Shown: positions 1 through 64,000 of the stretch, in pieces
Layout: each line of letters begins with the position of its first letter
How positions within the stretch are numbered: position 1 is the stretch's first letter
Origin: Methanolobus bombayensis
GTDB lineage: Archaea > Halobacteriota > Methanosarcinia > Methanosarcinales > Methanosarcinaceae
DNA length: 64,000 nt
Assembly: GCF_017873415.1 (NCBI RefSeq)
Contig: NZ_JAGGKD010000006.1
Span: 62,001-126,000 of the forward strand
Direction: 5' to 3'
Made by a program: the position numbers and the translations under genes
The notes under the pieces: generated by a model
The model's input: the letters and a program-made list of their open reading frames with translations, nothing else
Told to the model about the DNA's origin: nothing
The model's database searches: none

Positions 1-1554
1 GAACTGGTTAAGCTCATGCCATCTGATGCTCATCTCATTAAATCCGACGGGAAAACAGATGATGTTCCAGTTGATGAACTTAAAATGGAAGATAAGGTTC
101 TCGTCAAACCCGGAGAAAAGATACCTGTTGACGGTGTTGTGGTTGACGGACAGAGTTCTGTAAATGAGGCAATGCTTACAGGTGAATCAAATCCGGTTCC
201 AATGGAAAAAGGGGACGAGGTTATTGCCGGTGCTATTAACGGAGAAGGTTCGCTGACCATTGAAGTCCGCAAAACCGGGAAAGATTCATTCCTGTCACAA
301 ATGCTTGATCTCGTTTCTCAGGCACAGCAAAGCAAATCAAAAACCCAGAACCTTGCTGACAGAGCTGCTCTGTACCTTACGATAATTGCTCTGACAGCAG
401 GTACACTCACTTTTTTTGCGTGGCTCAGACTGGCAAGCACCGATCTTGCATTTTCACTTGAAAGAGCTGTAACAGTTATGGTAATTACGTGTCCTCATGC
501 CCTTGGACTTGCAATTCCTCTTGTAGTTGCCGTTTCCTCTGCAATTGGTGCACGTAACGGCCTGCTTATCAGGAACAGAGGACCATTTGAGAGAGCCAGA
601 AATATTGATGCGATTGTTTTTGACAAGACAGGAACTCTCACTAAAGGAGAATTCGGAGTCAGTGACGTTGTTGTTTTTGATGAGAACATGCAAAAAGAGG
701 AAATACTCAGTTATGCAGCATCCATTGAATCTGATTCCGAGCACCCGATAGCACAGGGAATCCTTAACTCTGCCGAACCTGAATATAAAGTGGAGAATTT
801 CAGTGCTATTTCCGGAAAAGGAGCACAAGGTACTGTTAATGGTAAGGATGTGAAGGTTGTGAGTCCTGCATATCTGAGAGAAGAAGGAATCAGTTATCCA
901 GAGGAAAAACTGGAGGAGATAAACAGTCAGGGAAAGACCACGGTTTTTGTTCTTATTGATGAAAATTCAGTGGGAGCTATTGCACTGGAAGACGTGGTCA
1001 GGCCCGAATCAAAGGAATCTGTAGGCAAACTGAAAGAAATGGGTATCAAATGTTTCATGCTTACAGGTGACCAGAAGCAGGTGGCTGAAAGAGTTGCGGA
1101 CCAGATCGGCCTTGATGAATACTTTGCAGGAGTTCTGCCTGATGAAAAAGCTTCCAGAATAAAGGAAGTTCAGGAAAGAGGACTAACTGTTGCGATGGTG
1201 GGAGATGGTATCAATGATGCGCCTGCCCTTGCACAGGCTGATGTGGGTATAGCCATCGGAGCCGGTACTGATGTTGCAGTGGAAACTGCGGACATTGTAC
1301 TTGTAAAAAGTAACCCTCTTGATGTACTGGCGATCATGAAACTCTCAAAAGCAACATACAGTAAAATGAAACAGAACCTTTTCTGGGCAACAGGTTACAA
1401 TGCCCTGGCGATTCCACTTGCAGCAGGGGTCTTATATCAGCAGGGAATTCTACTGTCACCAGCAGCAGGAGCGGTACTGATGTCAATGAGCACAATTATT
1501 GTTGCTGTAAATGCAAGACTTCTGTCCATAGACGGGGAACATAAGTCTGAATAA
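1..1554 (+). CDS. Heavy-metal (copper/silver-type) P1B ATPase, 5' end missing
   Basis: Membrane ATPase that pumps a soft metal ion across the cytoplasmic membrane. The reading frame is open to base 1, so the N-terminus lies outside the window; the ATG at 16 is internal. Visible in order: actuator-domain motif MLTGES, two membrane segments, the metal-site motif TCPHALGLAIP, the phosphorylation motif DKTGTLT, a nucleotide-binding domain with SEHPIA, the hinge GDGINDAPALAQADVGIAIG and two C-terminal membrane helices. The CPH triplet (rather than CPC) is typical of the CopB-like P1B subgroup, so copper/silver export is the best inference; exact metal is not shown. Ends with TAA. Confidence 0.9.
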   Translation, partial: ELVKLMPSDAHLIKSDGKTDDVPVDELKMEDKVLVKPGEKIPVDGVVVDGQSSVNEAMLTGESNPVPMEKGDEVIAGAINGEGSLTIEVRKTGKDSFLSQMLDLVSQAQQSKSKTQNLADRAALYLTIIALTAGTLTFFAWLRLASTDLAFSLERAVTVMVITCPHALGLAIPLVVAVSSAIGARNGLLIRNRGPFERARNIDAIVFDKTGTLTKGEFGVSDVVVFDENMQKEEILSYAASIESDSEHPIAQGILNSAEPEYKVENFSAISGKGAQGTVNGKDVKVVSPAYLREEGISYPEEKLEEINSQGKTTVFVLIDENSVGAIALEDVVRPESKESVGKLKEMGIKCFMLTGDQKQVAERVADQIGLDEYFAGVLPDEKASRIKEVQERGLTVAMVGDGINDAPALAQADVGIAIGAGTDVAVETADIVLVKSNPLDVLAIMKLSKATYSKMKQNLFWATGYNALAIPLAAGVLYQQGILLSPAAGAVLMSMSTIIVAVNARLLSIDGEHKSE

Positions 1555-1566
1555 TTTCAATAAATA

Positions 1567-1578
1567 TTTATATAAATA
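1567..1578 (+). promoter_or_regulatory. TATA box for the 1600-3276 gene
   Basis: TTTATATAAATA lies about 22-33 bases before the ATG at 1600. This is the normal TATA-to-start distance in archaea, so the message probably has little or no leader. Inference from spacing only. Confidence 0.5.
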
Positions 1579-1599
1579 CAAATCAACAATATAAAAGCC

Positions 1600-3276
1600 A
1601 TGGACATCCTCATACCTGATATCGTTGATACAGCTCTCATAAGCGGCGTAATATCACTTTTCCTTATTGCAGATATCCTTATCAAAAATTATTTGAAAAT
1701 CAACCTCAGGGATGTCGGAGCTGATCTTGCTATCGGTTCAGTGGTTATCCAGTTTGGTTACATTACTCTTATACTTGTGAACCAGCAAATGGATATTTTC
1801 TGGAGGAACGTTCTCCTTGCCATCTGTTTCGGACTTTTCTGGGCAGCCTGTCTCTGGCTTGCAAGTAAGAGAGATGCACTTACAGATATGTTCTCTTACA
1901 CCATCGGAACATTTGCCCTGGCAGCATCCATTATGCATTTTCTGGGAACTTTCAAACCCATTGGAATGATGATGTTATTTGTGTATTCACTCATTCTCTC
2001 GGTACTGGCTTTCCTTCTGGCTGATTATCTCAGAACGGAATCAGTGAAGAAAACCTATGAGGAAATAACCAGAGACCTGAAGATATATGATATGAATGAA
2101 AGTTACAGAAAACTGGAAGCAGGGAAAGAGAATATTGATCCTCTCCAACCTGTGGTCGACATCATAAGGGGAGCTGTCAGGAATAATGATGATTTCAGTG
2201 CAAGTGTGGGAGTAAGAACAATCCCAGAGCTATGCTCAAAAGTTCTCAGTTCCAGTGGAAAAAAGAATCTCATTATTAAGTATATTAATATACACCTGTA
2301 TCAGCTTGCTATTCTTTCAAGGGAAGAAAAGAACAGGTTTGTATTAATGGAAGTGATCGATGCATTCGGTTCAATTGGAAAAGAAGCTTCAGAAGCAGGT
2401 ATGGAACGTTTTACTTTACAGGCTCTGGACAAAATGGCAGGTTTCTTCGAACTGAACCGCGAAATTGAGCATTTCCCTCAGTTAGACAAACTTACACTTA
2501 TCAAGCGTTCAAAGGGCATTAAGGATCTGGCTGCCATTTTTAGAAATAAGGTCGTTGTGAGCCCGCTTCAGAAGCTTGCAATTGCTACCGGTGATATCGG
2601 AGTTGCATCTGCTAAAAAAGACATGATTGACAGTACTGAAAAATCAGTTATTCTGCTCAAGAAGATCGCCCTTGATGCAGCAGTTAACAGAGATATTCCA
2701 ACTCTTGCAAACATCCGCAATGTCCTGCTTGTACTGGCAAGAACAGTTGATAGTAAAGACCAGAAACACCTGAAGAAGCTCCTGATCTACTCACTGAGGG
2801 ACATTGGAATCAAGGCTGTGCAGGAGTCTCCTGATAGAAAAAGGCACGATTGTCTTGATAAAGTGGTCGAAGCGCTTGAAGAAGTTGGACGGATTTTCGG
2901 AAAAGATTCTCTTCCTGATGTTACAACCGCATTGAAAGATATCGGAATGGTTGCCGCAAGGAAACATTCTGATGAAAAGGTCTCAAGGATCATTCCTGTG
3001 ATGGAAAATTTCTGCACGGTTGCGGCATCAGATAATCATGCGGATAATGTCTCACTTGCTGTCAATGCCATTGTAGAAGTGTGTGAGATATCTATTAAAG
3101 AACAGATGGTCGAATCTACTGCCAGTTCATCAAAGAGCCTTGCAAACCTTTCGAACATCGAATCCATTTCAGTCATTGTCAGTGAAGCTATTTTTGAAAT
3201 TGGCAAGTATCAGGAAATTGATAAAGAGATGTTCGCTCTTTTTGATAAGACCTACCGCAAGTCAGGCGGAAGGTAG
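1600..3276 (+). CDS. Membrane-anchored protein with helical (HEAT-like) repeats, function unknown
   Basis: Not recognised as a characterised family. The first ~150 residues form about four hydrophobic segments. The remaining ~400 residues are charged and look like tandem alpha-helical repeats with recurring phrases such as LRDIGIKA, ALKDIGMVAA, ALEEVGRIFG and AIVEVCEIS, suggesting a cytoplasmic scaffold attached to the membrane. It follows the metal ATPase by 45 bases but has its own TATA box. The stop codon is TAG; reading through it as pyrrolysine would add 21 residues before a second TAG. Confidence 0.75.
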   Translation: MDILIPDIVDTALISGVISLFLIADILIKNYLKINLRDVGADLAIGSVVIQFGYITLILVNQQMDIFWRNVLLAICFGLFWAACLWLASKRDALTDMFSYTIGTFALAASIMHFLGTFKPIGMMMLFVYSLILSVLAFLLADYLRTESVKKTYEEITRDLKIYDMNESYRKLEAGKENIDPLQPVVDIIRGAVRNNDDFSASVGVRTIPELCSKVLSSSGKKNLIIKYINIHLYQLAILSREEKNRFVLMEVIDAFGSIGKEASEAGMERFTLQALDKMAGFFELNREIEHFPQLDKLTLIKRSKGIKDLAAIFRNKVVVSPLQKLAIATGDIGVASAKKDMIDSTEKSVILLKKIALDAAVNRDIPTLANIRNVLLVLARTVDSKDQKHLKKLLIYSLRDIGIKAVQESPDRKRHDCLDKVVEALEEVGRIFGKDSLPDVTTALKDIGMVAARKHSDEKVSRIIPVMENFCTVAASDNHADNVSLAVNAIVEVCEISIKEQMVESTASSSKSLANLSNIESISVIVSEAIFEIGKYQEIDKEMFALFDKTYRKSGGR

Positions 3277-3393
3277 TCTTCTTTTAGCCTGCATTTCGAA
3301 GAGTATATGTATTGTAATTGTCTTGTATTACTGCTATAGTTAGTGTAACATCTAATGTTGCCTGCTTAATTCAACTTAAAACAAGGGATTATT

Positions 3394-4287
3394 ATGGAAA
3401 TCAATGGAGTAGAAATCGAAGATACTTTTGCAGAAGCGTTCCCGATCAAGATCTCAAGAGTACTTATCACCGCAGCAACAAAACGCTGGGCAGAGATAGC
3501 TGCACTTGAAGCAACAGGATTTGGTACCTCTGTTATTATGTGCCCTGCAGAAGCAGGTATTGAAAAGTTCGTAGGTCCTGATGGGACTCCCGACGGAAGA
3601 CCTGGTGTATATGTCCAGTTCTGCACCTTCGGATACGAATCACTTGAACACCAGTTACTTGAGCGCCTCGGCCAGTGTGTGCTTACAGCACCAACAACAG
3701 CTGTTTTCAACGGTATGCCAGAAGCTGAGAAGCAGTTCAACGTAGGTTTCAAACTCAAGTTCTTCGGTGACGGAATGGAATCCGAGACAGAGATCGACGG
3801 CCGCAAGATGTTCAGCATCCCGATCATGGAGGGTGACTTCCTTGTAGAAGAGAACATCGGTGCTGTAGCAGGTATTGCAGGCGGTAACTTCTTTATCTTC
3901 GGTGACAGCCAGATGACAGCACTCACAGCAGCAGAGGTTGCAGTAGACGCTATCAAAGACCTTGAGGGTACAATCACTCCATTCCCAGGCGGAATTGTTG
4001 CAAGTGGTTCCAAGGCTGGTTTCAACAACTACAAGTTCATGAAGGCAACTGCAAACGAGAAGTTCTGCCCATCCATCAGGGACAAGGTCGAAGGTACCGA
4101 AATTCCAGAAGGTGTAAAGGCAGTTTACGAGCTTGTCATCAACGGTGTCGATGAGGATTCAATCCAGAAGGCAATGAAGGCAGGTATCGAAGCAGCTATC
4201 GCAGTTCCTGGTGTATCAAAGATCACCGCAGGAAACTACGGCGGTAAACTCGGTAAGTACCAGTTCCACCTGAAAGACCTTTGCTAA
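3394..4287 (+). CDS. ftr: Formylmethanofuran--tetrahydromethanopterin N-formyltransferase
   Basis: Cytoplasmic enzyme of the C1 pathway that transfers the formyl group from formylmethanofuran to tetrahydromethanopterin (tetrahydrosarcinapterin). In methylotrophic growth it runs in the oxidative direction toward CO2. The 297 residues match the family's usual length and show its conserved start ([16 protein letters not shown]), the TPDGRPGV segment and the C-terminal [17 protein letters not shown]. Single gene with its own leader; codon use is strongly biased, as expected for a highly expressed central enzyme. It ends with TAA and is followed by about 285 bases of AT-rich DNA. Confidence 0.97.
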
Positions 4288-4574
4288 AAAGGCTCTTTCA
4301 TTTTTCATATTTTTTGAATTACTTTTTTAATCATATTTTGAGTTTTGATTTCTTTTTAGATTTCCATTTAGACTGTATTTTCTCTTAATAATAGGATTTT
4401 TAGCTTTACTATTGAACACTTGACTTATTCTAATTGTCAAATTAACTACTGATAAACATATTTGAGTTTGATAATATGGCCATAAATACTAAATAAATTA
4501 ACTGTAAATTTTAATTAATTCATGAACTGATTTAACAGTGTAGTAGTATTGTGGCAAAAATATGGAGTAATTAA

Positions 4575-4958
4575 ATGACAGAAAACCGAGGAAGATACCT
4601 GGCAATAATTGGTGGAGTTTTAGGTATCTTTGTGAGTTTAGGACTGTATGGCTTAATTAAAGGGATAATACCCACCAATGGAATGGCCTTTGCTTATGCT
4701 GTGAAACCCTTACTGGGAATATCTGACCCAAACACAGTGGTGGCAATCTATACATTTTCATCAACAGCTCTTGCAGTTATTGGAATCATAGCAGCTTACA
4801 GACTGTCAGAAAATATACGTAATTCTGCACTCATCATAATTGCATCGGGCGTGGCTGGATTCCTGTTCATGGGGTTTTTATGGATTCCAGCAGGGTTTTT
4901 ACTTGTACTTGGCGGGATACTATTAATGAGAGATAGGAAGGTTGGTACCCCAACTTAA
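4575..4958 (+). CDS. Small four-helix membrane protein (DUF4064-like)
   Basis: A 127-residue hydrophobic protein with about four membrane segments (residues ~8-30, 50-75, 83-102, 104-120) and short loops. The N-terminal GGVLGIFVSLGLYGL and C-terminal LLVLGGILLMRD resemble small DUF4064-type membrane proteins, but the assignment is weak. GGAG about nine bases before the ATG supports the start. No functional context: neighbours are ftr and another membrane protein, each separately spaced. Confidence 0.6.
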   Translation: MTENRGRYLAIIGGVLGIFVSLGLYGLIKGIIPTNGMAFAYAVKPLLGISDPNTVVAIYTFSSTALAVIGIIAAYRLSENIRNSALIIIASGVAGFLFMGFLWIPAGFLLVLGGILLMRDRKVGTPT

Positions 4959-5264
4959 CATTATGCAAATTGAGAACTTCTTGAAAAACAGAAATGATAT
5001 TAATGCCAATTGAGAAAAAAAATCAATGAAAACAAGCATAATCCATATGTTTCGATAGCAAAAACACTTGGATTGTTAATTGTTGTATTTTTCCTGATCT
5101 TTGTAGCCTTCTTTACATAGGGTGCTTACAACCACATGTATTCAAAAGAAATAGATGCCAGACTACTGGATACTGGGATAAGTTGTCATTTTTGAGACAA
5201 CATGGACTTCCGATACCTGAGAAATAAATACAACTAGCTCTCATAGGTACCATCAGAAACAACC
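4959..5264 (+). other. Gap with one doubtful 36-residue ORF (5010-5120, TTG start)
   Basis: This 306-base gap is AT-rich. A TTG-started frame at 5010-5120 would encode a 36-residue peptide with a charged N-terminus (MRKKINENKHNPY) and one hydrophobic helix, ending in TAG. If that TAG were read as pyrrolysine the frame would continue 24 codons to a TGA. It has no clear ribosome-binding site, so it may be a gene remnant. Nothing else is visible. Confidence 0.25.
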
Positions 5265-6572
5265 ATGGTCCAGATAGACAAACTCCGCAAGCTCCTGAAA
5301 AATACTCCTCTTAATGCATTTGCCGGCTGGACAATGGTCCTGTTTCTGGCACTGCTAGGAGTGGGTAACTTCATTTACGGCAGGTTCATGTGGACCATAC
5401 TGATCGCTTTTGTCACAGGGATAATAATAACACCTGCCATCAGGATGCGCAAACTCTCAGTTATGCCATCGTGGTATTTTATTTTCCTGGCTATCGTGCC
5501 AATAGTTGGGAGTTCCACCGCATGGTACTTCTTTTCCACCAGTATACCGTTTTACGTTTCGGTGGCAACCATTGCACTGCTTGTGGCTGCTGAGATCAAC
5601 TGGTTTACCTCGGTTAAAATGAACTACAAATTTGCAATACTTCTTGTTATCGTCACGACTCTTGCAATATCAGGATTATGGCACCTTGTTGAATGGCTGC
5701 TGGACATTTATTTTGGAACTAACTATCTACTTTATGGTCTTTCACCTGATGCCATCAATGATGCTGTAATGCATCAGTTCATCTATGCCACAATAGCCGG
5801 AGTTGCAGCAGGCGCTTTGTTTGGATGGTATTTCAGATCAGCTGAAAATTCTGATCTTGTTGATGTTCCAACTCATTTTTCAGTGGAAACTGAGGATTAT
5901 GTCACACACAGACCACCTGCTCCCATACGTAAACTTCTTGGCATTTCCACTGAAAAACAGATAATTGCAGCCAGAATGCTGCAGGGTGGACTTGTACTAC
6001 TGCTGTTGTTTGGGATTTTCAGAAAAGATCTGTCCACCACAGTGAATGCAACAACAGGCCTTATCCTCACTTTTGTACCTAATATAATCACACGCAAATA
6101 TAATATCAAACAGGATACCGGAGTGGTACTCTGGCTCACATTGGCTATCTTTCTGCATACAATTGGAACTTTTGAATTCTATGACTACATAGATAATTGG
6201 GATCACGTAACCCATGCACTTTCAGCCAGTGTGGTTGCTGCTGCAGGATATACTCTGATAAGAGCGATTGACATCTATGTTGATGAAATCTACATACCTC
6301 CCAGAGTGCTTTTCATTTTCATTCTCATTTTTGTACTTGCAATGGGAGTTGTATGGGAAATTATCGAGTTTTTGAGTGATGAAATTACATCGACACTCGG
6401 TTTTGATGCCATACTTGCACAGCATGGAATTGGAGATACAATGCTGGATCTCATGTTCGACCTTTTCGGAGCTGTGCTTGCAGCAACCTGGGGAACTACC
6501 TATCTTTCCAATATATCCTATAAACTGGCAGCTAAATTTGATGAGTTGGGAAAACTCAAAAAACAAATGTGA
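5265..6572 (+). CDS. Polytopic membrane protein with internal duplication, function unknown
   Basis: A 435-residue protein with roughly ten or more membrane segments. The second half carries conserved polar signatures: DNWDHVTHAL, then GVVWEIIEFLSDE, then HGIGDTMLDLMFDLFGAVLA. These resemble the DUF2238/YjdF type of small membrane proteins with buried His, Glu and Asp residues. The first half contains a diverged copy (GLWHLVEWLLDIYF, then DAINDAVMHQFIYATIAGVAAGALFGW), so the protein looks like a fused tandem duplication in which the first copy has lost the DxxDHxxH motif. Lone gene, TGA stop, convergent with the TraB gene. Confidence 0.65.
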   Translation: MVQIDKLRKLLKNTPLNAFAGWTMVLFLALLGVGNFIYGRFMWTILIAFVTGIIITPAIRMRKLSVMPSWYFIFLAIVPIVGSSTAWYFFSTSIPFYVSVATIALLVAAEINWFTSVKMNYKFAILLVIVTTLAISGLWHLVEWLLDIYFGTNYLLYGLSPDAINDAVMHQFIYATIAGVAAGALFGWYFRSAENSDLVDVPTHFSVETEDYVTHRPPAPIRKLLGISTEKQIIAARMLQGGLVLLLLFGIFRKDLSTTVNATTGLILTFVPNIITRKYNIKQDTGVVLWLTLAIFLHTIGTFEFYDYIDNWDHVTHALSASVVAAAGYTLIRAIDIYVDEIYIPPRVLFIFILIFVLAMGVVWEIIEFLSDEITSTLGFDAILAQHGIGDTMLDLMFDLFGAVLAATWGTTYLSNISYKLAAKFDELGKLKKQM

Positions 6573-6614
6573 AAAAAGAAGAAAAAGATGGGGTTAATTT
6601 GTTGCTTAGTTTTT

Positions 6615-8033
6615 TTAACCCAGTCCAAGAGCTGTAAGTCCGGCACTTATTCCATTGCGGATAAGTTCCTGAGGATCAATCCCTGTAACCTGAAGCATTA
6701 CATAAACACCAAGGAAGGTACCAATCATACTTCCAAGATTTGCCAGGGCTGCAACCATTACAACACGGAAGAGATTATTCTTCATCATGTCCTCGGTTGT
6801 TTCGATCTCAACAAGCTCTTTGAAATTATCAGTTGTTGGGGGGCGATATTTCGCTTCAGTCAAGCCTGCGAACCATCCTGCTGCCATCATCGGGTTGAGT
6901 GATGTAAGCCATGCAACAGAGAAAGCGGTCAGAACTGAATAGGGATGACCTTTTGCGATTATTGCTCCAATAGCGCTCAGTACTCCATTAATGATGAACC
7001 ACCATGCAAATGCAAGTCCAAGTGTTTCCAGTGGAACCCCGGAAAGAATGAGCAATGCAAAAGTACCCAGAGCAAGTGCAACTACAAGAGCACCGAAAAG
7101 TTTCATTATACTGAACTTTTTCTTTGGAGCTTCAACCCCATAGTTAATTCTGGGAATTGTCTTTGGATTCTCAAGATAACGCTGGATACCTGCCCTGTGG
7201 CCTGCTCCTACAACGGCTACGATCTTCTTGTTGCCACCCATGGCAGCTTTTACAAGATTGTTAGACATGTATGCATCTCGTTCATCGATAAGCACCTTGA
7301 CAGCATTAGGTGATGTGTCTCTGAACTCTTCCACCAGCATAGAAACCATATCCTGATTTGTAATATTATCCATGTCGATGTCCTGAGTTCCACCAATACC
7401 TAAAACAGCAGCAACAAGACCTCCAAGCATCTTTAATTTCTCGATGAAACCCATCTTACTCCAGAAACGCTGCAATGTCACCTGAACGTCCCTGTCGATG
7501 AGAAGGATCTGTGCACCACTGGCCTCTGCAGCCTCGATTGCACTGATCATCTCGGCACCAGGCTGTACACCCATCTCATCAGCAAACCTCTTCTGGATAT
7601 GTGCCAGCAGCATGTGAACAAGATAGAAATAGACCTTACCTTCCTTGAGAAGCTCCTTTACCGGAATGTCAGCATTCTGAACATTGCCCTTGATAGCTTC
7701 ATATCTGGAGCGGCAGAGTTCAACTGCAACTATATCCGGCTGTTCCCGTTCAATAGCGGCATTAACTTCCCTGACACTTTTTTCAGAAACGTGGGCTGTT
7801 CCCACAAGAATAATCTCGCTTGGTCTGTCAGCATTTTCAGGTTCACCTTCAGATACATGTTTTTCAGGTCTCTCATCTTTGATGACCTCTTTAATTATCT
7901 GGATCTCAGAAGGCCCTGAGCTGGAAAACGATGAACTCCCTGAATATTCTTCAGAATACATATCATCATTTGTTGATGTGTAACTGTAATCCGAAGTGTT
8001 TTCCTGGGAATCACTTAAATTATCATCTTTCAA
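6615..8033 (-). CDS. TraB/PrgY-family membrane protein
   Basis: The start is a TTG at 8033 with GAGG eight bases before it. The first ~70 residues are acidic and Ser-rich low complexity. They are followed by the TraB/PrgY/GumN domain beginning EIILVGTAHVSEKSV, with VAVELCRSRYEAI, ILLIDRDVQVTLQRF and VVGAGHRAGI, and then by about five C-terminal membrane helices (~residues 300-470). TraB proteins are related to the PrgY pheromone inhibitor and are thought to be metallohydrolase-like, but no function is established in archaea. It lies 29 bases after the site-2 protease gene on the same strand, so the two are probably cotranscribed. Confidence 0.85.
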   Translation of the reverse strand: MKDDNLSDSQENTSDYSYTSTNDDMYSEEYSGSSSFSSSGPSEIQIIKEVIKDERPEKHVSEGEPENADRPSEIILVGTAHVSEKSVREVNAAIEREQPDIVAVELCRSRYEAIKGNVQNADIPVKELLKEGKVYFYLVHMLLAHIQKRFADEMGVQPGAEMISAIEAAEASGAQILLIDRDVQVTLQRFWSKMGFIEKLKMLGGLVAAVLGIGGTQDIDMDNITNQDMVSMLVEEFRDTSPNAVKVLIDERDAYMSNNLVKAAMGGNKKIVAVVGAGHRAGIQRYLENPKTIPRINYGVEAPKKKFSIMKLFGALVVALALGTFALLILSGVPLETLGLAFAWWFIINGVLSAIGAIIAKGHPYSVLTAFSVAWLTSLNPMMAAGWFAGLTEAKYRPPTTDNFKELVEIETTEDMMKNNLFRVVMVAALANLGSMIGTFLGVYVMLQVTGIDPQELIRNGISAGLTALGLG

Positions 8034-8062
8034 TGTAGATCCTCTTTAAGACTGTAGAACTA

Positions 8063-9154
8063 CTACTCGTTCAATAACATCAGCGATCTCATAAGATCAG
8101 TCCTCGAAAGGATGCCTTTTACATTATCGTTATCCATTACAAGAATACGCCCTATATTATTGATTGTCATTATTCTGAATGCTTCTGCCGCACTGGCGCT
8201 TGATGGAAGTGTTACAACATCCGTGGTCATAACATCGGATACAAGAACTGCATAGCGCTCATGTGGCAACACATTTCGTATGTCTGTAAAGGTTACAATC
8301 CCTTTTAAAGAATTGCCTTTTATTACAGGATATCCCAGATGTTTGTTCTCGAACATAAAATGAGAAAGTTCCTCTACTGTCATTTCCGGTTGGACTGATA
8401 TCACATCTTCTGACATGATATCTGAAACCATGTATTTTTCAAGACTGACTGTAACAGTGGTTGACTTGTCTTCTTCAGAAGCACCCATATAAACAAAAAA
8501 GGCTATCAAGAGTAACCATAAATTTGAAACAACACCTACAAGAGCCATAAGGAAAGCAAACATCTTCCCAACAGATGCAGCATAGTGAGTTGCCTTTATG
8601 TAACTCATTTTTCTTGCAAAAATAGATCTTAGAATTCTTCCTCCATCCATAGGGAAAGCTGGAATTAAATTGAAAATCGCCAGTACTATGTTGATGGTTG
8701 CCAGAATGTTTACCATCAGATATACCCATGTAGTATTATAGGAAGGCACTGAAGAAGCAATTGCTATGTTTATTCCCAGAAGGACAAAACCAATTATAAG
8801 ACTCACAAGTGGTCCTGCAAATGCCATTTTGAATTCATGTGACGGCTCCCTTGGAATTTCTTCCATGGATGAAACTCCACCCAGCAGCATCAGTGTTATA
8901 TCTTTTATTTCAACACCGTAACCTTTAGCTATGTAAGAATGACCAAGTTCATGGAGCAATACACAGACAAACAGCAATATTGTTGTTAAAAGCGACAGAC
9001 CATATGTCATTACAGGAGAACCAATATCCGCAAAACCATAAGGTTGTGGATTCGTTGCGAACACAAGCGCAAAAATAGGAAGGATCAACAGAAAAGTAAT
9101 ATGCACTTTAATGGGTATTCCCATGATGCTCCCGATCTTGTATGAAGAATTCAT
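8063..9154 (-). CDS. Site-2-type intramembrane zinc metalloprotease (M50) with two CBS domains
   Basis: A 363-residue S2P/SpoIVFB-like protease that cleaves substrates within the membrane. HELGHSYIAKGYG (zinc-binding HExxH, about residue 68) and FNLIPAFPMDGGRIL (third ligand Asp) are intact, spread over about six membrane segments. The C-terminal ~140 residues are a CBS pair (VSDIMSEDVISVQPEMTV and VSDVMTTDVVTLP), which usually bind adenine nucleotides and suggest energy-status control. The gene ends in two consecutive TAG codons (8060-8065 on the minus strand) and precedes the TraB gene. Confidence 0.93.
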   Translation of the reverse strand: MNSSYKIGSIMGIPIKVHITFLLILPIFALVFATNPQPYGFADIGSPVMTYGLSLLTTILLFVCVLLHELGHSYIAKGYGVEIKDITLMLLGGVSSMEEIPREPSHEFKMAFAGPLVSLIIGFVLLGINIAIASSVPSYNTTWVYLMVNILATINIVLAIFNLIPAFPMDGGRILRSIFARKMSYIKATHYAASVGKMFAFLMALVGVVSNLWLLLIAFFVYMGASEEDKSTTVTVSLEKYMVSDIMSEDVISVQPEMTVEELSHFMFENKHLGYPVIKGNSLKGIVTFTDIRNVLPHERYAVLVSDVMTTDVVTLPSSASAAEAFRIMTINNIGRILVMDNDNVKGILSRTDLMRSLMLLNE

Positions 9155-9379
9155 GACAGTATTTTAGATGGGGTATTATTTATCTTTATCTTATTTCTGT
9201 AAACAGGGATAAATTCTCATACTGAAATTCATTTCTGAATACTTTCACCCCGCTTGGCTCAGGAGTATATGTACCTAACACATAATGGTAATTATAACAG
9301 GCAAGATGAACACACGCCTTACACGTTTCAAGGCTAGGTGTCATCAAGCCTCATCCCCTCAACTTTTATTTTTTAGAGA

Positions 9380-10558
9380 CTATTCAAGGGAATCAAGGAC
9401 TTTTTTCAGATCGACAACAAAAGAATCTATCATTTCAAAACTAACATGAGGCATAATAACAAGACGAAGTCCGTGTGGGTTCTGGGTTATTGAAACCTGC
9501 CAGTTGAATTCTTTTGCAAGCCTACTTCTTACAAGGTCACATTCCGGGACTTCAAGAGCAATTACATTCATGACCGGCTCGATAAGCGGATATACATCCA
9601 TCTCTGCAAGTTTGTCCAGAAGATAGTCAGTGAGCTCCATGCATCTGGATACTGTTTCCCGGTACCCTTCTTTTCCAAGGAAGTTCATAACCGCATATGT
9701 TGCTGCCACCGCAGCACCGCTTCTTGTTCCAGTCAATGTATACTGCGTGGAAACAGTAAGATAGGGAGTGTCAGCTCGGAGACTCTCAAACTGATGAGAA
9801 TCGCGGAAAAGCAGAGCTCCTGAAGGAATTGTGCTCAAGCCCATTTTATGTGGATCAATAGCGATTGATGTTACTCCAGGTAATTTAAAGTCAAAATCAT
9901 AGCTTTTTTCCATGAAAGGAAGAACAAAGCCTCCGAATGCCGCGTCAACATGCAGGAAAATGTTATTTTCAAGAGCAATATCCGAGAGTTCTTTTATCGG
10001 ATCAACCTGACCGAATTCCGTAGAACCCGCAATTGCAACAAGACCAATTGTGTTTTGATCAATTAGAGAGCCTACAGATTCCACCGAAACTTTAAGATCT
10101 TTATCCAGACTTGCTTTTCTCAGCTCAACATCGAGTATGTCTGAAACTTTGTCAAAGGAAAAATGAGCCGAATCCGGAACTACCAGATTTGGTCTTTCAA
10201 AATTTTGATCTTCCAATAAAGAATCCTGAGACTTATGTTGCTGTAAAAAAATATTTCTCATAGAACGAATGGCTTGAATATTAGACTCTGTGCCGCCTGT
10301 TGTCATATAGCCAACAATATTTGTTTCATGAAGAAGCTCGCCAAGAGCGGAAAGAACCTTTTTTTCAAGATCATACGTCCCTCTGAAAAGGCCAAAATCA
10401 CCCATATTTGATTCTATGAACTGCATATGCGCTTCAACAGCTATTTTGTGCGGATAAGTGCACATAGAACTAAGTACACGCTCATATGTCAGGTCCTGTG
10501 CCTTTGAATCATTTAAGATGCTACGTATTTCCTCTTCAGATAGGCCAGTTTCGTTCAT
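9380..10558 (-). CDS. mfnA: Pyridoxal-phosphate L-tyrosine/L-aspartate decarboxylase MfnA
   Basis: Group II decarboxylase that in methanogens makes tyramine for methanofuran and can also make beta-alanine for coenzyme A. The 392 residues match the family. Visible: [13 protein letters not shown] (phosphate-binding region), the cofactor-contacting [13 protein letters not shown], and [16 protein letters not shown], whose lysine (about residue 235) should form the Schiff base. The start ATG at 10558 directly faces the replication origin. The stop is TAG, six codons before a TGA in the same frame. Confidence 0.92.
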
Positions 10559-10743
10559 TTGCTATATGAATAAAAGAAGATGCTTAAAACAATTGTGTTG
10601 TGATTTAGATTATAGAAAGATTTATTTTTTAGTCCCCTGAAAAATCATAAGATGGATAAAATTTGAATGATTGTCTAAATTTAAGATTTGTGGTAAATTT
10701 GATTTTAGTTTATTTGAATGAGATGATTAATTGTATTAGACTA

Positions 10744-10764
10744 ACCCCATTGTTTCAACTGGAA
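10744..10764 (-). repeat. Origin recognition box 1
   Basis: On the minus strand it reads CTTCCAGTTGAAACAATGGGG; same orientation as box 2, opposite to boxes 3 and 4. Confidence 0.8.
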
Positions 10765-10860
10765 GTTTTGAAGAAAACATATTTTCAGTTATTTCTAGTT
10801 TTAAAATAAACTATTATGTTTTGTTTTACTTTTTATTTAAAAAATTTATAGATATCTGCT

Positions 10861-10881
10861 ACCCCATTATTTCAACTGGAA
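10861..10881 (-). repeat. Origin recognition box 2
   Basis: On the minus strand it reads TTTCCAGTTGAAATAATGGGG. It forms the left edge of the AT-rich core. Confidence 0.8.
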
Positions 10882-11115
10882 ATGTTAAATTGTGTTAAAT
10901 CTGAAAAAAACCACTCAACTATATTGATTTTTAAACTAATTACTAAAATTAAATTATTTTATCCTAGCATAATTCAACTTAAACAAAAGAAAAACTTATA
11001 TAGTAATATACTTATACATACACTGCCATCTTTTTTTAGATTTTTAAAAAAAAGATAGTTAAATCTTTTTTTCTGGTTCCAAACGAAATCATAGGGTCTC
11101 TGTTTTTTATATACC

Positions 11116-11136
11116 TTCCAGTTGAAATAATGGGGT
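11116..11136 (+). repeat. Origin recognition box 3
   Basis: TTCCAGTTGAAATAATGGGG followed by T, then CTAA; right edge of the AT-rich core, inverted relative to boxes 1 and 2. Confidence 0.8.
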
Positions 11137-11241
11137 CTAACTCCATAGGAAACATAATCATTTATATTCAAATCTTGGCTATATTGATTTAATAGTTAAA
11201 CCGATGCTTTTTTAGGTCCATTATCATATTTTTATAAAAAT

Positions 11242-11262
11242 CTCCAGTTGAAACAGTGGGGT
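11242..11262 (+). repeat. Origin recognition box 4
   Basis: CTCCAGTTGAAACAGTGGGG followed by T, then CTAA, as in box 3. It is the closest box to orc1. Confidence 0.8.
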
Positions 11263-11471
11263 CTAAACCATAAACATTAATAACCCCCACTTCCATTGTA
11301 ACCAATGGAATAGAGAGGTTAAATCCAATCCTTTACATACAATCAAAATATGCCTATTTAAAAAAAATCAGATACTGCTAGATTTGATTGTTTTTGATTG
11401 GTAATTCTTATCCCTGACAAACAAAGGACGAAAAATGGTTTGTAATTTTAAGGATAGGGTGAAATAAGTAA

Positions 11472-12707
11472 ATGCAAAATAAATCATTAGATGGCTTGTT
11501 CCAGGAACTTCTGGAAAGTGAACCTATTTTCAAAAACAAAGAGGTTTTAAGACATTCATACACTCCTGACTCACTTGTCCACCGTGACGATCAGATCAAC
11601 AGTCTTGCGTCAATTCTTGTTTCAGCACTTAGGGGTGATACACCTTCTAACATACTAATATATGGAAAGACGGGTACCGGTAAAACAGCTGTTACAAGAC
11701 ATGTTGGAATAGAACTTGAAAGAAAAGGAGAATCATTGGGTATTTCCTGTAAAGTTGTCTATCTTAATTGTGAAGTAATTGACACACAATACAGACTTCT
11801 TGCCAATCTCACCCGCCAATTCGGTGAGGATGTTCCTATGACCGGATGGCCTACAGATCAGGTCTTTTTTAAATTTAAGGAAACGATTGACAACGAAAGA
11901 CAGGTAGTAATAATAATTCTTGATGAAATTGACAAGCTGATCAAGAAAGGCGATGATGTACTTTACAACCTTTCAAGGATTAACACTGATCTTGAAAAAG
12001 CAAAAGTAAGCATGATTGGAGTTTCAAATGATCTTAAGTTCACAGAATTCCTTGATCCAAGAGTAAAAAGTTCCCTTGGAGAAGAAGAAATAATTTTCCC
12101 ACCATATGATGCTGACCAGATAAGTGATATTCTTCATGAAAGAGCTCAGATCGCTTACAAGCCTGATGCCCTTGATGAAATGGTTATTCCTTTATGTGCT
12201 GCTTTTGCAGCTCAGGAACATGGTGATGCAAGACGTGCACTTGATTTATTAAGGGTTGCAGGAGAAATAGCGGAAAGAGAGAACCAATCCCATGTTGAGG
12301 AACAACATGTCAAAGGTGCTCAGGAAAAGATTGAGATCGATCGTGTTATTGAAGTTGTGCGTACTCTTCCTACTCAATCAAAACTTGCATTGTACAGTGT
12401 AATGCTCTTAAGGAATAACGGGTACAAGAATGTCACTACCGGTGAGGTGTACAATGTATACCGCCAACTCTGTCTTCAGGTTGATATGGATATTCTCACA
12501 CAGCGCAGGGTAACGGATCTAATGTCAGAACTGGATATGCTTGGCATTGTAAATGCTGTTGTTGTCAGCAAAGGACGATATGGCAGGACTAAAGAAATAG
12601 TATTAAGCGTCCCGATAAATAGTACGAAAAAAGTATTGTTCGAGGATTACAGGCTTAAACCTCTGGAATTCTTCAAACCTGTTCTTACTACTCAATTACA
12701 TCTTTAA
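11472..12707 (+). CDS. orc1: Replication initiator Orc1/Cdc6
   Basis: AAA+ protein that binds origin recognition boxes and loads the MCM helicase. The 411 residues include Walker A (YGKTGTGKTAVTRH, about residue 64), Walker B (ILDEIDKLIKKGDD), sensor 1 (MIGVSNDLKF) with the LDPRVKSSL initiator-specific segment, sensor 2 (GDARRALDLLR) and a C-terminal winged-helix domain from about residue 290 (TQSKLALYSVMLL). It sits immediately downstream of four origin boxes and points away from them, the usual archaeal arrangement. The name orc1 versus cdc6 is interchangeable without genome-wide comparison. Confidence 0.96.
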   Translation: MQNKSLDGLFQELLESEPIFKNKEVLRHSYTPDSLVHRDDQINSLASILVSALRGDTPSNILIYGKTGTGKTAVTRHVGIELERKGESLGISCKVVYLNCEVIDTQYRLLANLTRQFGEDVPMTGWPTDQVFFKFKETIDNERQVVIIILDEIDKLIKKGDDVLYNLSRINTDLEKAKVSMIGVSNDLKFTEFLDPRVKSSLGEEEIIFPPYDADQISDILHERAQIAYKPDALDEMVIPLCAAFAAQEHGDARRALDLLRVAGEIAERENQSHVEEQHVKGAQEKIEIDRVIEVVRTLPTQSKLALYSVMLLRNNGYKNVTTGEVYNVYRQLCLQVDMDILTQRRVTDLMSELDMLGIVNAVVVSKGRYGRTKEIVLSVPINSTKKVLFEDYRLKPLEFFKPVLTTQLHL

Positions 12708-12715
12708 AAAGATTC

Positions 12716-12744
12716 AGGTTTGAATTTTCAAACCTTTTTTTTTT
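12716..12744 (+). terminator. Terminator after orc1
   Basis: Perfect 8-bp stem AGGTTTGA / TCAAACCT with a four-base loop, followed directly by about ten T. It sits between the convergent orc1 and signal peptidase genes. Confidence 0.75.
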
Positions 12745-12755
12745 AAACTCTCTGA

Positions 12756-13346
12756 TTAGAAACTGGGTATCAATAGTCTTGCGTATCCAATGTATGGTAT
12801 TCTGTAACGTGCGACTCCTATTACCCATTCTTCCTTTACAGGCATAAGATAACTGACCTGTCCCTGTTGATCATAGTATTTGTTGGTTATCTGGTTGTCA
12901 CCCTTTGTAATATAACCTGCATATGGAGCAGCAGGTCCTCCATCCCACATTGGCTCTCCTTTTTCAACATAATACATTGCCCTGTGGATTATAGGAGTAA
13001 CTCCTTCCTGTCCGTAAGGTTTGTAAAGTATCACATTGCCGTAATTTTCAAAAGTAGTGTAATTGCTATTACTCATGCCTTCTTCATAAGTAACAATTTC
13101 AGTTCTGTCAATACTCTGGATAAATATGATGTCACCGATATTCATATGAGGTTCCATGCTGCCGGATTCAACTGCAACCATGGGTGTCCACATACCGAAC
13201 ACGATCTGGGAGAAAGTTGCAAATAGCAATACGGCTATCAGGACAGTTAGAATGTCCCGGGCAAGTGAAACAAAGAAATTGTCACTTTCTTTGAAAGCAC
13301 GATAAGTTTCTTTTATGTCCATTGTTTTTACCTGTCTTCCGTCCAA
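12756..13346 (-). CDS. Archaeal signal peptidase I (S26B family)
   Basis: Membrane serine protease that removes signal peptides from exported proteins. The N-terminal helix (FFVSLARDILTVLIAVLLF) is followed by the catalytic serine motif VESGSMEPHMNIGDIIFIQ, HRAMYYVEKG and the C-terminal box YITKGDNQ, whose His/Asp replace the bacterial lysine in the archaeal/ER subgroup. The longest frame gives 196 residues from 13346; an internal ATG at 13319 (MDIKETYRAF) is an equally possible start. Divergent from polB with a 128-base spacer. Confidence 0.9.
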   Translation of the reverse strand: MDGRQVKTMDIKETYRAFKESDNFFVSLARDILTVLIAVLLFATFSQIVFGMWTPMVAVESGSMEPHMNIGDIIFIQSIDRTEIVTYEEGMSNSNYTTFENYGNVILYKPYGQEGVTPIIHRAMYYVEKGEPMWDGGPAAPYAGYITKGDNQITNKYYDQQGQVSYLMPVKEEWVIGVARYRIPYIGYARLLIPSF

Positions 13347-13445
13347 ATCAATGAAAGAATCTATTAATGAGTTATGGAATATAATTACAAAAAATAAAGT
13401 GTTTCCGTTTTAAAAACATTTTGCAAGTTATTTTATTGTGAAATA

Positions 13446-13456
13446 ATATATATAAA
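13446..13456 (+). promoter_or_regulatory. TATA box for polB
   Basis: ATATATATAAA about 19-29 bases before the ATG at 13475 predicts a nearly leaderless transcript. Confidence 0.5.
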
Positions 13457-13474
13457 CTAAATTTAACTATTAAC

Positions 13475-15034
13475 ATGAACGAGACTGATGTTCTAACAGC
13501 CTTCATAGAAGAGGGTTACCAGATAAGTCCAGAAGCAGTGGACCTTATATGTTCTCATTGTTCCCCCAGGGAACTGGTGACTTACATACTTGAAAATATC
13601 GATTTGTCGGTTCTTGTGATTGATGTAGAGCATATCGACCTGGAAAATTTCAGTGACTTAAATCATGTGAAGGAAGAAAGTTTCAGGCTTTCAGAAGAAC
13701 TTGCAGACAACTCTGAAAACTCAGATACATCTTCTTATAATGTAGCATCAATGCCTTTGGGTTTTCAGAGTAATTACTGCAATGTTGAAACTCCAATTTC
13801 CATACTTTCCGATATCACCGACAATTCAACCTGCGTTGGAGAATATATGGAATTTGTGCAGTTCTTCAGAAATCGTTACACAAGGCTCAGTGACATAATA
13901 CGGGGAAGAATCACATCACGTCCTATTGAGAGTCTGAAAAAAGGAAAAGGTACCAATTTCAGAGGCAGCCGTGAAGCAGGAGAAGTTTCCATTATCGGAA
14001 TGATCTCTGATATGAAAAGTACCAGCAATGGGCACAAGATCGTTGAAGTGGAAGATCCGACAGGTTCATTCTCTGTTCTCATACGCTCGGCTGACAAAGA
14101 CCTTTTTGAACAAGCCAGCCATTTCGTACTTGATGAAGTTGTGGGATTCACGGGAACTCTCACAAATGACGGGAACCTCATGATAGCTCAAAAAATTACG
14201 CTTCCTGACCTTCCGGCTGTAAACCCCAAAAAGACCGGAAGTTTTGGAAAAGCAGTTCTCACTTCGGATGTCCACATAGGAAGTAACACTTTTCTTGATG
14301 AACCTTGGAACAGATTCCTTGATTTTCTCAATGGTGACACCGATAATGAAGCTCTTTTAGCCATTTCAAAGGAAATACGTTACCTTCTGGTTGCAGGAGA
14401 CCTGGTAGATGGTGTTGGAATCTATCCGGGACAGGAAAACGAACTTTCCATCATGGATGTTTACGACCAGTACAAAAAAGCCGGTGAGTATTTCCAAATG
14501 ATTCCAAAACATATCAAGATAATCATTTCTCCTGGAAATCACGATGCAGTGCGCCAGGCCGAACCCCAGCCCAAACTTCCTGAATGCATCAGAGAATATT
14601 TCCCTGAAAATGTTACATTTGTGGGAAATCCATCAATTGTAGATCTTGATGGTGTTAAAGTAATGCTGTATCATGGGCGTTCCATCGATGACCTGGTGGC
14701 TGCGGTTCCCGGGGTATCATATACTGACCCCACAAAGGCAATGGTGGAGATGATGAAGTTCAGACACCTTTCACCAATCTACGGAAGTCGTGTTTCCATT
14801 GCCCCTGAGAAAAAGGATTATTTCGTTATTGGAAATGTACCTGACATATTGCATTGTGGTCACGTGCATACAATTGGCGTGGAATGGTACAAGAACGTCC
14901 TGCTGATAAATTCAGGTACCTGGCAGGACCAGACAGAATTCCAGAAAAGGGTAAATGTGGTTCCGACACCTGCACAGGTGCCGGTGGTTGATCTGGAAAC
15001 CCTGAAAACAACAATTCTGAAGTTCAATGAATGA
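13475..15034 (+). CDS. polB: DNA polymerase D small subunit (DP1, exonuclease subunit)
   Basis: Small subunit of the archaeal family D polymerase, which replicates DNA together with the large subunit DP2 (not in the window). Residues ~150-260 form an OB fold. From about residue 265 a calcineurin-like phosphoesterase domain carries all metal motifs: SDVHIGSN, AGDLVDGVG, SPGNHDAVRQ, MLYHGRSIDD and CGHVHTIG. These give the 3'-5' proofreading exonuclease activity. The 519 residues match the family. Its position next to orc1 and the origin forms a replication cluster. Confidence 0.95.
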   Translation: MNETDVLTAFIEEGYQISPEAVDLICSHCSPRELVTYILENIDLSVLVIDVEHIDLENFSDLNHVKEESFRLSEELADNSENSDTSSYNVASMPLGFQSNYCNVETPISILSDITDNSTCVGEYMEFVQFFRNRYTRLSDIIRGRITSRPIESLKKGKGTNFRGSREAGEVSIIGMISDMKSTSNGHKIVEVEDPTGSFSVLIRSADKDLFEQASHFVLDEVVGFTGTLTNDGNLMIAQKITLPDLPAVNPKKTGSFGKAVLTSDVHIGSNTFLDEPWNRFLDFLNGDTDNEALLAISKEIRYLLVAGDLVDGVGIYPGQENELSIMDVYDQYKKAGEYFQMIPKHIKIIISPGNHDAVRQAEPQPKLPECIREYFPENVTFVGNPSIVDLDGVKVMLYHGRSIDDLVAAVPGVSYTDPTKAMVEMMKFRHLSPIYGSRVSIAPEKKDYFVIGNVPDILHCGHVHTIGVEWYKNVLLINSGTWQDQTEFQKRVNVVPTPAQVPVVDLETLKTTILKFNE

Positions 15035-15092
15035 TTCAGAATCCCTTTATTTCCAGTGGAACTTCAAATTAATTCGAATAACTTTGTTTTGA

Positions 15093-16718
15093 TCATTCTT
15101 CTTTTATTTTTAGCAGCGTATGGTTCATTGTCTGCTCAGGACAGATAGTTACACAACGCCTGCAACTGGTACCGAGACAGTGCTGACTGTCAATATTGAC
15201 AAACCTTGCTCCGTTTTCCTCAATTATTTCCAATGCATCTTCAGGACACTCTTCCTCGCACTGATGGCAAAGCGTACATTTTTCCACCGGGGCTTCAAGT
15301 GTAATGCCAATATCTTTTACAATATCAAGTCCCATGTATCCAACATCATCAATATCCCTTGAAACTCTCCTTTCAATTTCGACTTTTTCAAGGTCCTCAG
15401 GGAACGCAGGAATGCCATACATTTCCAGCATTTCAGCATACATCTCAGATGGCATTCCCTGTTGCCATGTTGAGAGTTCGCAGACATAGATGTCCTTGAA
15501 AGTTTCGCTGGTTGCCATCATAAGGTGGTCTGCATGTATTCTTTTTGCAACTGCAATGACATCTTCAAGCTTTGAAACATCGACAGCTAGTTTTCTTGCA
15601 AGTCCGATGGAAGTATTACCGAACTGGATAATACCCTTTGAAAAACCAGGAACTGAACCTATGTGCCTTGCCTTATCAGCATCAACATAGGTGCCGGTTG
15701 CTCCGGACATGTAAGAGTATCTCAGGTCCTTATATTCCAGCCCCGACTCGACCATGAGTGTCATGTGAGCCGCACGGATAGCTCCGATTGCCTTACCAAC
15801 TTCCTCGACATCATTATCGGTAATGACAATACCATCCCAGAGTATAATTTTTCCATTGGGTAGTTGTGGAAGTTTTTCGATGATTCCCTCTTTGATCGCA
15901 AGCGCCATTGTGGAAATAACGCCAGTACCTGTGATTCCTTTCGGAACAATTTCGCCTTCTTCAATAGTCTTCCCGCTTACTGGTTCAACAAGAGGCCCTT
16001 TCCCGGGATTCATTGTGCTGTCAAGTACAGTAAGTCTCCAGTGACCGTTCTCAACATTCACATCGCTGATAGCTCCCGGACCTGCAAGCATTCCGCATGC
16101 AATTCCCTGTCCTTCGATTGCAGGACCTGCGGCTGCACTTGCGGTTATTATTTTTTCACCGATCTTCAGCGCCATCTCAGCATTGGTACCGTAATCGGTC
16201 ACAAGACAGGGCTCTGTCTGGTGAATAAAATCGGTTTCCAGCATCATGGCAAGTGCATCGGCACCAATCTCATGCTTGATGGCAGGCGGGATTACTATTT
16301 CGCAGTTGTCCATTGGATAGATATCCCCGAAAAGTTCGTTTGCAGGGAATATCGTTGCATCCCTTTTTACATCCTTAACACCAAGGGATGCCTGTTTATT
16401 TTCCCCTGCATATGCAAGATCCCTTATCTCCATGTTCTGGAAAAGTGAGAGTTGTATTGGATTTCCACAGACAGCTATCCTCTGGATCTTTTCAGGTTCA
16501 ACATCGAATTTGTCCAGTATCTCTTTCACAGTTTCAATGATAAGCCCGTGGGCTACATCCGTTCCGGTACTAATCGCAAAATCAAGGTGGTCCATTACAT
16601 TTCCACCAGGAAGCGGATGTCCCATTGTTATTACCGTCTTAACGGTCTCGTTCTTCTCAAGGTCAATGAGTTGCGACCTGAAACCACTTGTTCCAAGATC
16701 AAGGGAAATCACATACAT
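15093..16718 (-). CDS. ramA: Corrinoid-protein reductive activase RamA
   Basis: ATP-dependent iron-sulfur protein that reduces inactive Co(II) methylamine corrinoid proteins to Co(I). N-terminal ASKHA-type nucleotide-binding region (MYVISLDLGTSGFRSQLID) and central DUF4445-type domain with TDYGTNAEMAL and MSGATGTYVDADKA. The C-terminus has two [4Fe-4S] motifs: CTLCHQCEEECPEDALEI (about residue 479) and CLGTSCRRCVTICPEQ (about residue 513). The 541 residues match Methanosarcina RamA. It lies 42 bases after pylD on the same strand, so activation of the corrinoid proteins and pyrrolysine synthesis are probably coexpressed. Only one ramA is present for all the MtxC proteins here. Confidence 0.95.
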   Translation of the reverse strand: MYVISLDLGTSGFRSQLIDLEKNETVKTVITMGHPLPGGNVMDHLDFAISTGTDVAHGLIIETVKEILDKFDVEPEKIQRIAVCGNPIQLSLFQNMEIRDLAYAGENKQASLGVKDVKRDATIFPANELFGDIYPMDNCEIVIPPAIKHEIGADALAMMLETDFIHQTEPCLVTDYGTNAEMALKIGEKIITASAAAGPAIEGQGIACGMLAGPGAISDVNVENGHWRLTVLDSTMNPGKGPLVEPVSGKTIEEGEIVPKGITGTGVISTMALAIKEGIIEKLPQLPNGKIILWDGIVITDNDVEEVGKAIGAIRAAHMTLMVESGLEYKDLRYSYMSGATGTYVDADKARHIGSVPGFSKGIIQFGNTSIGLARKLAVDVSKLEDVIAVAKRIHADHLMMATSETFKDIYVCELSTWQQGMPSEMYAEMLEMYGIPAFPEDLEKVEIERRVSRDIDDVGYMGLDIVKDIGITLEAPVEKCTLCHQCEEECPEDALEIIEENGARFVNIDSQHCLGTSCRRCVTICPEQTMNHTLLKIKEE

Positions 16719-16760
16719 TTTCTCAGCACTCCTTTTCCATTTATATTTATATTTCCTGCT

Positions 16761-17552
16761 TTAATTCTGAATAACAGAATAAAGCATTGAAGCCACTCCA
16801 ATCACAAGAGGCTCCATCACAAGATCAACATGATATTTCTGCCCTATCTCAGGAGGCAATCCGCAGGGAATACCAGGGGTAGAAACAAGGCATCTTTCTT
16901 CGATCATACCTTCGGATATGGTATTTGCATTTGGTGTTGCCTCAAAGACCATTGAGAATTTCTTCCTGTCATCACTGCAGTAGGATTTGATTCCGAGTTC
17001 ATCCACAGCCCTTTGCAGGAATTCCCTGTTAGGATCACATGCATAGACGTTAAATCCTTTTTCCACTAAATGGCAGGCTCCGGCATAACCTACTCTTCCA
17101 AGTCCGATGACCAGTATGTCCTTTGATTTTGCTTCCTTGTACCTGGAAGCGATATCCGCATAGATAACACCGGTAGCAACGTGGTTGCTCACTATCTTCT
17201 CATTCCTGAGATTGTGGGCTGTAAAAATATGGTCATCAGCCATCATTATGATATCAGCACCACTTGAAACAGCTTCGTAATAACCAGTAACATCAGGGTG
17301 TTCTGTTATGAATCCTTCAAATCCGAAATACTGGACTATGAACAGGAGCGATGAGGTAAAATTGCTGATGATACCATTGCCGGATGTGATAGGGATAATA
17401 CCCACCTTCTCAGAACCCGGCTGTGTTCCGTAAAGTGCTTCGCATATTCCTCTGATATCAAGACCTGTAACCCTTTTTGCAATCTCATCATTCTCTTCAA
17501 GTTGCATTGAAAGGTTTTCAAGGTCTTCAGGTGTTAAAAGTGCCATTTTCAT
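16761..17552 (-). CDS. pylD: Pyrrolysine synthesis dehydrogenase PylD
   Basis: Last enzyme of pyrrolysine synthesis: oxidises L-lysine-N-epsilon-3R-methyl-D-ornithine so that it cyclises to pyrrolysine. The 263 residues match the family. N-terminal half is PylD-specific; the C-terminal half is a Rossmann NAD-binding domain with LVIGLGRVGYAGACHLVEKG and the following acidic residue in VYACDPNREF. The start overlaps the pylC stop by four bases (ATGA), so the two are translationally coupled. Confidence 0.96.
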   Translation of the reverse strand: MKMALLTPEDLENLSMQLEENDEIAKRVTGLDIRGICEALYGTQPGSEKVGIIPITSGNGIISNFTSSLLFIVQYFGFEGFITEHPDVTGYYEAVSSGADIIMMADDHIFTAHNLRNEKIVSNHVATGVIYADIASRYKEAKSKDILVIGLGRVGYAGACHLVEKGFNVYACDPNREFLQRAVDELGIKSYCSDDRKKFSMVFEATPNANTISEGMIEERCLVSTPGIPCGLPPEIGQKYHVDLVMEPLVIGVASMLYSVIQN

Positions 17553-18652
17553 TCCTCCTGTTCTCTTCTAATGAAATGACCGAGAATCATTTCCATTCCG
17601 CTTCTTCTTATTTTTTCAGTTTTTTCTCTGTCAGTTCCATAGCTTATGAGAGTAAAAATACTGCTCATGTTCATTCCTCTGGATTCGTATATCTCAAGTC
17701 CTTCTGAAACCTGGAACTGTACGTATTCATCTCCCTGTGACAGCACATGCTCACCAACAGGTCTCAGTTTTCCATTTTCAAGTAAAAGGTGCTCGTAAAT
17801 ACAATAATTAGTTTCAGGAACAATATCCGTTTCCTGAATCTCTCCCGAAAATGCCTGCATGAGCATCTCCACAAGGTTAATCCCGGTCGAATGATACACG
17901 GCTGTAGGTGTCTGGCTCGGGAATCTCGCATCTATTTCCAGTACTTTGAGTCCTCTGGAACTGTCTATTGCCTCGACATCCATTATTCCCCGGAGGTTGA
18001 GGTTCTTAGCAAGCTCATAAGTGATCTTCCTGAACTCAGGATAGTTATCGATGGGTGTGACCATGTGGCAGTCGTGGGTATCATCGATGTGTATCTTCGT
18101 TTCCTTTACAACTGAAAAATGAGTTCCATCACCTATCACTTCAAGGGAAATCACATCGCCCTCAACATATTCCTCGATGAGCATTGAGGGGTCAAGTCCT
18201 TCCAGACCCTCGTCATCATATATTATAGATGTCCCGATGCTGCTGCTATCACATGGTGGCTTCACAAAATATGGAGGGCTTGTTGGCTTGTTCGTAGGAG
18301 TCGGAATATCAATTGACTTGAAGTAGTCCTTGGAACGTTTCTTGTCCATGCTGATATGATAGGCATCGAAATCAAAGAGTAAGGGGCATGCAAGCTCGTC
18401 TTTTATGCTCCTGAGGAACTCTATTGTCTCAAGGTTCTCGTTCACAGGGATGATGGCATCCACATTTTCTGAGAGTTTGATGAGCTTTCCAGGTTCTTTG
18501 ACCACATCAAAGCAGTGAAAACTGTCAACTGCATTACGTATCAGAGGTTTTTCCCTGCGGTCAACAAGCACGACATTCATTCCGGCTTTGTGTGCTAAAT
18601 AATTGACTTCAAAACCCTGTAGTTTGCCACCGACCATGCATATTGTTGTCAT
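17549..18652 (-). CDS. pylC: 3-methylornithine--L-lysine ligase PylC
   Basis: ATP-grasp ligase that joins 3R-methyl-D-ornithine to the epsilon-amino group of lysine. The 367 residues begin with a Rossmann-like pre-ATP-grasp domain (MTTICMVGGKLQGFEV). The central ATP-grasp region includes YFVKPPCDSSSIGTSI, MLIEEYVEGDVISLEVIG and the metal-binding VLEIDARFPSQTPTAV. It overlaps pylB upstream and pylD downstream by four bases each, forming a tightly packed operon. Confidence 0.96.
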   Translation of the reverse strand: MTTICMVGGKLQGFEVNYLAHKAGMNVVLVDRREKPLIRNAVDSFHCFDVVKEPGKLIKLSENVDAIIPVNENLETIEFLRSIKDELACPLLFDFDAYHISMDKKRSKDYFKSIDIPTPTNKPTSPPYFVKPPCDSSSIGTSIIYDDEGLEGLDPSMLIEEYVEGDVISLEVIGDGTHFSVVKETKIHIDDTHDCHMVTPIDNYPEFRKITYELAKNLNLRGIMDVEAIDSSRGLKVLEIDARFPSQTPTAVYHSTGINLVEMLMQAFSGEIQETDIVPETNYCIYEHLLLENGKLRPVGEHVLSQGDEYVQFQVSEGLEIYESRGMNMSSIFTLISYGTDREKTEKIRRSGMEMILGHFIRREQEE

Positions 18653-19740
18653 AGTGCGGCCACCGGGACTAGTATTGGAGTTACCTGCTGCTTTTCAATG
18701 ATCCTGTTAAAATCATCCTGGCTTGCAGGTTCCATACCCATGCTTCTAAGGCGTTTGATAACGCTCCTTGAGTCCCTGTCCCTTTCTTCAAGTTCCCTGT
18801 CATAGTTGACAACACCTTCAAGTGAGGAATCTGAGGAAATAATAGATGTGACCACATTTGCACCTGCATTCAGGCGGTGGACCATACCATCTATCCCTTC
18901 AAGGTCAAGGGATGCAGGTATGAGTTTGTCAGGGAACATCAGCCTGAGCACTGAGATTATCTTCAGTTCCGAAAGGCTGGATTCCTGTGACACCAGTTCA
19001 AGAGGTGTTCCCTCCTGTGGAACAAAGGTCATCACACGCACCATGTCAGGATTTCCTTTTTGCATTCCGCGAAGTGAGATTATGGTTGAATCAATGTCAT
19101 TTCCAACACCGGTAAGAATACCATCTTCAACACAATAACCGTTGTTCCTGGCAAATTCCCTGGCATGCTTTCTTTCTTCAAATGATTGTCCTACCCTCAG
19201 TTTCCGATAAAGTTCCTTATCGTGTGTTTCCTGATAGAGAGCAAGGAAATTTGCTCCGCTCTCATGGAGTCTGTTGAGAGTATTGTCATCCATGACTCCA
19301 GGGGATATCATTATTGGAAGTCCCGTTTCTTCCTTTACTGTTTTTACAACATCAATGAATCTTTCAGGATAATTGTGGAAGTACGGATCCTCTCCCATGG
19401 TAAGGTCAACCATGTGGATGCTTTCTTTTTTAATTGCCTGTGCAAGTCTACGGATCTCATCCAGGTCCAGACGATAACGCTGGATCTTATTGCATCTGTT
19501 GTAGTAACAGAAGGCGCAGTTATTCTTGCAGTAGGTAGAAAAATACACAAAACTGTAGAGGAAAACTCTGTTTCCAAAGAAGTGGTCCCTCACTTTTCTT
19601 GCAACATAGTGCAATTTCTGGATATCCTCTTCTTCATTCAGGGAAAGAAATTCTCTAAGGTTATCATCTGTGAGTTCAAGACCATTTATTATCTTTTCAG
19701 CAACTGTATCAAGTGCCTGGTAATCAGCATTCTTTATCAT
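18649..19740 (-). CDS. pylB: 3-methylornithine synthase PylB (radical SAM)
   Basis: First enzyme of pyrrolysine synthesis; a radical SAM lysine mutase giving 3R-methyl-D-ornithine. The cluster motif is CKNNCAFCYYNRCN (CxxxCxxC), about residue 71, in a TIM-barrel resembling biotin synthase. Downstream features include MVDLTMGEDPYFH and the SAM-contacting YQETHDKELYRKLR. 363 residues, family-sized. It is nine bases after pylS and overlaps pylC by four bases. Confidence 0.97.
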   Translation of the reverse strand: MIKNADYQALDTVAEKIINGLELTDDNLREFLSLNEEEDIQKLHYVARKVRDHFFGNRVFLYSFVYFSTYCKNNCAFCYYNRCNKIQRYRLDLDEIRRLAQAIKKESIHMVDLTMGEDPYFHNYPERFIDVVKTVKEETGLPIMISPGVMDDNTLNRLHESGANFLALYQETHDKELYRKLRVGQSFEERKHAREFARNNGYCVEDGILTGVGNDIDSTIISLRGMQKGNPDMVRVMTFVPQEGTPLELVSQESSLSELKIISVLRLMFPDKLIPASLDLEGIDGMVHRLNAGANVVTSIISSDSSLEGVVNYDRELEERDRDSRSVIKRLRSMGMEPASQDDFNRIIEKQQVTPILVPVAAL

Positions 19741-19749
19741 AATTACACC

Positions 19750-21871
<2,122 letters not shown>

Positions 21872-22516
21872 ATTAGCAACGAAGAAACGTTCAAGGAACT
21901 TTCAGATGCCATTGTCTCATGCAAAAAAGACGTTGTTGAGGCAGCTGTAGAAAAAGCAAGAGACGGGGGCATAGCACCTGCAGAGATCATCGAAAAAGGT
22001 CTTGCTGCAGGTATGAATGAGGTTGGTATTCTTTTTGAAAGAGGTAAACTCTTCTTGCCACATGTAATGATGGCGGCCGGTGCAATGGAAGCTGGTGTGG
22101 CACTTCTTGAAGCAGACCTTCCAAAAGACGCTGCAAGCAAGAAACTCGGTGTCATAGTCAACGGTACAGTTGAAGGAGATGTCCATGATATCGGTAAATC
22201 CATAGTTTCAACAATGCTGCAATCTTCCGGTTTTGAAGTTCACGATATTGGAAGAGATGTTCCACTTCAGGATTTCATTGACAAGATCAAGGAAACAAAT
22301 GCAAACATGGTTGGAATGTCAGCTTTAATGACAACCACATTACCTGGTCAGAAAGAGGTCATTGAGATGCTCAAGGAACAGGGCATGAGGGATGGCATAA
22401 AGGTCATGGTAGGCGGTGCTCCTGCAACACAGGCATGGGCCGAGAAGATCGGTGCTGACTGCTATGCAGAGAACGCAAGTGAAGCAGTGTCAAAAGCAAA
22501 GGAACTCCTGCTTTAA
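21872..22516 (+). CDS. mtbC: Dimethylamine corrinoid protein MtbC, copy 1 (apparent AUU start)
   Basis: Carries the methyl group from MtbB to MtbA on its cobalamin. Helical cap domain (~1-90) and B12-binding domain with GDVHDIGKSIVSTML, the DxHxxG cobalt-ligand motif, plus GMSALMTTTL and VGGAPATQAWAEKIGAD. Alignment with copy 2 (48791) places the start at ATT 21872 (ISNEETFKEL versus MSNEEMFKEL), six bases after GAGGAGGT. The frame has no ATG, GTG or TTG between the stop at 21857 and ATG 22013, which would remove 47 conserved residues. Length from ATT is 214 residues, identical to copy 2. Thirteen bases before mtbB. Confidence 0.85.
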   Translation: MSNEETFKELSDAIVSCKKDVVEAAVEKARDGGIAPAEIIEKGLAAGMNEVGILFERGKLFLPHVMMAAGAMEAGVALLEADLPKDAASKKLGVIVNGTVEGDVHDIGKSIVSTMLQSSGFEVHDIGRDVPLQDFIDKIKETNANMVGMSALMTTTLPGQKEVIEMLKEQGMRDGIKVMVGGAPATQAWAEKIGADCYAENASEAVSKAKELLL

Positions 22517-22529
22517 GTGAGGTATCATT

Positions 22530-23933
22530 ATGACAACAGAATATGCATTGAGAATGGGAGACGGAAAGAGAGTTTTCCTGACAAAAGAACAGATTATGGC
22601 TGATCTTGAGGAAGGTAGTGCAGATGCAGCTGATCTTGGAGGAATCCCTGCGCTTAGCGGAGATGAAATTGACAAACTGGCAGAGATATTAATGACACCT
22701 TCCAGAATGGTGGGAGTGGAACCAGGTAAGGAAGTCCCTGTAACCCATGATATCGGAACCATCAGAATAGATGGTGACCAGGGTAACAGTGGTGTTGGTA
22801 TACCATCCAGCAGGCTGATAGGCTCAATGATGCACGAAAGAGCATTCGGTGCGGATACAATGGAACTTGGTCATATAGACTACAGTTTCAAGCCCGTGAA
22901 ACCTGTCATTGCACAGGAAATGCAGACAATGGAGGTCTGCCAGCAGAATATGATAGTTCCACTTCTTTACGGTGCAATGCCAAATATGGGTCTTTACTAC
23001 ACACCTGATGGTCCTTTTGAGAATCCGGGTGACCTCATGAAAGCTTTCAAGATCAAGGAAGCTCAGGAATCCATGGAACACGCAGCTGACCATCTTACCA
23101 GGGATACTGTATGGATCATGCAGAGACTGATGGCATCAGGAGCTGACGGTGTCAACTTTGATACTATCGGTGCTGCCGGTGATGGTGATATGTTTGCATC
23201 ACTACATGCCATAGAAGCTCTGAGAAAGCAGTTCCCTGATATCTATATCGAGGCAGGTATGGCAGGAGAGCTTTTGCTTGGACTTCATGGTGAAATGGAA
23301 TATGACGGCACGGTACTTGCAGGTCTGTGGCCACACCAGCAGGCTCCACTTGCAGCAAAGGCCGGTGCAAACGTTTTCGGACCTGTTGTTAACACAAACA
23401 CCAGCAAGACATCACCATGGAATCTGGGAAGAGCTGTAACCTTCGTAAAAGCAGCTGTTAAGGATTCACCAATTCCCTGTCACGTTAATATGGGAATGGG
23501 TGTAGGCGGTATCCCGATGTTCGAGACCCCAACTATTGATGCCGTTTCAAGGGCCAGTAAGGCGATGGTTGAGATTGCTGGCGTGGATGGTATATAGATA
23601 GGGGTCGGCGACCCGATGGGTATGCCGATCTCCCACATAATGACCTCCGGAATGAGCGGAATAAGAGCTGCCGGTGACCTTGTTGCCAGGATGCAGCTTT
23701 CAAAGAACATGCGCATTGCTGATGCAAAGGACTATGTTGCAAAGAAACTGGGAGTTTCAACCCCTGACCTCAGCGATGAATATGTGATGAGGGAACTGAG
23801 AGAAGAACTCGGTATCGGTGTTATAACTTCAGTTGCAGGTGCTCCAAAAGGAATTGCAGCTAAGATGAATATCGAAAAACTTCTGGACATTAAGATCAAC
23901 TGCTGTGAGAAATTCAGGGATCAGGTTGAGTAA
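22530..23933 (+). CDS. mtbB: Dimethylamine:corrinoid methyltransferase MtbB, copy 1 (pyrrolysine 356)
   Basis: Transfers a methyl group from dimethylamine to MtbC. The frame is interrupted only by TAG at 23595-23597, codon 356, where MtbB of Methanosarcina has pyrrolysine; reading through gives 467 residues, the family length. Flanking protein sequence is VEIAGVDGI[18 protein letters not shown]. A GGGTC/GACCC hairpin starts five bases after the TAG. It is preceded by mtbC and followed by a strong hairpin and a permease. It is closely similar to copy 2 at 49449-50849, with many silent differences except around the TAG. Confidence 0.97.
23595..23614 (+). promoter_or_regulatory. Pyl codon and downstream hairpin in mtbB copy 1
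   Basis: TAG at 23595-23597 followed by a stem GGGTC (23602-23606) / GACCC (23610-23614) with loop GGC. The 74 bases from 23589 to 23662 are identical in copy 2 (50505-50578) while the flanks differ at silent positions. This suggests constraint on the RNA beyond the protein. Confidence 0.55.
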
Positions 23934-23983
23934 AAAATCACTTTCATAGTGACCTGACCATTGGTGGGTTCCTGAAGTGACAA

Positions 23984-24022
23984 TGACATCTCTGTTTCCT
24001 TTTTGGGAAATCAGAGATGTCA
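23984..24022 (+). terminator. Hairpin between mtbB copy 1 and the permease gene
   Basis: Perfect 11-bp stem TGACATCTCTG / CAGAGATGTCA with an inner TTTCC/GGAAA extension. There is no T tract, so it may be a partial terminator or an mRNA-stabilising 3' end for the mtbCB message. Confidence 0.6.
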
Positions 24023-24052
24023 GGTAATATTTAAATTAGGGGTGATTAAGAA

Positions 24053-25540
24053 ATGGAAGAAAAAGGAGAAGGAATAGACTGGCATCATGCAGAACAATGT
24101 TCCAAAGTTGTATGTGAGACCGGTGAGGAGAGTGGACTTGAGCGTTCCATCGACTGGAAACAGGGTCTTGCGATTGCTGTGGGTGTACCTTTGTTGATCC
24201 TGCCGTCAATTGGATACTTTGCAGGCTGGCTGTGGTCGGCTGCTATAATTGTATGGGGTCTTTCCGTATTCCAGGGATTCATGCAGAATCTGGCATATGG
24301 TGAACTAGCAACAACTTTCCCGAAGGCATCCGGGCTACCTGGATTCGCACAGAATGTTTTCAAAACGCGTGATTATAAGGGAAAATATGACAAAAGTAAG
24401 CTTATAGGTGGATTCAGTGCATGGAGTTACTGGTTTGCCTGGAATCCGGTACTTGCTATCTTTGCAATTCTTGTAGGTTTTTATCTGCATAGCCTGTTCC
24501 CTTCGCTTGCAGCTACTTTCAGTGAATATCAGCTTTCACTGGCTGCAGGTATTGTTATATTCGGAGGTCTTATACTTATTAACTACCGCGGTGTATCAAG
24601 TGGTGCGCTTGTAGGTTACATACTTGCAGCACTTGCATTTGTACCGTTGATCATAATTGCACTTGCACCATATGTAACAGGTGATTTCGTGCTTGCAAAT
24701 ATCACAAGCAGCTGGCTACCGACAGAATGGGTATGGGATCTGAACAGTATTCTCATATTGCTGGGTATTTTCGCAATGGCACAATGGAGTGCCTGTGCAT
24801 GGGAAACTGCAGCTATCTATGGACCTGAATACAAGAACCCCGGAAGTGATGTTCCAAAGGCACTTTTCACATGTGGTGCTATCTGTCTTCTGGCATATGT
24901 GATTGTACAAACAACAGTTACAGGTGTACTTGGTATTGATGGCATTGCCAATGCACCGATAGATCCTATGCTTCCTGTTGCACAGGCATCTCTTGGTGAC
25001 ATCGGTTCCACAATTGCTATTGTTATGCTCATTGCTGCAATGGTCCTTATCATTCAGACAGCTTACCTTGGTTCTGCAAGGGCAATGCATTCAATGGCTG
25101 TTGAAGGAAATCTTCCAAGGGCCTTCGGTAAGGTAAATTCACATGGAACACCAGTACTTGCAATGGTAGTTATAGGTATTTTCAACCTGGCACTCATCTC
25201 AATGGGTACCCCGACAGCTATCCTTGCAGCATCAGCTATAGGATATGTCTGTGCAAACGGTATCAGTCTCTTTGCATATGTAAAGGCAAAAGCTGATCCA
25301 CATCTTGCAGGTCTTGACAGGCCTTTTAAGGCACCAACCGGCTGGAAGAATGTTGCACTCATGTTTGGTCTTTTTAACATTCCTCTCTGTCTGATAGGTA
25401 TAATCTACCTCAACAGTATCGAAGGCAGCTGGTTCTCCACAGGTGTCGGAATACTTGTATTGGGTCTGTATATACCAATGTGGTATTACTCACAGCATGA
25501 GAACCATGTTGCAAAAAGAGCCGAACCGCAAATAACCTGA
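24053..25540 (+). CDS. APC-family permease, probable methylamine uptake
   Basis: A 495-residue transporter with about twelve membrane segments of the amino acid-polyamine-organocation superfamily. The first ~35 residues are a charged cytoplasmic tail (MEEKGEGIDWHHAEQC). The unwound helix-1 region is LAIAVGVPLLILPSIGYFAG, and later segments include WSACAWETAAIYGPEYKNPGSDVPKAL. It follows mtbC-mtbB in the same direction after a hairpin, and related permeases accompany mtb/mtm genes in Methanosarcina, so dimethylamine or monomethylamine uptake is the likely role. Substrate is inferred only from context. Confidence 0.8.
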   Translation: MEEKGEGIDWHHAEQCSKVVCETGEESGLERSIDWKQGLAIAVGVPLLILPSIGYFAGWLWSAAIIVWGLSVFQGFMQNLAYGELATTFPKASGLPGFAQNVFKTRDYKGKYDKSKLIGGFSAWSYWFAWNPVLAIFAILVGFYLHSLFPSLAATFSEYQLSLAAGIVIFGGLILINYRGVSSGALVGYILAALAFVPLIIIALAPYVTGDFVLANITSSWLPTEWVWDLNSILILLGIFAMAQWSACAWETAAIYGPEYKNPGSDVPKALFTCGAICLLAYVIVQTTVTGVLGIDGIANAPIDPMLPVAQASLGDIGSTIAIVMLIAAMVLIIQTAYLGSARAMHSMAVEGNLPRAFGKVNSHGTPVLAMVVIGIFNLALISMGTPTAILAASAIGYVCANGISLFAYVKAKADPHLAGLDRPFKAPTGWKNVALMFGLFNIPLCLIGIIYLNSIEGSWFSTGVGILVLGLYIPMWYYSQHENHVAKRAEPQIT

Positions 25541-25778
25541 AATAAAAAATGCTGCAATGAGTATTGAAAGACAATGCTCATTGTAACAATTATTTTTCTT
25601 TACCGCATAACCTCCAATTATGCAGGAAACCTTTTATCCGGTAGTTTGTAAGAAAATACTGCCAGCTACCGGAGACTTTTTTGGTTGTGACGATCATTCT
25701 ATATTGCAGTATAACTCATATGAAGAGTTGTAAGTTTAAATAGAATTTATTGCTTTAAAATTGGAATGGAGTTGAAAA

Positions 25779-26594
25779 ATGCCATTTTTGTATTTGATAT
25801 CCTGTCGCATGTTCGAAGATGAACTCGTTCATATATTCGAGGAAGAAGATGAAAATACCCGCTTTGTATTAATCGAGAATGAGAATACCGAAGGGATTGA
25901 AAAGAAACTGAATGAAGTATCCATTGAATATGAAAAAACATCTATTGAGGATCTGCCTTCAACTGTTGTCCGTAATGTTGAAAATTCCGGGAACTTTGTA
26001 GTTATTCTTCATCTTCTTGAGTTTGCGCTGGATGGAGAACCTCAACTTCTTAAAGAGAAAGTCTATAAATCCATCGAAAAGAATGGTGAATTATTTGATG
26101 GCATACTCGTCTTTTATGGTCTCTGTGGAAATGTTTTAGGTTCACTGGAAAAGGATTTTGCCTATCTGGAAATTCCGGTGAACATACTAAAGGATGCAAA
26201 TGGCGAGATAGTAGACGATTGTATCTGTGCGGCCTTTGAGAACAGGGGTGCTTATGTTGAGGCTGTAAAAGGTGAAAAAAGAGGTGAAGGTACATATTTC
26301 CTTACACCAATGCAGGCAGCGAACTGGAGGGAGATGCTTGTGCTTGCTAAATTAACCCCGGATCCCAATGATAACGAAATGATAAAACTTGTTTTTGAAT
26401 ACTCAGGCTATAAAAATGTGGCAAAAGTGAATACAGGACTATGTTATGAAAAAGATTTTGATAGAACTGTAGATGAATTTGCCTCTCTTTTTGGTTTTGA
26501 AAAACTGTCATTTGCAGGTTCTACAAAAGTAACGGATAGCTCGTATGCTTCTATTAAGAAAAAAATCATTCAAAATGGTCAGGATAACATTTAA
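25779..26594 (+). CDS. DUF1638 domain protein of a methylamine cluster
   Basis: A soluble 271-residue protein with the DUF1638 pattern: short beta-strand start (MPFLYLISCRMFEDEL), then GILVFYGLCGNVLGSL, and the cysteine-containing phrase IVDDCICAAFENRGAYVEAVKG. DUF1638 genes frequently sit beside corrinoid methyltransferases of the MttB/MtmB type, but I know of no proven function. GGAG nine bases before the ATG supports the start. It follows the permease by 238 bases and is convergent with the DUF1724 regulator. A role in corrinoid-protein assembly or reactivation is possible; this is inference. Confidence 0.8.
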   Translation: MPFLYLISCRMFEDELVHIFEEEDENTRFVLIENENTEGIEKKLNEVSIEYEKTSIEDLPSTVVRNVENSGNFVVILHLLEFALDGEPQLLKEKVYKSIEKNGELFDGILVFYGLCGNVLGSLEKDFAYLEIPVNILKDANGEIVDDCICAAFENRGAYVEAVKGEKRGEGTYFLTPMQAANWREMLVLAKLTPDPNDNEMIKLVFEYSGYKNVAKVNTGLCYEKDFDRTVDEFASLFGFEKLSFAGSTKVTDSSYASIKKKIIQNGQDNI

Positions 26595-26615
26595 TGATGT
26601 TTATTTCAAATACAT

Positions 26616-27395
26616 TCATTCAATTTTCTCTGCTCTTTCCTTAAAATGGGCGAACAGTTCTTCACTCCATTGGAGTGCTTTGCTGTCAAAGCTCATAAGG
26701 ATGGTATGGTCATATTGTTCCTGGTTATTAAAGAAACAAAGGAAAAGGAACCTATCTGTAGTAACCAATGTTGCAAGACCTGTCATTTCATCTGAAACGA
26801 ACAGTTCTGTATTTTCATAATCAATGAACTTTTTCATCTCTTCAGCATAATCTGCCTGCATTCTTTCATGGACCGGATTGGTTGTAACAAGAGATACATG
26901 AATTCCCTTTTCTGCAAGGTTGGAATAAATAGCAGGATATTCAGGATGGAAATAAGCATTAAAAGCCATAACGTAATTTGATTTGTGTATGTTTTCTGTG
27001 AACTCCTTGGGGAATTCAAACAGGTAATTGAGATCGGGTTCAATAATAACACAGTTTCCCAGTTCACCGAATCTCTTCATTATGAATTCAGGAATACCGT
27101 TGAGGTCACGATTCAACCAGTACTTTCTATTCTCTTCAAAGACCTCTACAGCATTCAGAAGAGGTATCATGTTAGCCACCAATACTTTCCCCATATTGGT
27201 CAGGATATAGTAATCTCCATTCTGGATAACAAGACCATGTTCCTTTAGTTTCTTGATCTGGGGTATAAGGGCAGTGGAAGTAACGTTGAGACTGGTTTTT
27301 ATCTCATCACGACTTTTTTCCCCTTCCATCAGAAGTAGTAGAACATTTTTTCTTTTTTCAGAGTTGAGAATTATATCTACTAAAGAAGCTTTCAT
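26616..27395 (-). CDS. Winged-helix regulator with DUF1724 (methyltransferase-specific regulator family)
   Basis: A 259-residue transcription factor. Residues ~1-80 form an ArsR-like winged helix (EKRKNVLLLLMEGEKSRDEIKTSLNV, then LIPQIKKLKEHGLVIQNGDYYILT). The C-terminal ~165 residues are DUF1724. This architecture is that of the Msr/Mreg proteins that control methanol and methylamine methyltransferase operons in Methanosarcina. Its position between the dimethylamine and monomethylamine operons makes it the likely regulator of one or both, perhaps through the shared palindrome at 21679 and 30016. The sensed signal is unknown. Confidence 0.85.
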   Translation of the reverse strand: MKASLVDIILNSEKRKNVLLLLMEGEKSRDEIKTSLNVTSTALIPQIKKLKEHGLVIQNGDYYILTNMGKVLVANMIPLLNAVEVFEENRKYWLNRDLNGIPEFIMKRFGELGNCVIIEPDLNYLFEFPKEFTENIHKSNYVMAFNAYFHPEYPAIYSNLAEKGIHVSLVTTNPVHERMQADYAEEMKKFIDYENTELFVSDEMTGLATLVTTDRFLFLCFFNNQEQYDHTILMSFDSKALQWSEELFAHFKERAEKIE

Positions 27396-27464
27396 TCATA
27401 TCAACTGTTTGATTTTATTATTAATATTATGACTTTACTACATCTATTATCCGATTATGGGCTT

Positions 27465-27878
27465 CTATTGCAGATCTTTCTCCATTTTATGTCTGTAAAG
27501 TGCCATTTCTATATTGCTGTGAAGGTCATCTGCTTTGAAAGGCTTAACAATATATCCGTAAGGTTTTGTTTTCTTTGCTTTTTCAAGGACTTCGTCATCG
27601 GAATATGCTGTAAGATAAATAATAGGAATGTCATAATTCTCTCTGATCTTCTCAGCGGTATCAACCCCATCCATGTCCCCTTTAAGCCTTACATCCATTA
27701 ATACGAGGTCCGGGAAGGTAATATCTGCCATTTTAATAGCTTCTTTCCCGGTTGCAACTATAGCAGGTACAGTATATCCAAAACTCTTTAATTTCTTTTT
27801 TATATTGAGACCAATAATACTTTCGTCTTCAACAACTAATATTTTTGTATCGTCCATGAGTTCACCTGAAAATTTCAT
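27465..27878 (-). CDS. Stand-alone response regulator receiver
   Basis: A 137-residue single-domain CheY-like receiver with the acidic pair near EDES, phospho-acceptor Asp in PDLVLMDVRLKGDMDG, the conserved Thr/Ser in YLTAYSDDE and Lys in GYIVKPFKADD. There is no output domain, so it must act through a partner. Its start overlaps the kinase stop by four bases (ATGA), showing translational coupling. The stop is TAG, five codons before a TAA. Confidence 0.93.
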   Translation of the reverse strand: MKFSGELMDDTKILVVEDESIIGLNIKKKLKSFGYTVPAIVATGKEAIKMADITFPDLVLMDVRLKGDMDGVDTAEKIRENYDIPIIYLTAYSDDEVLEKAKKTKPYGYIVKPFKADDLHSNIEMALYRHKMEKDLQ

Positions 27879-29917
27879 TGTAAAATTATCTTGAATTTGG
27901 TTCCTTTACTTCTATCAAGTTCAATAGTACCATCTATCTGGTCTGTAAGGGTGGTGACTAACTGTAGTCCCAGAGATTCTGTTTCCCGGAAATTGATGTT
28001 TTCAGGGAAACCGGCACCATTGTCTCCGACAAGCAATTTCAACTTTCTGTCTTCAAGACTTAGGTTCACATATATTTCCCCTTCTTCACCTGGTTCAAAT
28101 GCATGTTTGAATGAATTAGAAACAATTTCATTTACTATCATTCCAAGAGGAATAGCCGTATCCATATCAAGGAAAATTTGATCAACATTCATTTTAATTT
28201 TAATTTGATCTTTGTTTATCGCATATGAATATAACAGCTCGTTGACAAGCTTCATAAGATAATCAGAAAAATCGATACTTTCCATGTCCTTTGACCTGTA
28301 GAGTTCCTCATGGACAAGGGCCATGGATATCACACGATTCTGGCTTTCCTTGAAAGCTTCAACAACTTCTTCACTCTCAAATTTATCAGATTCAAGATCC
28401 AGCAGGCTTGAAATTACCTGGAGATTATTTTTTATACGATGGTGTATCTCCTTTTTACGTATCTCTTCTATCTTTTCACGCTCATCTATCATCCTGGACA
28501 GTGTTTCTCTTGTTTTTTCAATCCCTTCGGTAAGTATAAGGAAATCACCTTCTCCATAAACCTGTACTTTTCTTGAGAAATCATTCTTTTGTACCGCAGT
28601 AAGCACCTGGCTCAAGTCCTTGATTATAGTTTCAAGCATCTCAGCAAAGCTATCTAATGTGTTTGCAAGTTGTTTGAACTCTCCCTTAACATTCAGATGG
28701 GATCTTTCACTGAGTTTACCCATAGCAAGTGCATTTGTAAGCCTTATGGTATCACGTATTGGTGTTATAACGGCATCCAGGATCTCATTGAGACCCATTG
28801 GTATTTCCTTAAAATCGATCTCAACATCTGTTTCAGCTCTTGAATCAAGTTTTCCTCTGACCGCATCCTTTGATATACTCTTAAAATCACTAACTATTTC
28901 CTTAATAGGTCTTGTAAAGGACAGTGCTATCAGATATGAGATACCGGCCATAAAAAATATGGCTACAAAGGATATCTGCAGAAGTTTGTTACTAAGGGTA
29001 TAAACACCTGCAAGCATCTCATCCTTTGGAATTACCAGAACGAAAGAATAATTACCTGTCCTTATAGGTTCATAGAACATTACTGCTTCTTCGCCAGTGT
29101 CCGGGTCAATGATTTCCACATGACCACTTTTCCCTTCTTTTATCTCATCAGCTGCTTTTGATACTTCTTCAATTTCAAGATCATAAAGTGTATTTTCCCC
29201 TATCCAGTCCTTGTTGGTTGGATGCGAAACAAAGATACCGGTATTGCCGGTCATAAATGCATAACCTGTATCGAATGCCTTTACTTCACTTATCTCCTCA
29301 TCAAGGTAATTAAGGGAAACATCCACTCCTCCAATACCGATAAATTCCCCATCCTTCATGATAGGAGTAACATAGCTCACAATGAATACTCCTTCGTAGT
29401 AATAAGGCTCAGTTATTACTTCTTTTTCTGTTTTTTTGGGCAACTGGTAGTAATCCAGTATATCATAATTCAAAAGAGGGTGTAGCATGATAGGTCCGTC
29501 GATCTTGTTCCAGTAGGGAATGAACCTTCCAGTGGCATCATGTCCCTGGGAATTAACATATAACTCATCATTTCCGTCAAAGGCATTTGGTTCATAAGCT
29601 ACATAGGTTCCTAGTAAATGAGGATGTTCTACCAGCAGGTTGTAAAGCATTTTGTTTGCTTCATCCCTGCTCATAGAATCGTAGCTACCCATGCTCACAG
29701 CTATGGTTTCGGCGATAGCACGATTTGCTTCCATATCACCATTGAAGTCATTGGCATAATTTCTTGCCATTTCTATGGACTGTTTGTAGGCAAGTTCCTC
29801 TTCCTGTGTAGTTACAGTGGAAATGGTCATTGCAGTACTTACTGCAAGCACAAGTAAAGTTCCTGCAACTATGTACAGAATAAGTTTAAATTTGAGTGAC
29901 GTTTCTCCCAATTTCAT
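27875..29917 (-). CDS. Sensor histidine kinase with extracellular Cache domain
   Basis: A 680-residue membrane kinase. Helix 1 at ~10-30, an extracytoplasmic dCache region (~35-300, with ATGRFIPYWN and GIGGVDVSLNYLDEEI), helix 2 at ~310-335, a HAMP-like linker, a second linker region, then a HisKA_2-type phospho-acceptor (KKEIHHRIKNNLQVISSLLD, His about residue 505) and HATPase (NEIVSNSFKHAFEPGEEG, GDNGAGFPENI). Cache domains often bind small ligands such as amines or carboxylates, so sensing of an external methylated compound is plausible but not shown. It is cotranscribed with the receiver and divergent from mtmC copy 1. Confidence 0.92.
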   Translation of the reverse strand: MKLGETSLKFKLILYIVAGTLLVLAVSTAMTISTVTTQEEELAYKQSIEMARNYANDFNGDMEANRAIAETIAVSMGSYDSMSRDEANKMLYNLLVEHPHLLGTYVAYEPNAFDGNDELYVNSQGHDATGRFIPYWNKIDGPIMLHPLLNYDILDYYQLPKKTEKEVITEPYYYEGVFIVSYVTPIMKDGEFIGIGGVDVSLNYLDEEISEVKAFDTGYAFMTGNTGIFVSHPTNKDWIGENTLYDLEIEEVSKAADEIKEGKSGHVEIIDPDTGEEAVMFYEPIRTGNYSFVLVIPKDEMLAGVYTLSNKLLQISFVAIFFMAGISYLIALSFTRPIKEIVSDFKSISKDAVRGKLDSRAETDVEIDFKEIPMGLNEILDAVITPIRDTIRLTNALAMGKLSERSHLNVKGEFKQLANTLDSFAEMLETIIKDLSQVLTAVQKNDFSRKVQVYGEGDFLILTEGIEKTRETLSRMIDEREKIEEIRKKEIHHRIKNNLQVISSLLDLESDKFESEEVVEAFKESQNRVISMALVHEELYRSKDMESIDFSDYLMKLVNELLYSYAINKDQIKIKMNVDQIFLDMDTAIPLGMIVNEIVSNSFKHAFEPGEEGEIYVNLSLEDRKLKLLVGDNGAGFPENINFRETESLGLQLVTTLTDQIDGTIELDRSKGTKFKIILQ

Positions 29918-30015
29918 TTTAGAACCTGGAATATTTCTACGTTAAATTTGTCCGACATTTTTTCAGTTATAATAATAGATAAAATCATTCCAGTTTATAA
30001 TACACGCAAGTTAAA

Positions 30016-30034
30016 ATTACAACGCTGTTAAAAT
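30016..30034. promoter_or_regulatory. Degenerate operator copy upstream of mtmCB copy 1
   Basis: ATTACAACGCTGTTAAAAT matches the perfect palindrome at 21679-21697 in its whole left arm and part of the right. It is followed at 30118-30134 by TGAGTTTATGATTTATA, nearly identical to the element before mtbC copy 1. Confidence 0.45.
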
Positions 30035-30216
30035 ACTATAATACCATTGCAATCATTAAATTTGCAGTCAATCTTTCTCTGTATTTATCAAATTCACTAT
30101 CAATAGACATGTTTTACTGAGTTTATGATTTATATCATTTTTCCTATCAGGTACATATATTCTTTATTCTCTCGATTTTTAAAAAAAGTGAGTAAAGATT
30201 AATCAGGAGGCTAAAT

Positions 30217-30873
30217 ATGTCCAATCAGGAAATGTTAGACAAACTCAGAGACACAATTGTCACTCAGAACATCAATGGCTGTGCTGAAGCCACCCAGGAA
30301 GCCCTGGATTCAGGACTCAGTGCAGTTGAGATCATCAACGATGGTCTTTCACCAGGAATGAAGATCATCGGAGACAAATTCGAGGCAGCAGAGGTCTATC
30401 TCCCACAGATCATGATGTCTGCCAAGGCAATGAATGCAGCAATGGAAATTCTTGTACCTGTACTTGCAGAAGAAAAAGGAGCAGACGACGAAGGTGTGGG
30501 TCTTGCTGTCACTTACGTGCAGGAAGGAGATATTCACGATATCGGCCACCGACTCGTAACAACCATGCTTGAAGCAAACGGCTTCAGGATCGTTGACATG
30601 GGCGTAGATGTACCAAATGACAATATCGTTGAAGAAATTGAAAAACACAAGGGTAAGAAGGTATTGCTCGTAGGTTCAGCACTTATGACAACATCAATGC
30701 TCGGTCAGAAAGACACCGTAGAAATGCTTGCAGAAGAAGGTCTTAGAGACTCTGTCAAGATCATGTTCGGTGGAGCACCAGTATCCGATGCATGGATTGC
30801 AGAGATCGGAGCAGATGCAACAGCAGAGAATGCAGCAGATGCAGCAAGAGTTGCACTCAGTCTTATGCAATAA
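30217..30873 (+). CDS. mtmC: Monomethylamine corrinoid protein MtmC, copy 1
   Basis: Accepts the methyl group of monomethylamine from MtmB and passes it to MtbA. 218 residues: helical cap domain, then the B12 domain with EGDIHDIGHRLVTTML (DxHxxG cobalt ligand), VGSALMTTSM and FGGAPVSDAWIAEIGAD. Start supported by CAGGAGG at 30204-30210. DNA from 30205 to 30845 is identical to mtmC copy 2, and only the last ~28 bases differ. Thirteen bases before mtmB. Confidence 0.97.
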   Translation: MSNQEMLDKLRDTIVTQNINGCAEATQEALDSGLSAVEIINDGLSPGMKIIGDKFEAAEVYLPQIMMSAKAMNAAMEILVPVLAEEKGADDEGVGLAVTYVQEGDIHDIGHRLVTTMLEANGFRIVDMGVDVPNDNIVEEIEKHKGKKVLLVGSALMTTSMLGQKDTVEMLAEEGLRDSVKIMFGGAPVSDAWIAEIGADATAENAADAARVALSLMQ

Positions 30874-30886
30874 GGAGGCATACAAA

Positions 30887-32263
30887 ATGACATTTTCAAG
30901 ATCATTAGATGTTTACGAGTTCTATGAGAGAGCAAAGAAGGGAGAGAAGACAACTCAGGATGACTGGGATCTCATGACCATTCCAATGAAGGCAATGGAA
31001 CTCAAACAGAAGTACGGCCTTGATTTCAAGGGTGAATTCGTCCCAACAGACAAGGATATGATGCAGAAACTTTTCAATGCAGGTTTTGAGATGCTCCTTG
31101 ACTGCGGTATTTTCTGTACCGATACAAGTCGTGTGGTAAAATATACTGAAGATGAGATCTGGGACGCTATCAATAACGTCCAGAAAGAATTTGTTCTGGG
31201 AACAGGCAGGGATTCTGTAAGGGTCCAGAAGAGAAGTGTTGGCGACAAGAGAAAGCCAATAGTTCAGGGTGGCCCAACAGGTTCACCAATTTCCGAAGAT
31301 GTATTTATGCCTGTTCATATGAGCTATGCTCTTGAGAAGGAAGTCGACACAATTGTCAACGGTGTCATGATGACAGTCCGTGGTAAGCCACCAATTCCAA
31401 AGAGTCCGTACGAGGTCCTTGCAGCAAAGACCGAAACAAGGCTCATCAAGAATGCATGTGCCATGGCTGGCAGGCCTGGAATGGGCATATAGGGACCAGA
31501 GACTTCCCTGTCTGCTCAGGGAAATATCTCTGCTGACTGTGCCGGTGGCATGGTCTGCAGTGACAGCCATGAAGTTTCACAACTGAATGAGCTTAAGATC
31601 GACCTTGATGCACTGAGTGTGATTGCACACTACAACGCAAACAGTGACATCATTATGGATGAACAGATGCCTATTTTTGGTGGATATGCCGGTGGCATAG
31701 AAGAAACCACAATAGTCAACATCGCAACCCACATCAACGCTTTTGTAATGAGCAATGCAAGCTGGCACCTTGACGGTCCGGTTCACATCCGCTGGGGATC
31801 AACCAATACAAGAGAAACTCTCATGATAGCCGGCTGGGCATGTGCAACCATCTCAGAATTCACTGACATGCTTTCCGGTAACCAGTATTACCCATGTGCA
31901 GGTCCATGTACCGAGATGTGTCTTCTTGAAGCAGCTGCGCAGTCCATCACTGATACAGCATCCGGACGCGAGATCCTCTCCGGTGTAGCATCCGCAAAGG
32001 GTGTTGTACAGGATAAGACAACCGGTATGGAAGCGAGGATGATGGGAGAAGCAGCAAGGGCAACAGCAGGAATGGACATCGAGGATGTCAACAAGGTTCT
32101 TGATACTCTTGTAAGTTCCTACGAGGGCAACTATGCAGATGCACCACAGGGCAAGACCTTCCAGGAATGTTATAACATTACAACCGTAACACCAACTGAC
32201 GAGTATGTCAAGGTCTACGACGGTGCGCGCAAGAAGCTCGAAGAGTTCGGACTTACATTTTAA
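30887..32263 (+). CDS. mtmB: Monomethylamine:corrinoid methyltransferase MtmB, copy 1 (pyrrolysine 202)
   Basis: Methyl transfer from monomethylamine to MtmC. ATG 30887 follows AAGGAGG. The frame is interrupted by TAG at 31490-31492, codon 202, exactly the pyrrolysine position of Methanosarcina barkeri MtmB; with readthrough it has 458 residues, the family length. Local sequence GRPGMGI-Pyl-GPETSLSAQ. Residues corresponding to Glu229 and Glu259 (SHEVSQ, MDEQMP) and Tyr335 (NQYYPCAGPC) are present. Ends TAA, followed by two hairpins. Confidence 0.98.
31490..31523 (+). promoter_or_regulatory. Pyl codon and PYLIS-type hairpin in mtmB copy 1
   Basis: TAG followed 11 bases later by a perfect 7-bp stem TTCCCTG (31504-31510) / CAGGGAA (31517-31523). 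The same element occurs in copy 2; the only difference is one loop base (T to C at 31513). It matches the reported pyrrolysine insertion-type structure in mtmB. Confidence 0.6.
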
Positions 32264-32278
32264 GATGAATGAATCACT

Positions 32279-32331
32279 GTGATAACGTAGTTTATCACTT
32301 CCCAAAAAGCCAGCGATCTTTTCTCGCTGGC
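32279..32331 (+). terminator. Double hairpin 3' end of mtmB copy 1
   Basis: First stem GTGATAA / TTATCAC (32279-32298), second stem GCCAGCGA / TCGCTGGC (32309-32331) followed by a T-rich tail. The first hairpin and preceding bases are nearly identical after mtmB copy 2. Confidence 0.75.
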
Positions 32332-32518
32332 ACTTTTTTTTATTTAAGTGCTGCTGCTAAAAATTTATAAGAGCACTCATCGTCCTCATCCATCTGATAA
32401 ATTGAACCTCATTTCCCGAAGACTTTTTTCTAAGGTTACATCATTAAGTATCCTGAAAATCTATTATTTACTATTGTATAACTATAGAAATAAAATATCT
32501 TGTTATAATGTGGTAAGT

Positions 32519-33814
32519 ATGGACAATTTAAAGGATTATATCAGTGATTTTTTTAAGTTTATAAAAAAGGCAACAACACCTGTTCAGACTGTAGATACTC
32601 TAATAGAACGTCTTAATTCTGAAGGCTTTTCAAAACTGGATCTGAATGAGCCGTGGAACTTTTCAGCAGCAGGGAAATACTATCTTTCACCCTATCCTTC
32701 CATGTTGGTAGTTTTTACCGTGGGAAGCAATGAATCACTCAAAAAAGGAATGAGGATCATTGCTGCTCACACGGATAATCCTGCGTTCAGAATAAAACCA
32801 AATCCGGAAGTGAGCAGTGAAGGGATGCTGACACTTAATGTGGAACGTTACGGTGGTCCTATTTTCAATACATGGTTCGATCGTCCTTTATCCGTAGCAG
32901 GAAGAATAGCTGTGAAGTCTGATGAGGTGCTGCAACCTAAAGTGATTCACCTGGATTTCCAGAGGCCGATACTTACAATTCCGAACCTGGCCATCCATAT
33001 GAACCGTGATGCTAATAAAGATGCTGAAATCAAGGTTCAGAAAGAAATGCAGCCTCTTTTGACTCAGCTTATTGAAGATGAGGTCAGGGAAAACTATCTT
33101 CTGGATCTTGTTGCAGCAGAAGTTGGTGTTAATAGTGAGGATATACTAGACATGGATCTGAATGTTTATTGCTGTGAAGAAGGCATGCTGGTTGGCTCAA
33201 AAGAAGAGTTCATCTCCTGCCCGAGAATTGATGACCTGTCCATGGTGTATGCTGCTGCGGAAGCTCTGGTAGCCTTAGAGCATAAGGATGGGATAAACAT
33301 AGCTGCATTCATGGACAATGAAGAGATCGGTTCCATGACAAAACAGGGTGCTGATTCTGTATTGTTGAGCAGGATCTTAGAAAAGGTCCATGCAGGAACA
33401 GAGCAACAGTCCGAAGGTCAGATAAAAGACTATTTTGTTATTTCGGCAGATGGTGCTCATGCCTTGCATCCGAATTATGCTGAAAAGAATGATATAACTA
33501 ACAAGCCTGTGATGAACAAAGGCGTGACCATTAAGATCAGTGGCAGCCGTTCTTATGCATCAGAAGTTGAGACTATTGCAGCTTTTCAGCAATTATGTGA
33601 TAAAGCCGGTGTGAACTATCAAAAATTTGTGAATCATTCAGACCAGCCGGGTGGAACAACATTGGGTCCTTTGCTTAGTAAGTACATGCCTGTTCATGTT
33701 GTGGATGTAGGAGTGCCTATGCTTGCAATGCATTCAACCAGAGAATTGATGGGCAAACAGGATTTTCTGGATTCTATTACGATATTCAGGACATTCTTCC
33801 AGTTAGAGGGATAA
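32519..33814 (+). CDS. M18-family metal aminopeptidase
   Basis: Cytoplasmic dodecamer-type aspartyl aminopeptidase of 431 residues that removes N-terminal acidic residues. Zinc-ligand motifs are visible: IAAHTDNPAFRIKP, CPRIDDLSMVYAAAEAL, MDNEEIGSMTKQGADS and HSTRELMGKQD. The open frame extends upstream to 32348, but MDNLKDYISDFF at 32519 aligns with the family's usual start and the extension looks like non-coding leader. No obvious link to methylamine metabolism. Confidence 0.92.
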   Translation: MDNLKDYISDFFKFIKKATTPVQTVDTLIERLNSEGFSKLDLNEPWNFSAAGKYYLSPYPSMLVVFTVGSNESLKKGMRIIAAHTDNPAFRIKPNPEVSSEGMLTLNVERYGGPIFNTWFDRPLSVAGRIAVKSDEVLQPKVIHLDFQRPILTIPNLAIHMNRDANKDAEIKVQKEMQPLLTQLIEDEVRENYLLDLVAAEVGVNSEDILDMDLNVYCCEEGMLVGSKEEFISCPRIDDLSMVYAAAEALVALEHKDGINIAAFMDNEEIGSMTKQGADSVLLSRILEKVHAGTEQQSEGQIKDYFVISADGAHALHPNYAEKNDITNKPVMNKGVTIKISGSRSYASEVETIAAFQQLCDKAGVNYQKFVNHSDQPGGTTLGPLLSKYMPVHVVDVGVPMLAMHSTRELMGKQDFLDSITIFRTFFQLEG

Positions 33815-33824
33815 TACAAAATTT

Positions 33825-34354
33825 GGCTCTGTAGAAAAACTGTTGGTATTGGTTTGATAGTTTTTCTATAGAACTACAATTACAGAAGAATTACAAGTCT
33901 GTCTGTTATCAGTGTAGTGCGTATTTATCTACTTTTCATATTTGCGCAATTAATAATATGTTTATTGCATAATGGTAAAATAGATAATGTTAAATAGATA
34001 GTTACATAAATAGAAGTAGGAAAAAATGATGTTCATTGGTTAGAATAACATCATTGAATTAGTGGTACAATTTGTAAAATGCAGGGGGTGCATTATTATA
34101 AGGCGCAGTAGGTTGGATATTTCTATAGCTATCTTAAAGATAGCCATGCATGGTGCAAAGAAGACTCAGATTGTCTATAAAGCGAATCTGAATTCTACAA
34201 TAGCAAACAAGTATCTTTCTACGCTGGAAGAGAAAAAGCTCATCGAGCGTAAAGAAAATATTTTCACAACAACTGATAAAGGGCGAATGTATGAGAAAAC
34301 TGCCAGTGGACTATTAACTTGATCTATGTTCAAATAGAGTCTTTTGACAGAGCC
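33825..34354. mobile_element. Possible small element with terminal inverted repeats around a wHTH gene
   Basis: GGCTCTGT at 33825-33832 is the inverted counterpart of ACAGAGCC at 34347-34354, and the match extends with a mismatch (TTGG-CTCTGT-AAAA against TTTT-ACAGAGCCCAA). A hairpin TAGAAAAACT / AGTTTTTCTA lies at the left end (33832-33868). IS6-type ends start similarly, but there is no transposase and no clear target duplication. Confidence 0.3.
34062..34322 (+). CDS. Small winged-helix protein (HTH_45-like)
   Basis: An 86-residue protein from the GTG at 34062, containing a single winged helix of the archaeal HTH_45 kind (RRSRLDISIAILKIAMHGAKKTQIVYKANLN, then KYLSTLEEKKLIERKENIFTTTDKGRMY). 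Family members usually begin at about RRSRLDI. The strong GGGGGTG at 34085-34091 precedes ATT/ATA codons there, so the true start may be a non-standard codon near 34093-34099 rather than the GTG. Sits inside the possible 530-bp element. Confidence 0.6.
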   Translation: MVQFVKCRGCIIIRRSRLDISIAILKIAMHGAKKTQIVYKANLNSTIANKYLSTLEEKKLIERKENIFTTTDKGRMYEKTASGLLT

Positions 34355-34484
34355 CAATATCTCTCTTTTTTTTGGAATGCGAAATTGATCAGTAAAATAA
34401 ACCGTATTCATACATATGTTAAAACTAAAACAAAATGAAAAATGAGTTTGTCATTATGTGATTTCTCACACAATGAAACACATA

Positions 34485-34556
34485 TGGCGGAAACCTCGGG
34501 AATTTAACCCGACTGAACGGATTTAGAGTCCATTCGATCAACCTGATCTGATTTCC
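34485..34556 (-). tRNA. pylT: Pyrrolysyl-tRNA (CUA anticodon)
   Basis: The 72-base minus-strand sequence begins GGAAATCAGATCAGG and ends GGTTTCCGCCA with the CCA encoded. It folds with a 7-bp acceptor stem (one T-G pair), the reduced D loop and short variable loop typical of tRNA-Pyl, and anticodon arm GGACTCTAAATCC, anticodon CUA. It is nearly identical to Methanosarcina pylT in the anticodon arm. Unlike Methanosarcina, it is not upstream of pylS: 13.4 kb and many genes separate them, and it is on the same strand. A TATA box and an 8-bp inverted repeat lie upstream. Confidence 0.97.
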
Positions 34557-34570
34557 ACAATTATTGGTTG

Positions 34571-34613
34571 AACCTAACTTTTAGTTAGGTTTTATCCTAT
34601 TTATATTTAATGC
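34571..34613 (-). promoter_or_regulatory. Promoter and inverted repeat upstream of pylT
   Basis: On the minus strand TTAAATATAAATAG (about 34600-34613) is a TATA box about 45-55 bases before the mature tRNA. An inverted repeat AACCTAAC / GTTAGGTT (34571-34591) lies between, within the predicted 5' leader or at the transcription start. Confidence 0.55.
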
Positions 34614-34728
34614 TGGTGTTGTTGTGTATAATATTAATTAGGTCGATTGATATGGCTTTCAAAAATAATATTGTTTTTGCAATGCACAATATACTTATAT
34701 TGGAAATAAAAAGAAGACACATGTGTCT

Positions 34729-36654
34729 TCATTTTTCTGTATCTGGTCTCCCGGTACCCAGGAAAATGAGTTTAGTTTCTATGGGTGCTCCTCCTTCTTC
34801 AGCCATTGTTACTTCCTCTTTTTTAATATCAATATTCACGTTTTCTGCCTTCATGCCTGCGTTTTCCATGTACTCAAGTATCAGTTCTTTCCCATGTTCC
34901 TCTGCGTATTCAAGAGCTTCTGAATGGCTCATAAACTCCCTTCTTTCCACTGGAGAAAACATCAGAATGCTTCTTTCTGTCTTCTTGTAAAATGCTTTTA
35001 TAAGTATCTCTATGCTTTTGACACCTTTTCCTACAAGAGCTCCCACAGCATTTCCAACCTCTGCATGCTCAGGCACTATGATATCGGCAGCAAGGATCTT
35101 GTTGAGTTCTTCAACATAGGAATGCACAGGCCCTCCGAGTAGTATCACAGGAACATTCACCTTGAACTGGGATAGGAAATCTCCGCGTATCATCTTCTCA
35201 ATCTCAGGTTTTGACACTCCTCTGTACATAAAGCTCATAAGATCCAGTGCCATATTGATAGCAACTTCTTTCTTGATATGCCTGCAAAGTTCAGTTTCAT
35301 CCATTGGCGTAAGCCTTGCAAGTATCTTTGCACCAATAAGTGATGCTTCACGGTCCCACTTTGTATATTCTCCCAGAACATGAAGAACATCAGTAGGAGT
35401 GAATCCAATAGCCTGCACAAGCCTTTTCTGTATCAGTGAATCTACACTATCCGGGGATATTGGTTTTCCTATCTTCCAGAATATATCGTTCAGGGAAACA
35501 GGTTCCTCACCTATTATTTTCATTAATTCTTTCTCAAATGAACTCAGATTTGGGTTTTCTTTCCCGGTCTTTACAAAGAACTTGGTTGGCTGGACATTTT
35601 CTGCAAGCTGCACCCTCGAAGGTGTTCTACCTGATTTCAACTGGTCAATGAACCCTGGGTACTTGAGAGCAGCAAGGCAGAGCGGAACTACCCTTCGAGG
35701 CCCTATGTTGGCATTACGGTTCTTGATCCAGACGTGGCTATCGCCACCCATTGCAGATGTTTCCATACGTATGGCTTTTACCTTTGTCTGCCATCCGCCT
35801 ACAACTGCTCCTGTATCCACAAGTTCAGGAAAACCATTGTAATTTAGTGAAACATCAGTACTTGTTCCTCCAACATCGATGACTGCACATGTATCATTGC
35901 CTGAAAGGAAGGAAGCACCCATAAGACTTGCAGCAGGCCCTGAAAAAATTGATTCTATAGGTCTTTCCATGGCTTCATGGATACCTATTACAGAACCATC
36001 ACATTTGAGCATCATGAGTTTTGCATTAATGCCACGCTTTTTGATATCAGTCAGTATTGCATGTATGAACTGGTCTGCTATCGGAAGCAGTTGTGCGTTC
36101 AGGTATGCGGTGACACCTCTTTCGTATGCACCTAGGTCCTGTGAAAGTTCGTGTCCGCAGACTATAGGGAGTCCGGTCAACTCTGTTAGCATATCTCTCA
36201 CTTTTGTTTCATGTTCAGGATTACGTATACTGAAATATGAGGAAACTGCAAAAGCTGAGACTTTGTCCTTGATTTTCAGGGCATATTCCCTGACAGCTTC
36301 AATATCCAGGATATCATCTTCCAGCCCGGCTACGTTGTGTCCACCTTTTACCACGGTGAAAGTATCAATTGGTATATTTGCGGGAAGTGTATGTTTACCT
36401 ATCAGAATGAGAGCAACCGGATAACCTGTTTTCTCAAGTATTGTATTGGTTGCCAATGTTGTTGATACTGAAACAAGTTTGACATCAGGCATGTACTTGC
36501 TGTCAAGTCCGTCAATTGCATTCTCTATGCCTGTCAGTAGGTCTGGATAGGTTGTGAGTGCTTTGTTTGAATCAACAACCTTCCTGTCTGAATCTCTGAC
36601 AATGACTGCATCGGTGTATGTCCCACCGGCATCTATTCCAAGACTGTACTGCAT
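34729..36654 (-). CDS. HyuA-type ASKHA protein 1 (hydantoinase/oxoprolinase A family)
   Basis: 641 residues with the hydantoinase/oxoprolinase N-terminal domain: phosphate-1 loop MQYSLGIDAGGTYTDAV, then SVSTTLATNTILEKTG, HELSQDLGAYERGVTAYLNA, the second nucleotide motif IDVGGTSTDVS and AMGGDSHVW. No HyuB partner is present. Members of this family hydrolyse ATP to open hydantoin or 5-oxoproline rings, but HyuA-only versions near methylamine genes have no proven function; like RamA they belong to the ASKHA fold. The ATG overlaps the stop of the second paralogue (TAATG), so translation is coupled. Confidence 0.85.
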   Translation of the reverse strand: MQYSLGIDAGGTYTDAVIVRDSDRKVVDSNKALTTYPDLLTGIENAIDGLDSKYMPDVKLVSVSTTLATNTILEKTGYPVALILIGKHTLPANIPIDTFTVVKGGHNVAGLEDDILDIEAVREYALKIKDKVSAFAVSSYFSIRNPEHETKVRDMLTELTGLPIVCGHELSQDLGAYERGVTAYLNAQLLPIADQFIHAILTDIKKRGINAKLMMLKCDGSVIGIHEAMERPIESIFSGPAASLMGASFLSGNDTCAVIDVGGTSTDVSLNYNGFPELVDTGAVVGGWQTKVKAIRMETSAMGGDSHVWIKNRNANIGPRRVVPLCLAALKYPGFIDQLKSGRTPSRVQLAENVQPTKFFVKTGKENPNLSSFEKELMKIIGEEPVSLNDIFWKIGKPISPDSVDSLIQKRLVQAIGFTPTDVLHVLGEYTKWDREASLIGAKILARLTPMDETELCRHIKKEVAINMALDLMSFMYRGVSKPEIEKMIRGDFLSQFKVNVPVILLGGPVHSYVEELNKILAADIIVPEHAEVGNAVGALVGKGVKSIEILIKAFYKKTERSILMFSPVERREFMSHSEALEYAEEHGKELILEYMENAGMKAENVNIDIKKEEVTMAEEGGAPIETKLIFLGTGRPDTEK

Positions 36655-38606
36655 TATTCTACCTCCATTTTCCTGTTCTTTCCTGCCTCACCTATTCCGG
36701 AGAACGTGAGCCGTGTTTCCACAGGAAGCCCCCCTTCGTGCGTAATGATATCATTGCGATGCATATCGATGCTAACCTCCGTTGTATCCAGACCCGCATC
36801 GCTCATATAATTCATTATGAGCTTGCTGCCTATCTCTTCTCCGAATTCAAGGGCTTCGTTATATGATGTGAATTCTTCCCTGCCTCCCGGGAAGAAAGTA
36901 ACAAAAGATGATGTTTTCAGATTGTATTTCGATTCTGTATAGTTGGCTTTGATCAGAACCTCAAGTTTCTTTGCACCTTTTCCTGCAACTGCCCCAACGG
37001 CATTTCCAACGCTACAATAATCTGGTACTATTATTTCTGCGTCTATGAATTCTGCAAGTTCCTTTTCATAGGCTTTAACAGGACCTCCCAGCAGGACAAC
37101 CGGAAGCTCAATCTTGAATCCTGCAAAGAATTTTCCTCTGAGGATTTTTTCTATCTCTTCCGTGCTGACATCTTCAAGCAAAAATGAGACAAGGTTCAGT
37201 GCCATGTTCCTAGCCACATCCTTTTTAATCTGCAGGCAAAATTCATCTTCATCTGTCCCTGAAAGTGCTGCCAGTATGCCAGCTCCAAGAACTGAGGCTT
37301 TTCTGTTCCATTGGGTGTATTCTCCAAGAACATGAAGAGCATCTGTGGGTGTGAATCCAATTGCCTTGATAAGTCTTTTCTGTATGAGCAGGTCTAATGT
37401 ACCTGGACTCGGAAGTCTGTTCTCGTTCCAGTAAATCTCACTAACAGTAAGGGGTCTGTCTCCTATCCTTAAGAGTAATTCCTCTTCCGCAGCGCTGATA
37501 TCCGATAATTCCAGTCCTGATCTTACAAAGAACTTTGTAGGCTGTAGATTCTCTCCTATCTGGTTACGGAGAATAACCTGATTCTGTTGCAGTTTTTCGA
37601 TTATCTCCGGATGCTCGACAGCTGCAAGACAGAGTGGAATTACCCTGCGAGGACCGATATGGACTACATGATTTCTGACCCATACATGACTATCTCCTCC
37701 CATTGCAGATGTTTCCATACGTATGGCTTTGACCTTTGTCTGCCATCCACCCACTACGGCACCGGTTTCAGTTAGTTCAGGGACTCCTCTGTGTATTAGT
37801 GATACATCGGTACTGGTCCCCCCAACATCTATGACAACGCAATTCTCAGTTCCTGAGAGATATGCTGCTCCCACTAAACTTGCAGCAGGTCCTGAGAATA
37901 CGGATTCAATGGGTTTTTTCAGGGCTTCACTTATTCCTACCACAGAGCCATCACATTTGAGCATCATGAGTTTTGCATCAATATTCCTTCTTTTTATCTC
38001 GGAACTGACTGCTTCCATAAAATGACTTGATATAGGTATGAGTCTTGCATTCAGGTATGCAGTGACTCCTCTTTCGTATGCCCCAAGATCCTGTGAAAGT
38101 TCGTGACTACAAACAACTGGAAGTCCGCTGAGTTCTGCTATAAGTTCCTTGATTCTCAGTTCATGTTCAGGATTCCGGACGCTGAAGTATGATGATATTG
38201 CAAAAGCTGAAACTTTTTCTTTGACCCTGAGTACAAAATCCCGTACAGAATCTAAGTCAAGAGGACAGACTTCGTTTCCGGCACTGTTATGCCCTCCTTT
38301 TACAAGTATGAAATGCTCAATTTTTGATCTGTTGGGTATGTCCGTGTTATTTGCAAGGATCAGAGCCACAGGGTAGCCTGTTTTTTCAAGTACGCTGTTA
38401 GTCGCAAGGGTTGTAGAAACAGATACATAACAGACTTTTTCAAGCAGATGCTGGTCCAGTCCGTCAAGGGTATTTCTTATACCTTTCATGAGATCAGGAT
38501 ATGTGGTCAGGGATTTATTCGAATCTATTATGCTGCCATCAGAGTCCCTTATCATAACAGCATCAGTATAGGTGCCTCCGGCATCTATTCCAAGGCTATA
38601 CTACAT
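36654..38606 (-). CDS. HyuA-type ASKHA protein 2, with in-frame UAG as codon 2
   Basis: Close paralogue of the two neighbours. A ribosome-binding site GGGAG precedes ATG at 38606 by eight bases. The next codon is TAG (38601-38603), followed without interruption by YSLGIDAGGTYTDAVMIRDSDG, equivalent to MQYSLGIDAGGTYTDAV in paralogue 1. In a pyrrolysine-decoding cell this would be Met-Pyl-Tyr. The alternative start at 38555 gives 633 residues but removes the phosphate-1 loop (GIDAGGTYTD) essential for nucleotide binding. With the upstream start the protein has 650 residues, matching its relatives. CAG to TAG is a single change. Confidence 0.75.
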
Positions 38607-39396
38607 CAGAATATCTCCCAGGTGATGTTATAATAAAATATCTTCTTTTCAAAAAGAATATTCAGGCTCTGGAAAGGAAGGACAGGGAAACAAAGTCTAT
38701 CACTAATCATTCTTTTTAGCATATGTCTACCTCAAAAATCAACTAAAATTTATAGGAAATTCCTGCTCCTTATAGTTTTAGTGGAGTTAAAACCAAGGAG
38801 CAATTGAAGGAGGTAGAATTTCCACAGGGATTAATACTGTGGTGTAGACCCATCACAAATCAAGGCGACTTGTGTAATCCCAATATATAATTATGAATTT
38901 CCTATTACTTATATTTTTCTCCATCTTTTATCGATTTATTCTTTAGAATTTATTTTATAATGGGCCTATTGAACTCGTTTTTTTATATTCATAAATAATA
39001 ATGCTTTTGTAATTAGTGAGGGAAAGATATATGTACTTGATATTTCGTTTTTTGTAAATTTGAGGGAAATGAGGTATTATTAAAATCTTACTTTCGTTTT
39101 TGGCTGTTTTCTGCTTTTGAGAAAAAAATCAACTGCCTGGGATGGACTATATATATTTTGTGTGTAGGTGTTTTCTTTTTTGTTAATATGTTGCCTGTTG
39201 ACTGTTATCTATTGCTATGCCTTTATATCTTTACACAAAGTTTATATATCATGGCCCGTACTCTTCTATCGGTAACATTATATACTACAAGCTACTTCCA
39301 ATGTCAGAGCTAATTTGGATCATATTTGACTCATAAATACACTTTAATTTTGAGCTCCTCTCCATCGAAGCAGCATGAAAGTGAATAAATGCAAGT
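38607..39396. other. Long intergenic region between HyuA 2 and the sensor gene
   Basis: 790 bases without a credible gene. It holds promoter sequences for the leftward HyuA pair, the structured element at 38752-38905, and AT-rich TATA-like runs (for example 39151-39162 and 39238-39252) for the rightward sensor gene. Confidence 0.5.
38752..38905. repeat. Nested palindromic element bounded by 11-bp inverted repeats
   Basis: ATAGGAAATTC (38752-38762) and GAATTTCCTAT (38895-38905) are perfect inverted repeats. Inside are stems TGCTCCTT / AAGGAGCA around GTTTTA / TAAAAC, then CACAG / CTGTG and CACAA / TTGTG. A second GAATTTCC at about 38815 also pairs with the left end. This could be a MITE-like element, an insertion-sequence remnant or a structured RNA; no known class was recognised. 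Confidence 0.45.
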
Positions 39397-41979
39397 TTGG
39401 GCGTGATACATATATCAGACAAAAAAGAATCCGGGGATAGTAAAGTTCAGAATATAAGTGTTCACGATACTGTTTTAACAGACAAAAGGCTTGAAGCAGT
39501 TTACAACAGCAGTCCTGTCATTTCTTTTATCTGGAAAGCAGAAGGTTACTGGCCTGTAGAGTATGTTTCCGGGAATATTACCCAGCTTGGATATTCACCT
39601 GATGAATTCCTTTCAGGAAAAATGGTATATGGTGACATTGTTCACCCTGATGATCTTGACAGGATACATCTTGAGGTAAAAAAGCATTCTGAAAAAAAGA
39701 ACACATCTTATTTTTCTCTTAACTACCGTCTTCTGACAAGTTCAGATGAAATACGCTGGGTTACTGAAAGATCCTTTATTAAAAGGGATGAAGAAGGGAA
39801 TATAACCCATTTCCAGGGTATCATAATTGATAATACTGAACTTGAAAAAACGGAACGTGCTCTTCTGGAAACCGGTAAAAAATACCAGATAATATTTGAA
39901 AGGTCCCCGGTAGGGATTATTTACTTTGATGAGAACGGGATAATCACTCATTGTAACAAAAGCTTTTCCAACATTATCGGTGCCCCTGTGAAGAAAATAG
40001 TCGGTTTCAGCGTACTTTCATCTCTCAATGATGACAGGCTTAAAAGTGCTGTTGATGTTGTTTTCCTTGGTAACCCCGGTTTTTATGAAGGTACATATGT
40101 TTCCAGTATAAGCGGGAAGGAGATGACTTTAAAGGCAAGTTTCGCTCCTGTGATGGATGATGATGGTTCTTTGCTTGGTGGTATAGGTATACTTGAAGAT
40201 ATGGCCACCAATAAGGAGGCAAAAGAACTGCTGGCTCTTAATGAGATGCGACTTGAGGCCTTGTTGAAACTATATCAGATGCAGGATTATCCCATGAATG
40301 AAATTGCAGAATATGCAATTCAGAAAGCTGCCGAGCTTACCAACAGCACTACAGGTTATCTTGAATTCCTGAACGAGGATGAGAATGTACTGGAAACTTA
40401 CCACTGGCCCAGTTATATTGAGACAGGTTTGTCAGGGAATGAAGAACCTTTTGTTCATCCTGTAAAGTCAACAGGTTTCTGGGGCGAAGCTATACGTGAA
40501 AGGAGACCTGTAATAGTAAATACCCAGTATAATTCTGACAATGTTGATGAGATCTATCCTGGCAGAAAAGAGCGTATGGTCAGGCATATCACGGTTCCTG
40601 TGTTCGAGAATGAGCAGATAGTGGCAGTTGCCAGTGTTGCCAACAAGTCAAAGGACTATGATGAGTCCGATGTCCGTCAGCTGACACTTCTTATGGAAGG
40701 AATGTGGAAACTTGTGCAGTACAAGAACACAAATGAGGTTCTGTATGAAGCATTAAGGATGCGCAGGGTGCTTGAATCTATTATGAGTTCAAGTCCTGCT
40801 ATTGTTTTCCTGTGGAAGCCTGAACAGGACTGGCCTGTTGAATTCGTATCCGAGAATATTGAACAGTTTGGCTATACTGTTAATGATTTTATCTCAGGAA
40901 AAATAATCTATGGTGACATAATCCATCCATCAGATCTACAGAGGGTAAGGAATGAAGTAGAAAGGGCATCAACAGAAGGTTTTTCAGATTTCAGCCAGGA
41001 GTACAGGATACTTACCAAATCAGGAGATGTGAGGTGGGTGGATGAAAGGACAATGCTTCATTATGATGAAAGAGGGATTGTGGATTATCTTCAGGGTATA
41101 ATTGTTGATATAACGGAACGTAAACAGGCCAATAATTTCATACGCATAGAATGTGATCTGGATAACGTACTTGGTGATACAGGAGGACTCGAGGAGACTT
41201 TTGAGAAGTTACTTGATTTCACTCTTGAGGCCAAGGCTATTGATTCTGGTATAATGTATGTTGTGGACGAAGTGACAGGGGATTTTGAAGCTATCTCTTA
41301 CAGAGGCCTCTCGGAAGATTTTGTAGATTCTCTGGCACATTTTGGTCCGAATACACTTATGGCACGCCTTTTTACCACAGGTTTTCCTGTGTACAAGTAT
41401 TTTTCAGAGATCAATATGATGATGCCCTCTGTAAACCTTGATTTTGAAGGTCTGCAGGCGATGGCATTCATACCAGTCAAGTTCAATGAGAGACTGGTTG
41501 CAGCTATTGTACTGGGATCCCATTCTGAGCTTGAGATCCCTGCAAATTCACGAAATCTTGTTGAAACCATAGCCAATCAGGTTGGTATCATTATCTCCAG
41601 GATGAAAAAGGATTCAGGTGCCCAAAAAAGCAAGAACAATATGAATTCCCTGCTGGATGCTCTTGATGAGATCGTTTTTATTATGGATCTGGAAGGGCGG
41701 ATTCTCCATATTAATGAAACATTAATTGATATCCTGAAATATTCCCCACGGGACCTTGAAATGAAAGATTTCCTTATGCTTTATCCGCAAGACTGGGAAA
41801 ATGAAGTCCTGTCTACGTTGGATGAGATTATGGCAGGAAAGTTATCTACATGTGACATTCCACTGATAAGCAAAGAAGATATTGTTGTACCTGTAAAATC
41901 TAAATTCACTATTGGTGACTGGGGAGGACAGGATGTCCTTATTTCCATATCCACCCCTGTAAAAGAGCCCGGGAATTAA
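39397..41979 (+). CDS. PAS/GAF multi-domain sensor lacking a kinase domain
   Basis: An 860-residue soluble protein: PAS (~30-145, FIWKAEGYWPVEYVSGNITQ), PAS (~150-265, IIFERSPVGIIYFDENG), GAF (~275-430, ELTNSTTGYLEFLNEDE), PAS (~450-570, closely resembling the first), GAF-like (~580-715) and a final PAS (~735-855). No histidine-kinase, receiver or cyclase domain follows before the TAA, so it must signal by protein contact or is truncated. Start is uncertain (TTG 39397 or GTG 39403). Its 3' end overlaps the convergent HyuA 3 gene by four bases. Context suggests control of nearby methylamine or HyuA genes; this is inference. Confidence 0.8.
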   Translation: MGVIHISDKKESGDSKVQNISVHDTVLTDKRLEAVYNSSPVISFIWKAEGYWPVEYVSGNITQLGYSPDEFLSGKMVYGDIVHPDDLDRIHLEVKKHSEKKNTSYFSLNYRLLTSSDEIRWVTERSFIKRDEEGNITHFQGIIIDNTELEKTERALLETGKKYQIIFERSPVGIIYFDENGIITHCNKSFSNIIGAPVKKIVGFSVLSSLNDDRLKSAVDVVFLGNPGFYEGTYVSSISGKEMTLKASFAPVMDDDGSLLGGIGILEDMATNKEAKELLALNEMRLEALLKLYQMQDYPMNEIAEYAIQKAAELTNSTTGYLEFLNEDENVLETYHWPSYIETGLSGNEEPFVHPVKSTGFWGEAIRERRPVIVNTQYNSDNVDEIYPGRKERMVRHITVPVFENEQIVAVASVANKSKDYDESDVRQLTLLMEGMWKLVQYKNTNEVLYEALRMRRVLESIMSSSPAIVFLWKPEQDWPVEFVSENIEQFGYTVNDFISGKIIYGDIIHPSDLQRVRNEVERASTEGFSDFSQEYRILTKSGDVRWVDERTMLHYDERGIVDYLQGIIVDITERKQANNFIRIECDLDNVLGDTGGLEETFEKLLDFTLEAKAIDSGIMYVVDEVTGDFEAISYRGLSEDFVDSLAHFGPNTLMARLFTTGFPVYKYFSEINMMMPSVNLDFEGLQAMAFIPVKFNERLVAAIVLGSHSELEIPANSRNLVETIANQVGIIISRMKKDSGAQKSKNNMNSLLDALDEIVFIMDLEGRILHINETLIDILKYSPRDLEMKDFLMLYPQDWENEVLSTLDEIMAGKLSTCDIPLISKEDIVVPVKSKFTIGDWGGQDVLISISTPVKEPGN

Positions 41980-43910
41980 CAGCAATCCAGGCTGTCATCC
42001 CTGTTACCAACACCAAGGACTACAAGTTTTGTTTCCATAGGTGTTTTCCATCCCATTGGGATGACCTCTTCTTTTTTGATATCGATCTTTATATGGCTCG
42101 GGTCAAGTCCTGCTTCTTTCATATAACTAAGCACAGTACTTTCGCCAAGGTTCACAGCATAGTCCAGAGCTTCCTGGTATTCATAGAAATTGTTCTTTCC
42201 ATGTTCAGAGAACACAAGGAATTCCCAGTCAGGAGCAGCCATGGATGCAGGTCTGATGAGAACCTCGAATCTGCGAATTCCCTTAGCAGCCAATGCACCG
42301 GCAGCATTTCCAACACTTGAATATTCAGGCAGGATTATTCTGGCATCCAGTATTTCCTGCATTTCTTCAACAAACGCAGAAACAGGACCGCCTATCAGCA
42401 CTACAGGTACTTCTATCTTAAACTTTGCAGGTGACTGGATATCGAACATTTTCCTGATCTCCGATTTTTCAACCCCATCAAAGAAGAATGATACGAGGTC
42501 ACATGCCATGTTCTTTGCAAATTCTCTCTTGATATGCCGGGCAAATTCATACTTTTCCATTCCAACCAGTGACCCAAGCATGTTTGCACCGACATTTGCA
42601 GCTTCAACATTCCTTTCAGTGTATTCTCCAAGTACATGAAGGGCATCCGTCAGTGTGAAACCAATTGGTTGCAGTAATCTTTTTTGTATGAGACTGTCAA
42701 ATATCTTGCTTGCAGGAAATTTTTTAATGCGATTAAATATCTCTGTTGTGGATGTTGGTTCCTTTTTAACAGCTTCAAGAACTTCTTGTTCCTCCGGGCT
42801 TGCTTCAAATGCTTCATAGTCTGTCCTTAAATAGAATTTAGTTGGCTGGTAGTTGACCCCAATCTTCATTTTTGATGGCATCGGATTTGCTCTGAGCTGC
42901 TCAAGGAAATCAGGATAAAGTACAGCAGCCCTGCATAGAGGAATAACCCTTCTTGGACCTATATTGATATTTGCTCCTTTGACCCATACATGACTATCGC
43001 CTCCCATTGCAGAGGTTTCCATTTTTATGGCTTTAACCCTTGTTTTCCATCCTCCTACAACTGCACCTGAATCACTCATTTCAGGAACTCCATTGTAGAT
43101 CACTGAAATATCGGTGCTCGTACCTCCAACGTCTATAACGGCACATGTCTCTTCATCTGCGAGGAAAGAGGCACCTACAAGACTTCCTGCTGGTCCTGAA
43201 AATATGGATTCTATTGGTTTTTTAAGGGCACTCTGTATGCCAATGACCGAACCATCACATTTGAGCATGAATACTTTTGCATCAATTCCTCTGGATTTTA
43301 TTTCGGCTTCTACTGTTGTCATGAATCTCTCAGTTACAGGTATTAACTGTGCGTTCAGAAAAGCTGTAACTGCTCTTTCAAATGCACCAAGATCCTGGGA
43401 AAGTTCATAGCTGCAGATAACTGGAAGGCCGGTGTTTTCCATTATAATATCTTTTGCGCGGAGTTCATGGTCATGGTTTCTGACACTAAAATATGATGAA
43501 ATTGCAAAGGCTGAAACTTTATCTTTGACACTGAGAGCAAATTTCCTTATAGCTTCTTCTTCAAGGGTATCAGTTTCTATCCCGTTATGGTCATGTCCTC
43601 CTTTCACTTTCAGGAAATGTTGTGTAGGTAGTTCCTGCTTTATATCGTAATTTCCTATGAGTATCAGGGCTACCGGGGAACCGGTTCCCTCGAGTATACT
43701 GTTAGTCGAAAGTGTTGTGGATACTGAAACTACTTTAACATCCTTCAGACAAACGGGATCCAGTCCGTCCATAGCTTTTGTTATTCCTTCCAGTGGGTCG
43801 GGGTAGCTTGTCAGGGCTTTGTTTGACTGGGTTATTGTGTTATCTTCATCTTTTAAAAGAACCGCATCTGTATACGTTCCTCCTGCATCAATTCCTAAGC
43901 TGTAACTCAT
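41976..43910 (-). CDS. HyuA-type ASKHA protein 3
   Basis: Third paralogue, 644 residues from the ATG at 43910 (MSYSLGIDAGGTYTDAV), which has GGAG nine bases upstream. An in-frame ATG at 43955 would only add an unrelated 15-residue tail. Motifs as in the other two: SVSTTLSTNSILEGTG, ELSQDLGAFERAVTAFLNA, IDVGGTSTDIS, AMGGDSHVW. The C-terminus differs, ending in DSLDCC. It is a lone gene upstream of mttB, divergent from it, and convergent with the PAS/GAF sensor. Confidence 0.85.
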   Translation of the reverse strand: MSYSLGIDAGGTYTDAVLLKDEDNTITQSNKALTSYPDPLEGITKAMDGLDPVCLKDVKVVSVSTTLSTNSILEGTGSPVALILIGNYDIKQELPTQHFLKVKGGHDHNGIETDTLEEEAIRKFALSVKDKVSAFAISSYFSVRNHDHELRAKDIIMENTGLPVICSYELSQDLGAFERAVTAFLNAQLIPVTERFMTTVEAEIKSRGIDAKVFMLKCDGSVIGIQSALKKPIESIFSGPAGSLVGASFLADEETCAVIDVGGTSTDISVIYNGVPEMSDSGAVVGGWKTRVKAIKMETSAMGGDSHVWVKGANINIGPRRVIPLCRAAVLYPDFLEQLRANPMPSKMKIGVNYQPTKFYLRTDYEAFEASPEEQEVLEAVKKEPTSTTEIFNRIKKFPASKIFDSLIQKRLLQPIGFTLTDALHVLGEYTERNVEAANVGANMLGSLVGMEKYEFARHIKREFAKNMACDLVSFFFDGVEKSEIRKMFDIQSPAKFKIEVPVVLIGGPVSAFVEEMQEILDARIILPEYSSVGNAAGALAAKGIRRFEVLIRPASMAAPDWEFLVFSEHGKNNFYEYQEALDYAVNLGESTVLSYMKEAGLDPSHIKIDIKKEEVIPMGWKTPMETKLVVLGVGNRDDSLDCC

Positions 43911-44528
43911 TTTCTTGAACTCCATTATTATCTGGTTAGTTGGCTGAATGTTCAAAAATTAAAGTATATATATTTTTTGCAAAAAACATTCACGCCGTTA
44001 ATTGCAAAAACAGTATCTAAAGACTTTTTTTTGTATGATGGAATAACAAATGAAAATGATGATGAGTAACATTTATATGTGTGAATATCTTCTTTACTCT
44101 TGCTGTAAAATTCAGGCCAATGAATTGAAAGTATCTGTCATAATTTACGTTGTTTTTGTTTGTTTATATGCAATATGTGCTTTACCCGTCATGTTTATAT
44201 GTGATACGCAACGCTCCTTGCATAGTAAACTATATATATGATGCAATCACCACTAATATTTGGTATTTCAATAATTTTTTTATTGGATGTTAAAAAAAGC
44301 AATCAATAATCTTGTTATACTATTCTCTATATTCTCTGGGTGGATTATCTTTATATACTACTTATTAATCTGCAACAATAGCAAAATATAAATACTAGAT
44401 TATTAGGCAAACTTTATATATATGAATATGATACCTATTCTACAGGAACAACAATGCTCTAAGCATGTTCACTCCTTCGGAATGTTTTAGATGTATTCCG
44501 GATTAAAATTTAAATTGGAGGTTAAGAA
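43911..44528. promoter_or_regulatory. Divergent control region between HyuA 3 and mttB
   Basis: 618 AT-rich bases without a credible gene (a 63-residue frame at 44050 is rejected). AAAATATAAATAC at 44383-44395 is the best TATA box for mttB and recurs before mtbC copy 2 at 48614-48626; the mttB leader would be about 110 bases. A GGAAT / ATTCC hairpin lies near 44478-44500. CACGCCGTTAATT near 43992 resembles the core of the 21679 palindrome and faces HyuA 3. Confidence 0.5.
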
Positions 44529-46019
44529 ATGGTAAAACAATATTTCCCAGGTAGAAGCCCATTAGACGGCGTAACTCTGGAGCTTTTTTCAGAAGATGAT
44601 CTCAGAGCTCTTCACTACGCTACAATGGATGTCTTCATCAACACTGGTATTCAGGTATCTGATGCCGAAGCAAGAGCTATCTTTAAAGAAGGTGGCTGTT
44701 TAGTCGACGAAAAAACACAGATCGTTAAGATTCCTGAGTTTGTAGTCAACAGGGCACTTCGTGACTGTCCTTCCAAATTCGTCCTCTGGGGACGTGACAA
44801 GAAGCACAACACCAAGCAGGAACACAAAGGAAAGGTACACTGGACCTGTTTCGGTACCGGTGTCAAGATGTGCAACTATGAAGGACCAGGTAAGTATGTT
44901 ACTGTCGACTCTACAGAGAAGGACGTAGCAGATACAGCAAAGATCTGTGACTGGGCAGAGAACATCAACTATTATTCACTTGCAGTTTCCGCAAGGGACT
45001 GGGCAGGTAAGGGTGCACAGGATGTCCACGAGACACTGACACCACTTATGAACACAACAAAGCACTTCCACCACATCGACCCTGTGGGCGAGAACGTAGA
45101 CTACTATCAGGAACTTGCTGTAGCATACTACGGTGGAGACGACGAAGAAGCACGTAAGAAGCCTATCTTCTCAACATTGCTCTGTCCTACAAGCCCACTG
45201 GAACTCAGTGAGAACGCATGTCAGGTTATCATCAAGGGTGCAAAATTCGGTACACCTGTTAACGTACTCAGTATGGCAATGGCTGGCGGTTCATCACCAG
45301 TACACCTTGCAGGTACACTTGTAACACACAACGCTGAGGTACTTTCCGGTATCGTTCTGGCACAGCTGGTACAGCCAGGTGCACCAGTATGGTATGGTAG
45401 TTCTACCACAACATTCGACCTGAAGAAGGGTACTGCTCCTGTAGGTTCCCCTGAACTTGGTCTTATCAGTGCAGCTGTAGCAAAACTCGGTCAGTACTAT
45501 GGTCTGCCAACATTCGTTGCTGGTTCGTAGGCAGATGCCAAGATACCTGATGGCCAGGCTGGTCATGAGAAGACAATGACAACAATTCTTCCATCCTTTG
45601 CAGGTGCAAACACCCTGTACGGAGCAGGTATGCTTGAGCTCGGTATGACATTCTCACTTGAACAGCTCGTTCTTGATAATGACATGATCTCCATGACAAA
45701 GAAGGCAATGCAGGGAATCCCTGTAAATGAGGAGACCATGGCAGTTGAATCCATTGACCAGGTTGGTATTGGAAACAACTTCCTTGCACACAAGACAACA
45801 AGACAGAACATCGACCTCCCATCCAGCCCAATGCTCATTGACAGGCTTATGTTCGGAGACTGGGAAATGGCAGGTTCAAAGGACATCGCTACAGTGGCTC
45901 ATGAAAAAGTCGTTGACATCATGAAGAACCACGAAGTAGAACCAATAGATGCTGATCTGCTCAAGGATATGAAGGCAGTTGTAGAAAAGGCTGACAAGGC
46001 TTTCAGGGACAGCATGTAA
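44529..46019 (+). CDS. mttB: Trimethylamine:corrinoid methyltransferase MttB (pyrrolysine 334)
   Basis: Transfers one methyl group from trimethylamine to MttC. The frame is interrupted by TAG at 45528-45530, codon 334, the known pyrrolysine position in MttB; readthrough gives 496 residues, the family length. Local sequence PTFVAGS[17 protein letters not shown]. GGAGG eight bases before the ATG sets the start. Only one mttB is present although mtbB and mtmB are duplicated. It is 16 bases upstream of mttC. Confidence 0.98.
45528..45566 (+). promoter_or_regulatory. Pyl codon and downstream hairpin in mttB
   Basis: TAG followed by a 7-bp stem ATGGCCA (45550-45556) / TGGTCAT (45560-45566) with one G-T pair and loop GGC, about 19 bases downstream. 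Weaker and further away than in mtmB, so its role is uncertain. Confidence 0.35.
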
Positions 46020-46035
46020 AACAGGAGGTTTAAAA

Positions 46036-46683
46036 ATGGCAACAAAAGAAGAGATTATTGCAAAAGCAAAAGCAGCAATTTTAGACTTTGATGAAGATGC
46101 AGCATCAGAAGCAGCCCAGGAAGGTCTTGATGCAGATGTAGATCCAGTAGATCTTATCCAGGACGGCTTCACTGCAGGTATGAATGAAGTTGGTGACCAA
46201 TTCGAAGCAGGTACTGTATTCCTTCCACATGTCATTGCAGCATCAGAAGCAATGAGTGCAGGAGTAGCTGTACTTACACCAGCTCTTGAAGCAAAGGGCT
46301 CAGAAACAGCAAGCAAGGGAACAATCGTTATTGGCACCATCGAGGGAGATATTCACTCAATCGGTAAGGACATTGTTGCAACAATGCTCAAGATCGCTGG
46401 TTTCAAGGTTGTAGACCTTGGAAGGGATGTAGCTATCGGCAAGTATGTCGAGGCTGTGAAAGCAAACAGCGCTGATGTAGTTGCTTCATCTGCTCTTATG
46501 ACCACAACAATGGTCAGCCAGATACAGATCGAAGAACAGCTCAAGGAAGCAGGAGTTCGCGATTCCGTTAAGACAATGGTCGGCGGTGCACCTGTAACCC
46601 AGGACTGGGCAACAAAGATCGGTGCAGACATCTATGGAGAAAACGCAACTGACGTTGTAACAAAGATAAATGCACTCTTCTAA
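46036..46683 (+). CDS. mttC: Trimethylamine corrinoid protein MttC
   Basis: 215-residue cobalamin carrier for MttB: helical cap (~1-90) and B12 domain with EGDIHSIGKDIVATML (DxHxxG), SSALMTTTMV and VGGAPVTQDWATKIGAD. ACAGGAGG eight bases before the ATG. Forms the mttBC unit; followed by two stable hairpins before mttP. Confidence 0.96.
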   Translation: MATKEEIIAKAKAAILDFDEDAASEAAQEGLDADVDPVDLIQDGFTAGMNEVGDQFEAGTVFLPHVIAASEAMSAGVAVLTPALEAKGSETASKGTIVIGTIEGDIHSIGKDIVATMLKIAGFKVVDLGRDVAIGKYVEAVKANSADVVASSALMTTTMVSQIQIEEQLKEAGVRDSVKTMVGGAPVTQDWATKIGADIYGENATDVVTKINALF

Positions 46684-46711
46684 GACAGAAGAGAGTAGAA
46701 ACTTGAGTTGA

Positions 46712-46770
46712 GAGGATGTTTCAGGCATCCTCACAACCGGAAGACAATATTTTTGGAGTTATTGTCTTCC
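46712..46770 (+). terminator. Two hairpins between mttC and mttP
   Basis: Stem GAGGATG / CATCCTC (46712-46732) and perfect 11-bp stem GGAAGACAATA / TATTGTCTTCC (46739-46770). A third weaker stem (AACTG / CAGTT) ending in T7 lies near 46828-46874. These could make mttBC message more abundant than mttP message. Confidence 0.6.
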
Positions 46771-46962
46771 TCTAATTGGTGCTTAAGGAATATGACTGTT
46801 CCGTTAAATAGCACCCTCAAAAGAAGATGTCAACTGTCTGCCTGATCGGCGCTGTCAGTTTTCTATCTTTTTTTGTGTATAACTTCCGGGAAATCCGGAA
46901 TCATCAAAATGCCATCTATTGGCATATTATAGTTAAGAAGGTTTGAAATTGGAGGTATAAAT

Positions 46963-48009
46963 ATGGATTTGCAATCTTTAAAAAAGCAAGAACATCAGAG
47001 GAGAATCAAATATGGTTTCATGTGGGCTTTCTTCTGTGCAGTTCTCTGGGGTTTGTGGTATCTCCCGGGTACTGCAGTATGGGTACTTAACCCTTTTGAT
47101 CAGATGTATGGTGAAGTAGCTGCATCAAATGGCGATGGTGTAGCACTTGTTATTGTCGCTGTGCTGATAACCGCATTCAATGCGGCAACGGTTATTCTGG
47201 CTCTTGGAGTCTGGAACGGTGTGCTTGGTAAGTTCGGAGAAATGAAGAGAACATTAAAAGAATTCCACCCCTGTTCCAAATGGTTCTTCCTTGCGTCTAT
47301 TTTCGGTGGCCCAATGGCTATTCTGGGTTCTTTTATCGCCATGGGTTTTGTAGGAGGCGCTTTTGCAGCTGTAGCAGCTCTTATGTATCCTGTTGTAGGT
47401 GCAGTGCTTGCTTCTAAATGGTATGGTGAAAAGGTAACAAAGCGTGCTTTTATTGGTATTATTGTTATCATCCTTGGAGGTATCACTATATTCGGTGGCG
47501 GAGTTCTCTCCGAGATCGGCAGTGGTAACGTTCTCTGGATTGGTTATCTTGGCGGACTTATGGCAGCTACCGGCTGGGGTATCGAAGGTGCCATAGCAGG
47601 TAAAGGTCTGGATATCGCAGAGCCTGACGTTGGTCTTACACTCAGGTTCATCGGTGAAGGTGTTATCTGGTGGATCATTGCTATCCCGCTACTTGCTATT
47701 ATCGGATTCCCAATGATTAAGTACGCACTTCTCGCATTTGAGCCACTTACAATGCTTGTACTGGTATTTGCAGGTATAACATTTGGTTTCTGTTATGTTG
47801 CCTGGTACAAGTCCTTCCCACTTATCGGTGTAGGAAGAGGACAAGGTATCGGAAATCTGTACGGTCTATTTGCTGTAATATTCATTTTCCTCTTCTTCGG
47901 AGATGTTCCTTCCTGGACAATTCTTGTAGGAGGTTTCCTGTGTCTTGCAGGTAGTACGATAATGTTCTCTGAGGATACTGGAGAAATGGAATCTTTGAGA
48001 GGTGATTAA
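46963..48009 (+). CDS. mttP: Trimethylamine permease MttP
   Basis: A 348-residue integral membrane protein with about ten helices, of the MttP family found with mttBC in methanogens and some bacteria; topology resembles drug/metabolite transporters. Charged N-terminal tail (MDLQSLKKQEHQRRIKYG), then helices including MWAFFCAVLWGLWYLPG and ATGWGIEGAIAGKG. GGAGG nine bases before the ATG. Followed after one base by a 96-residue gene and then a 49-residue membrane protein, so it probably works or is regulated with them. Confidence 0.88.
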   Translation: MDLQSLKKQEHQRRIKYGFMWAFFCAVLWGLWYLPGTAVWVLNPFDQMYGEVAASNGDGVALVIVAVLITAFNAATVILALGVWNGVLGKFGEMKRTLKEFHPCSKWFFLASIFGGPMAILGSFIAMGFVGGAFAAVAALMYPVVGAVLASKWYGEKVTKRAFIGIIVIILGGITIFGGGVLSEIGSGNVLWIGYLGGLMAATGWGIEGAIAGKGLDIAEPDVGLTLRFIGEGVIWWIIAIPLLAIIGFPMIKYALLAFEPLTMLVLVFAGITFGFCYVAWYKSFPLIGVGRGQGIGNLYGLFAVIFIFLFFGDVPSWTILVGGFLCLAGSTIMFSEDTGEMESLRGD

Positions 48010-48010
48010 A

Positions 48011-48301
48011 ATGGCAAATCGTCCGGTTAAATTCAGGATACTTGAATTGTGTAACAGTGGTAAATGGAACTATGAGATCGTAGAACAGATCCAGAAGGAG
48101 TACCCTGACCTCAAAGGAAATTTCCACAGGGATTCTATCAACTTCGATATTATAGAACTTGCATCCGGTGGAATGCTCGAAGATGTTGAGGCCAAGGTCG
48201 ATGAAGAAGGTATCTACAAAAAAGGATTCCTTCTGCACAAATACGTGCTTACTGACTTTGGAAGGATAAGGGCTTCAGATGCCTGTCTGATGTACGTATA
48301 A
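48011..48301 (+). CDS. Small soluble protein of the mttP operon, possible winged helix
   Basis: 96 residues from ATG 48011, which follows the mttP stop by one base and has GAGGTG overlapping the mttP end; the GTG at 48002 lies in the ribosome-binding site and is rejected. Sequence (FRILELCNSGKWNYEIVEQIQKEYP, then GMLEDVEAKVDEEGIYKKGFLLHKYVLTDFGR) looks like a winged helix, where the final phrase resembles the wing of a regulator. I do not recognise it. It could be an operon-specific regulator or a cytoplasmic partner of MttP. Confidence 0.7.
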   Translation: MANRPVKFRILELCNSGKWNYEIVEQIQKEYPDLKGNFHRDSINFDIIELASGGMLEDVEAKVDEEGIYKKGFLLHKYVLTDFGRIRASDACLMYV

Positions 48302-48313
48302 GGAGTGATGTAA

Positions 48314-48463
48314 ATGGTACAAACACAAGCTGCAATGGAAGCATACAATGCATATTGGGCTAATTCTCCTCTGCCGGCTGCTGATATCTTATGGATGGTA
48401 GTCATCCTGATAGTAGCAATACTGGCACTCTGGCAGGCGAGAACATTCGTTTCACAGTTCTGA
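48314..48463 (+). CDS. 49-residue single-helix membrane protein in the mttP operon
   Basis: AGGAG nine bases before ATG 48314 and a TGA at 48461-48463. The product starts with a polar, aromatic N-terminus (MVQTQAAMEAYNAYWANS) and has one hydrophobic helix (ILWMVVILIVAILALW) and a short basic end (QARTFVSQF). It lies 12 bases after the 96-residue gene on the same strand. Small size, tight spacing and a good ribosome-binding site argue for a real gene, perhaps a subunit or stabiliser of MttP. No homologue recalled. Confidence 0.7.
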   Translation: MVQTQAAMEAYNAYWANSPLPAADILWMVVILIVAILALWQARTFVSQF

Positions 48464-48514
48464 GGAGGAACTTGAAAAATCTTTGAGTTAGTTGAGTAGA
48501 TGGATGCAGTGAAG

Positions 48515-48547
48515 CTACAGGGTATTATCCCATGGTCATGCCTGTAG
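48515..48547 (+). terminator. Hairpin after the mttP operon
   Basis: Perfect 7-bp stem CTACAGG / CCTGTAG with a 19-base loop, between the small membrane protein and the mtbC promoter. Confidence 0.45.
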
Positions 48548-48612
48548 TGGATCTGTATCTGTTCATATTTATTTTAGTCTACTGCCCAAAGGTTCTGTAT
48601 GTCAATATAGTA

Positions 48613-48626
48613 GAAAAATATAAATA
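48613..48626 (+). promoter_or_regulatory. TATA box for mtbC copy 2 operon
   Basis: AAAAATATAAATAC, almost the same as the mttB box at 44383. It implies a leader of roughly 140 bases before mtbC. Confidence 0.5.
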
Positions 48627-48790
48627 CGAGACATTCTGTGAATTTAGGAGTAACACTTAAATAGTGTCTTGAAAGGTAACATATATATCTATCGACTGGC
48701 TATGCAGATTTGCCTTCGGGCTATACCCCAATTCAAACCAGAACAAAAAAAGAACTATCTAAAATTATCAAAAATCAATGAGGTGTACAA

Positions 48791-49435
48791 ATGAGCAATG
48801 AAGAAATGTTCAAAGAACTCTCAGATGCTGTTGTCACATGCAAAAAAGATGTTGTTACAGCAGCGGTTGAGAAAGCAAAGGGAGAGGGCATTCCACCTGC
48901 AGAGATCATCGAAAAAGGTCTTGCAGCCGGAATGAACGAAGTAGGTGTCCTTTTTGAGAGAGGTAAGTTATTCCTTCCTCACGTAATGATGGCAGCAGGC
49001 GCAATGGAAGAAGGTGTCAAGCTTCTTGAAGCAGATCTTCCAAAGGATGCTGTAAGCAAGAAACTCGGTGTAATCGTGAACGGTACCGTTGAAGGTGACG
49101 TACACGACATCGGTAAATCTATTGTATCAACCATGCTCCAGTCAGCAGGTTTTGAGGTCCATGACATAGGCAGGGACGTTCCACTGCAGGATTTCATCGA
49201 CAAGATAAAAGAAACAGATGCAGACATGGTTGGTCTTTCAGCACTTATGACAACCACCCTCCAGGGACAGAAGGATGTCATCGAGATGCTCAAAGAACAA
49301 GGCATGAGAGATGGTATCAAGGTCATGGTCGGCGGTGCTCCTGCAACGCAGGCATGGGCTGAGAAAATTGGCGCAGACTGCTACGCAGAAAATGCAAGTG
49401 AAGCCGTTGTAAAGGCAAAGGAACTTCTGCTTTAA
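48791..49435 (+). CDS. mtbC: Dimethylamine corrinoid protein MtbC, copy 2
   Basis: 214 residues with a normal ATG start (GAGGTG nine bases upstream): MSNEEMFKELSDAVVTCKKD, B12 domain with EGDVHDIGKSIVSTML, SALMTTTLQ and VGGAPATQAWAEKIGAD. Nearly identical in protein to copy 1 at 21872, with many silent differences. It sets the correct N-terminus for copy 1. Thirteen bases before mtbB copy 2. Confidence 0.97.
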   Translation: MSNEEMFKELSDAVVTCKKDVVTAAVEKAKGEGIPPAEIIEKGLAAGMNEVGVLFERGKLFLPHVMMAAGAMEEGVKLLEADLPKDAVSKKLGVIVNGTVEGDVHDIGKSIVSTMLQSAGFEVHDIGRDVPLQDFIDKIKETDADMVGLSALMTTTLQGQKDVIEMLKEQGMRDGIKVMVGGAPATQAWAEKIGADCYAENASEAVVKAKELLL

Positions 49436-49448
49436 GTGAGGCATCATC

Positions 49449-50849
49449 ATGACAGAATATAAATTGAGAATGGGAGATGGAAAGCGCATTTCCATGACAA
49501 AGGAGCAGATCATTGCTGACCTTAAGGAAGGTATGGCAGATGCTGCAGACCTTGGAGACATTCCAGATCTTAGTGAAGACGAGATAGACAAGCTCGTGGA
49601 TATTCTCACCATGCCTTCAAGGATGGTAGGTGTTGAGCAGGGTATGGAAGTTCCTGTAACCCACGATATCGGTACTATCAGAATTGATGGTGATCAGGGT
49701 AACAGTGGTGTAGGTATTCCATCCAGCAGACTTGTTGGTGCAATGATGCATGAGAGAGCATTTGGTGCTGACACAATGGAACTCGGTCACATTGACTACA
49801 GTTACAAGCCTGCAAAGCCTGTAATCGCACAGGAGATGCAGACAATGGAAGTCTGCCAGCAGAACATGATAGTTCCTCTTCTCTACGGTGCAATGCCTAA
49901 CATGGGTCTTTACTACACACCTGACGGACCATTCGAGAACCCAGGTGACCTTATGAAGGCATTCAAGATCGATGAAGCAAGGGAATCCATGGAACACTCT
50001 GCAGAGCACCTTACAAGGGACATTGTCTGGATCATGCAGAGAATGATGGCATCAGGTTCCGATGGTGTCAACTTCGATACTATCGGTGCTGCCGGTGACG
50101 GTGACATGTATGCATCACTTCATGCAATTGAAGCCCTGAGAAAGCAGTTCCCTGACATATACATTGAAGCAGGTATGGCAGGAGAACTCCTTCTTGGAAT
50201 GCATGGTGAGCTCGAATATGATGGTGTTACCCTTGCAGGTCTCTGGCCACACCAGCAGGCTCCACTTGTTGCAAAGGCCGGTGCAAACGTTTTCGGACCT
50301 GTAGTAAACACCAACACCAGCAAAAGCTCAGCCTGGAACCTTGGAAGAGCTGTTACCTTTATTAAGCAGGCTGTAAAGGATTCTCCACTGCCATGCCATG
50401 TTAACATGGGAATGGGTGTAGGTGGTATCCCAATGCTTGAGACTCCGACGATTGATGCTGTATCAAGAGCTAGCAAGGCGATGGTTGAAATTGCTGGCGT
50501 GGACGGTATATAGATAGGGGTCGGCGACCCGATGGGTATGCCGATCTCCCACATAATGACCTCCGGAATGAGCGGAATCAGAGCAGCAGGTGACCTTGTT
50601 GCAAGAATGGAATTTGCAAAAGGAATGAGAATTGGAGAAGCAAAGGATTACGTTGCAAAGAAACTTGACGTAACCACAGCTGACCTCAGTGATGAATATG
50701 TAATGAGAGAACTGAGAGAAGAACTTGGTATAGGTGTCATCACTTCAGTAGCAGGTGCTCCAAAGGGAATTGCAGCAAAGATGAATATCGAGAAGCTTCT
50801 CGATTTAAAGATCAACAGCTGTGAGAAATTCAGAGGGCAGTTGAAGTAA
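49449..50849 (+). CDS. mtbB: Dimethylamine:corrinoid methyltransferase MtbB, copy 2 (pyrrolysine 355)
   Basis: Readthrough of TAG at 50511-50513 (codon 355; one residue shorter than copy 1 at the N-terminus) gives 466 residues. Protein around the site is the same as copy 1: AGVDGI[12 protein letters not shown]. Part of the order mttBC-mttP-mtbCB-mtmCB. A long hairpin separates it from mtmC copy 2. Confidence 0.97.
50511..50530 (+). promoter_or_regulatory. Pyl codon and downstream hairpin in mtbB copy 2
   Basis: Same GGGTC / GACCC stem (50518-50530) after the TAG as in copy 1, inside the 74-base identical block. Confidence 0.55.
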
Positions 50850-50856
50850 ATATATC

Positions 50857-50911
50857 AGGTAATCAGGTTTGAGTTTCACTGTTAGTGAGACTCATACCTT
50901 TTTGATTACCT
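50857..50911 (+). terminator. Long hairpin between mtbB copy 2 and mtmC copy 2
   Basis: Outer 9-bp stem AGGTAATCA / TGATTACCT, continuing inward through GGTTTGAGTTTCACT / AGTGAGACTCATACC with two mismatches. No T tract; likely a processing or stabilising hairpin or weak terminator. Confidence 0.6.
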
Positions 50912-50961
50912 CAGCTAAAACAAAAACATTAGCTAAAAGTAGTAAATTTAGGAGGCTAAAT

Positions 50962-51618
50962 ATGTCCAATCAGGAAATGTTAGACAAACTCAGAGACACA
51001 ATTGTCACTCAGAACATCAATGGCTGTGCTGAAGCCACCCAGGAAGCCCTGGATTCAGGACTCAGTGCAGTTGAGATCATCAACGATGGTCTTTCACCAG
51101 GAATGAAGATCATCGGAGACAAATTCGAGGCAGCAGAGGTCTATCTCCCACAGATCATGATGTCTGCCAAGGCAATGAATGCAGCAATGGAAATTCTTGT
51201 ACCTGTACTTGCAGAAGAAAAAGGAGCAGACGACGAAGGTGTGGGTCTTGCTGTCACTTACGTGCAGGAAGGAGATATTCACGATATCGGCCACCGACTC
51301 GTAACAACCATGCTTGAAGCAAACGGCTTCAGGATCGTTGACATGGGCGTAGATGTACCAAATGACAATATCGTTGAAGAAATTGAAAAACACAAGGGTA
51401 AGAAGGTATTGCTCGTAGGTTCAGCACTTATGACAACATCAATGCTCGGTCAGAAAGACACCGTAGAAATGCTTGCAGAAGAAGGTCTTAGAGACTCTGT
51501 CAAGATCATGTTCGGTGGAGCACCAGTATCCGATGCATGGATTGCAGAGATCGGAGCAGATGCAACAGCAGAGAATGCAGCAGATGCAGCCCGTGTAGCC
51601 CTTGAGATCATGAAATAA
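50962..51618 (+). CDS. mtmC: Monomethylamine corrinoid protein MtmC, copy 2
   Basis: Same 218-residue protein as copy 1 except the last residues (ARVALEIMK instead of ARVALSLMQ). ATG 50962 follows AGGAGG; the frame open to 50869 is only leader. DNA 50950-51590 is identical base for base to 30205-30845, ribosome-binding site included. Thirteen bases before mtmB copy 2. Confidence 0.97.
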   Translation: MSNQEMLDKLRDTIVTQNINGCAEATQEALDSGLSAVEIINDGLSPGMKIIGDKFEAAEVYLPQIMMSAKAMNAAMEILVPVLAEEKGADDEGVGLAVTYVQEGDIHDIGHRLVTTMLEANGFRIVDMGVDVPNDNIVEEIEKHKGKKVLLVGSALMTTSMLGQKDTVEMLAEEGLRDSVKIMFGGAPVSDAWIAEIGADATAENAADAARVALEIMK

Positions 51619-51631
51619 GAGGTGTTCAAAT

Positions 51632-53008
51632 ATGACATTTTCAAGATCACTTGATTGTTTTGAGTTCTTTGAGCGTGCAAAGAAGGGAGAGAAGATGACC
51701 CAGGATGACTGGGACCTTATGACAATCCCTATGAAAGCAATGGAGCTCAAGCAGAAATACAACCTTGACTTTAAGAATGAATTCGTACCAACCGACAAGG
51801 ACATGATGGAAAACCTGTACAAGGCAGGTTTTGAGATGCTCCTTGAGTGCGGTATATTCTGTACCGACACAGGCCGTGTGGTAAAATACACCGAGGACGA
51901 GATCCTGGACGCTATCAACAACGTCCAGAAGGAATTCGTTCTGGGAACCGGCAGAGACGCCGTAAACGTCAGGAAGAGAAACGTTGGCGACAAGAAAAAG
52001 CCAATAGTTCAGGGTGGTCCTACCGGTTCCCCGATTTCCGAGAACATGTTCATGCCTGTTCACATGAGCTATGCTCTTGAGAAAGAGGTCGATACAATTG
52101 TCAACGGTGTCATGATGACAGTCCGTGGCAAACCACCAATTCCAAAGAGTCCGTATGAAGTTCTTGCAGCCAAGACCGAAACAAGGCTCATCAAGAATGC
52201 AGCAGCAATGGCCGGAAGGCCAGGCATGGGCATATAGGGACCAGAGACTTCCCTGTCCGCTCAGGGAAATATCGCTTCAGACTGTGCCGGTGGCCAGATC
52301 TGCAGTGACAGCCACGAGGTCTCCCAGCTCAATGAGCTTAAGATCGACCTTGACGCAATTTCAGTAATGGCTCACTATCAGGGTAACAGTGACATCATCA
52401 TGGATGAGCAGATGCCTATCTTTGGTGGCTATGCCGGTGGCGTAGAAGAGACTGCTATCGTTGATATCGCAACCCACATCAATGCATTCGTAATGAGCAA
52501 TGCAAGCTGGCACCTTGACGGTCCGGTCCACATCCGCTGGGGTTCCACAAACACCCGTGAGACCCTCATGATCGCAGGATGGACATGTGCAACCATCTCA
52601 GAGTTCACAGACATGCTCTCAGGTAACCAGTACTACCCATGTGCAGGACCATGTACAGAGATGTGCCTGCTTGAAGCATCCGCTCAGTCAATCACTGACA
52701 CTGCATCCGGCCGTGAGATACTCTCCGGTGTTGCAGCTGCAAAGGGTGTTGTACAGGACAAGACAACAGGTATGGAAGCAAGAATGATGGGAGAGGTCGC
52801 AAGGGCAACCGCAGGAATGGATATTTCCGAGGTAAACAAGGTCCTTGATGCTCTTGTCAGCTCTTATGAAGGCGACTATGCAAATGCACCAGAAGGTAAG
52901 ACATTCCAGGAATGTTACGATGTCGCAACCGTAACACCAACTGACGAGTATGTCAAGGTCTACGAAGGTGCACGCAAGAAGCTCGAAGACTTCGGTCTTA
53001 CTTTCTAA
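51632..53008 (+). CDS. mtmB: Monomethylamine:corrinoid methyltransferase MtmB, copy 2 (pyrrolysine 202)
   Basis: 458 residues with TAG at 52235-52237 (codon 202). Very similar to copy 1 but with many silent and several amino-acid differences (for example CFEFFERAKKGEKMTQ versus VYEFYERAKKGEKTTQ). Both copies keep Glu229, Glu259 and Tyr335 equivalents. Ends TAA, followed by the same type of double hairpin as copy 1. Confidence 0.98.
52235..52268 (+). promoter_or_regulatory. Pyl codon and PYLIS-type hairpin in mtmB copy 2
   Basis: Stem TTCCCTG / CAGGGAA at 52249-52268, same distance from the TAG as in copy 1; the one silent change sits in the loop. Confidence 0.6.
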
Positions 53009-53023
53009 GATGAATGAATCCCT

Positions 53024-53083
53024 GTGATAACGTAGTTTATCACTTCCCAACCAACCGAGCCAGCGATTTATCACCGCTGGCTC
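53024..53083 (+). terminator. Double hairpin 3' end of mtmB copy 2
   Basis: GTGATAA / TTATCAC (53024-53043), identical to copy 1, then GAGCCAGCG / CGCTGGCTC (53057-53083), where stem length and loop differ but pairing is kept. Confidence 0.75.
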
Positions 53084-53258
53084 ACTTTGTTTTTTTGATA
53101 GAATCAGTCTGTTTTTAGTATTAAAGGCTGAGTTATCACTCATTTTTAAATAAATCTCAAAAAGAGCAAATGTACATTTTTCTTCATACGATATATAATA
53201 CATATGAATGATTTTGCATGAAATAATTGAGTAGATTTAGAAATAACTAATATTTTCT

Positions 53259-54632
53259 TTAAACAGGCTCTCCAGGCATATCGCCCATGATCTCATAAGA
53301 GATCTTCCTGTATAGTGACAGGTATTCCTCAGTAGGTTCCATGTCGTATTCGGAACGAATATTGTAGCACTTTTCAAAGGGTTTTCCTTCAGGAGGATTC
53401 CTGAGACGGTCAGCGTATCTGGAATAAATCTTGGCTACCAGTCTGTTGGCTTCAGTGAGAGTCAACTGTGTAGCAAGCTGTGCCATCTCTCCCATGAACC
53501 TTGATTCCAGGCCGGAGGAATGATCAGGAGCACTTCCGCGTTTTCCGATTGGGCCAAGCAGCATATTCCTTCCACAGACTGTATCTCCTATTGCCTGTGC
53601 AGCAGTCTCGTAGAACATCATATCGGTGCATATACCTGCAGTATTCCAGTAGTAGCGTGCAGTATAATAGTTCATATTTCTGGAAATACCAAGTGCTGCC
53701 AGATTGGATGCCCAGATTATTTCCTTTGCAGATGATGATCCAGTATTAGCATGTACTGCACCGGATGCGTGTATACTTGAATGGGCCAGGACCTTTGATT
53801 GTAATGTCTCCGCCACGTCGATAATTGCCAGTCCTTCGGGGGAACCAATGCAAGCTCCACCGAAAACGGGGACCTGGCCTGATATGTAGTGATTTCCGTG
53901 TTCCTGATGGTAGATGCACTTTGAAAGAGTCTCATAATCTACCTTGAGGTCATCCATATAGACCTCCTGCGGGTCTGCACTTGAATAAAGTTCATCAGAT
54001 GAAACAAGTAAAGCTGATGTTGTAAGCGTGGAGGTACTTGGTCCAAGAATTGCCAGTCCTTCCCTGCCTGCTATCTTAGTAGCAAGTCTTTCATGCCTTG
54101 AGGCTTTCAGGACAGCAAGCATCTCAAGGGGACTTCGGGGTTGTATGTATTCTCCTCCGAATTGATTCATTGCTCCACTGTAGATTCCCTGTACAACATT
54201 CTCCTGTACAGAACTCAAGTTGATATAGAGGAAATTCTTTTCTGAGACACTTCCTCCGGTTGGGCCACCGATAATTATCGGTGGAAATGATACCATGGGA
54301 TATCGATGCGGAACAACCACTTTTTCCTTGAGCCGTCCTATCTCAAGAGGATTGGTTGTATTGAGAGCTTTCAGGATATCCTCTTCGTCTATATTGATGA
54401 CCCTGCGGGTGCTTCTGCAGAATATTCCCACAGAATGAAGGAGCTCAATACCTGCTTCAAAAACCGCATCTGCAAGTTCGAGGTCATCCGGAACGAAAAC
54501 TTCTGGGTCGTATTTTATTCCATATTTGAATGCCAGTTCTTCGGATTTTTTGAAAACCTTTATATCATGCTCTCTTTCTGTCCTTTTTTCTCCGCCAATG
54601 GCGTACTTCAGATACTTGTAGATATTTTGCAT
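53259..54632 (-). CDS. Pyrrolysine-less MtmB homologue (Leu at the Pyl position)
   Basis: A 457-residue protein that aligns with MtmB over its whole length (458 residues): FVPDDLELADAVFEAGIELLHSVGIFC, then IIGGPTGGSVSEKNFLYINLS, QPRSPLEMLAVLKASRHERLATK and PEGKPFEKCYNIRSEYDMEPTEEY. At the pyrrolysine site MtmB reads GRPGMGI-Pyl-GPETS; this protein reads GREGLAI-Leu-GPSTS (Leu196, codon CTT at 54045-54047). Equivalents of MtmB Glu229 (PQEVYM) and Tyr335 (ARYYWNTAG) remain, but Glu259 aligns with Gly and Gln333 with Arg. A good AGGAG start site and intact frame argue for a working gene. The substrate must differ from monomethylamine or the chemistry must be changed; unknown. Divergent from mtbA. 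Confidence 0.85.
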   Translation of the reverse strand: MQNIYKYLKYAIGGEKRTEREHDIKVFKKSEELAFKYGIKYDPEVFVPDDLELADAVFEAGIELLHSVGIFCRSTRRVINIDEEDILKALNTTNPLEIGRLKEKVVVPHRYPMVSFPPIIIGGPTGGSVSEKNFLYINLSSVQENVVQGIYSGAMNQFGGEYIQPRSPLEMLAVLKASRHERLATKIAGREGLAILGPSTSTLTTSALLVSSDELYSSADPQEVYMDDLKVDYETLSKCIYHQEHGNHYISGQVPVFGGACIGSPEGLAIIDVAETLQSKVLAHSSIHASGAVHANTGSSSAKEIIWASNLAALGISRNMNYYTARYYWNTAGICTDMMFYETAAQAIGDTVCGRNMLLGPIGKRGSAPDHSSGLESRFMGEMAQLATQLTLTEANRLVAKIYSRYADRLRNPPEGKPFEKCYNIRSEYDMEPTEEYLSLYRKISYEIMGDMPGEPV

Positions 54633-55300
54633 GACGATTCTCCTGATTTTAGAAATAATCCTTCTGCTAATACTGACTGACGAATGAAGATAGTTTATTC
54701 TCTCCTGATAGATAAAGGTTTATAGCTGATATTTATATTTTGCCATATGTGTTTGTTATAAACGGGCTTAATAATTCATTAATGGCTTACATGGCTATGT
54801 TTTTAGTTTGATCTTACTTAAAATTGTGCCTTTTTAATTCAGTAAGCCTTATATGTCAAATTTTTTATTACAATCATGTTGATTATGAATTTGATTATAT
54901 TCTGTTAAATAAAGATCAGCTAATTCAAAGTTTCTTATTTCTATCTCTTTTTGAGTGAGATGCGCTCTTTGAAGTTATATTATTTATATTTTGTGCACGT
55001 GCTTTTTATTTTAAATCACTATTTATATTTATTTTATAGTTTTTTTTATTGATACAGTTGTATCTTTTTTCTGGTTGAAATATTCGTGTGCTTTTTTTCA
55101 AAAACAGTGTCTATAGGGCATAAAATTGTTTTTATTTCTTCTTTTTTATTTGAAATTAACTTTAGGTTTTAATCTGCTATTTATGTCTTTCTAATCTTCT
55201 GATTGTGTATGTATTATTTATAGTTAACTGTAGCTGCATAGAAAAATATATATTCTAGTGATTCAAATTTGATAAATATCGCATTAAGGAGATTCTATTT
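54633..55300. other. AT-rich divergent spacer and long mtbA leader
   Basis: 668 bases without a credible gene. A short palindrome GATAC / GTATC lies at 55051-55064, and ATAGAAAAATATATATTC near 55238-55255 may be the mtbA TATA box, about 45-60 bases before its ATG. The stretch also carries the promoter of the MtmB homologue. Confidence 0.5.
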
Positions 55301-56320
55301 ATGGCAGAATATACCCCTAAAGAAAGATTAGCGCGTGCATTGAAAGGTCAGCCTGTTGACAGGATGCCTGCAATCTCAGTAACCCAGACAGGAACAGTTG
55401 ACCAGATGGAAGCCTGTGGCGCATCCTGGCCAGAAGCAAACTATGATGCTGAGCAGATGGCAACCCTCGCAGAAGCAGGTCACACCGTAGTAGGCTTTGA
55501 AGCTGTCCGTGTTCCTTTCGACATCACCGCAGAAGCTGAGTTCTTCGGCTGTGAGATCAAGGACGGTACAAAAGAACAGCAGCCATCAGTCATTGGTCAT
55601 GTTGTAAGCAGCACGGAAGACATCGAGAAGCTTAAAGGCTACTCCCTTGACGAAGGTAGGATCAATGTCGTATGTGATGCGATCAAGATTCTTGCAGACA
55701 AGTACGGAGACGATCTCCCTATCATGGGCAGTATGATCGGTCCTTTCTCACTTGCACAGCACGTCAATGGTGACAACTGGTTCATGGAGATCATGACAAA
55801 TGAGGAATTCGGTCTTGCACTCATGGAGTTCACAACTGAGTTCAGTGTTGCATATGCAAAGAAGATGGTCGAGAACGGTGCAGACACAATGGTCATCATC
55901 GACCCAACTGCAAGTCCACAGCTTATAGGTAATGAATTCTATGAGAAGTTTGTAGTACCTTTCCACAAGAAGGTCTGTGACGCAATGCGTGAGCTTAATG
56001 TTGCAACAGTACTTCACGTATGTGGTGACACGACCAAAGGTCTTGGAGTAATGGAAACATGTGGTGTGGATGCTATCAGTGTTGATCAGAATGTAGATGC
56101 TGCAACCGCTGTAGGAAATGTGAAAAATGCTATCATCGTCGGTAACCTCGATCCTGTGAATATGCTCTGGAACCAGACACCTGAAGCTATCAAGGAAGAG
56201 TCACAAAAGGTACTGGACGCAGGAATTGGTCTGCTTGCACCGGGCTGTGGAATAGTAAGTAAGACTCCTACAGAAAACCTTCAGGCAATGGTAGAGATGG
56301 CTAAAAGCCACAAATATTAA
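55301..56320 (+). CDS. mtbA: Methylcobamide:coenzyme M methyltransferase MtbA
   Basis: Common methylamine pathway step: moves the methyl group from methylated MttC, MtbC or MtmC to coenzyme M. A 339-residue uroporphyrinogen decarboxylase-fold zinc enzyme. Zinc ligands are the His and Cys of [11 protein letters not shown] and the Cys of [16 protein letters not shown]. The start [23 protein letters not shown] and methylamine context favour MtbA over the methanol isozyme MtaA. AAGGAGAT precedes the ATG. It is monocistronic with a strong terminator. Confidence 0.94.
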
Positions 56321-56349
56321 ATTTGCAACCCTAGTTCCACCCTCCGTAG

Positions 56350-56381
56350 CACCGGCTCTTTTCTGTACTTTAGAGCCGGTG
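56350..56381 (+). terminator. Terminator after mtbA
   Basis: Perfect 9-bp stem CACCGGCTC / GAGCCGGTG with a 14-base loop, followed shortly by ATTTTTG. Confidence 0.75.
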
Positions 56382-56419
56382 TCGGATTCTATTTTTGTAA
56401 ACTCTTATTTTTCCACAGA

Positions 56420-56431
56420 TTTATATATACT
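56420..56431 (+). promoter_or_regulatory. TATA box for taw1
   Basis: TTTATATATACT about 20-33 bases before ATG 56453, suggesting a very short leader. Confidence 0.45.
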
Positions 56432-56452
56432 GAACTTCTACTAGACGCAGAG

Positions 56453-57415
56453 ATGGCTCGCAGAAGAAAAAATAAAAATAAAGCAATCGGCGATGAAGAA
56501 GCTGAAATCACGGATTTTAAAAGCCTGTTAAGGAAACAGGGATATAGTCTTGCAGGCAGGCATAGTGCTGTCAAGACGTGCATGTGGCTTCGCAGATCCA
56601 TAAAGGATGAAGGTGAATGTTATAAATCCGTATTCTATGGTATCACATCCCACCGATGTCTTCAGATGACCCCGACTCTTATGTGTAACCAGAAGTGTCT
56701 GCACTGCTGGAGACCTACAGAAGTAGATGTTCCAATGCCTGTTGGATGGGACTCTCCAGTGGAAATAGTGGGGTCTTCAATTGAATCACAGAGAAAACTT
56801 ATATCCGGCTTTGGAGGCTCAGCACCTCTTGAACGCTGGAAAGAAGGCAACGACCCAAAGCATGTAGCTATCTCTCTCTCAGGAGAACCTACTCTTTTCC
56901 CTCACCTTCACGAACTGGTTGATGAGTTCAAAGAACAGGATTTCACGACTTTTGTTGTAAGCAACGGTACAGTTCCTGAAATGATGGCAAAGATCAACCC
57001 TGCACAGTTATACATGAGCCTTGATGCACCGGACAGAGAAACTTACGAAAAGGTCTGTCTTCCGAATTCACCAAAACTGTGGGATAATATTCTCAAGTCA
57101 CTGGAAATACTCAAGAGTAAGGAAACAAGGACCGTTATCCGTATTACTCTGATAAAAGGTGTAAATATGTTCTATCCTGAAGCCTATGCTAGCCTCATAA
57201 AGATTGCAGAGCCTGATTATATAGAAGTCAAAGCCTATATGCACCTTGGTTTCTCCAGGAAAAGACTTCCACGTGAAGCTATGCCTTCTCATGATGAAGT
57301 AATGGAATTCTCAGAGGAACTTGCAAAGCATCTGGGATATAAGGTGGCATCAGACGTTGAGGTCAGCAGGGTAGTGCTCCTGTCCAAAGATGGCTGTGTA
57401 ACCCATCTTGTATAA
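56453..57415 (+). CDS. taw1: tRNA 4-demethylwyosine synthase Taw1 (radical SAM)
   Basis: Makes the tricyclic wyosine base at G37 of tRNA-Phe from N1-methylguanosine and pyruvate. 320 residues with the radical SAM motif MCNQKCLHCWRPTEVD (CxxxCxxC), preceded by an N-terminal cysteine (VKTCMWLRRS), and the downstream ISLSGEPTLFPHLHEL and YMSLDAPDRETYEKVC. The Trm5/Taw2-type methyltransferase nearby (60590-61390) may act in the same pathway. Confidence 0.94.
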   Translation: MARRRKNKNKAIGDEEAEITDFKSLLRKQGYSLAGRHSAVKTCMWLRRSIKDEGECYKSVFYGITSHRCLQMTPTLMCNQKCLHCWRPTEVDVPMPVGWDSPVEIVGSSIESQRKLISGFGGSAPLERWKEGNDPKHVAISLSGEPTLFPHLHELVDEFKEQDFTTFVVSNGTVPEMMAKINPAQLYMSLDAPDRETYEKVCLPNSPKLWDNILKSLEILKSKETRTVIRITLIKGVNMFYPEAYASLIKIAEPDYIEVKAYMHLGFSRKRLPREAMPSHDEVMEFSEELAKHLGYKVASDVEVSRVVLLSKDGCVTHLV

Positions 57416-57577
57416 CATCCCACTAACATATTTTTAGTTGTGAGGTTCACGATGTCTATATTTCAAACTTTTCCATTTGATTTCTGTCACAAGCTATATT
57501 TATAGCAAGGCATACATAAGCATCCAAAATAATCGAAGATATAGATAATCTCTTTATTCAAACGGAGTATTCACACA

Positions 57578-58822
57578 ATGTCAGAACAATCTGCTCATTC
57601 AAAATATGAATTCAAAAAGACATTAGAGGAGTTACGTGCCAAAAAAGGACGTGGTACAGAACTTGTCTCTTTATACATCCCTCCCACAAAGCAAGTATCT
57701 GATGTTACATCTCAGCTTAAGAGCGAACACGGTCAGGCTGCTAACATCAAATCAAAGGTAACTCGTGATAATGTTCAGGGAGCACTGGAATCCCTGCTTT
57801 CAAGGTTAAGGTACGTGGAAGTTCCTGAGAACGGAATCGTTTTCTTCACAGGAGCTGTAGATGTAGGTGCCAATAAGACCAATATGGAGACACGCATAGT
57901 TGAGCCTCCTCAGCCAATTGTCACATACAGATATCACTGTGATTCCTCATTTTTCCTTGAGCCACTTGAGGAAATGCTCAAAGACGCAAAGACATATGGT
58001 CTGCTTGTACTCGACAGAAGAGAAGCAACAGTTGGTCTTCTTGTAGGAAAACGCATTGAATCTCACAGGAACCTGACATCCACTGTTCCTGGCAAACAGA
58101 GAAAAGGAGGGCAGAGTGCTCACAGGTTCCAGCAGCTCAGGCTTATTGCAATCCATGACTTCTACAAACGTATTGGTGATGCTGCCAGTGACGTCTTTTT
58201 GACAATTGATCATAAGGACTTCCAGGGTGTTCTCATCGGTGGTCCTTCTCCGACGAAGGAAGAATTCGATTCAGGTGAGTTCCTGCACCATGAGATACAG
58301 AAGAAGGTAATTGGCCTCTTTGATGTTGCATACACAGATGAATCAGGTCTCAATGAACTGGTGAATGCTGCCAGTGACAGACTTGCAGACATTGATCTTA
58401 TGGTAGAGAAAAAACTCATGCAACGTTTCTTGGAAGAACTAGTTGCAGATTCAGGGAAAGCTGCCTACGGTGAGGTTCAGGTACGTGAGAACCTGAATAT
58501 CGGTGCGGTGGAGGTTCTTCTGATATCCGAAGGTCTCAGGGCTGAGAGACTTACTCTCAAATGCCCCAACGGTGACTATGAGGATGCAATTACCCGTAAT
58601 TTCAAACCCGGAGAAGAAGATACTTCCAGCATTCCATGTCCTGTTTGCGGAACAAATGTTGAAGTTTTAGAGCAAGTTGATATTGTAGATGAACTCTCAG
58701 AACTTGCCGATCAGATGGCAACACAGGTTGAGTTTATATCAACTGACTTCGACGAAGGTTCTCAGCTCATGAATGCATTCGGTGGAATAGTAGCAATTCT
58801 AAGGTTCAGTACCGGTGTATGA
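57578..58822 (+). CDS. prf1: Peptide chain release factor aRF1
   Basis: Terminates translation at stop codons in archaea. 414 residues with the stop-codon recognition motif NIKS (AANIKSKVTRDN), the YxCxxxF motif (YHCDSSFF) and the peptidyl-tRNA hydrolysis motif GGQ (KQRKGGQSAHRF); the C-terminal domain carries a CPVCG zinc-like pair. The motifs look canonical, so it should recognise UAG as well as UAA and UGA, in competition with tRNA-Pyl. Cotranscription with argS (15-base gap to its GTG) is likely. Confidence 0.96.
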   Translation: MSEQSAHSKYEFKKTLEELRAKKGRGTELVSLYIPPTKQVSDVTSQLKSEHGQAANIKSKVTRDNVQGALESLLSRLRYVEVPENGIVFFTGAVDVGANKTNMETRIVEPPQPIVTYRYHCDSSFFLEPLEEMLKDAKTYGLLVLDRREATVGLLVGKRIESHRNLTSTVPGKQRKGGQSAHRFQQLRLIAIHDFYKRIGDAASDVFLTIDHKDFQGVLIGGPSPTKEEFDSGEFLHHEIQKKVIGLFDVAYTDESGLNELVNAASDRLADIDLMVEKKLMQRFLEELVADSGKAAYGEVQVRENLNIGAVEVLLISEGLRAERLTLKCPNGDYEDAITRNFKPGEEDTSSIPCPVCGTNVEVLEQVDIVDELSELADQMATQVEFISTDFDEGSQLMNAFGGIVAILRFSTGV

Positions 58823-58846
58823 TTATTAATAGTGTAGGTGTTATTT

Positions 58847-60550
58847 TTGTTCCTAGAATTTAAAAAACATGTTATGGAGACTCTTAATAGTGCTCTTGAA
58901 TCTCTGGGATACGAGGTCGATGATCTCGGACTTGAGCCATCACAGCATGCGGACATTGCTTCAAAGGTAGCTTTCAGGCTGGCTGCACAGGCAAAGTGTA
59001 ATCCAAAAGAGCTTGCTGATAAAATAGTCGCTGCAATTGACTTGTCAGAAGACACTCTCATCGGTGATATCAAAACAGTTGGTCCTTACATCAACATAAA
59101 TGCAGGACGCAATTACGTTGACAACACTGTGGAAGCCATCCTTGAAGAAAAGGAAAGCTTCGGTGGAAACTTCTGTGAAGGTAAGATACTGCTTGAGCAT
59201 ACTTCTGCCAACCCTAACGGTCCGCTTCACGTGGGTCACATCCGAAACTCAATTATCGGTGACACACTTGTCAGAATTCTCAAAAAGGCAGGCTATGAAG
59301 TTGAGACCCAATACTATGTCAATGACATGGGTCGTCAGATAGCTATTGTGTCATGGGCATTCTCACTTTTTGACTTTGATACTTCCAGAAAACCTGACCA
59401 TGCAATAGCAGATATTTACATCAAGGCAAATGCATTGCTTAATGAAGAACCCGACAAGGTTGCAGAAATTGACAAACGCATGCAGCTTGTTGAAAGCGGT
59501 GATGAAGCAACAATCAAAAGCTTTGATGAAGCTGTGGATTTTGCAATAACAGGTATCAAGCAAACTCTGTTCCGTATGAATGTAAGTCATGACAGTTTCC
59601 CTCATGAATCAGGTTTCATCCGCAACGGTGCGGTTTCTAAAATAGTTGAGGAAATCAAGGCTACAGGAAGAACTGAGGATGACGATGGGGCTCTTGTAGT
59701 TGATCTTTCAGATTATGGCTTTGAAAAGACTCTTGTTATCCAGCGTAGTGACGGAACTTCACTTTACACAACACGTGATCTTGCCTACCATGAGTGGAAA
59801 GGCGAGCGTGCAGACAGGATGATAGATGTTCTGGGAGCAGACCACAAACTCATATCAGGACAACTAAAAGCAACCCTCAATTCAATAGGCAGGAAGGAAC
59901 CCGAAATTGTTATCTTTGAGTTCGTTTCACTTCCTGAAGGCTCCATGAGCACACGCCGTGGAAAGTTCATCTCAGCCGATGACCTGCTTGACCAGATAGA
60001 AGAGCGTGCTTATACTGAGGTTGACAAGCGCAGACCTGAGATGGAAGATGACTTCAAGAAAGAGATTGCCAGCATGGTCGGTATCGGTGCTGTCAGGTAT
60101 GATATAGTGAAAGTATCACCTGAGAAATCCACAGTATTCGACTGGAAGGAGGCACTTGATTTCGAGAAGCAGGGAGCTCCTTTCATTCAGTATTCACATG
60201 CAAGGGCATGTAATATTCTCAAAAAGGCAGAAGAGGAAGGCAAATGGGATCCTGCAGTGGAAATAAACCCCTCACTTCTCACAGAGGATACTGAAGTGGA
60301 CCTGATCAAGAAAATGGCATCCTTTGATAGCATAATCGATGTTAGTGCAAGGGACTTAAAACCACATACAATAGCGATCTATGCCAGGGAACTTGCAGAT
60401 GCATTCAACCAGTTCTACAGGTTCGTGCCTGTTGTAAGCGCTGAAGAGGATGATATCAGGGCAAGCAGACTGGCTCTTGTGAATTGTGCAAGGATAGTCC
60501 TTGCAAACGCTCTTGATACACTTGGTATCGGTGCACCTGAATCAATGTGA
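58847..60550 (+). CDS. argS: Arginyl-tRNA synthetase
   Basis: Class I synthetase of 567 residues if started at TTG 58847 (MFLEFKKHVMETLNSALESLGYE), which has TAGGTG six bases upstream; a GTG at 58838 would add three residues and sits inside that site. HIGH-type motif in NPNGPLHVGHIRNS, catalytic-loop phrase MSTRRGKFISADDL in place of KMSKS, and a C-terminal DALR-type anticodon-binding domain (YSHARACNILKKAEEEG onward). Confidence 0.96.
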   Translation: MFLEFKKHVMETLNSALESLGYEVDDLGLEPSQHADIASKVAFRLAAQAKCNPKELADKIVAAIDLSEDTLIGDIKTVGPYININAGRNYVDNTVEAILEEKESFGGNFCEGKILLEHTSANPNGPLHVGHIRNSIIGDTLVRILKKAGYEVETQYYVNDMGRQIAIVSWAFSLFDFDTSRKPDHAIADIYIKANALLNEEPDKVAEIDKRMQLVESGDEATIKSFDEAVDFAITGIKQTLFRMNVSHDSFPHESGFIRNGAVSKIVEEIKATGRTEDDDGALVVDLSDYGFEKTLVIQRSDGTSLYTTRDLAYHEWKGERADRMIDVLGADHKLISGQLKATLNSIGRKEPEIVIFEFVSLPEGSMSTRRGKFISADDLLDQIEERAYTEVDKRRPEMEDDFKKEIASMVGIGAVRYDIVKVSPEKSTVFDWKEALDFEKQGAPFIQYSHARACNILKKAEEEGKWDPAVEINPSLLTEDTEVDLIKKMASFDSIIDVSARDLKPHTIAIYARELADAFNQFYRFVPVVSAEEDDIRASRLALVNCARIVLANALDTLGIGAPESM

Positions 60551-60589
60551 GAAAGCAAGTCTTTTTCATATCACTTTCTTTTTTAAAAT

Positions 60590-61390
60590 TCAAATCTCAT
60601 TTTTAAGGTCAAAGATCCATCGACTTATTCCGGGTGCCACATTACCACATCTTCGATGGAACAAAACTTCAAATCCTGCTTTTTCATATTTCTGCATGAG
60701 CTCTGGAATCTTTTCTTTTGGTTTGAAGGTGTAGAAATGAATGAATCCTCCATCTTTTACAAGTGGAGAAATTTTTTCAAGGAAATGATCCATACCATAG
60801 GGAGTTGGAATTATTGCCCTGTCAAAATCGGTGTTTAGTATATTTGGTATGTTGTTAACATCAGCATTGATTATATGTATTTTACTTTCAAGTTTATTGA
60901 GTCTGCAATTCTTTGTAAAAGATTTACAGGCAGCACCGTTCATTTCCACTGCAACAACTCTTGCAGCAGATGCAGCAGCAGGTATAGCAAATGGTCCGAC
61001 ACCAGAGAAAGGTACAAGCACGTTCTCTCCTGGTTTTACCTGGGAAGCCACTCTTTTTCTCTCATAGGATAGTCTTCCGTTGAAAAATGATTGTTTCAGG
61101 TCGATTTTGTAAGAGAAACCGAATTCCTTGTGGATTGTTTCAGTGCTGTTTCCTGCAATTATCTCAAAATCTGCAACTCTCCTGTTGCCTTCGATTTTTG
61201 AGACTTTGTTCAGCACATTTTTGATGCTCTGCATTTTTTCCATGATTGTAGTGGCTATATCCTCTTTGTAATTAGCCAGTTCATCCGGTATGGATACAAC
61301 AGCAATGTCCCCTATTATATCAAAACGGTTTGGTAATTTTTCAAGCTCTTTTTCAGGAATAATCCCTTTCAAATCATCCTTAATACTCAT
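60590..61390 (-). CDS. Trm5/Taw2-type class I SAM methyltransferase
   Basis: 266 residues. N-terminal part resembles the D2 domain of archaeal Trm5 (MSIKDDLKGIIPEKELEKLPNRFDIIGDIAVV). The C-terminal Rossmann domain has motif I VLVPFSGVGPFAIPAA (usually D-x-F-x-G-x-G), the acidic VVAVEMNGAACKSFTKN and motif IV IIPTPYGMDHFLEK in place of the NLP of Trm5. Trm5 methylates G37 N1 and Taw2 transfers an aminocarboxypropyl group for wyosine; which one this is cannot be told from sequence alone. Convergent with argS. Confidence 0.8.
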   Translation of the reverse strand: MSIKDDLKGIIPEKELEKLPNRFDIIGDIAVVSIPDELANYKEDIATTIMEKMQSIKNVLNKVSKIEGNRRVADFEIIAGNSTETIHKEFGFSYKIDLKQSFFNGRLSYERKRVASQVKPGENVLVPFSGVGPFAIPAAASAARVVAVEMNGAACKSFTKNCRLNKLESKIHIINADVNNIPNILNTDFDRAIIPTPYGMDHFLEKISPLVKDGGFIHFYTFKPKEKIPELMQKYEKAGFEVLFHRRCGNVAPGISRWIFDLKNEI

Positions 61391-61448
61391 TTTTCTGTCT
61401 TTTTGCTCTAACGCAACGAAGGATTAAAAGTATTGCTTCCTTCAGGTG

Positions 61449-62063
61449 TTATTTACTGGAATGACCGGGAGTAACTTTTTTTTCAAGTATTGAGAAGGAT
61501 GTGTCTATCAGAATTGCAAGCATAATGGCAGGTATAGCTCCTGCAAGAAGAGTGTTTGTATTGTATCCTATGAGTCCCTGGAATATAATCTCCCCAAGAC
61601 CACCACTGCCGATGAAAGCCGTGAGTACTGCAATGCTGTTAGCAAGAATCCCTGCAAACTTAATTCCCGCAAACATGGCAGGATATGCATTCGGCAGTCT
61701 TATGTGCCTGTGTATCTGCCACTGGCTAAGTCCCACTCCTTCTGCATAGTCTATCAACGCAGGGTCAACATTGCTCAGTCCGATGTATGTATTCTTGATT
61801 ATTGGAAGCAGGGCACGCAGCATTATTGCAACCAGTGCGGGTGTGAAACCAATTCCAAGGAACGGGACCATGATAGCAACAACGGCAAAGCTTGGTACTG
61901 CCTGAACCAGGTTTGCAAACTTCATTATAAGAAATTCCAGTTTCTTGCTGTACAGTGCTCCAAAAGCAAGTGGTATGGAAATTAATATGCTTACAAAAAG
62001 TGTGGTGTAGACAAGGATTATGTGCTCCCATGTAGCATCAAGGACAGTTTCAAGGACTACCAT
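61449..62063 (-). CDS. ABC transporter permease, OpuC/ProW type (second subunit)
   Basis: 204 residues with about five membrane helices and the permease contact loop EGVGLSQWQIHRHIRLPNAYPAMFAG (EAA motif). It overlaps the other permease gene by seven bases. With the ATPase and binding protein it forms a quaternary-amine (glycine betaine/choline) type importer, inferred from family. Confidence 0.88.
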   Translation of the reverse strand: MVVLETVLDATWEHIILVYTTLFVSILISIPLAFGALYSKKLEFLIMKFANLVQAVPSFAVVAIMVPFLGIGFTPALVAIMLRALLPIIKNTYIGLSNVDPALIDYAEGVGLSQWQIHRHIRLPNAYPAMFAGIKFAGILANSIAVLTAFIGSGGLGEIIFQGLIGYNTNTLLAGAIPAIMLAILIDTSFSILEKKVTPGHSSK

Positions 62064-62698
62064 GTTCCGTACCTCTCATGGAGCTTTTTCTCGATCATAC
62101 CTGCAAAACCATCCAGTAAAACAGCAAGCAATCCAGTCCACAGTCCGGCAACAAGAATTGCGTCCTTCTGGTAAAGCTGTATGCCGTTCTGCAATACTGT
62201 TCCAAGTCCTCCGGCAGCAACAAGTCCTCCCAGAGTTACAACACCCATGCAGAACACCAGTGCAATTCTGATCCCTCCTGCAATGAGTGGAAGTGACATT
62301 GGAATCCTGACTTTCATCAATGCTTCTCTGGGAGAAAGTCCGATTGCCTGTGCAACATATGTGTATTGCTCATCAACACTTTTCAGTCCAGTGTATGTGT
62401 TTCTTGCAATCGGAAGTATGGAATATAGCACACAGGCCGCAATCGTTGGTCCTGCTCCGAGTTTAAGTATCGGCAGAAGAAGCACGATTAGTGCAAGGTC
62501 CGGAATTGTTTCAACAATGTTCAGGAAATTGAGTACAGGATTTGCTGTTTTTGGTTTCATATAGATGAAAACACCAACAGAAACACCGATTATTATCGAC
62601 AGGATCAGGGCTATACTGAACATATGCAGATGTTCAATGGTGCGCATTGTAATAAGATGCCTGTCCCATACATCTGCTATAACCTGTATTGACAACAT
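62057..62698 (-). CDS. ABC transporter permease, OpuC/ProW type (first subunit)
   Basis: 213 residues, about five membrane helices, EAA motif AIGLSPREALMKVRIPMSLPLIAGG. Stop codon is TAG (62057-62059); the next in-frame stop is a TAA 12 codons later, and the second permease starts inside the overlap (ATGGTAG). Confidence 0.88.
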   Translation of the reverse strand: MLSIQVIADVWDRHLITMRTIEHLHMFSIALILSIIIGVSVGVFIYMKPKTANPVLNFLNIVETIPDLALIVLLLPILKLGAGPTIAACVLYSILPIARNTYTGLKSVDEQYTYVAQAIGLSPREALMKVRIPMSLPLIAGGIRIALVFCMGVVTLGGLVAAGGLGTVLQNGIQLYQKDAILVAGLWTGLLAVLLDGFAGMIEKKLHERYGTW

Positions 62699-62722
62699 AG
62701 CCTGTTCTCCAATCCTATTTCA

Positions 62723-63850
62723 TCAGATCAATTTCAGTAAAACCTCATCGGATACCAGAATACCAACCGGATGTTTTGAATTCATGACAATTGCAAGATA
62801 TTCTCCGCTGTTTTTCATCTCTGATAATGCAAATGCAACCGAATCCATTGGTTGGAAGGTCTTGATGGGTTTTGCAAGTTCACTCAGTTTTTCTCCCCTG
62901 TCCCTGCACTTCATCAGGTCAACAATTTCCACCTGTCCGAGGAGTTCATCTCCTTCGAAAACAAAAGCAGTTTCAAGGTCTCTGTCTGTCATTTCATCAA
63001 CAGCATCACATGCTTCCATTTTTGCTTCAAGTACATACTTATCCTCAAATGGCGACATCAAATCCTTGACCTTAAGAGTATCCATGTGCTTGAATTTACG
63101 CTGGTTATCAACGATATCAGCAACAAGTTCGTTTGCAGGATTGAATATGAGTTCTTCAGGAGGACCTACCTGCACGAGTTCTCCCTGATCCATTATTGCT
63201 ATCCTGTCACCGAGTACCAGTGCTTCCTCAATGTCATGTGTCACGAAAACGATTGTACGATTGATCTCATTTTTTATTTTCAAAAACTCTTTCTGGAGCT
63301 GTTTTCGTAATATAGGATCCAGTGCACCAAATGGCTCGTCCATCAAAAAAAGAGGTGGATCCATAGCCATGGCCCTTGCAAGCCCGACTCTCTGCTGCTG
63401 TCCACCACTAAGCTGTTTTGGATAGCGGTTCATGAACATTTCAGGAGGTAGGGATACAAAGTCAAGCAGTGTTTTTACTCTCTCTTCAATATCTTTCTTG
63501 TTTTGTTTTTCAATTTTAGGAACAAGCCCTATGTTCTCTCTGATTGTCATATGCGGAAACAGGCCGATATTCTGTATAACATAGCCAATATTGCGGCGAA
63601 GACGTACGGGGTCGGCATCTTTTGTATCAATTCCGTTGATAGTGACCGAACCTTCATCCTGTTCGATCATACGGTTTATCATGCGCAGAGTTGTTGTCTT
63701 CCCTGAACCACTGGGTCCGATAAGAATGAGGAGTTCTCCTCCGATTATTTCCAGATCAAGCTCTTTTACCGCAAATCCTTCTCCATACTTCTTGGTAATT
63801 CCTTTGAACTGGATAGACTCAATCCTGTCAAACAGCCTTTCTGTTTGCAT
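62723..63850 (-). CDS. ABC transporter ATPase with tandem CBS domains, OpuCA type
   Basis: 375 residues: Walker A GPSGSGKTTT, Q-loop region GYVIQNIGLFPHMT, signature LSGGQQQRVGLARAMA, Walker B PLFLMDEPFGALDP, H-loop VFVTHDIEEAL, then a CBS pair from ~residue 250 (VKDLMSPFEDKYVLEAKM). In the bacterial relative OpuA the CBS pair senses ionic strength, so osmotic control of a compatible-solute importer is plausible. Confidence 0.93.
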   Translation of the reverse strand: MQTERLFDRIESIQFKGITKKYGEGFAVKELDLEIIGGELLILIGPSGSGKTTTLRMINRMIEQDEGSVTINGIDTKDADPVRLRRNIGYVIQNIGLFPHMTIRENIGLVPKIEKQNKKDIEERVKTLLDFVSLPPEMFMNRYPKQLSGGQQQRVGLARAMAMDPPLFLMDEPFGALDPILRKQLQKEFLKIKNEINRTIVFVTHDIEEALVLGDRIAIMDQGELVQVGPPEELIFNPANELVADIVDNQRKFKHMDTLKVKDLMSPFEDKYVLEAKMEACDAVDEMTDRDLETAFVFEGDELLGQVEIVDLMKCRDRGEKLSELAKPIKTFQPMDSVAFALSEMKNSGEYLAIVMNSKHPVGILVSDEVLLKLI

Positions 63851-63894
63851 GTCAATACCCGGAGATTAGATTTTATTTCAAAAAAGTGAGGGAT

Positions 63895-64000
63895 TTATTC
63901 TCCCTCAATGATTCCTTCGTCAACAAGGAATTGATATGCAATGTCCCTTGGTTCCTTTTGTTCAATGTCGAACTGGTAGTTCAACTGCCTCATGGTGCCG
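63895..64000 (-). CDS. Quaternary-amine ABC substrate-binding protein, C-terminal fragment
   Basis: Only the last 34 codons are in the window: GTMRQLNYQFDIEQKEPRD, then IAYQFLVDEGIIEGE and TAA. The phrase LNYQFDIEQKEPRDIAYQFL is typical of the end of OpuCC/OsmF-type binding proteins. The gene lies upstream of the ATPase in the same operon; the 45-base gap holds no terminator. Confidence 0.75.
   Translation of the reverse strand, partial: GTMRQLNYQFDIEQKEPRDIAYQFLVDEGIIEGE

Follow-up and report, generated by a model that had tools for sequence, protein, structure and literature searches.

Genes and features of the locus

The gene studied here, called the window gene, encodes an MtmB homologue that lacks pyrrolysine (Pyl). 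It lies in a 64,000-nucleotide stretch of Methanolobus bombayensis DNA (the window). Its reading frame starts with the ATG at 54632 on the minus strand and is unbroken to the stop codon. The features of the locus are as follows:

50962..51618, plus strand: mtmC, corrinoid protein (B12-binding match), candidate shared partner of the window protein
51632..53008, plus strand: mtmB, codon 202 being TAG (Pyl), convergent with the window gene (sequence, alignment)
53259..54632, minus strand: window gene, non-Pyl MtmB homologue of 457 residues (intact open reading frame, Pfam MtmB match, AlphaFold model)
54640..54644, minus strand: AGGAG, resembling a ribosome-binding site, 7 nt 5' of the window gene ATG (sequence)
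54732..54741, minus strand: BRE/TATA-like AAAATATAAA, likely promoter of the window gene, kept in Methanolobus and less exact in Methanomethylovorans
54983..54992, minus strand: another conserved AAAATATAAA copy, same strand (conservation)
55242..55253, plus strand: conserved AAAAATATATAT element, likely mtbA promoter (conservation)
55301..56320, plus strand: mtbA, methylcobamide:CoM methyltransferase, divergent from the window gene (NF041608 MtbA equivalog, 665.5 bits)

The pylDCBS genes are found in the same window (16761-21246).

Because two TATA-like elements face the window gene and one faces mtbA, the two genes probably have a promoter each. The AAAATATAAA element occurs four times in the window against 0.69 expected: twice 5' of the window gene and, on the opposite strand, 5' of mttB and mtbC. 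A methylamine-specific promoter motif was considered and rejected, since the longer pattern AAAATATAAAT plus ATG was found 14 times genome-wide versus 9 times for the reversed control; we therefore regard it as an ordinary core promoter and make no claim of co-regulation.

Pfam family PF05369 (MtmB) matched residues 3-448 of the window protein with 489.6 bits (cut-off 25), in keeping with the preliminary description of the gene, which had been made from the DNA letters and had called it an intact MtmB homologue of 457 residues. The identity to MtmB is 31-32% (approximately 32% across 442 residues) and, taken with the presence of orthologues in 28 genomes, this sequence likeness is not attributable to chance. 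Among solved structures, those of M. barkeri MtmB are nearest (E 5e-70). No added domain was found in the window protein, and none of the tested non-Pyl MtmBs matched a specific NCBIfam family. The search gave no viral relative, and a viral origin was rejected.

Pyl column and active-site residues

Leu197 of the window protein aligned with Pyl202 both in the comparison with 1l2q and in the wider MAFFT alignment, where the neighbouring mtmB has its TAG codon at this column; this agrees with the earlier reading of a CTT codon at the Pyl site. As also described before, the other two MtmB copies in the window both have TAG at this column. The codons of interest are:

54042..54044, minus strand: CTT, Leu197, Pyl202 column (alignment, codon reading)
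53964..53966, minus strand: Glu223, Glu229 column, kept (alignment)
53877..53879, minus strand: Gly252, Glu259 column (alignment)
53646..53654, minus strand: Tyr327-Tyr328-Trp329, with Tyr for MtmB Gln333 and Trp for Tyr335 (alignment; barrel strand 323-329 in the model)

The preliminary description had presented a single non-Pyl paralogue marked by its Leu. The Leu of the window gene stands, but three of the five MtmB genes in the genome, not one, lack Pyl (the other two have TAG), and Met is the usual residue of the clade: the codons at the Pyl column of the distinct clade sequences were ATG (Met) in 25, CTT in two, and TTA in one. Leu was consequently rejected as a telling feature, Met being present in most orthologues.

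From work on the MtmB structure, we take Glu229, Glu259, Gln333, and Tyr335 to be active-site residues. The window protein retains Glu229 only. The earlier statements that Glu229 is kept and that Glu259 is replaced by Gly were correct, whereas those on the other two residues were not: the alignment is gapless at this stretch and sets MtmB N332-Q333-Y334-Y335 against R326-Y327-Y328-W329, so that Gln333 is replaced by Tyr and not by Arg, and Tyr335 is not kept but replaced by Trp. Apart from Leu/Met at 197, the five active-site positions were invariant across the 16 clade sequences compared. Many positions are also invariant between the window clade and the transporter-linked and corrinoid-linked paralogues described below.

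Predicted structure

The AlphaFold model of the window protein, built on 66 family rows, had a mean pLDDT of 94.6; in an earlier model built on 22 rows, residues 123-226 were poor. Comparison of the 66-row model with the MtmB crystal structures (1tv2, 1nth, and 1l2q), a check that the preliminary description had suggested, gave a TM-score of 0.94, and the TIM-barrel fold of MtmB is present in the predicted model. Residues 197, 223, 252, 327, and 329 are located on the predicted barrel strands 194-197, 222-225, 249-253, and 323-329. Compared with MtmB, the core is without Pyl, an acid, and an amide, and has gained two bulkier aromatic residues, which may form an aromatic pocket.

Distribution, selection, and genomic setting

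Of 27 Methanolobus genomes, 24 have an orthologue of the window gene, the others being drafts of 93-94% completeness; among Methanomethylovorans genomes the figure is four of six, with the genera assigned through matching named loci. The orthologues are intact wherever no contig end cuts them, and that of M. vulcani B1d is 90% identical to the window gene. The clade comprises 29 distinct rows and has full support (SH-aLRT 100, and 100/100 in the careful tree). The dN/dS ratios (Nei-Gojobori, own script), which are rough as some synonymous distances are close to saturation, were 0.025-0.049 for the window gene, 0.059-0.084 for the neighbouring mtmB, and 0.037-0.095 for mtbA, so that the window gene was below mtmB, and also below mtbA in all pairs compared except L086/L091 (0.049 versus 0.037). 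The window gene is conserved and under strong purifying selection; a conserved non-Pyl clade, for which the preliminary description had proposed to search, thus exists.

The divergent orientation to mtbA, reported before for this one locus, was observed in all 25 genomes (of the two genera) that have enough upstream flank, with a gap of 194-793 bp from open frame to open frame. In most genomes the gene is also convergent with the Pyl mtmCB operon; in G004 the mtm operon is elsewhere and mtbA is still divergent. No corrinoid gene is paired with the window gene, and no paired mtmC is located upstream of it, in any orthologue with flank. Nor was an adjoining transporter gene found.

Paralogues and the wider non-Pyl family

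In the Methanosarcinaceae tree, the window clade is placed inside a larger non-Pyl group, apart from the Pyl MtmBs. Two non-Pyl paralogues were located in the same genome:

L059:8746-10125 and 6679-8280 (G000 C2, about 70.7-74.1 kb): paralogue C2:72763 and BCCT gene
L058:8685-10744 (G000 C2, about 361.2-363.2 kb): paralogue C2:361888 and corrinoid gene

The former (53-55% identical to the window protein) lies in divergent orientation to a BCCT betaine/choline/carnitine transporter gene, as do its relatives in two other genomes (L066 and L067), and offers a better lead to quaternary amines than the window gene does. The latter (58% identical) is directly 3' of its own B12-binding corrinoid gene and looks like an enzyme.

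A function is known for one non-Pyl MtmB. MtqB of Methanococcoides methylutens Q3c (ACT9XH_RS04775) demethylates tetramethylammonium and choline, which its authors describe as the first function shown for such a homologue (Kashyap et al., March 2026, PMC13044021). In cob(I)alamin methylation, the activity of recombinant MtqB was 37 nmol/min/mg with tetramethylammonium and 42 with choline; with monomethylamine MtqB had a low activity of 11 nmol/min/mg. MtbA is the likely second enzyme, and mtqB directly follows its corrinoid gene, mtqC (PMC13044021). The same work includes a phylogeny of 1,061 MtmBs with and without Pyl and reports that Q3c has several non-Pyl mtmB genes, only one of which was made on tetramethylammonium or choline (PMC13044021). 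Amber-free MtmB homologues with a hydrophobic residue at the Pyl site had been noted in a review already in 2010 (PMC2933860). In view of this review and of MtqB, a non-Pyl methyltransferase shown to act on these two substrates, the earlier statement that no such counterpart was known in the MtmB family is outdated.

A further clade, from some Methanococcoides (L063, L155, and L156) and L073/L074, has a corrinoid gene beside the methyltransferase gene and carries Cys259-Met260. This mtxC-mtxB clade fits the published description of MtqBC and, identified by that description, is the probable MtqB clade. It branches separately, beside the Pyl MtmBs, and forcing it together with the window clade cost 83 log-likelihood units and was rejected (AU p 1.4e-5). 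The Methanococcoides relatives of the window gene itself are 61-64% identical to it.

Several other observations were made in the course of these comparisons. Orc1/Cdc6-type ATPase genes adjoin several non-Pyl MtmB genes (L062 and L058; those in L158 and L159 are similar by length only), and a RamA-like gene is beside the non-Pyl MtmB genes of L062 and L158. Divergent, long-branch non-Pyl MtmBs adjoin Pyl mttB/mtbB genes in L071, L072, L075, and L157; a candidate non-Pyl MtbB in L157 was rejected, as it has TAG at the Pyl column. A glycerate-kinase-like frame (L055:4138-5544) has an in-frame TAG in a conserved-looking TVTI-TAG-GDGIGG context, possibly Pyl or a frame artefact. The Pyl mtmB copies of L080 (G026) are split over overlapping frames and may be frameshifted or mis-sequenced.

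Proposed function and alternatives

No assigned function for the window clade was found in the literature. The most likely role remains the one first suggested, a methyltransferase for another substrate. We give a probability of roughly 0.58 to the window gene encoding a corrinoid methyltransferase for another, probably quaternary or N-substituted, methylamine, acting via a shared corrinoid protein and MtbA. The family, the predicted fold, the residue changes, the conservation, the purifying selection, and the synteny are results of the analysis; catalysis, substrate class, and corrinoid partner are inferred, methyl transfer to a corrinoid protein from the family, the fold, and the linkage to mtbA. 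The fold, the uniformity of the residues, the low dN/dS, the constant divergence from mtbA, and the promoter-like elements facing both genes argue for this role, and by analogy the MtqB precedent and the BCCT-linked and corrinoid-linked paralogues may be added. Counted against it are that neither a corrinoid nor a transporter gene adjoins, and that the betaine activity of M. vulcani B1d, which is reported to grow on betaine via MtgB (PMC6855144, PMC7374477), belongs to that enzyme. According to PMC6855144, methyltransferase genes of methanogens consistently adjoin the gene for the cognate corrinoid protein.

The window protein would work as a substrate:corrinoid methyltransferase of the MtmB family without pyrrolysine. 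Methylamine is a poor methyl donor, and Pyl202 of MtmB captures and orients it. Leu/Met for Pyl, Gly for Glu259, and Tyr/Trp for Gln333/Tyr335 would make the barrel core larger and more aromatic; such a core without Pyl would therefore suit a methyl donor that is already activated and positively charged, in the simplest case a quaternary or N-substituted methylammonium bound through cation-pi contacts. From such a donor, the methyl group would be passed to Co(I) of a corrinoid protein encoded elsewhere, for which MtmC or one of the other methylamine corrinoid proteins is the most likely candidate; MtbA, encoded divergently, would then transfer it to coenzyme M. Tetramethylammonium and choline are less likely substrates for the window protein than for MtqB. 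If the non-Pyl genes not produced in Q3c include the Methanococcoides relatives of the window gene, these two substrates are unlikely for that group.

The possibility exists that the window protein is a non-catalytic accessory protein or regulator, which binds a methylamine corrinoid protein or senses methylamines and thereby controls the mtm/mtbA cluster. The lack of an own corrinoid gene, the fixed place beside mtbA (usually between mtbA and the mtm operon), and the loss of Pyl, Glu259, Gln333, and Tyr335 would all be consistent with this. We nevertheless regard it as unlikely, as the window protein retains the fold, Glu229, and many residues that are invariant between it and the transporter- and corrinoid-linked paralogues, no extra domain is present, and the paralogue with its own corrinoid gene has the appearance of an enzyme.

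It is also conceivable that the window gene is an orthologue of mtqB of Q3c and encodes the MtqB of Methanolobus, with tetramethylammonium and choline as substrates. The two share the Pfam family and the absence of Pyl, and the window gene orthologue is the sole non-Pyl MtmB found in the presumed M. hollandica genome (G223), M. hollandica having been dominant in a tetramethylammonium-fed reactor (PMC5748143). However, when that 2017 study matched against published MtqABC sequences, M. hollandica gave no homologue of MtqBC (PMC5748143), and the window gene is never directly downstream of a corrinoid gene as mtqB is. The separate position of the probable MtqB clade, whose identity comes from its description, and the AU result on joining the two clades also disfavour orthology, and we consider it quite unlikely.

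A Pyl-free isozyme for monomethylamine, for example in nitrogen scavenging, would fit the low monomethylamine activity of MtqB (PMC13044021) and the position of the window gene next to mtmCB. It is very unlikely, however, given the absence of Pyl and the replacement of Glu259, Gln333, and Tyr335, the presence of a Pyl MtmB in nearly all genomes that have the window gene, and the sampled presumed Methanosarcina genomes, which do without the latter. Finally, a degenerating or functionless mtmB duplicate, although the catalytic Pyl is lost, was rejected on the grounds of intact orthologues, low dN/dS, and a synteny fixed in two genera.

The window clade is a conserved branch of an enzyme type already known: the discovery of a non-Pyl MtmB that uses a different substrate has been published. 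What is distinct about it is that it is near-universal, linked to mtbA, and without a corrinoid protein of its own: most Methanolobus genomes keep the gene under a constraint no weaker than that acting on mtmB. If the window protein is a methyltransferase for another amine, common marine and sediment methanogens use an overlooked methane precursor. A further suggestion, which we put forward as a tentative and rather doubtful one, is that the mtbA-linked clade might be a second functional type of non-Pyl MtmB, in which methyl groups from a novel methanogenic amine would enter MtmC, common to Pyl and non-Pyl methyltransferases.

Comparison with known systems

Like MtqB, the window protein is a Pyl-less member of the MtmB family in a methylotrophic methanogen, where the Pyl system coexists and MtbA is the presumed CoM methyltransferase. 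Unlike mtqB, which has its own adjacent mtqC, the window gene lacks a corrinoid gene and is linked to mtbA, and whereas the probable MtqB clade has Cys259-Met260, the window protein keeps Glu229 and has Gly259, Tyr333, and Trp335. Together with the transporter-linked paralogues, the two provide a graded series on the role of pyrrolysine and on how the active site changes without it.

With MtmB (PF05369; 1nth, 1l2q, and 1tv2), the window protein shares the predicted fold, the length, Glu229, and the genomic setting; it differs in having Leu or Met for Pyl202, Gly for Glu259, Tyr for Gln333, and Trp for Tyr335, and in the lack of a paired mtmC. The parallel with MtgB and the other non-Pyl enzymes of the MttB family (COG5598) is that the absence of Pyl goes with quaternary-amine substrates. 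The MttB family, however, has no significant sequence similarity to MtmB (PMC9842639), and the TM-score of the window protein model to MtgB was about 0.52.
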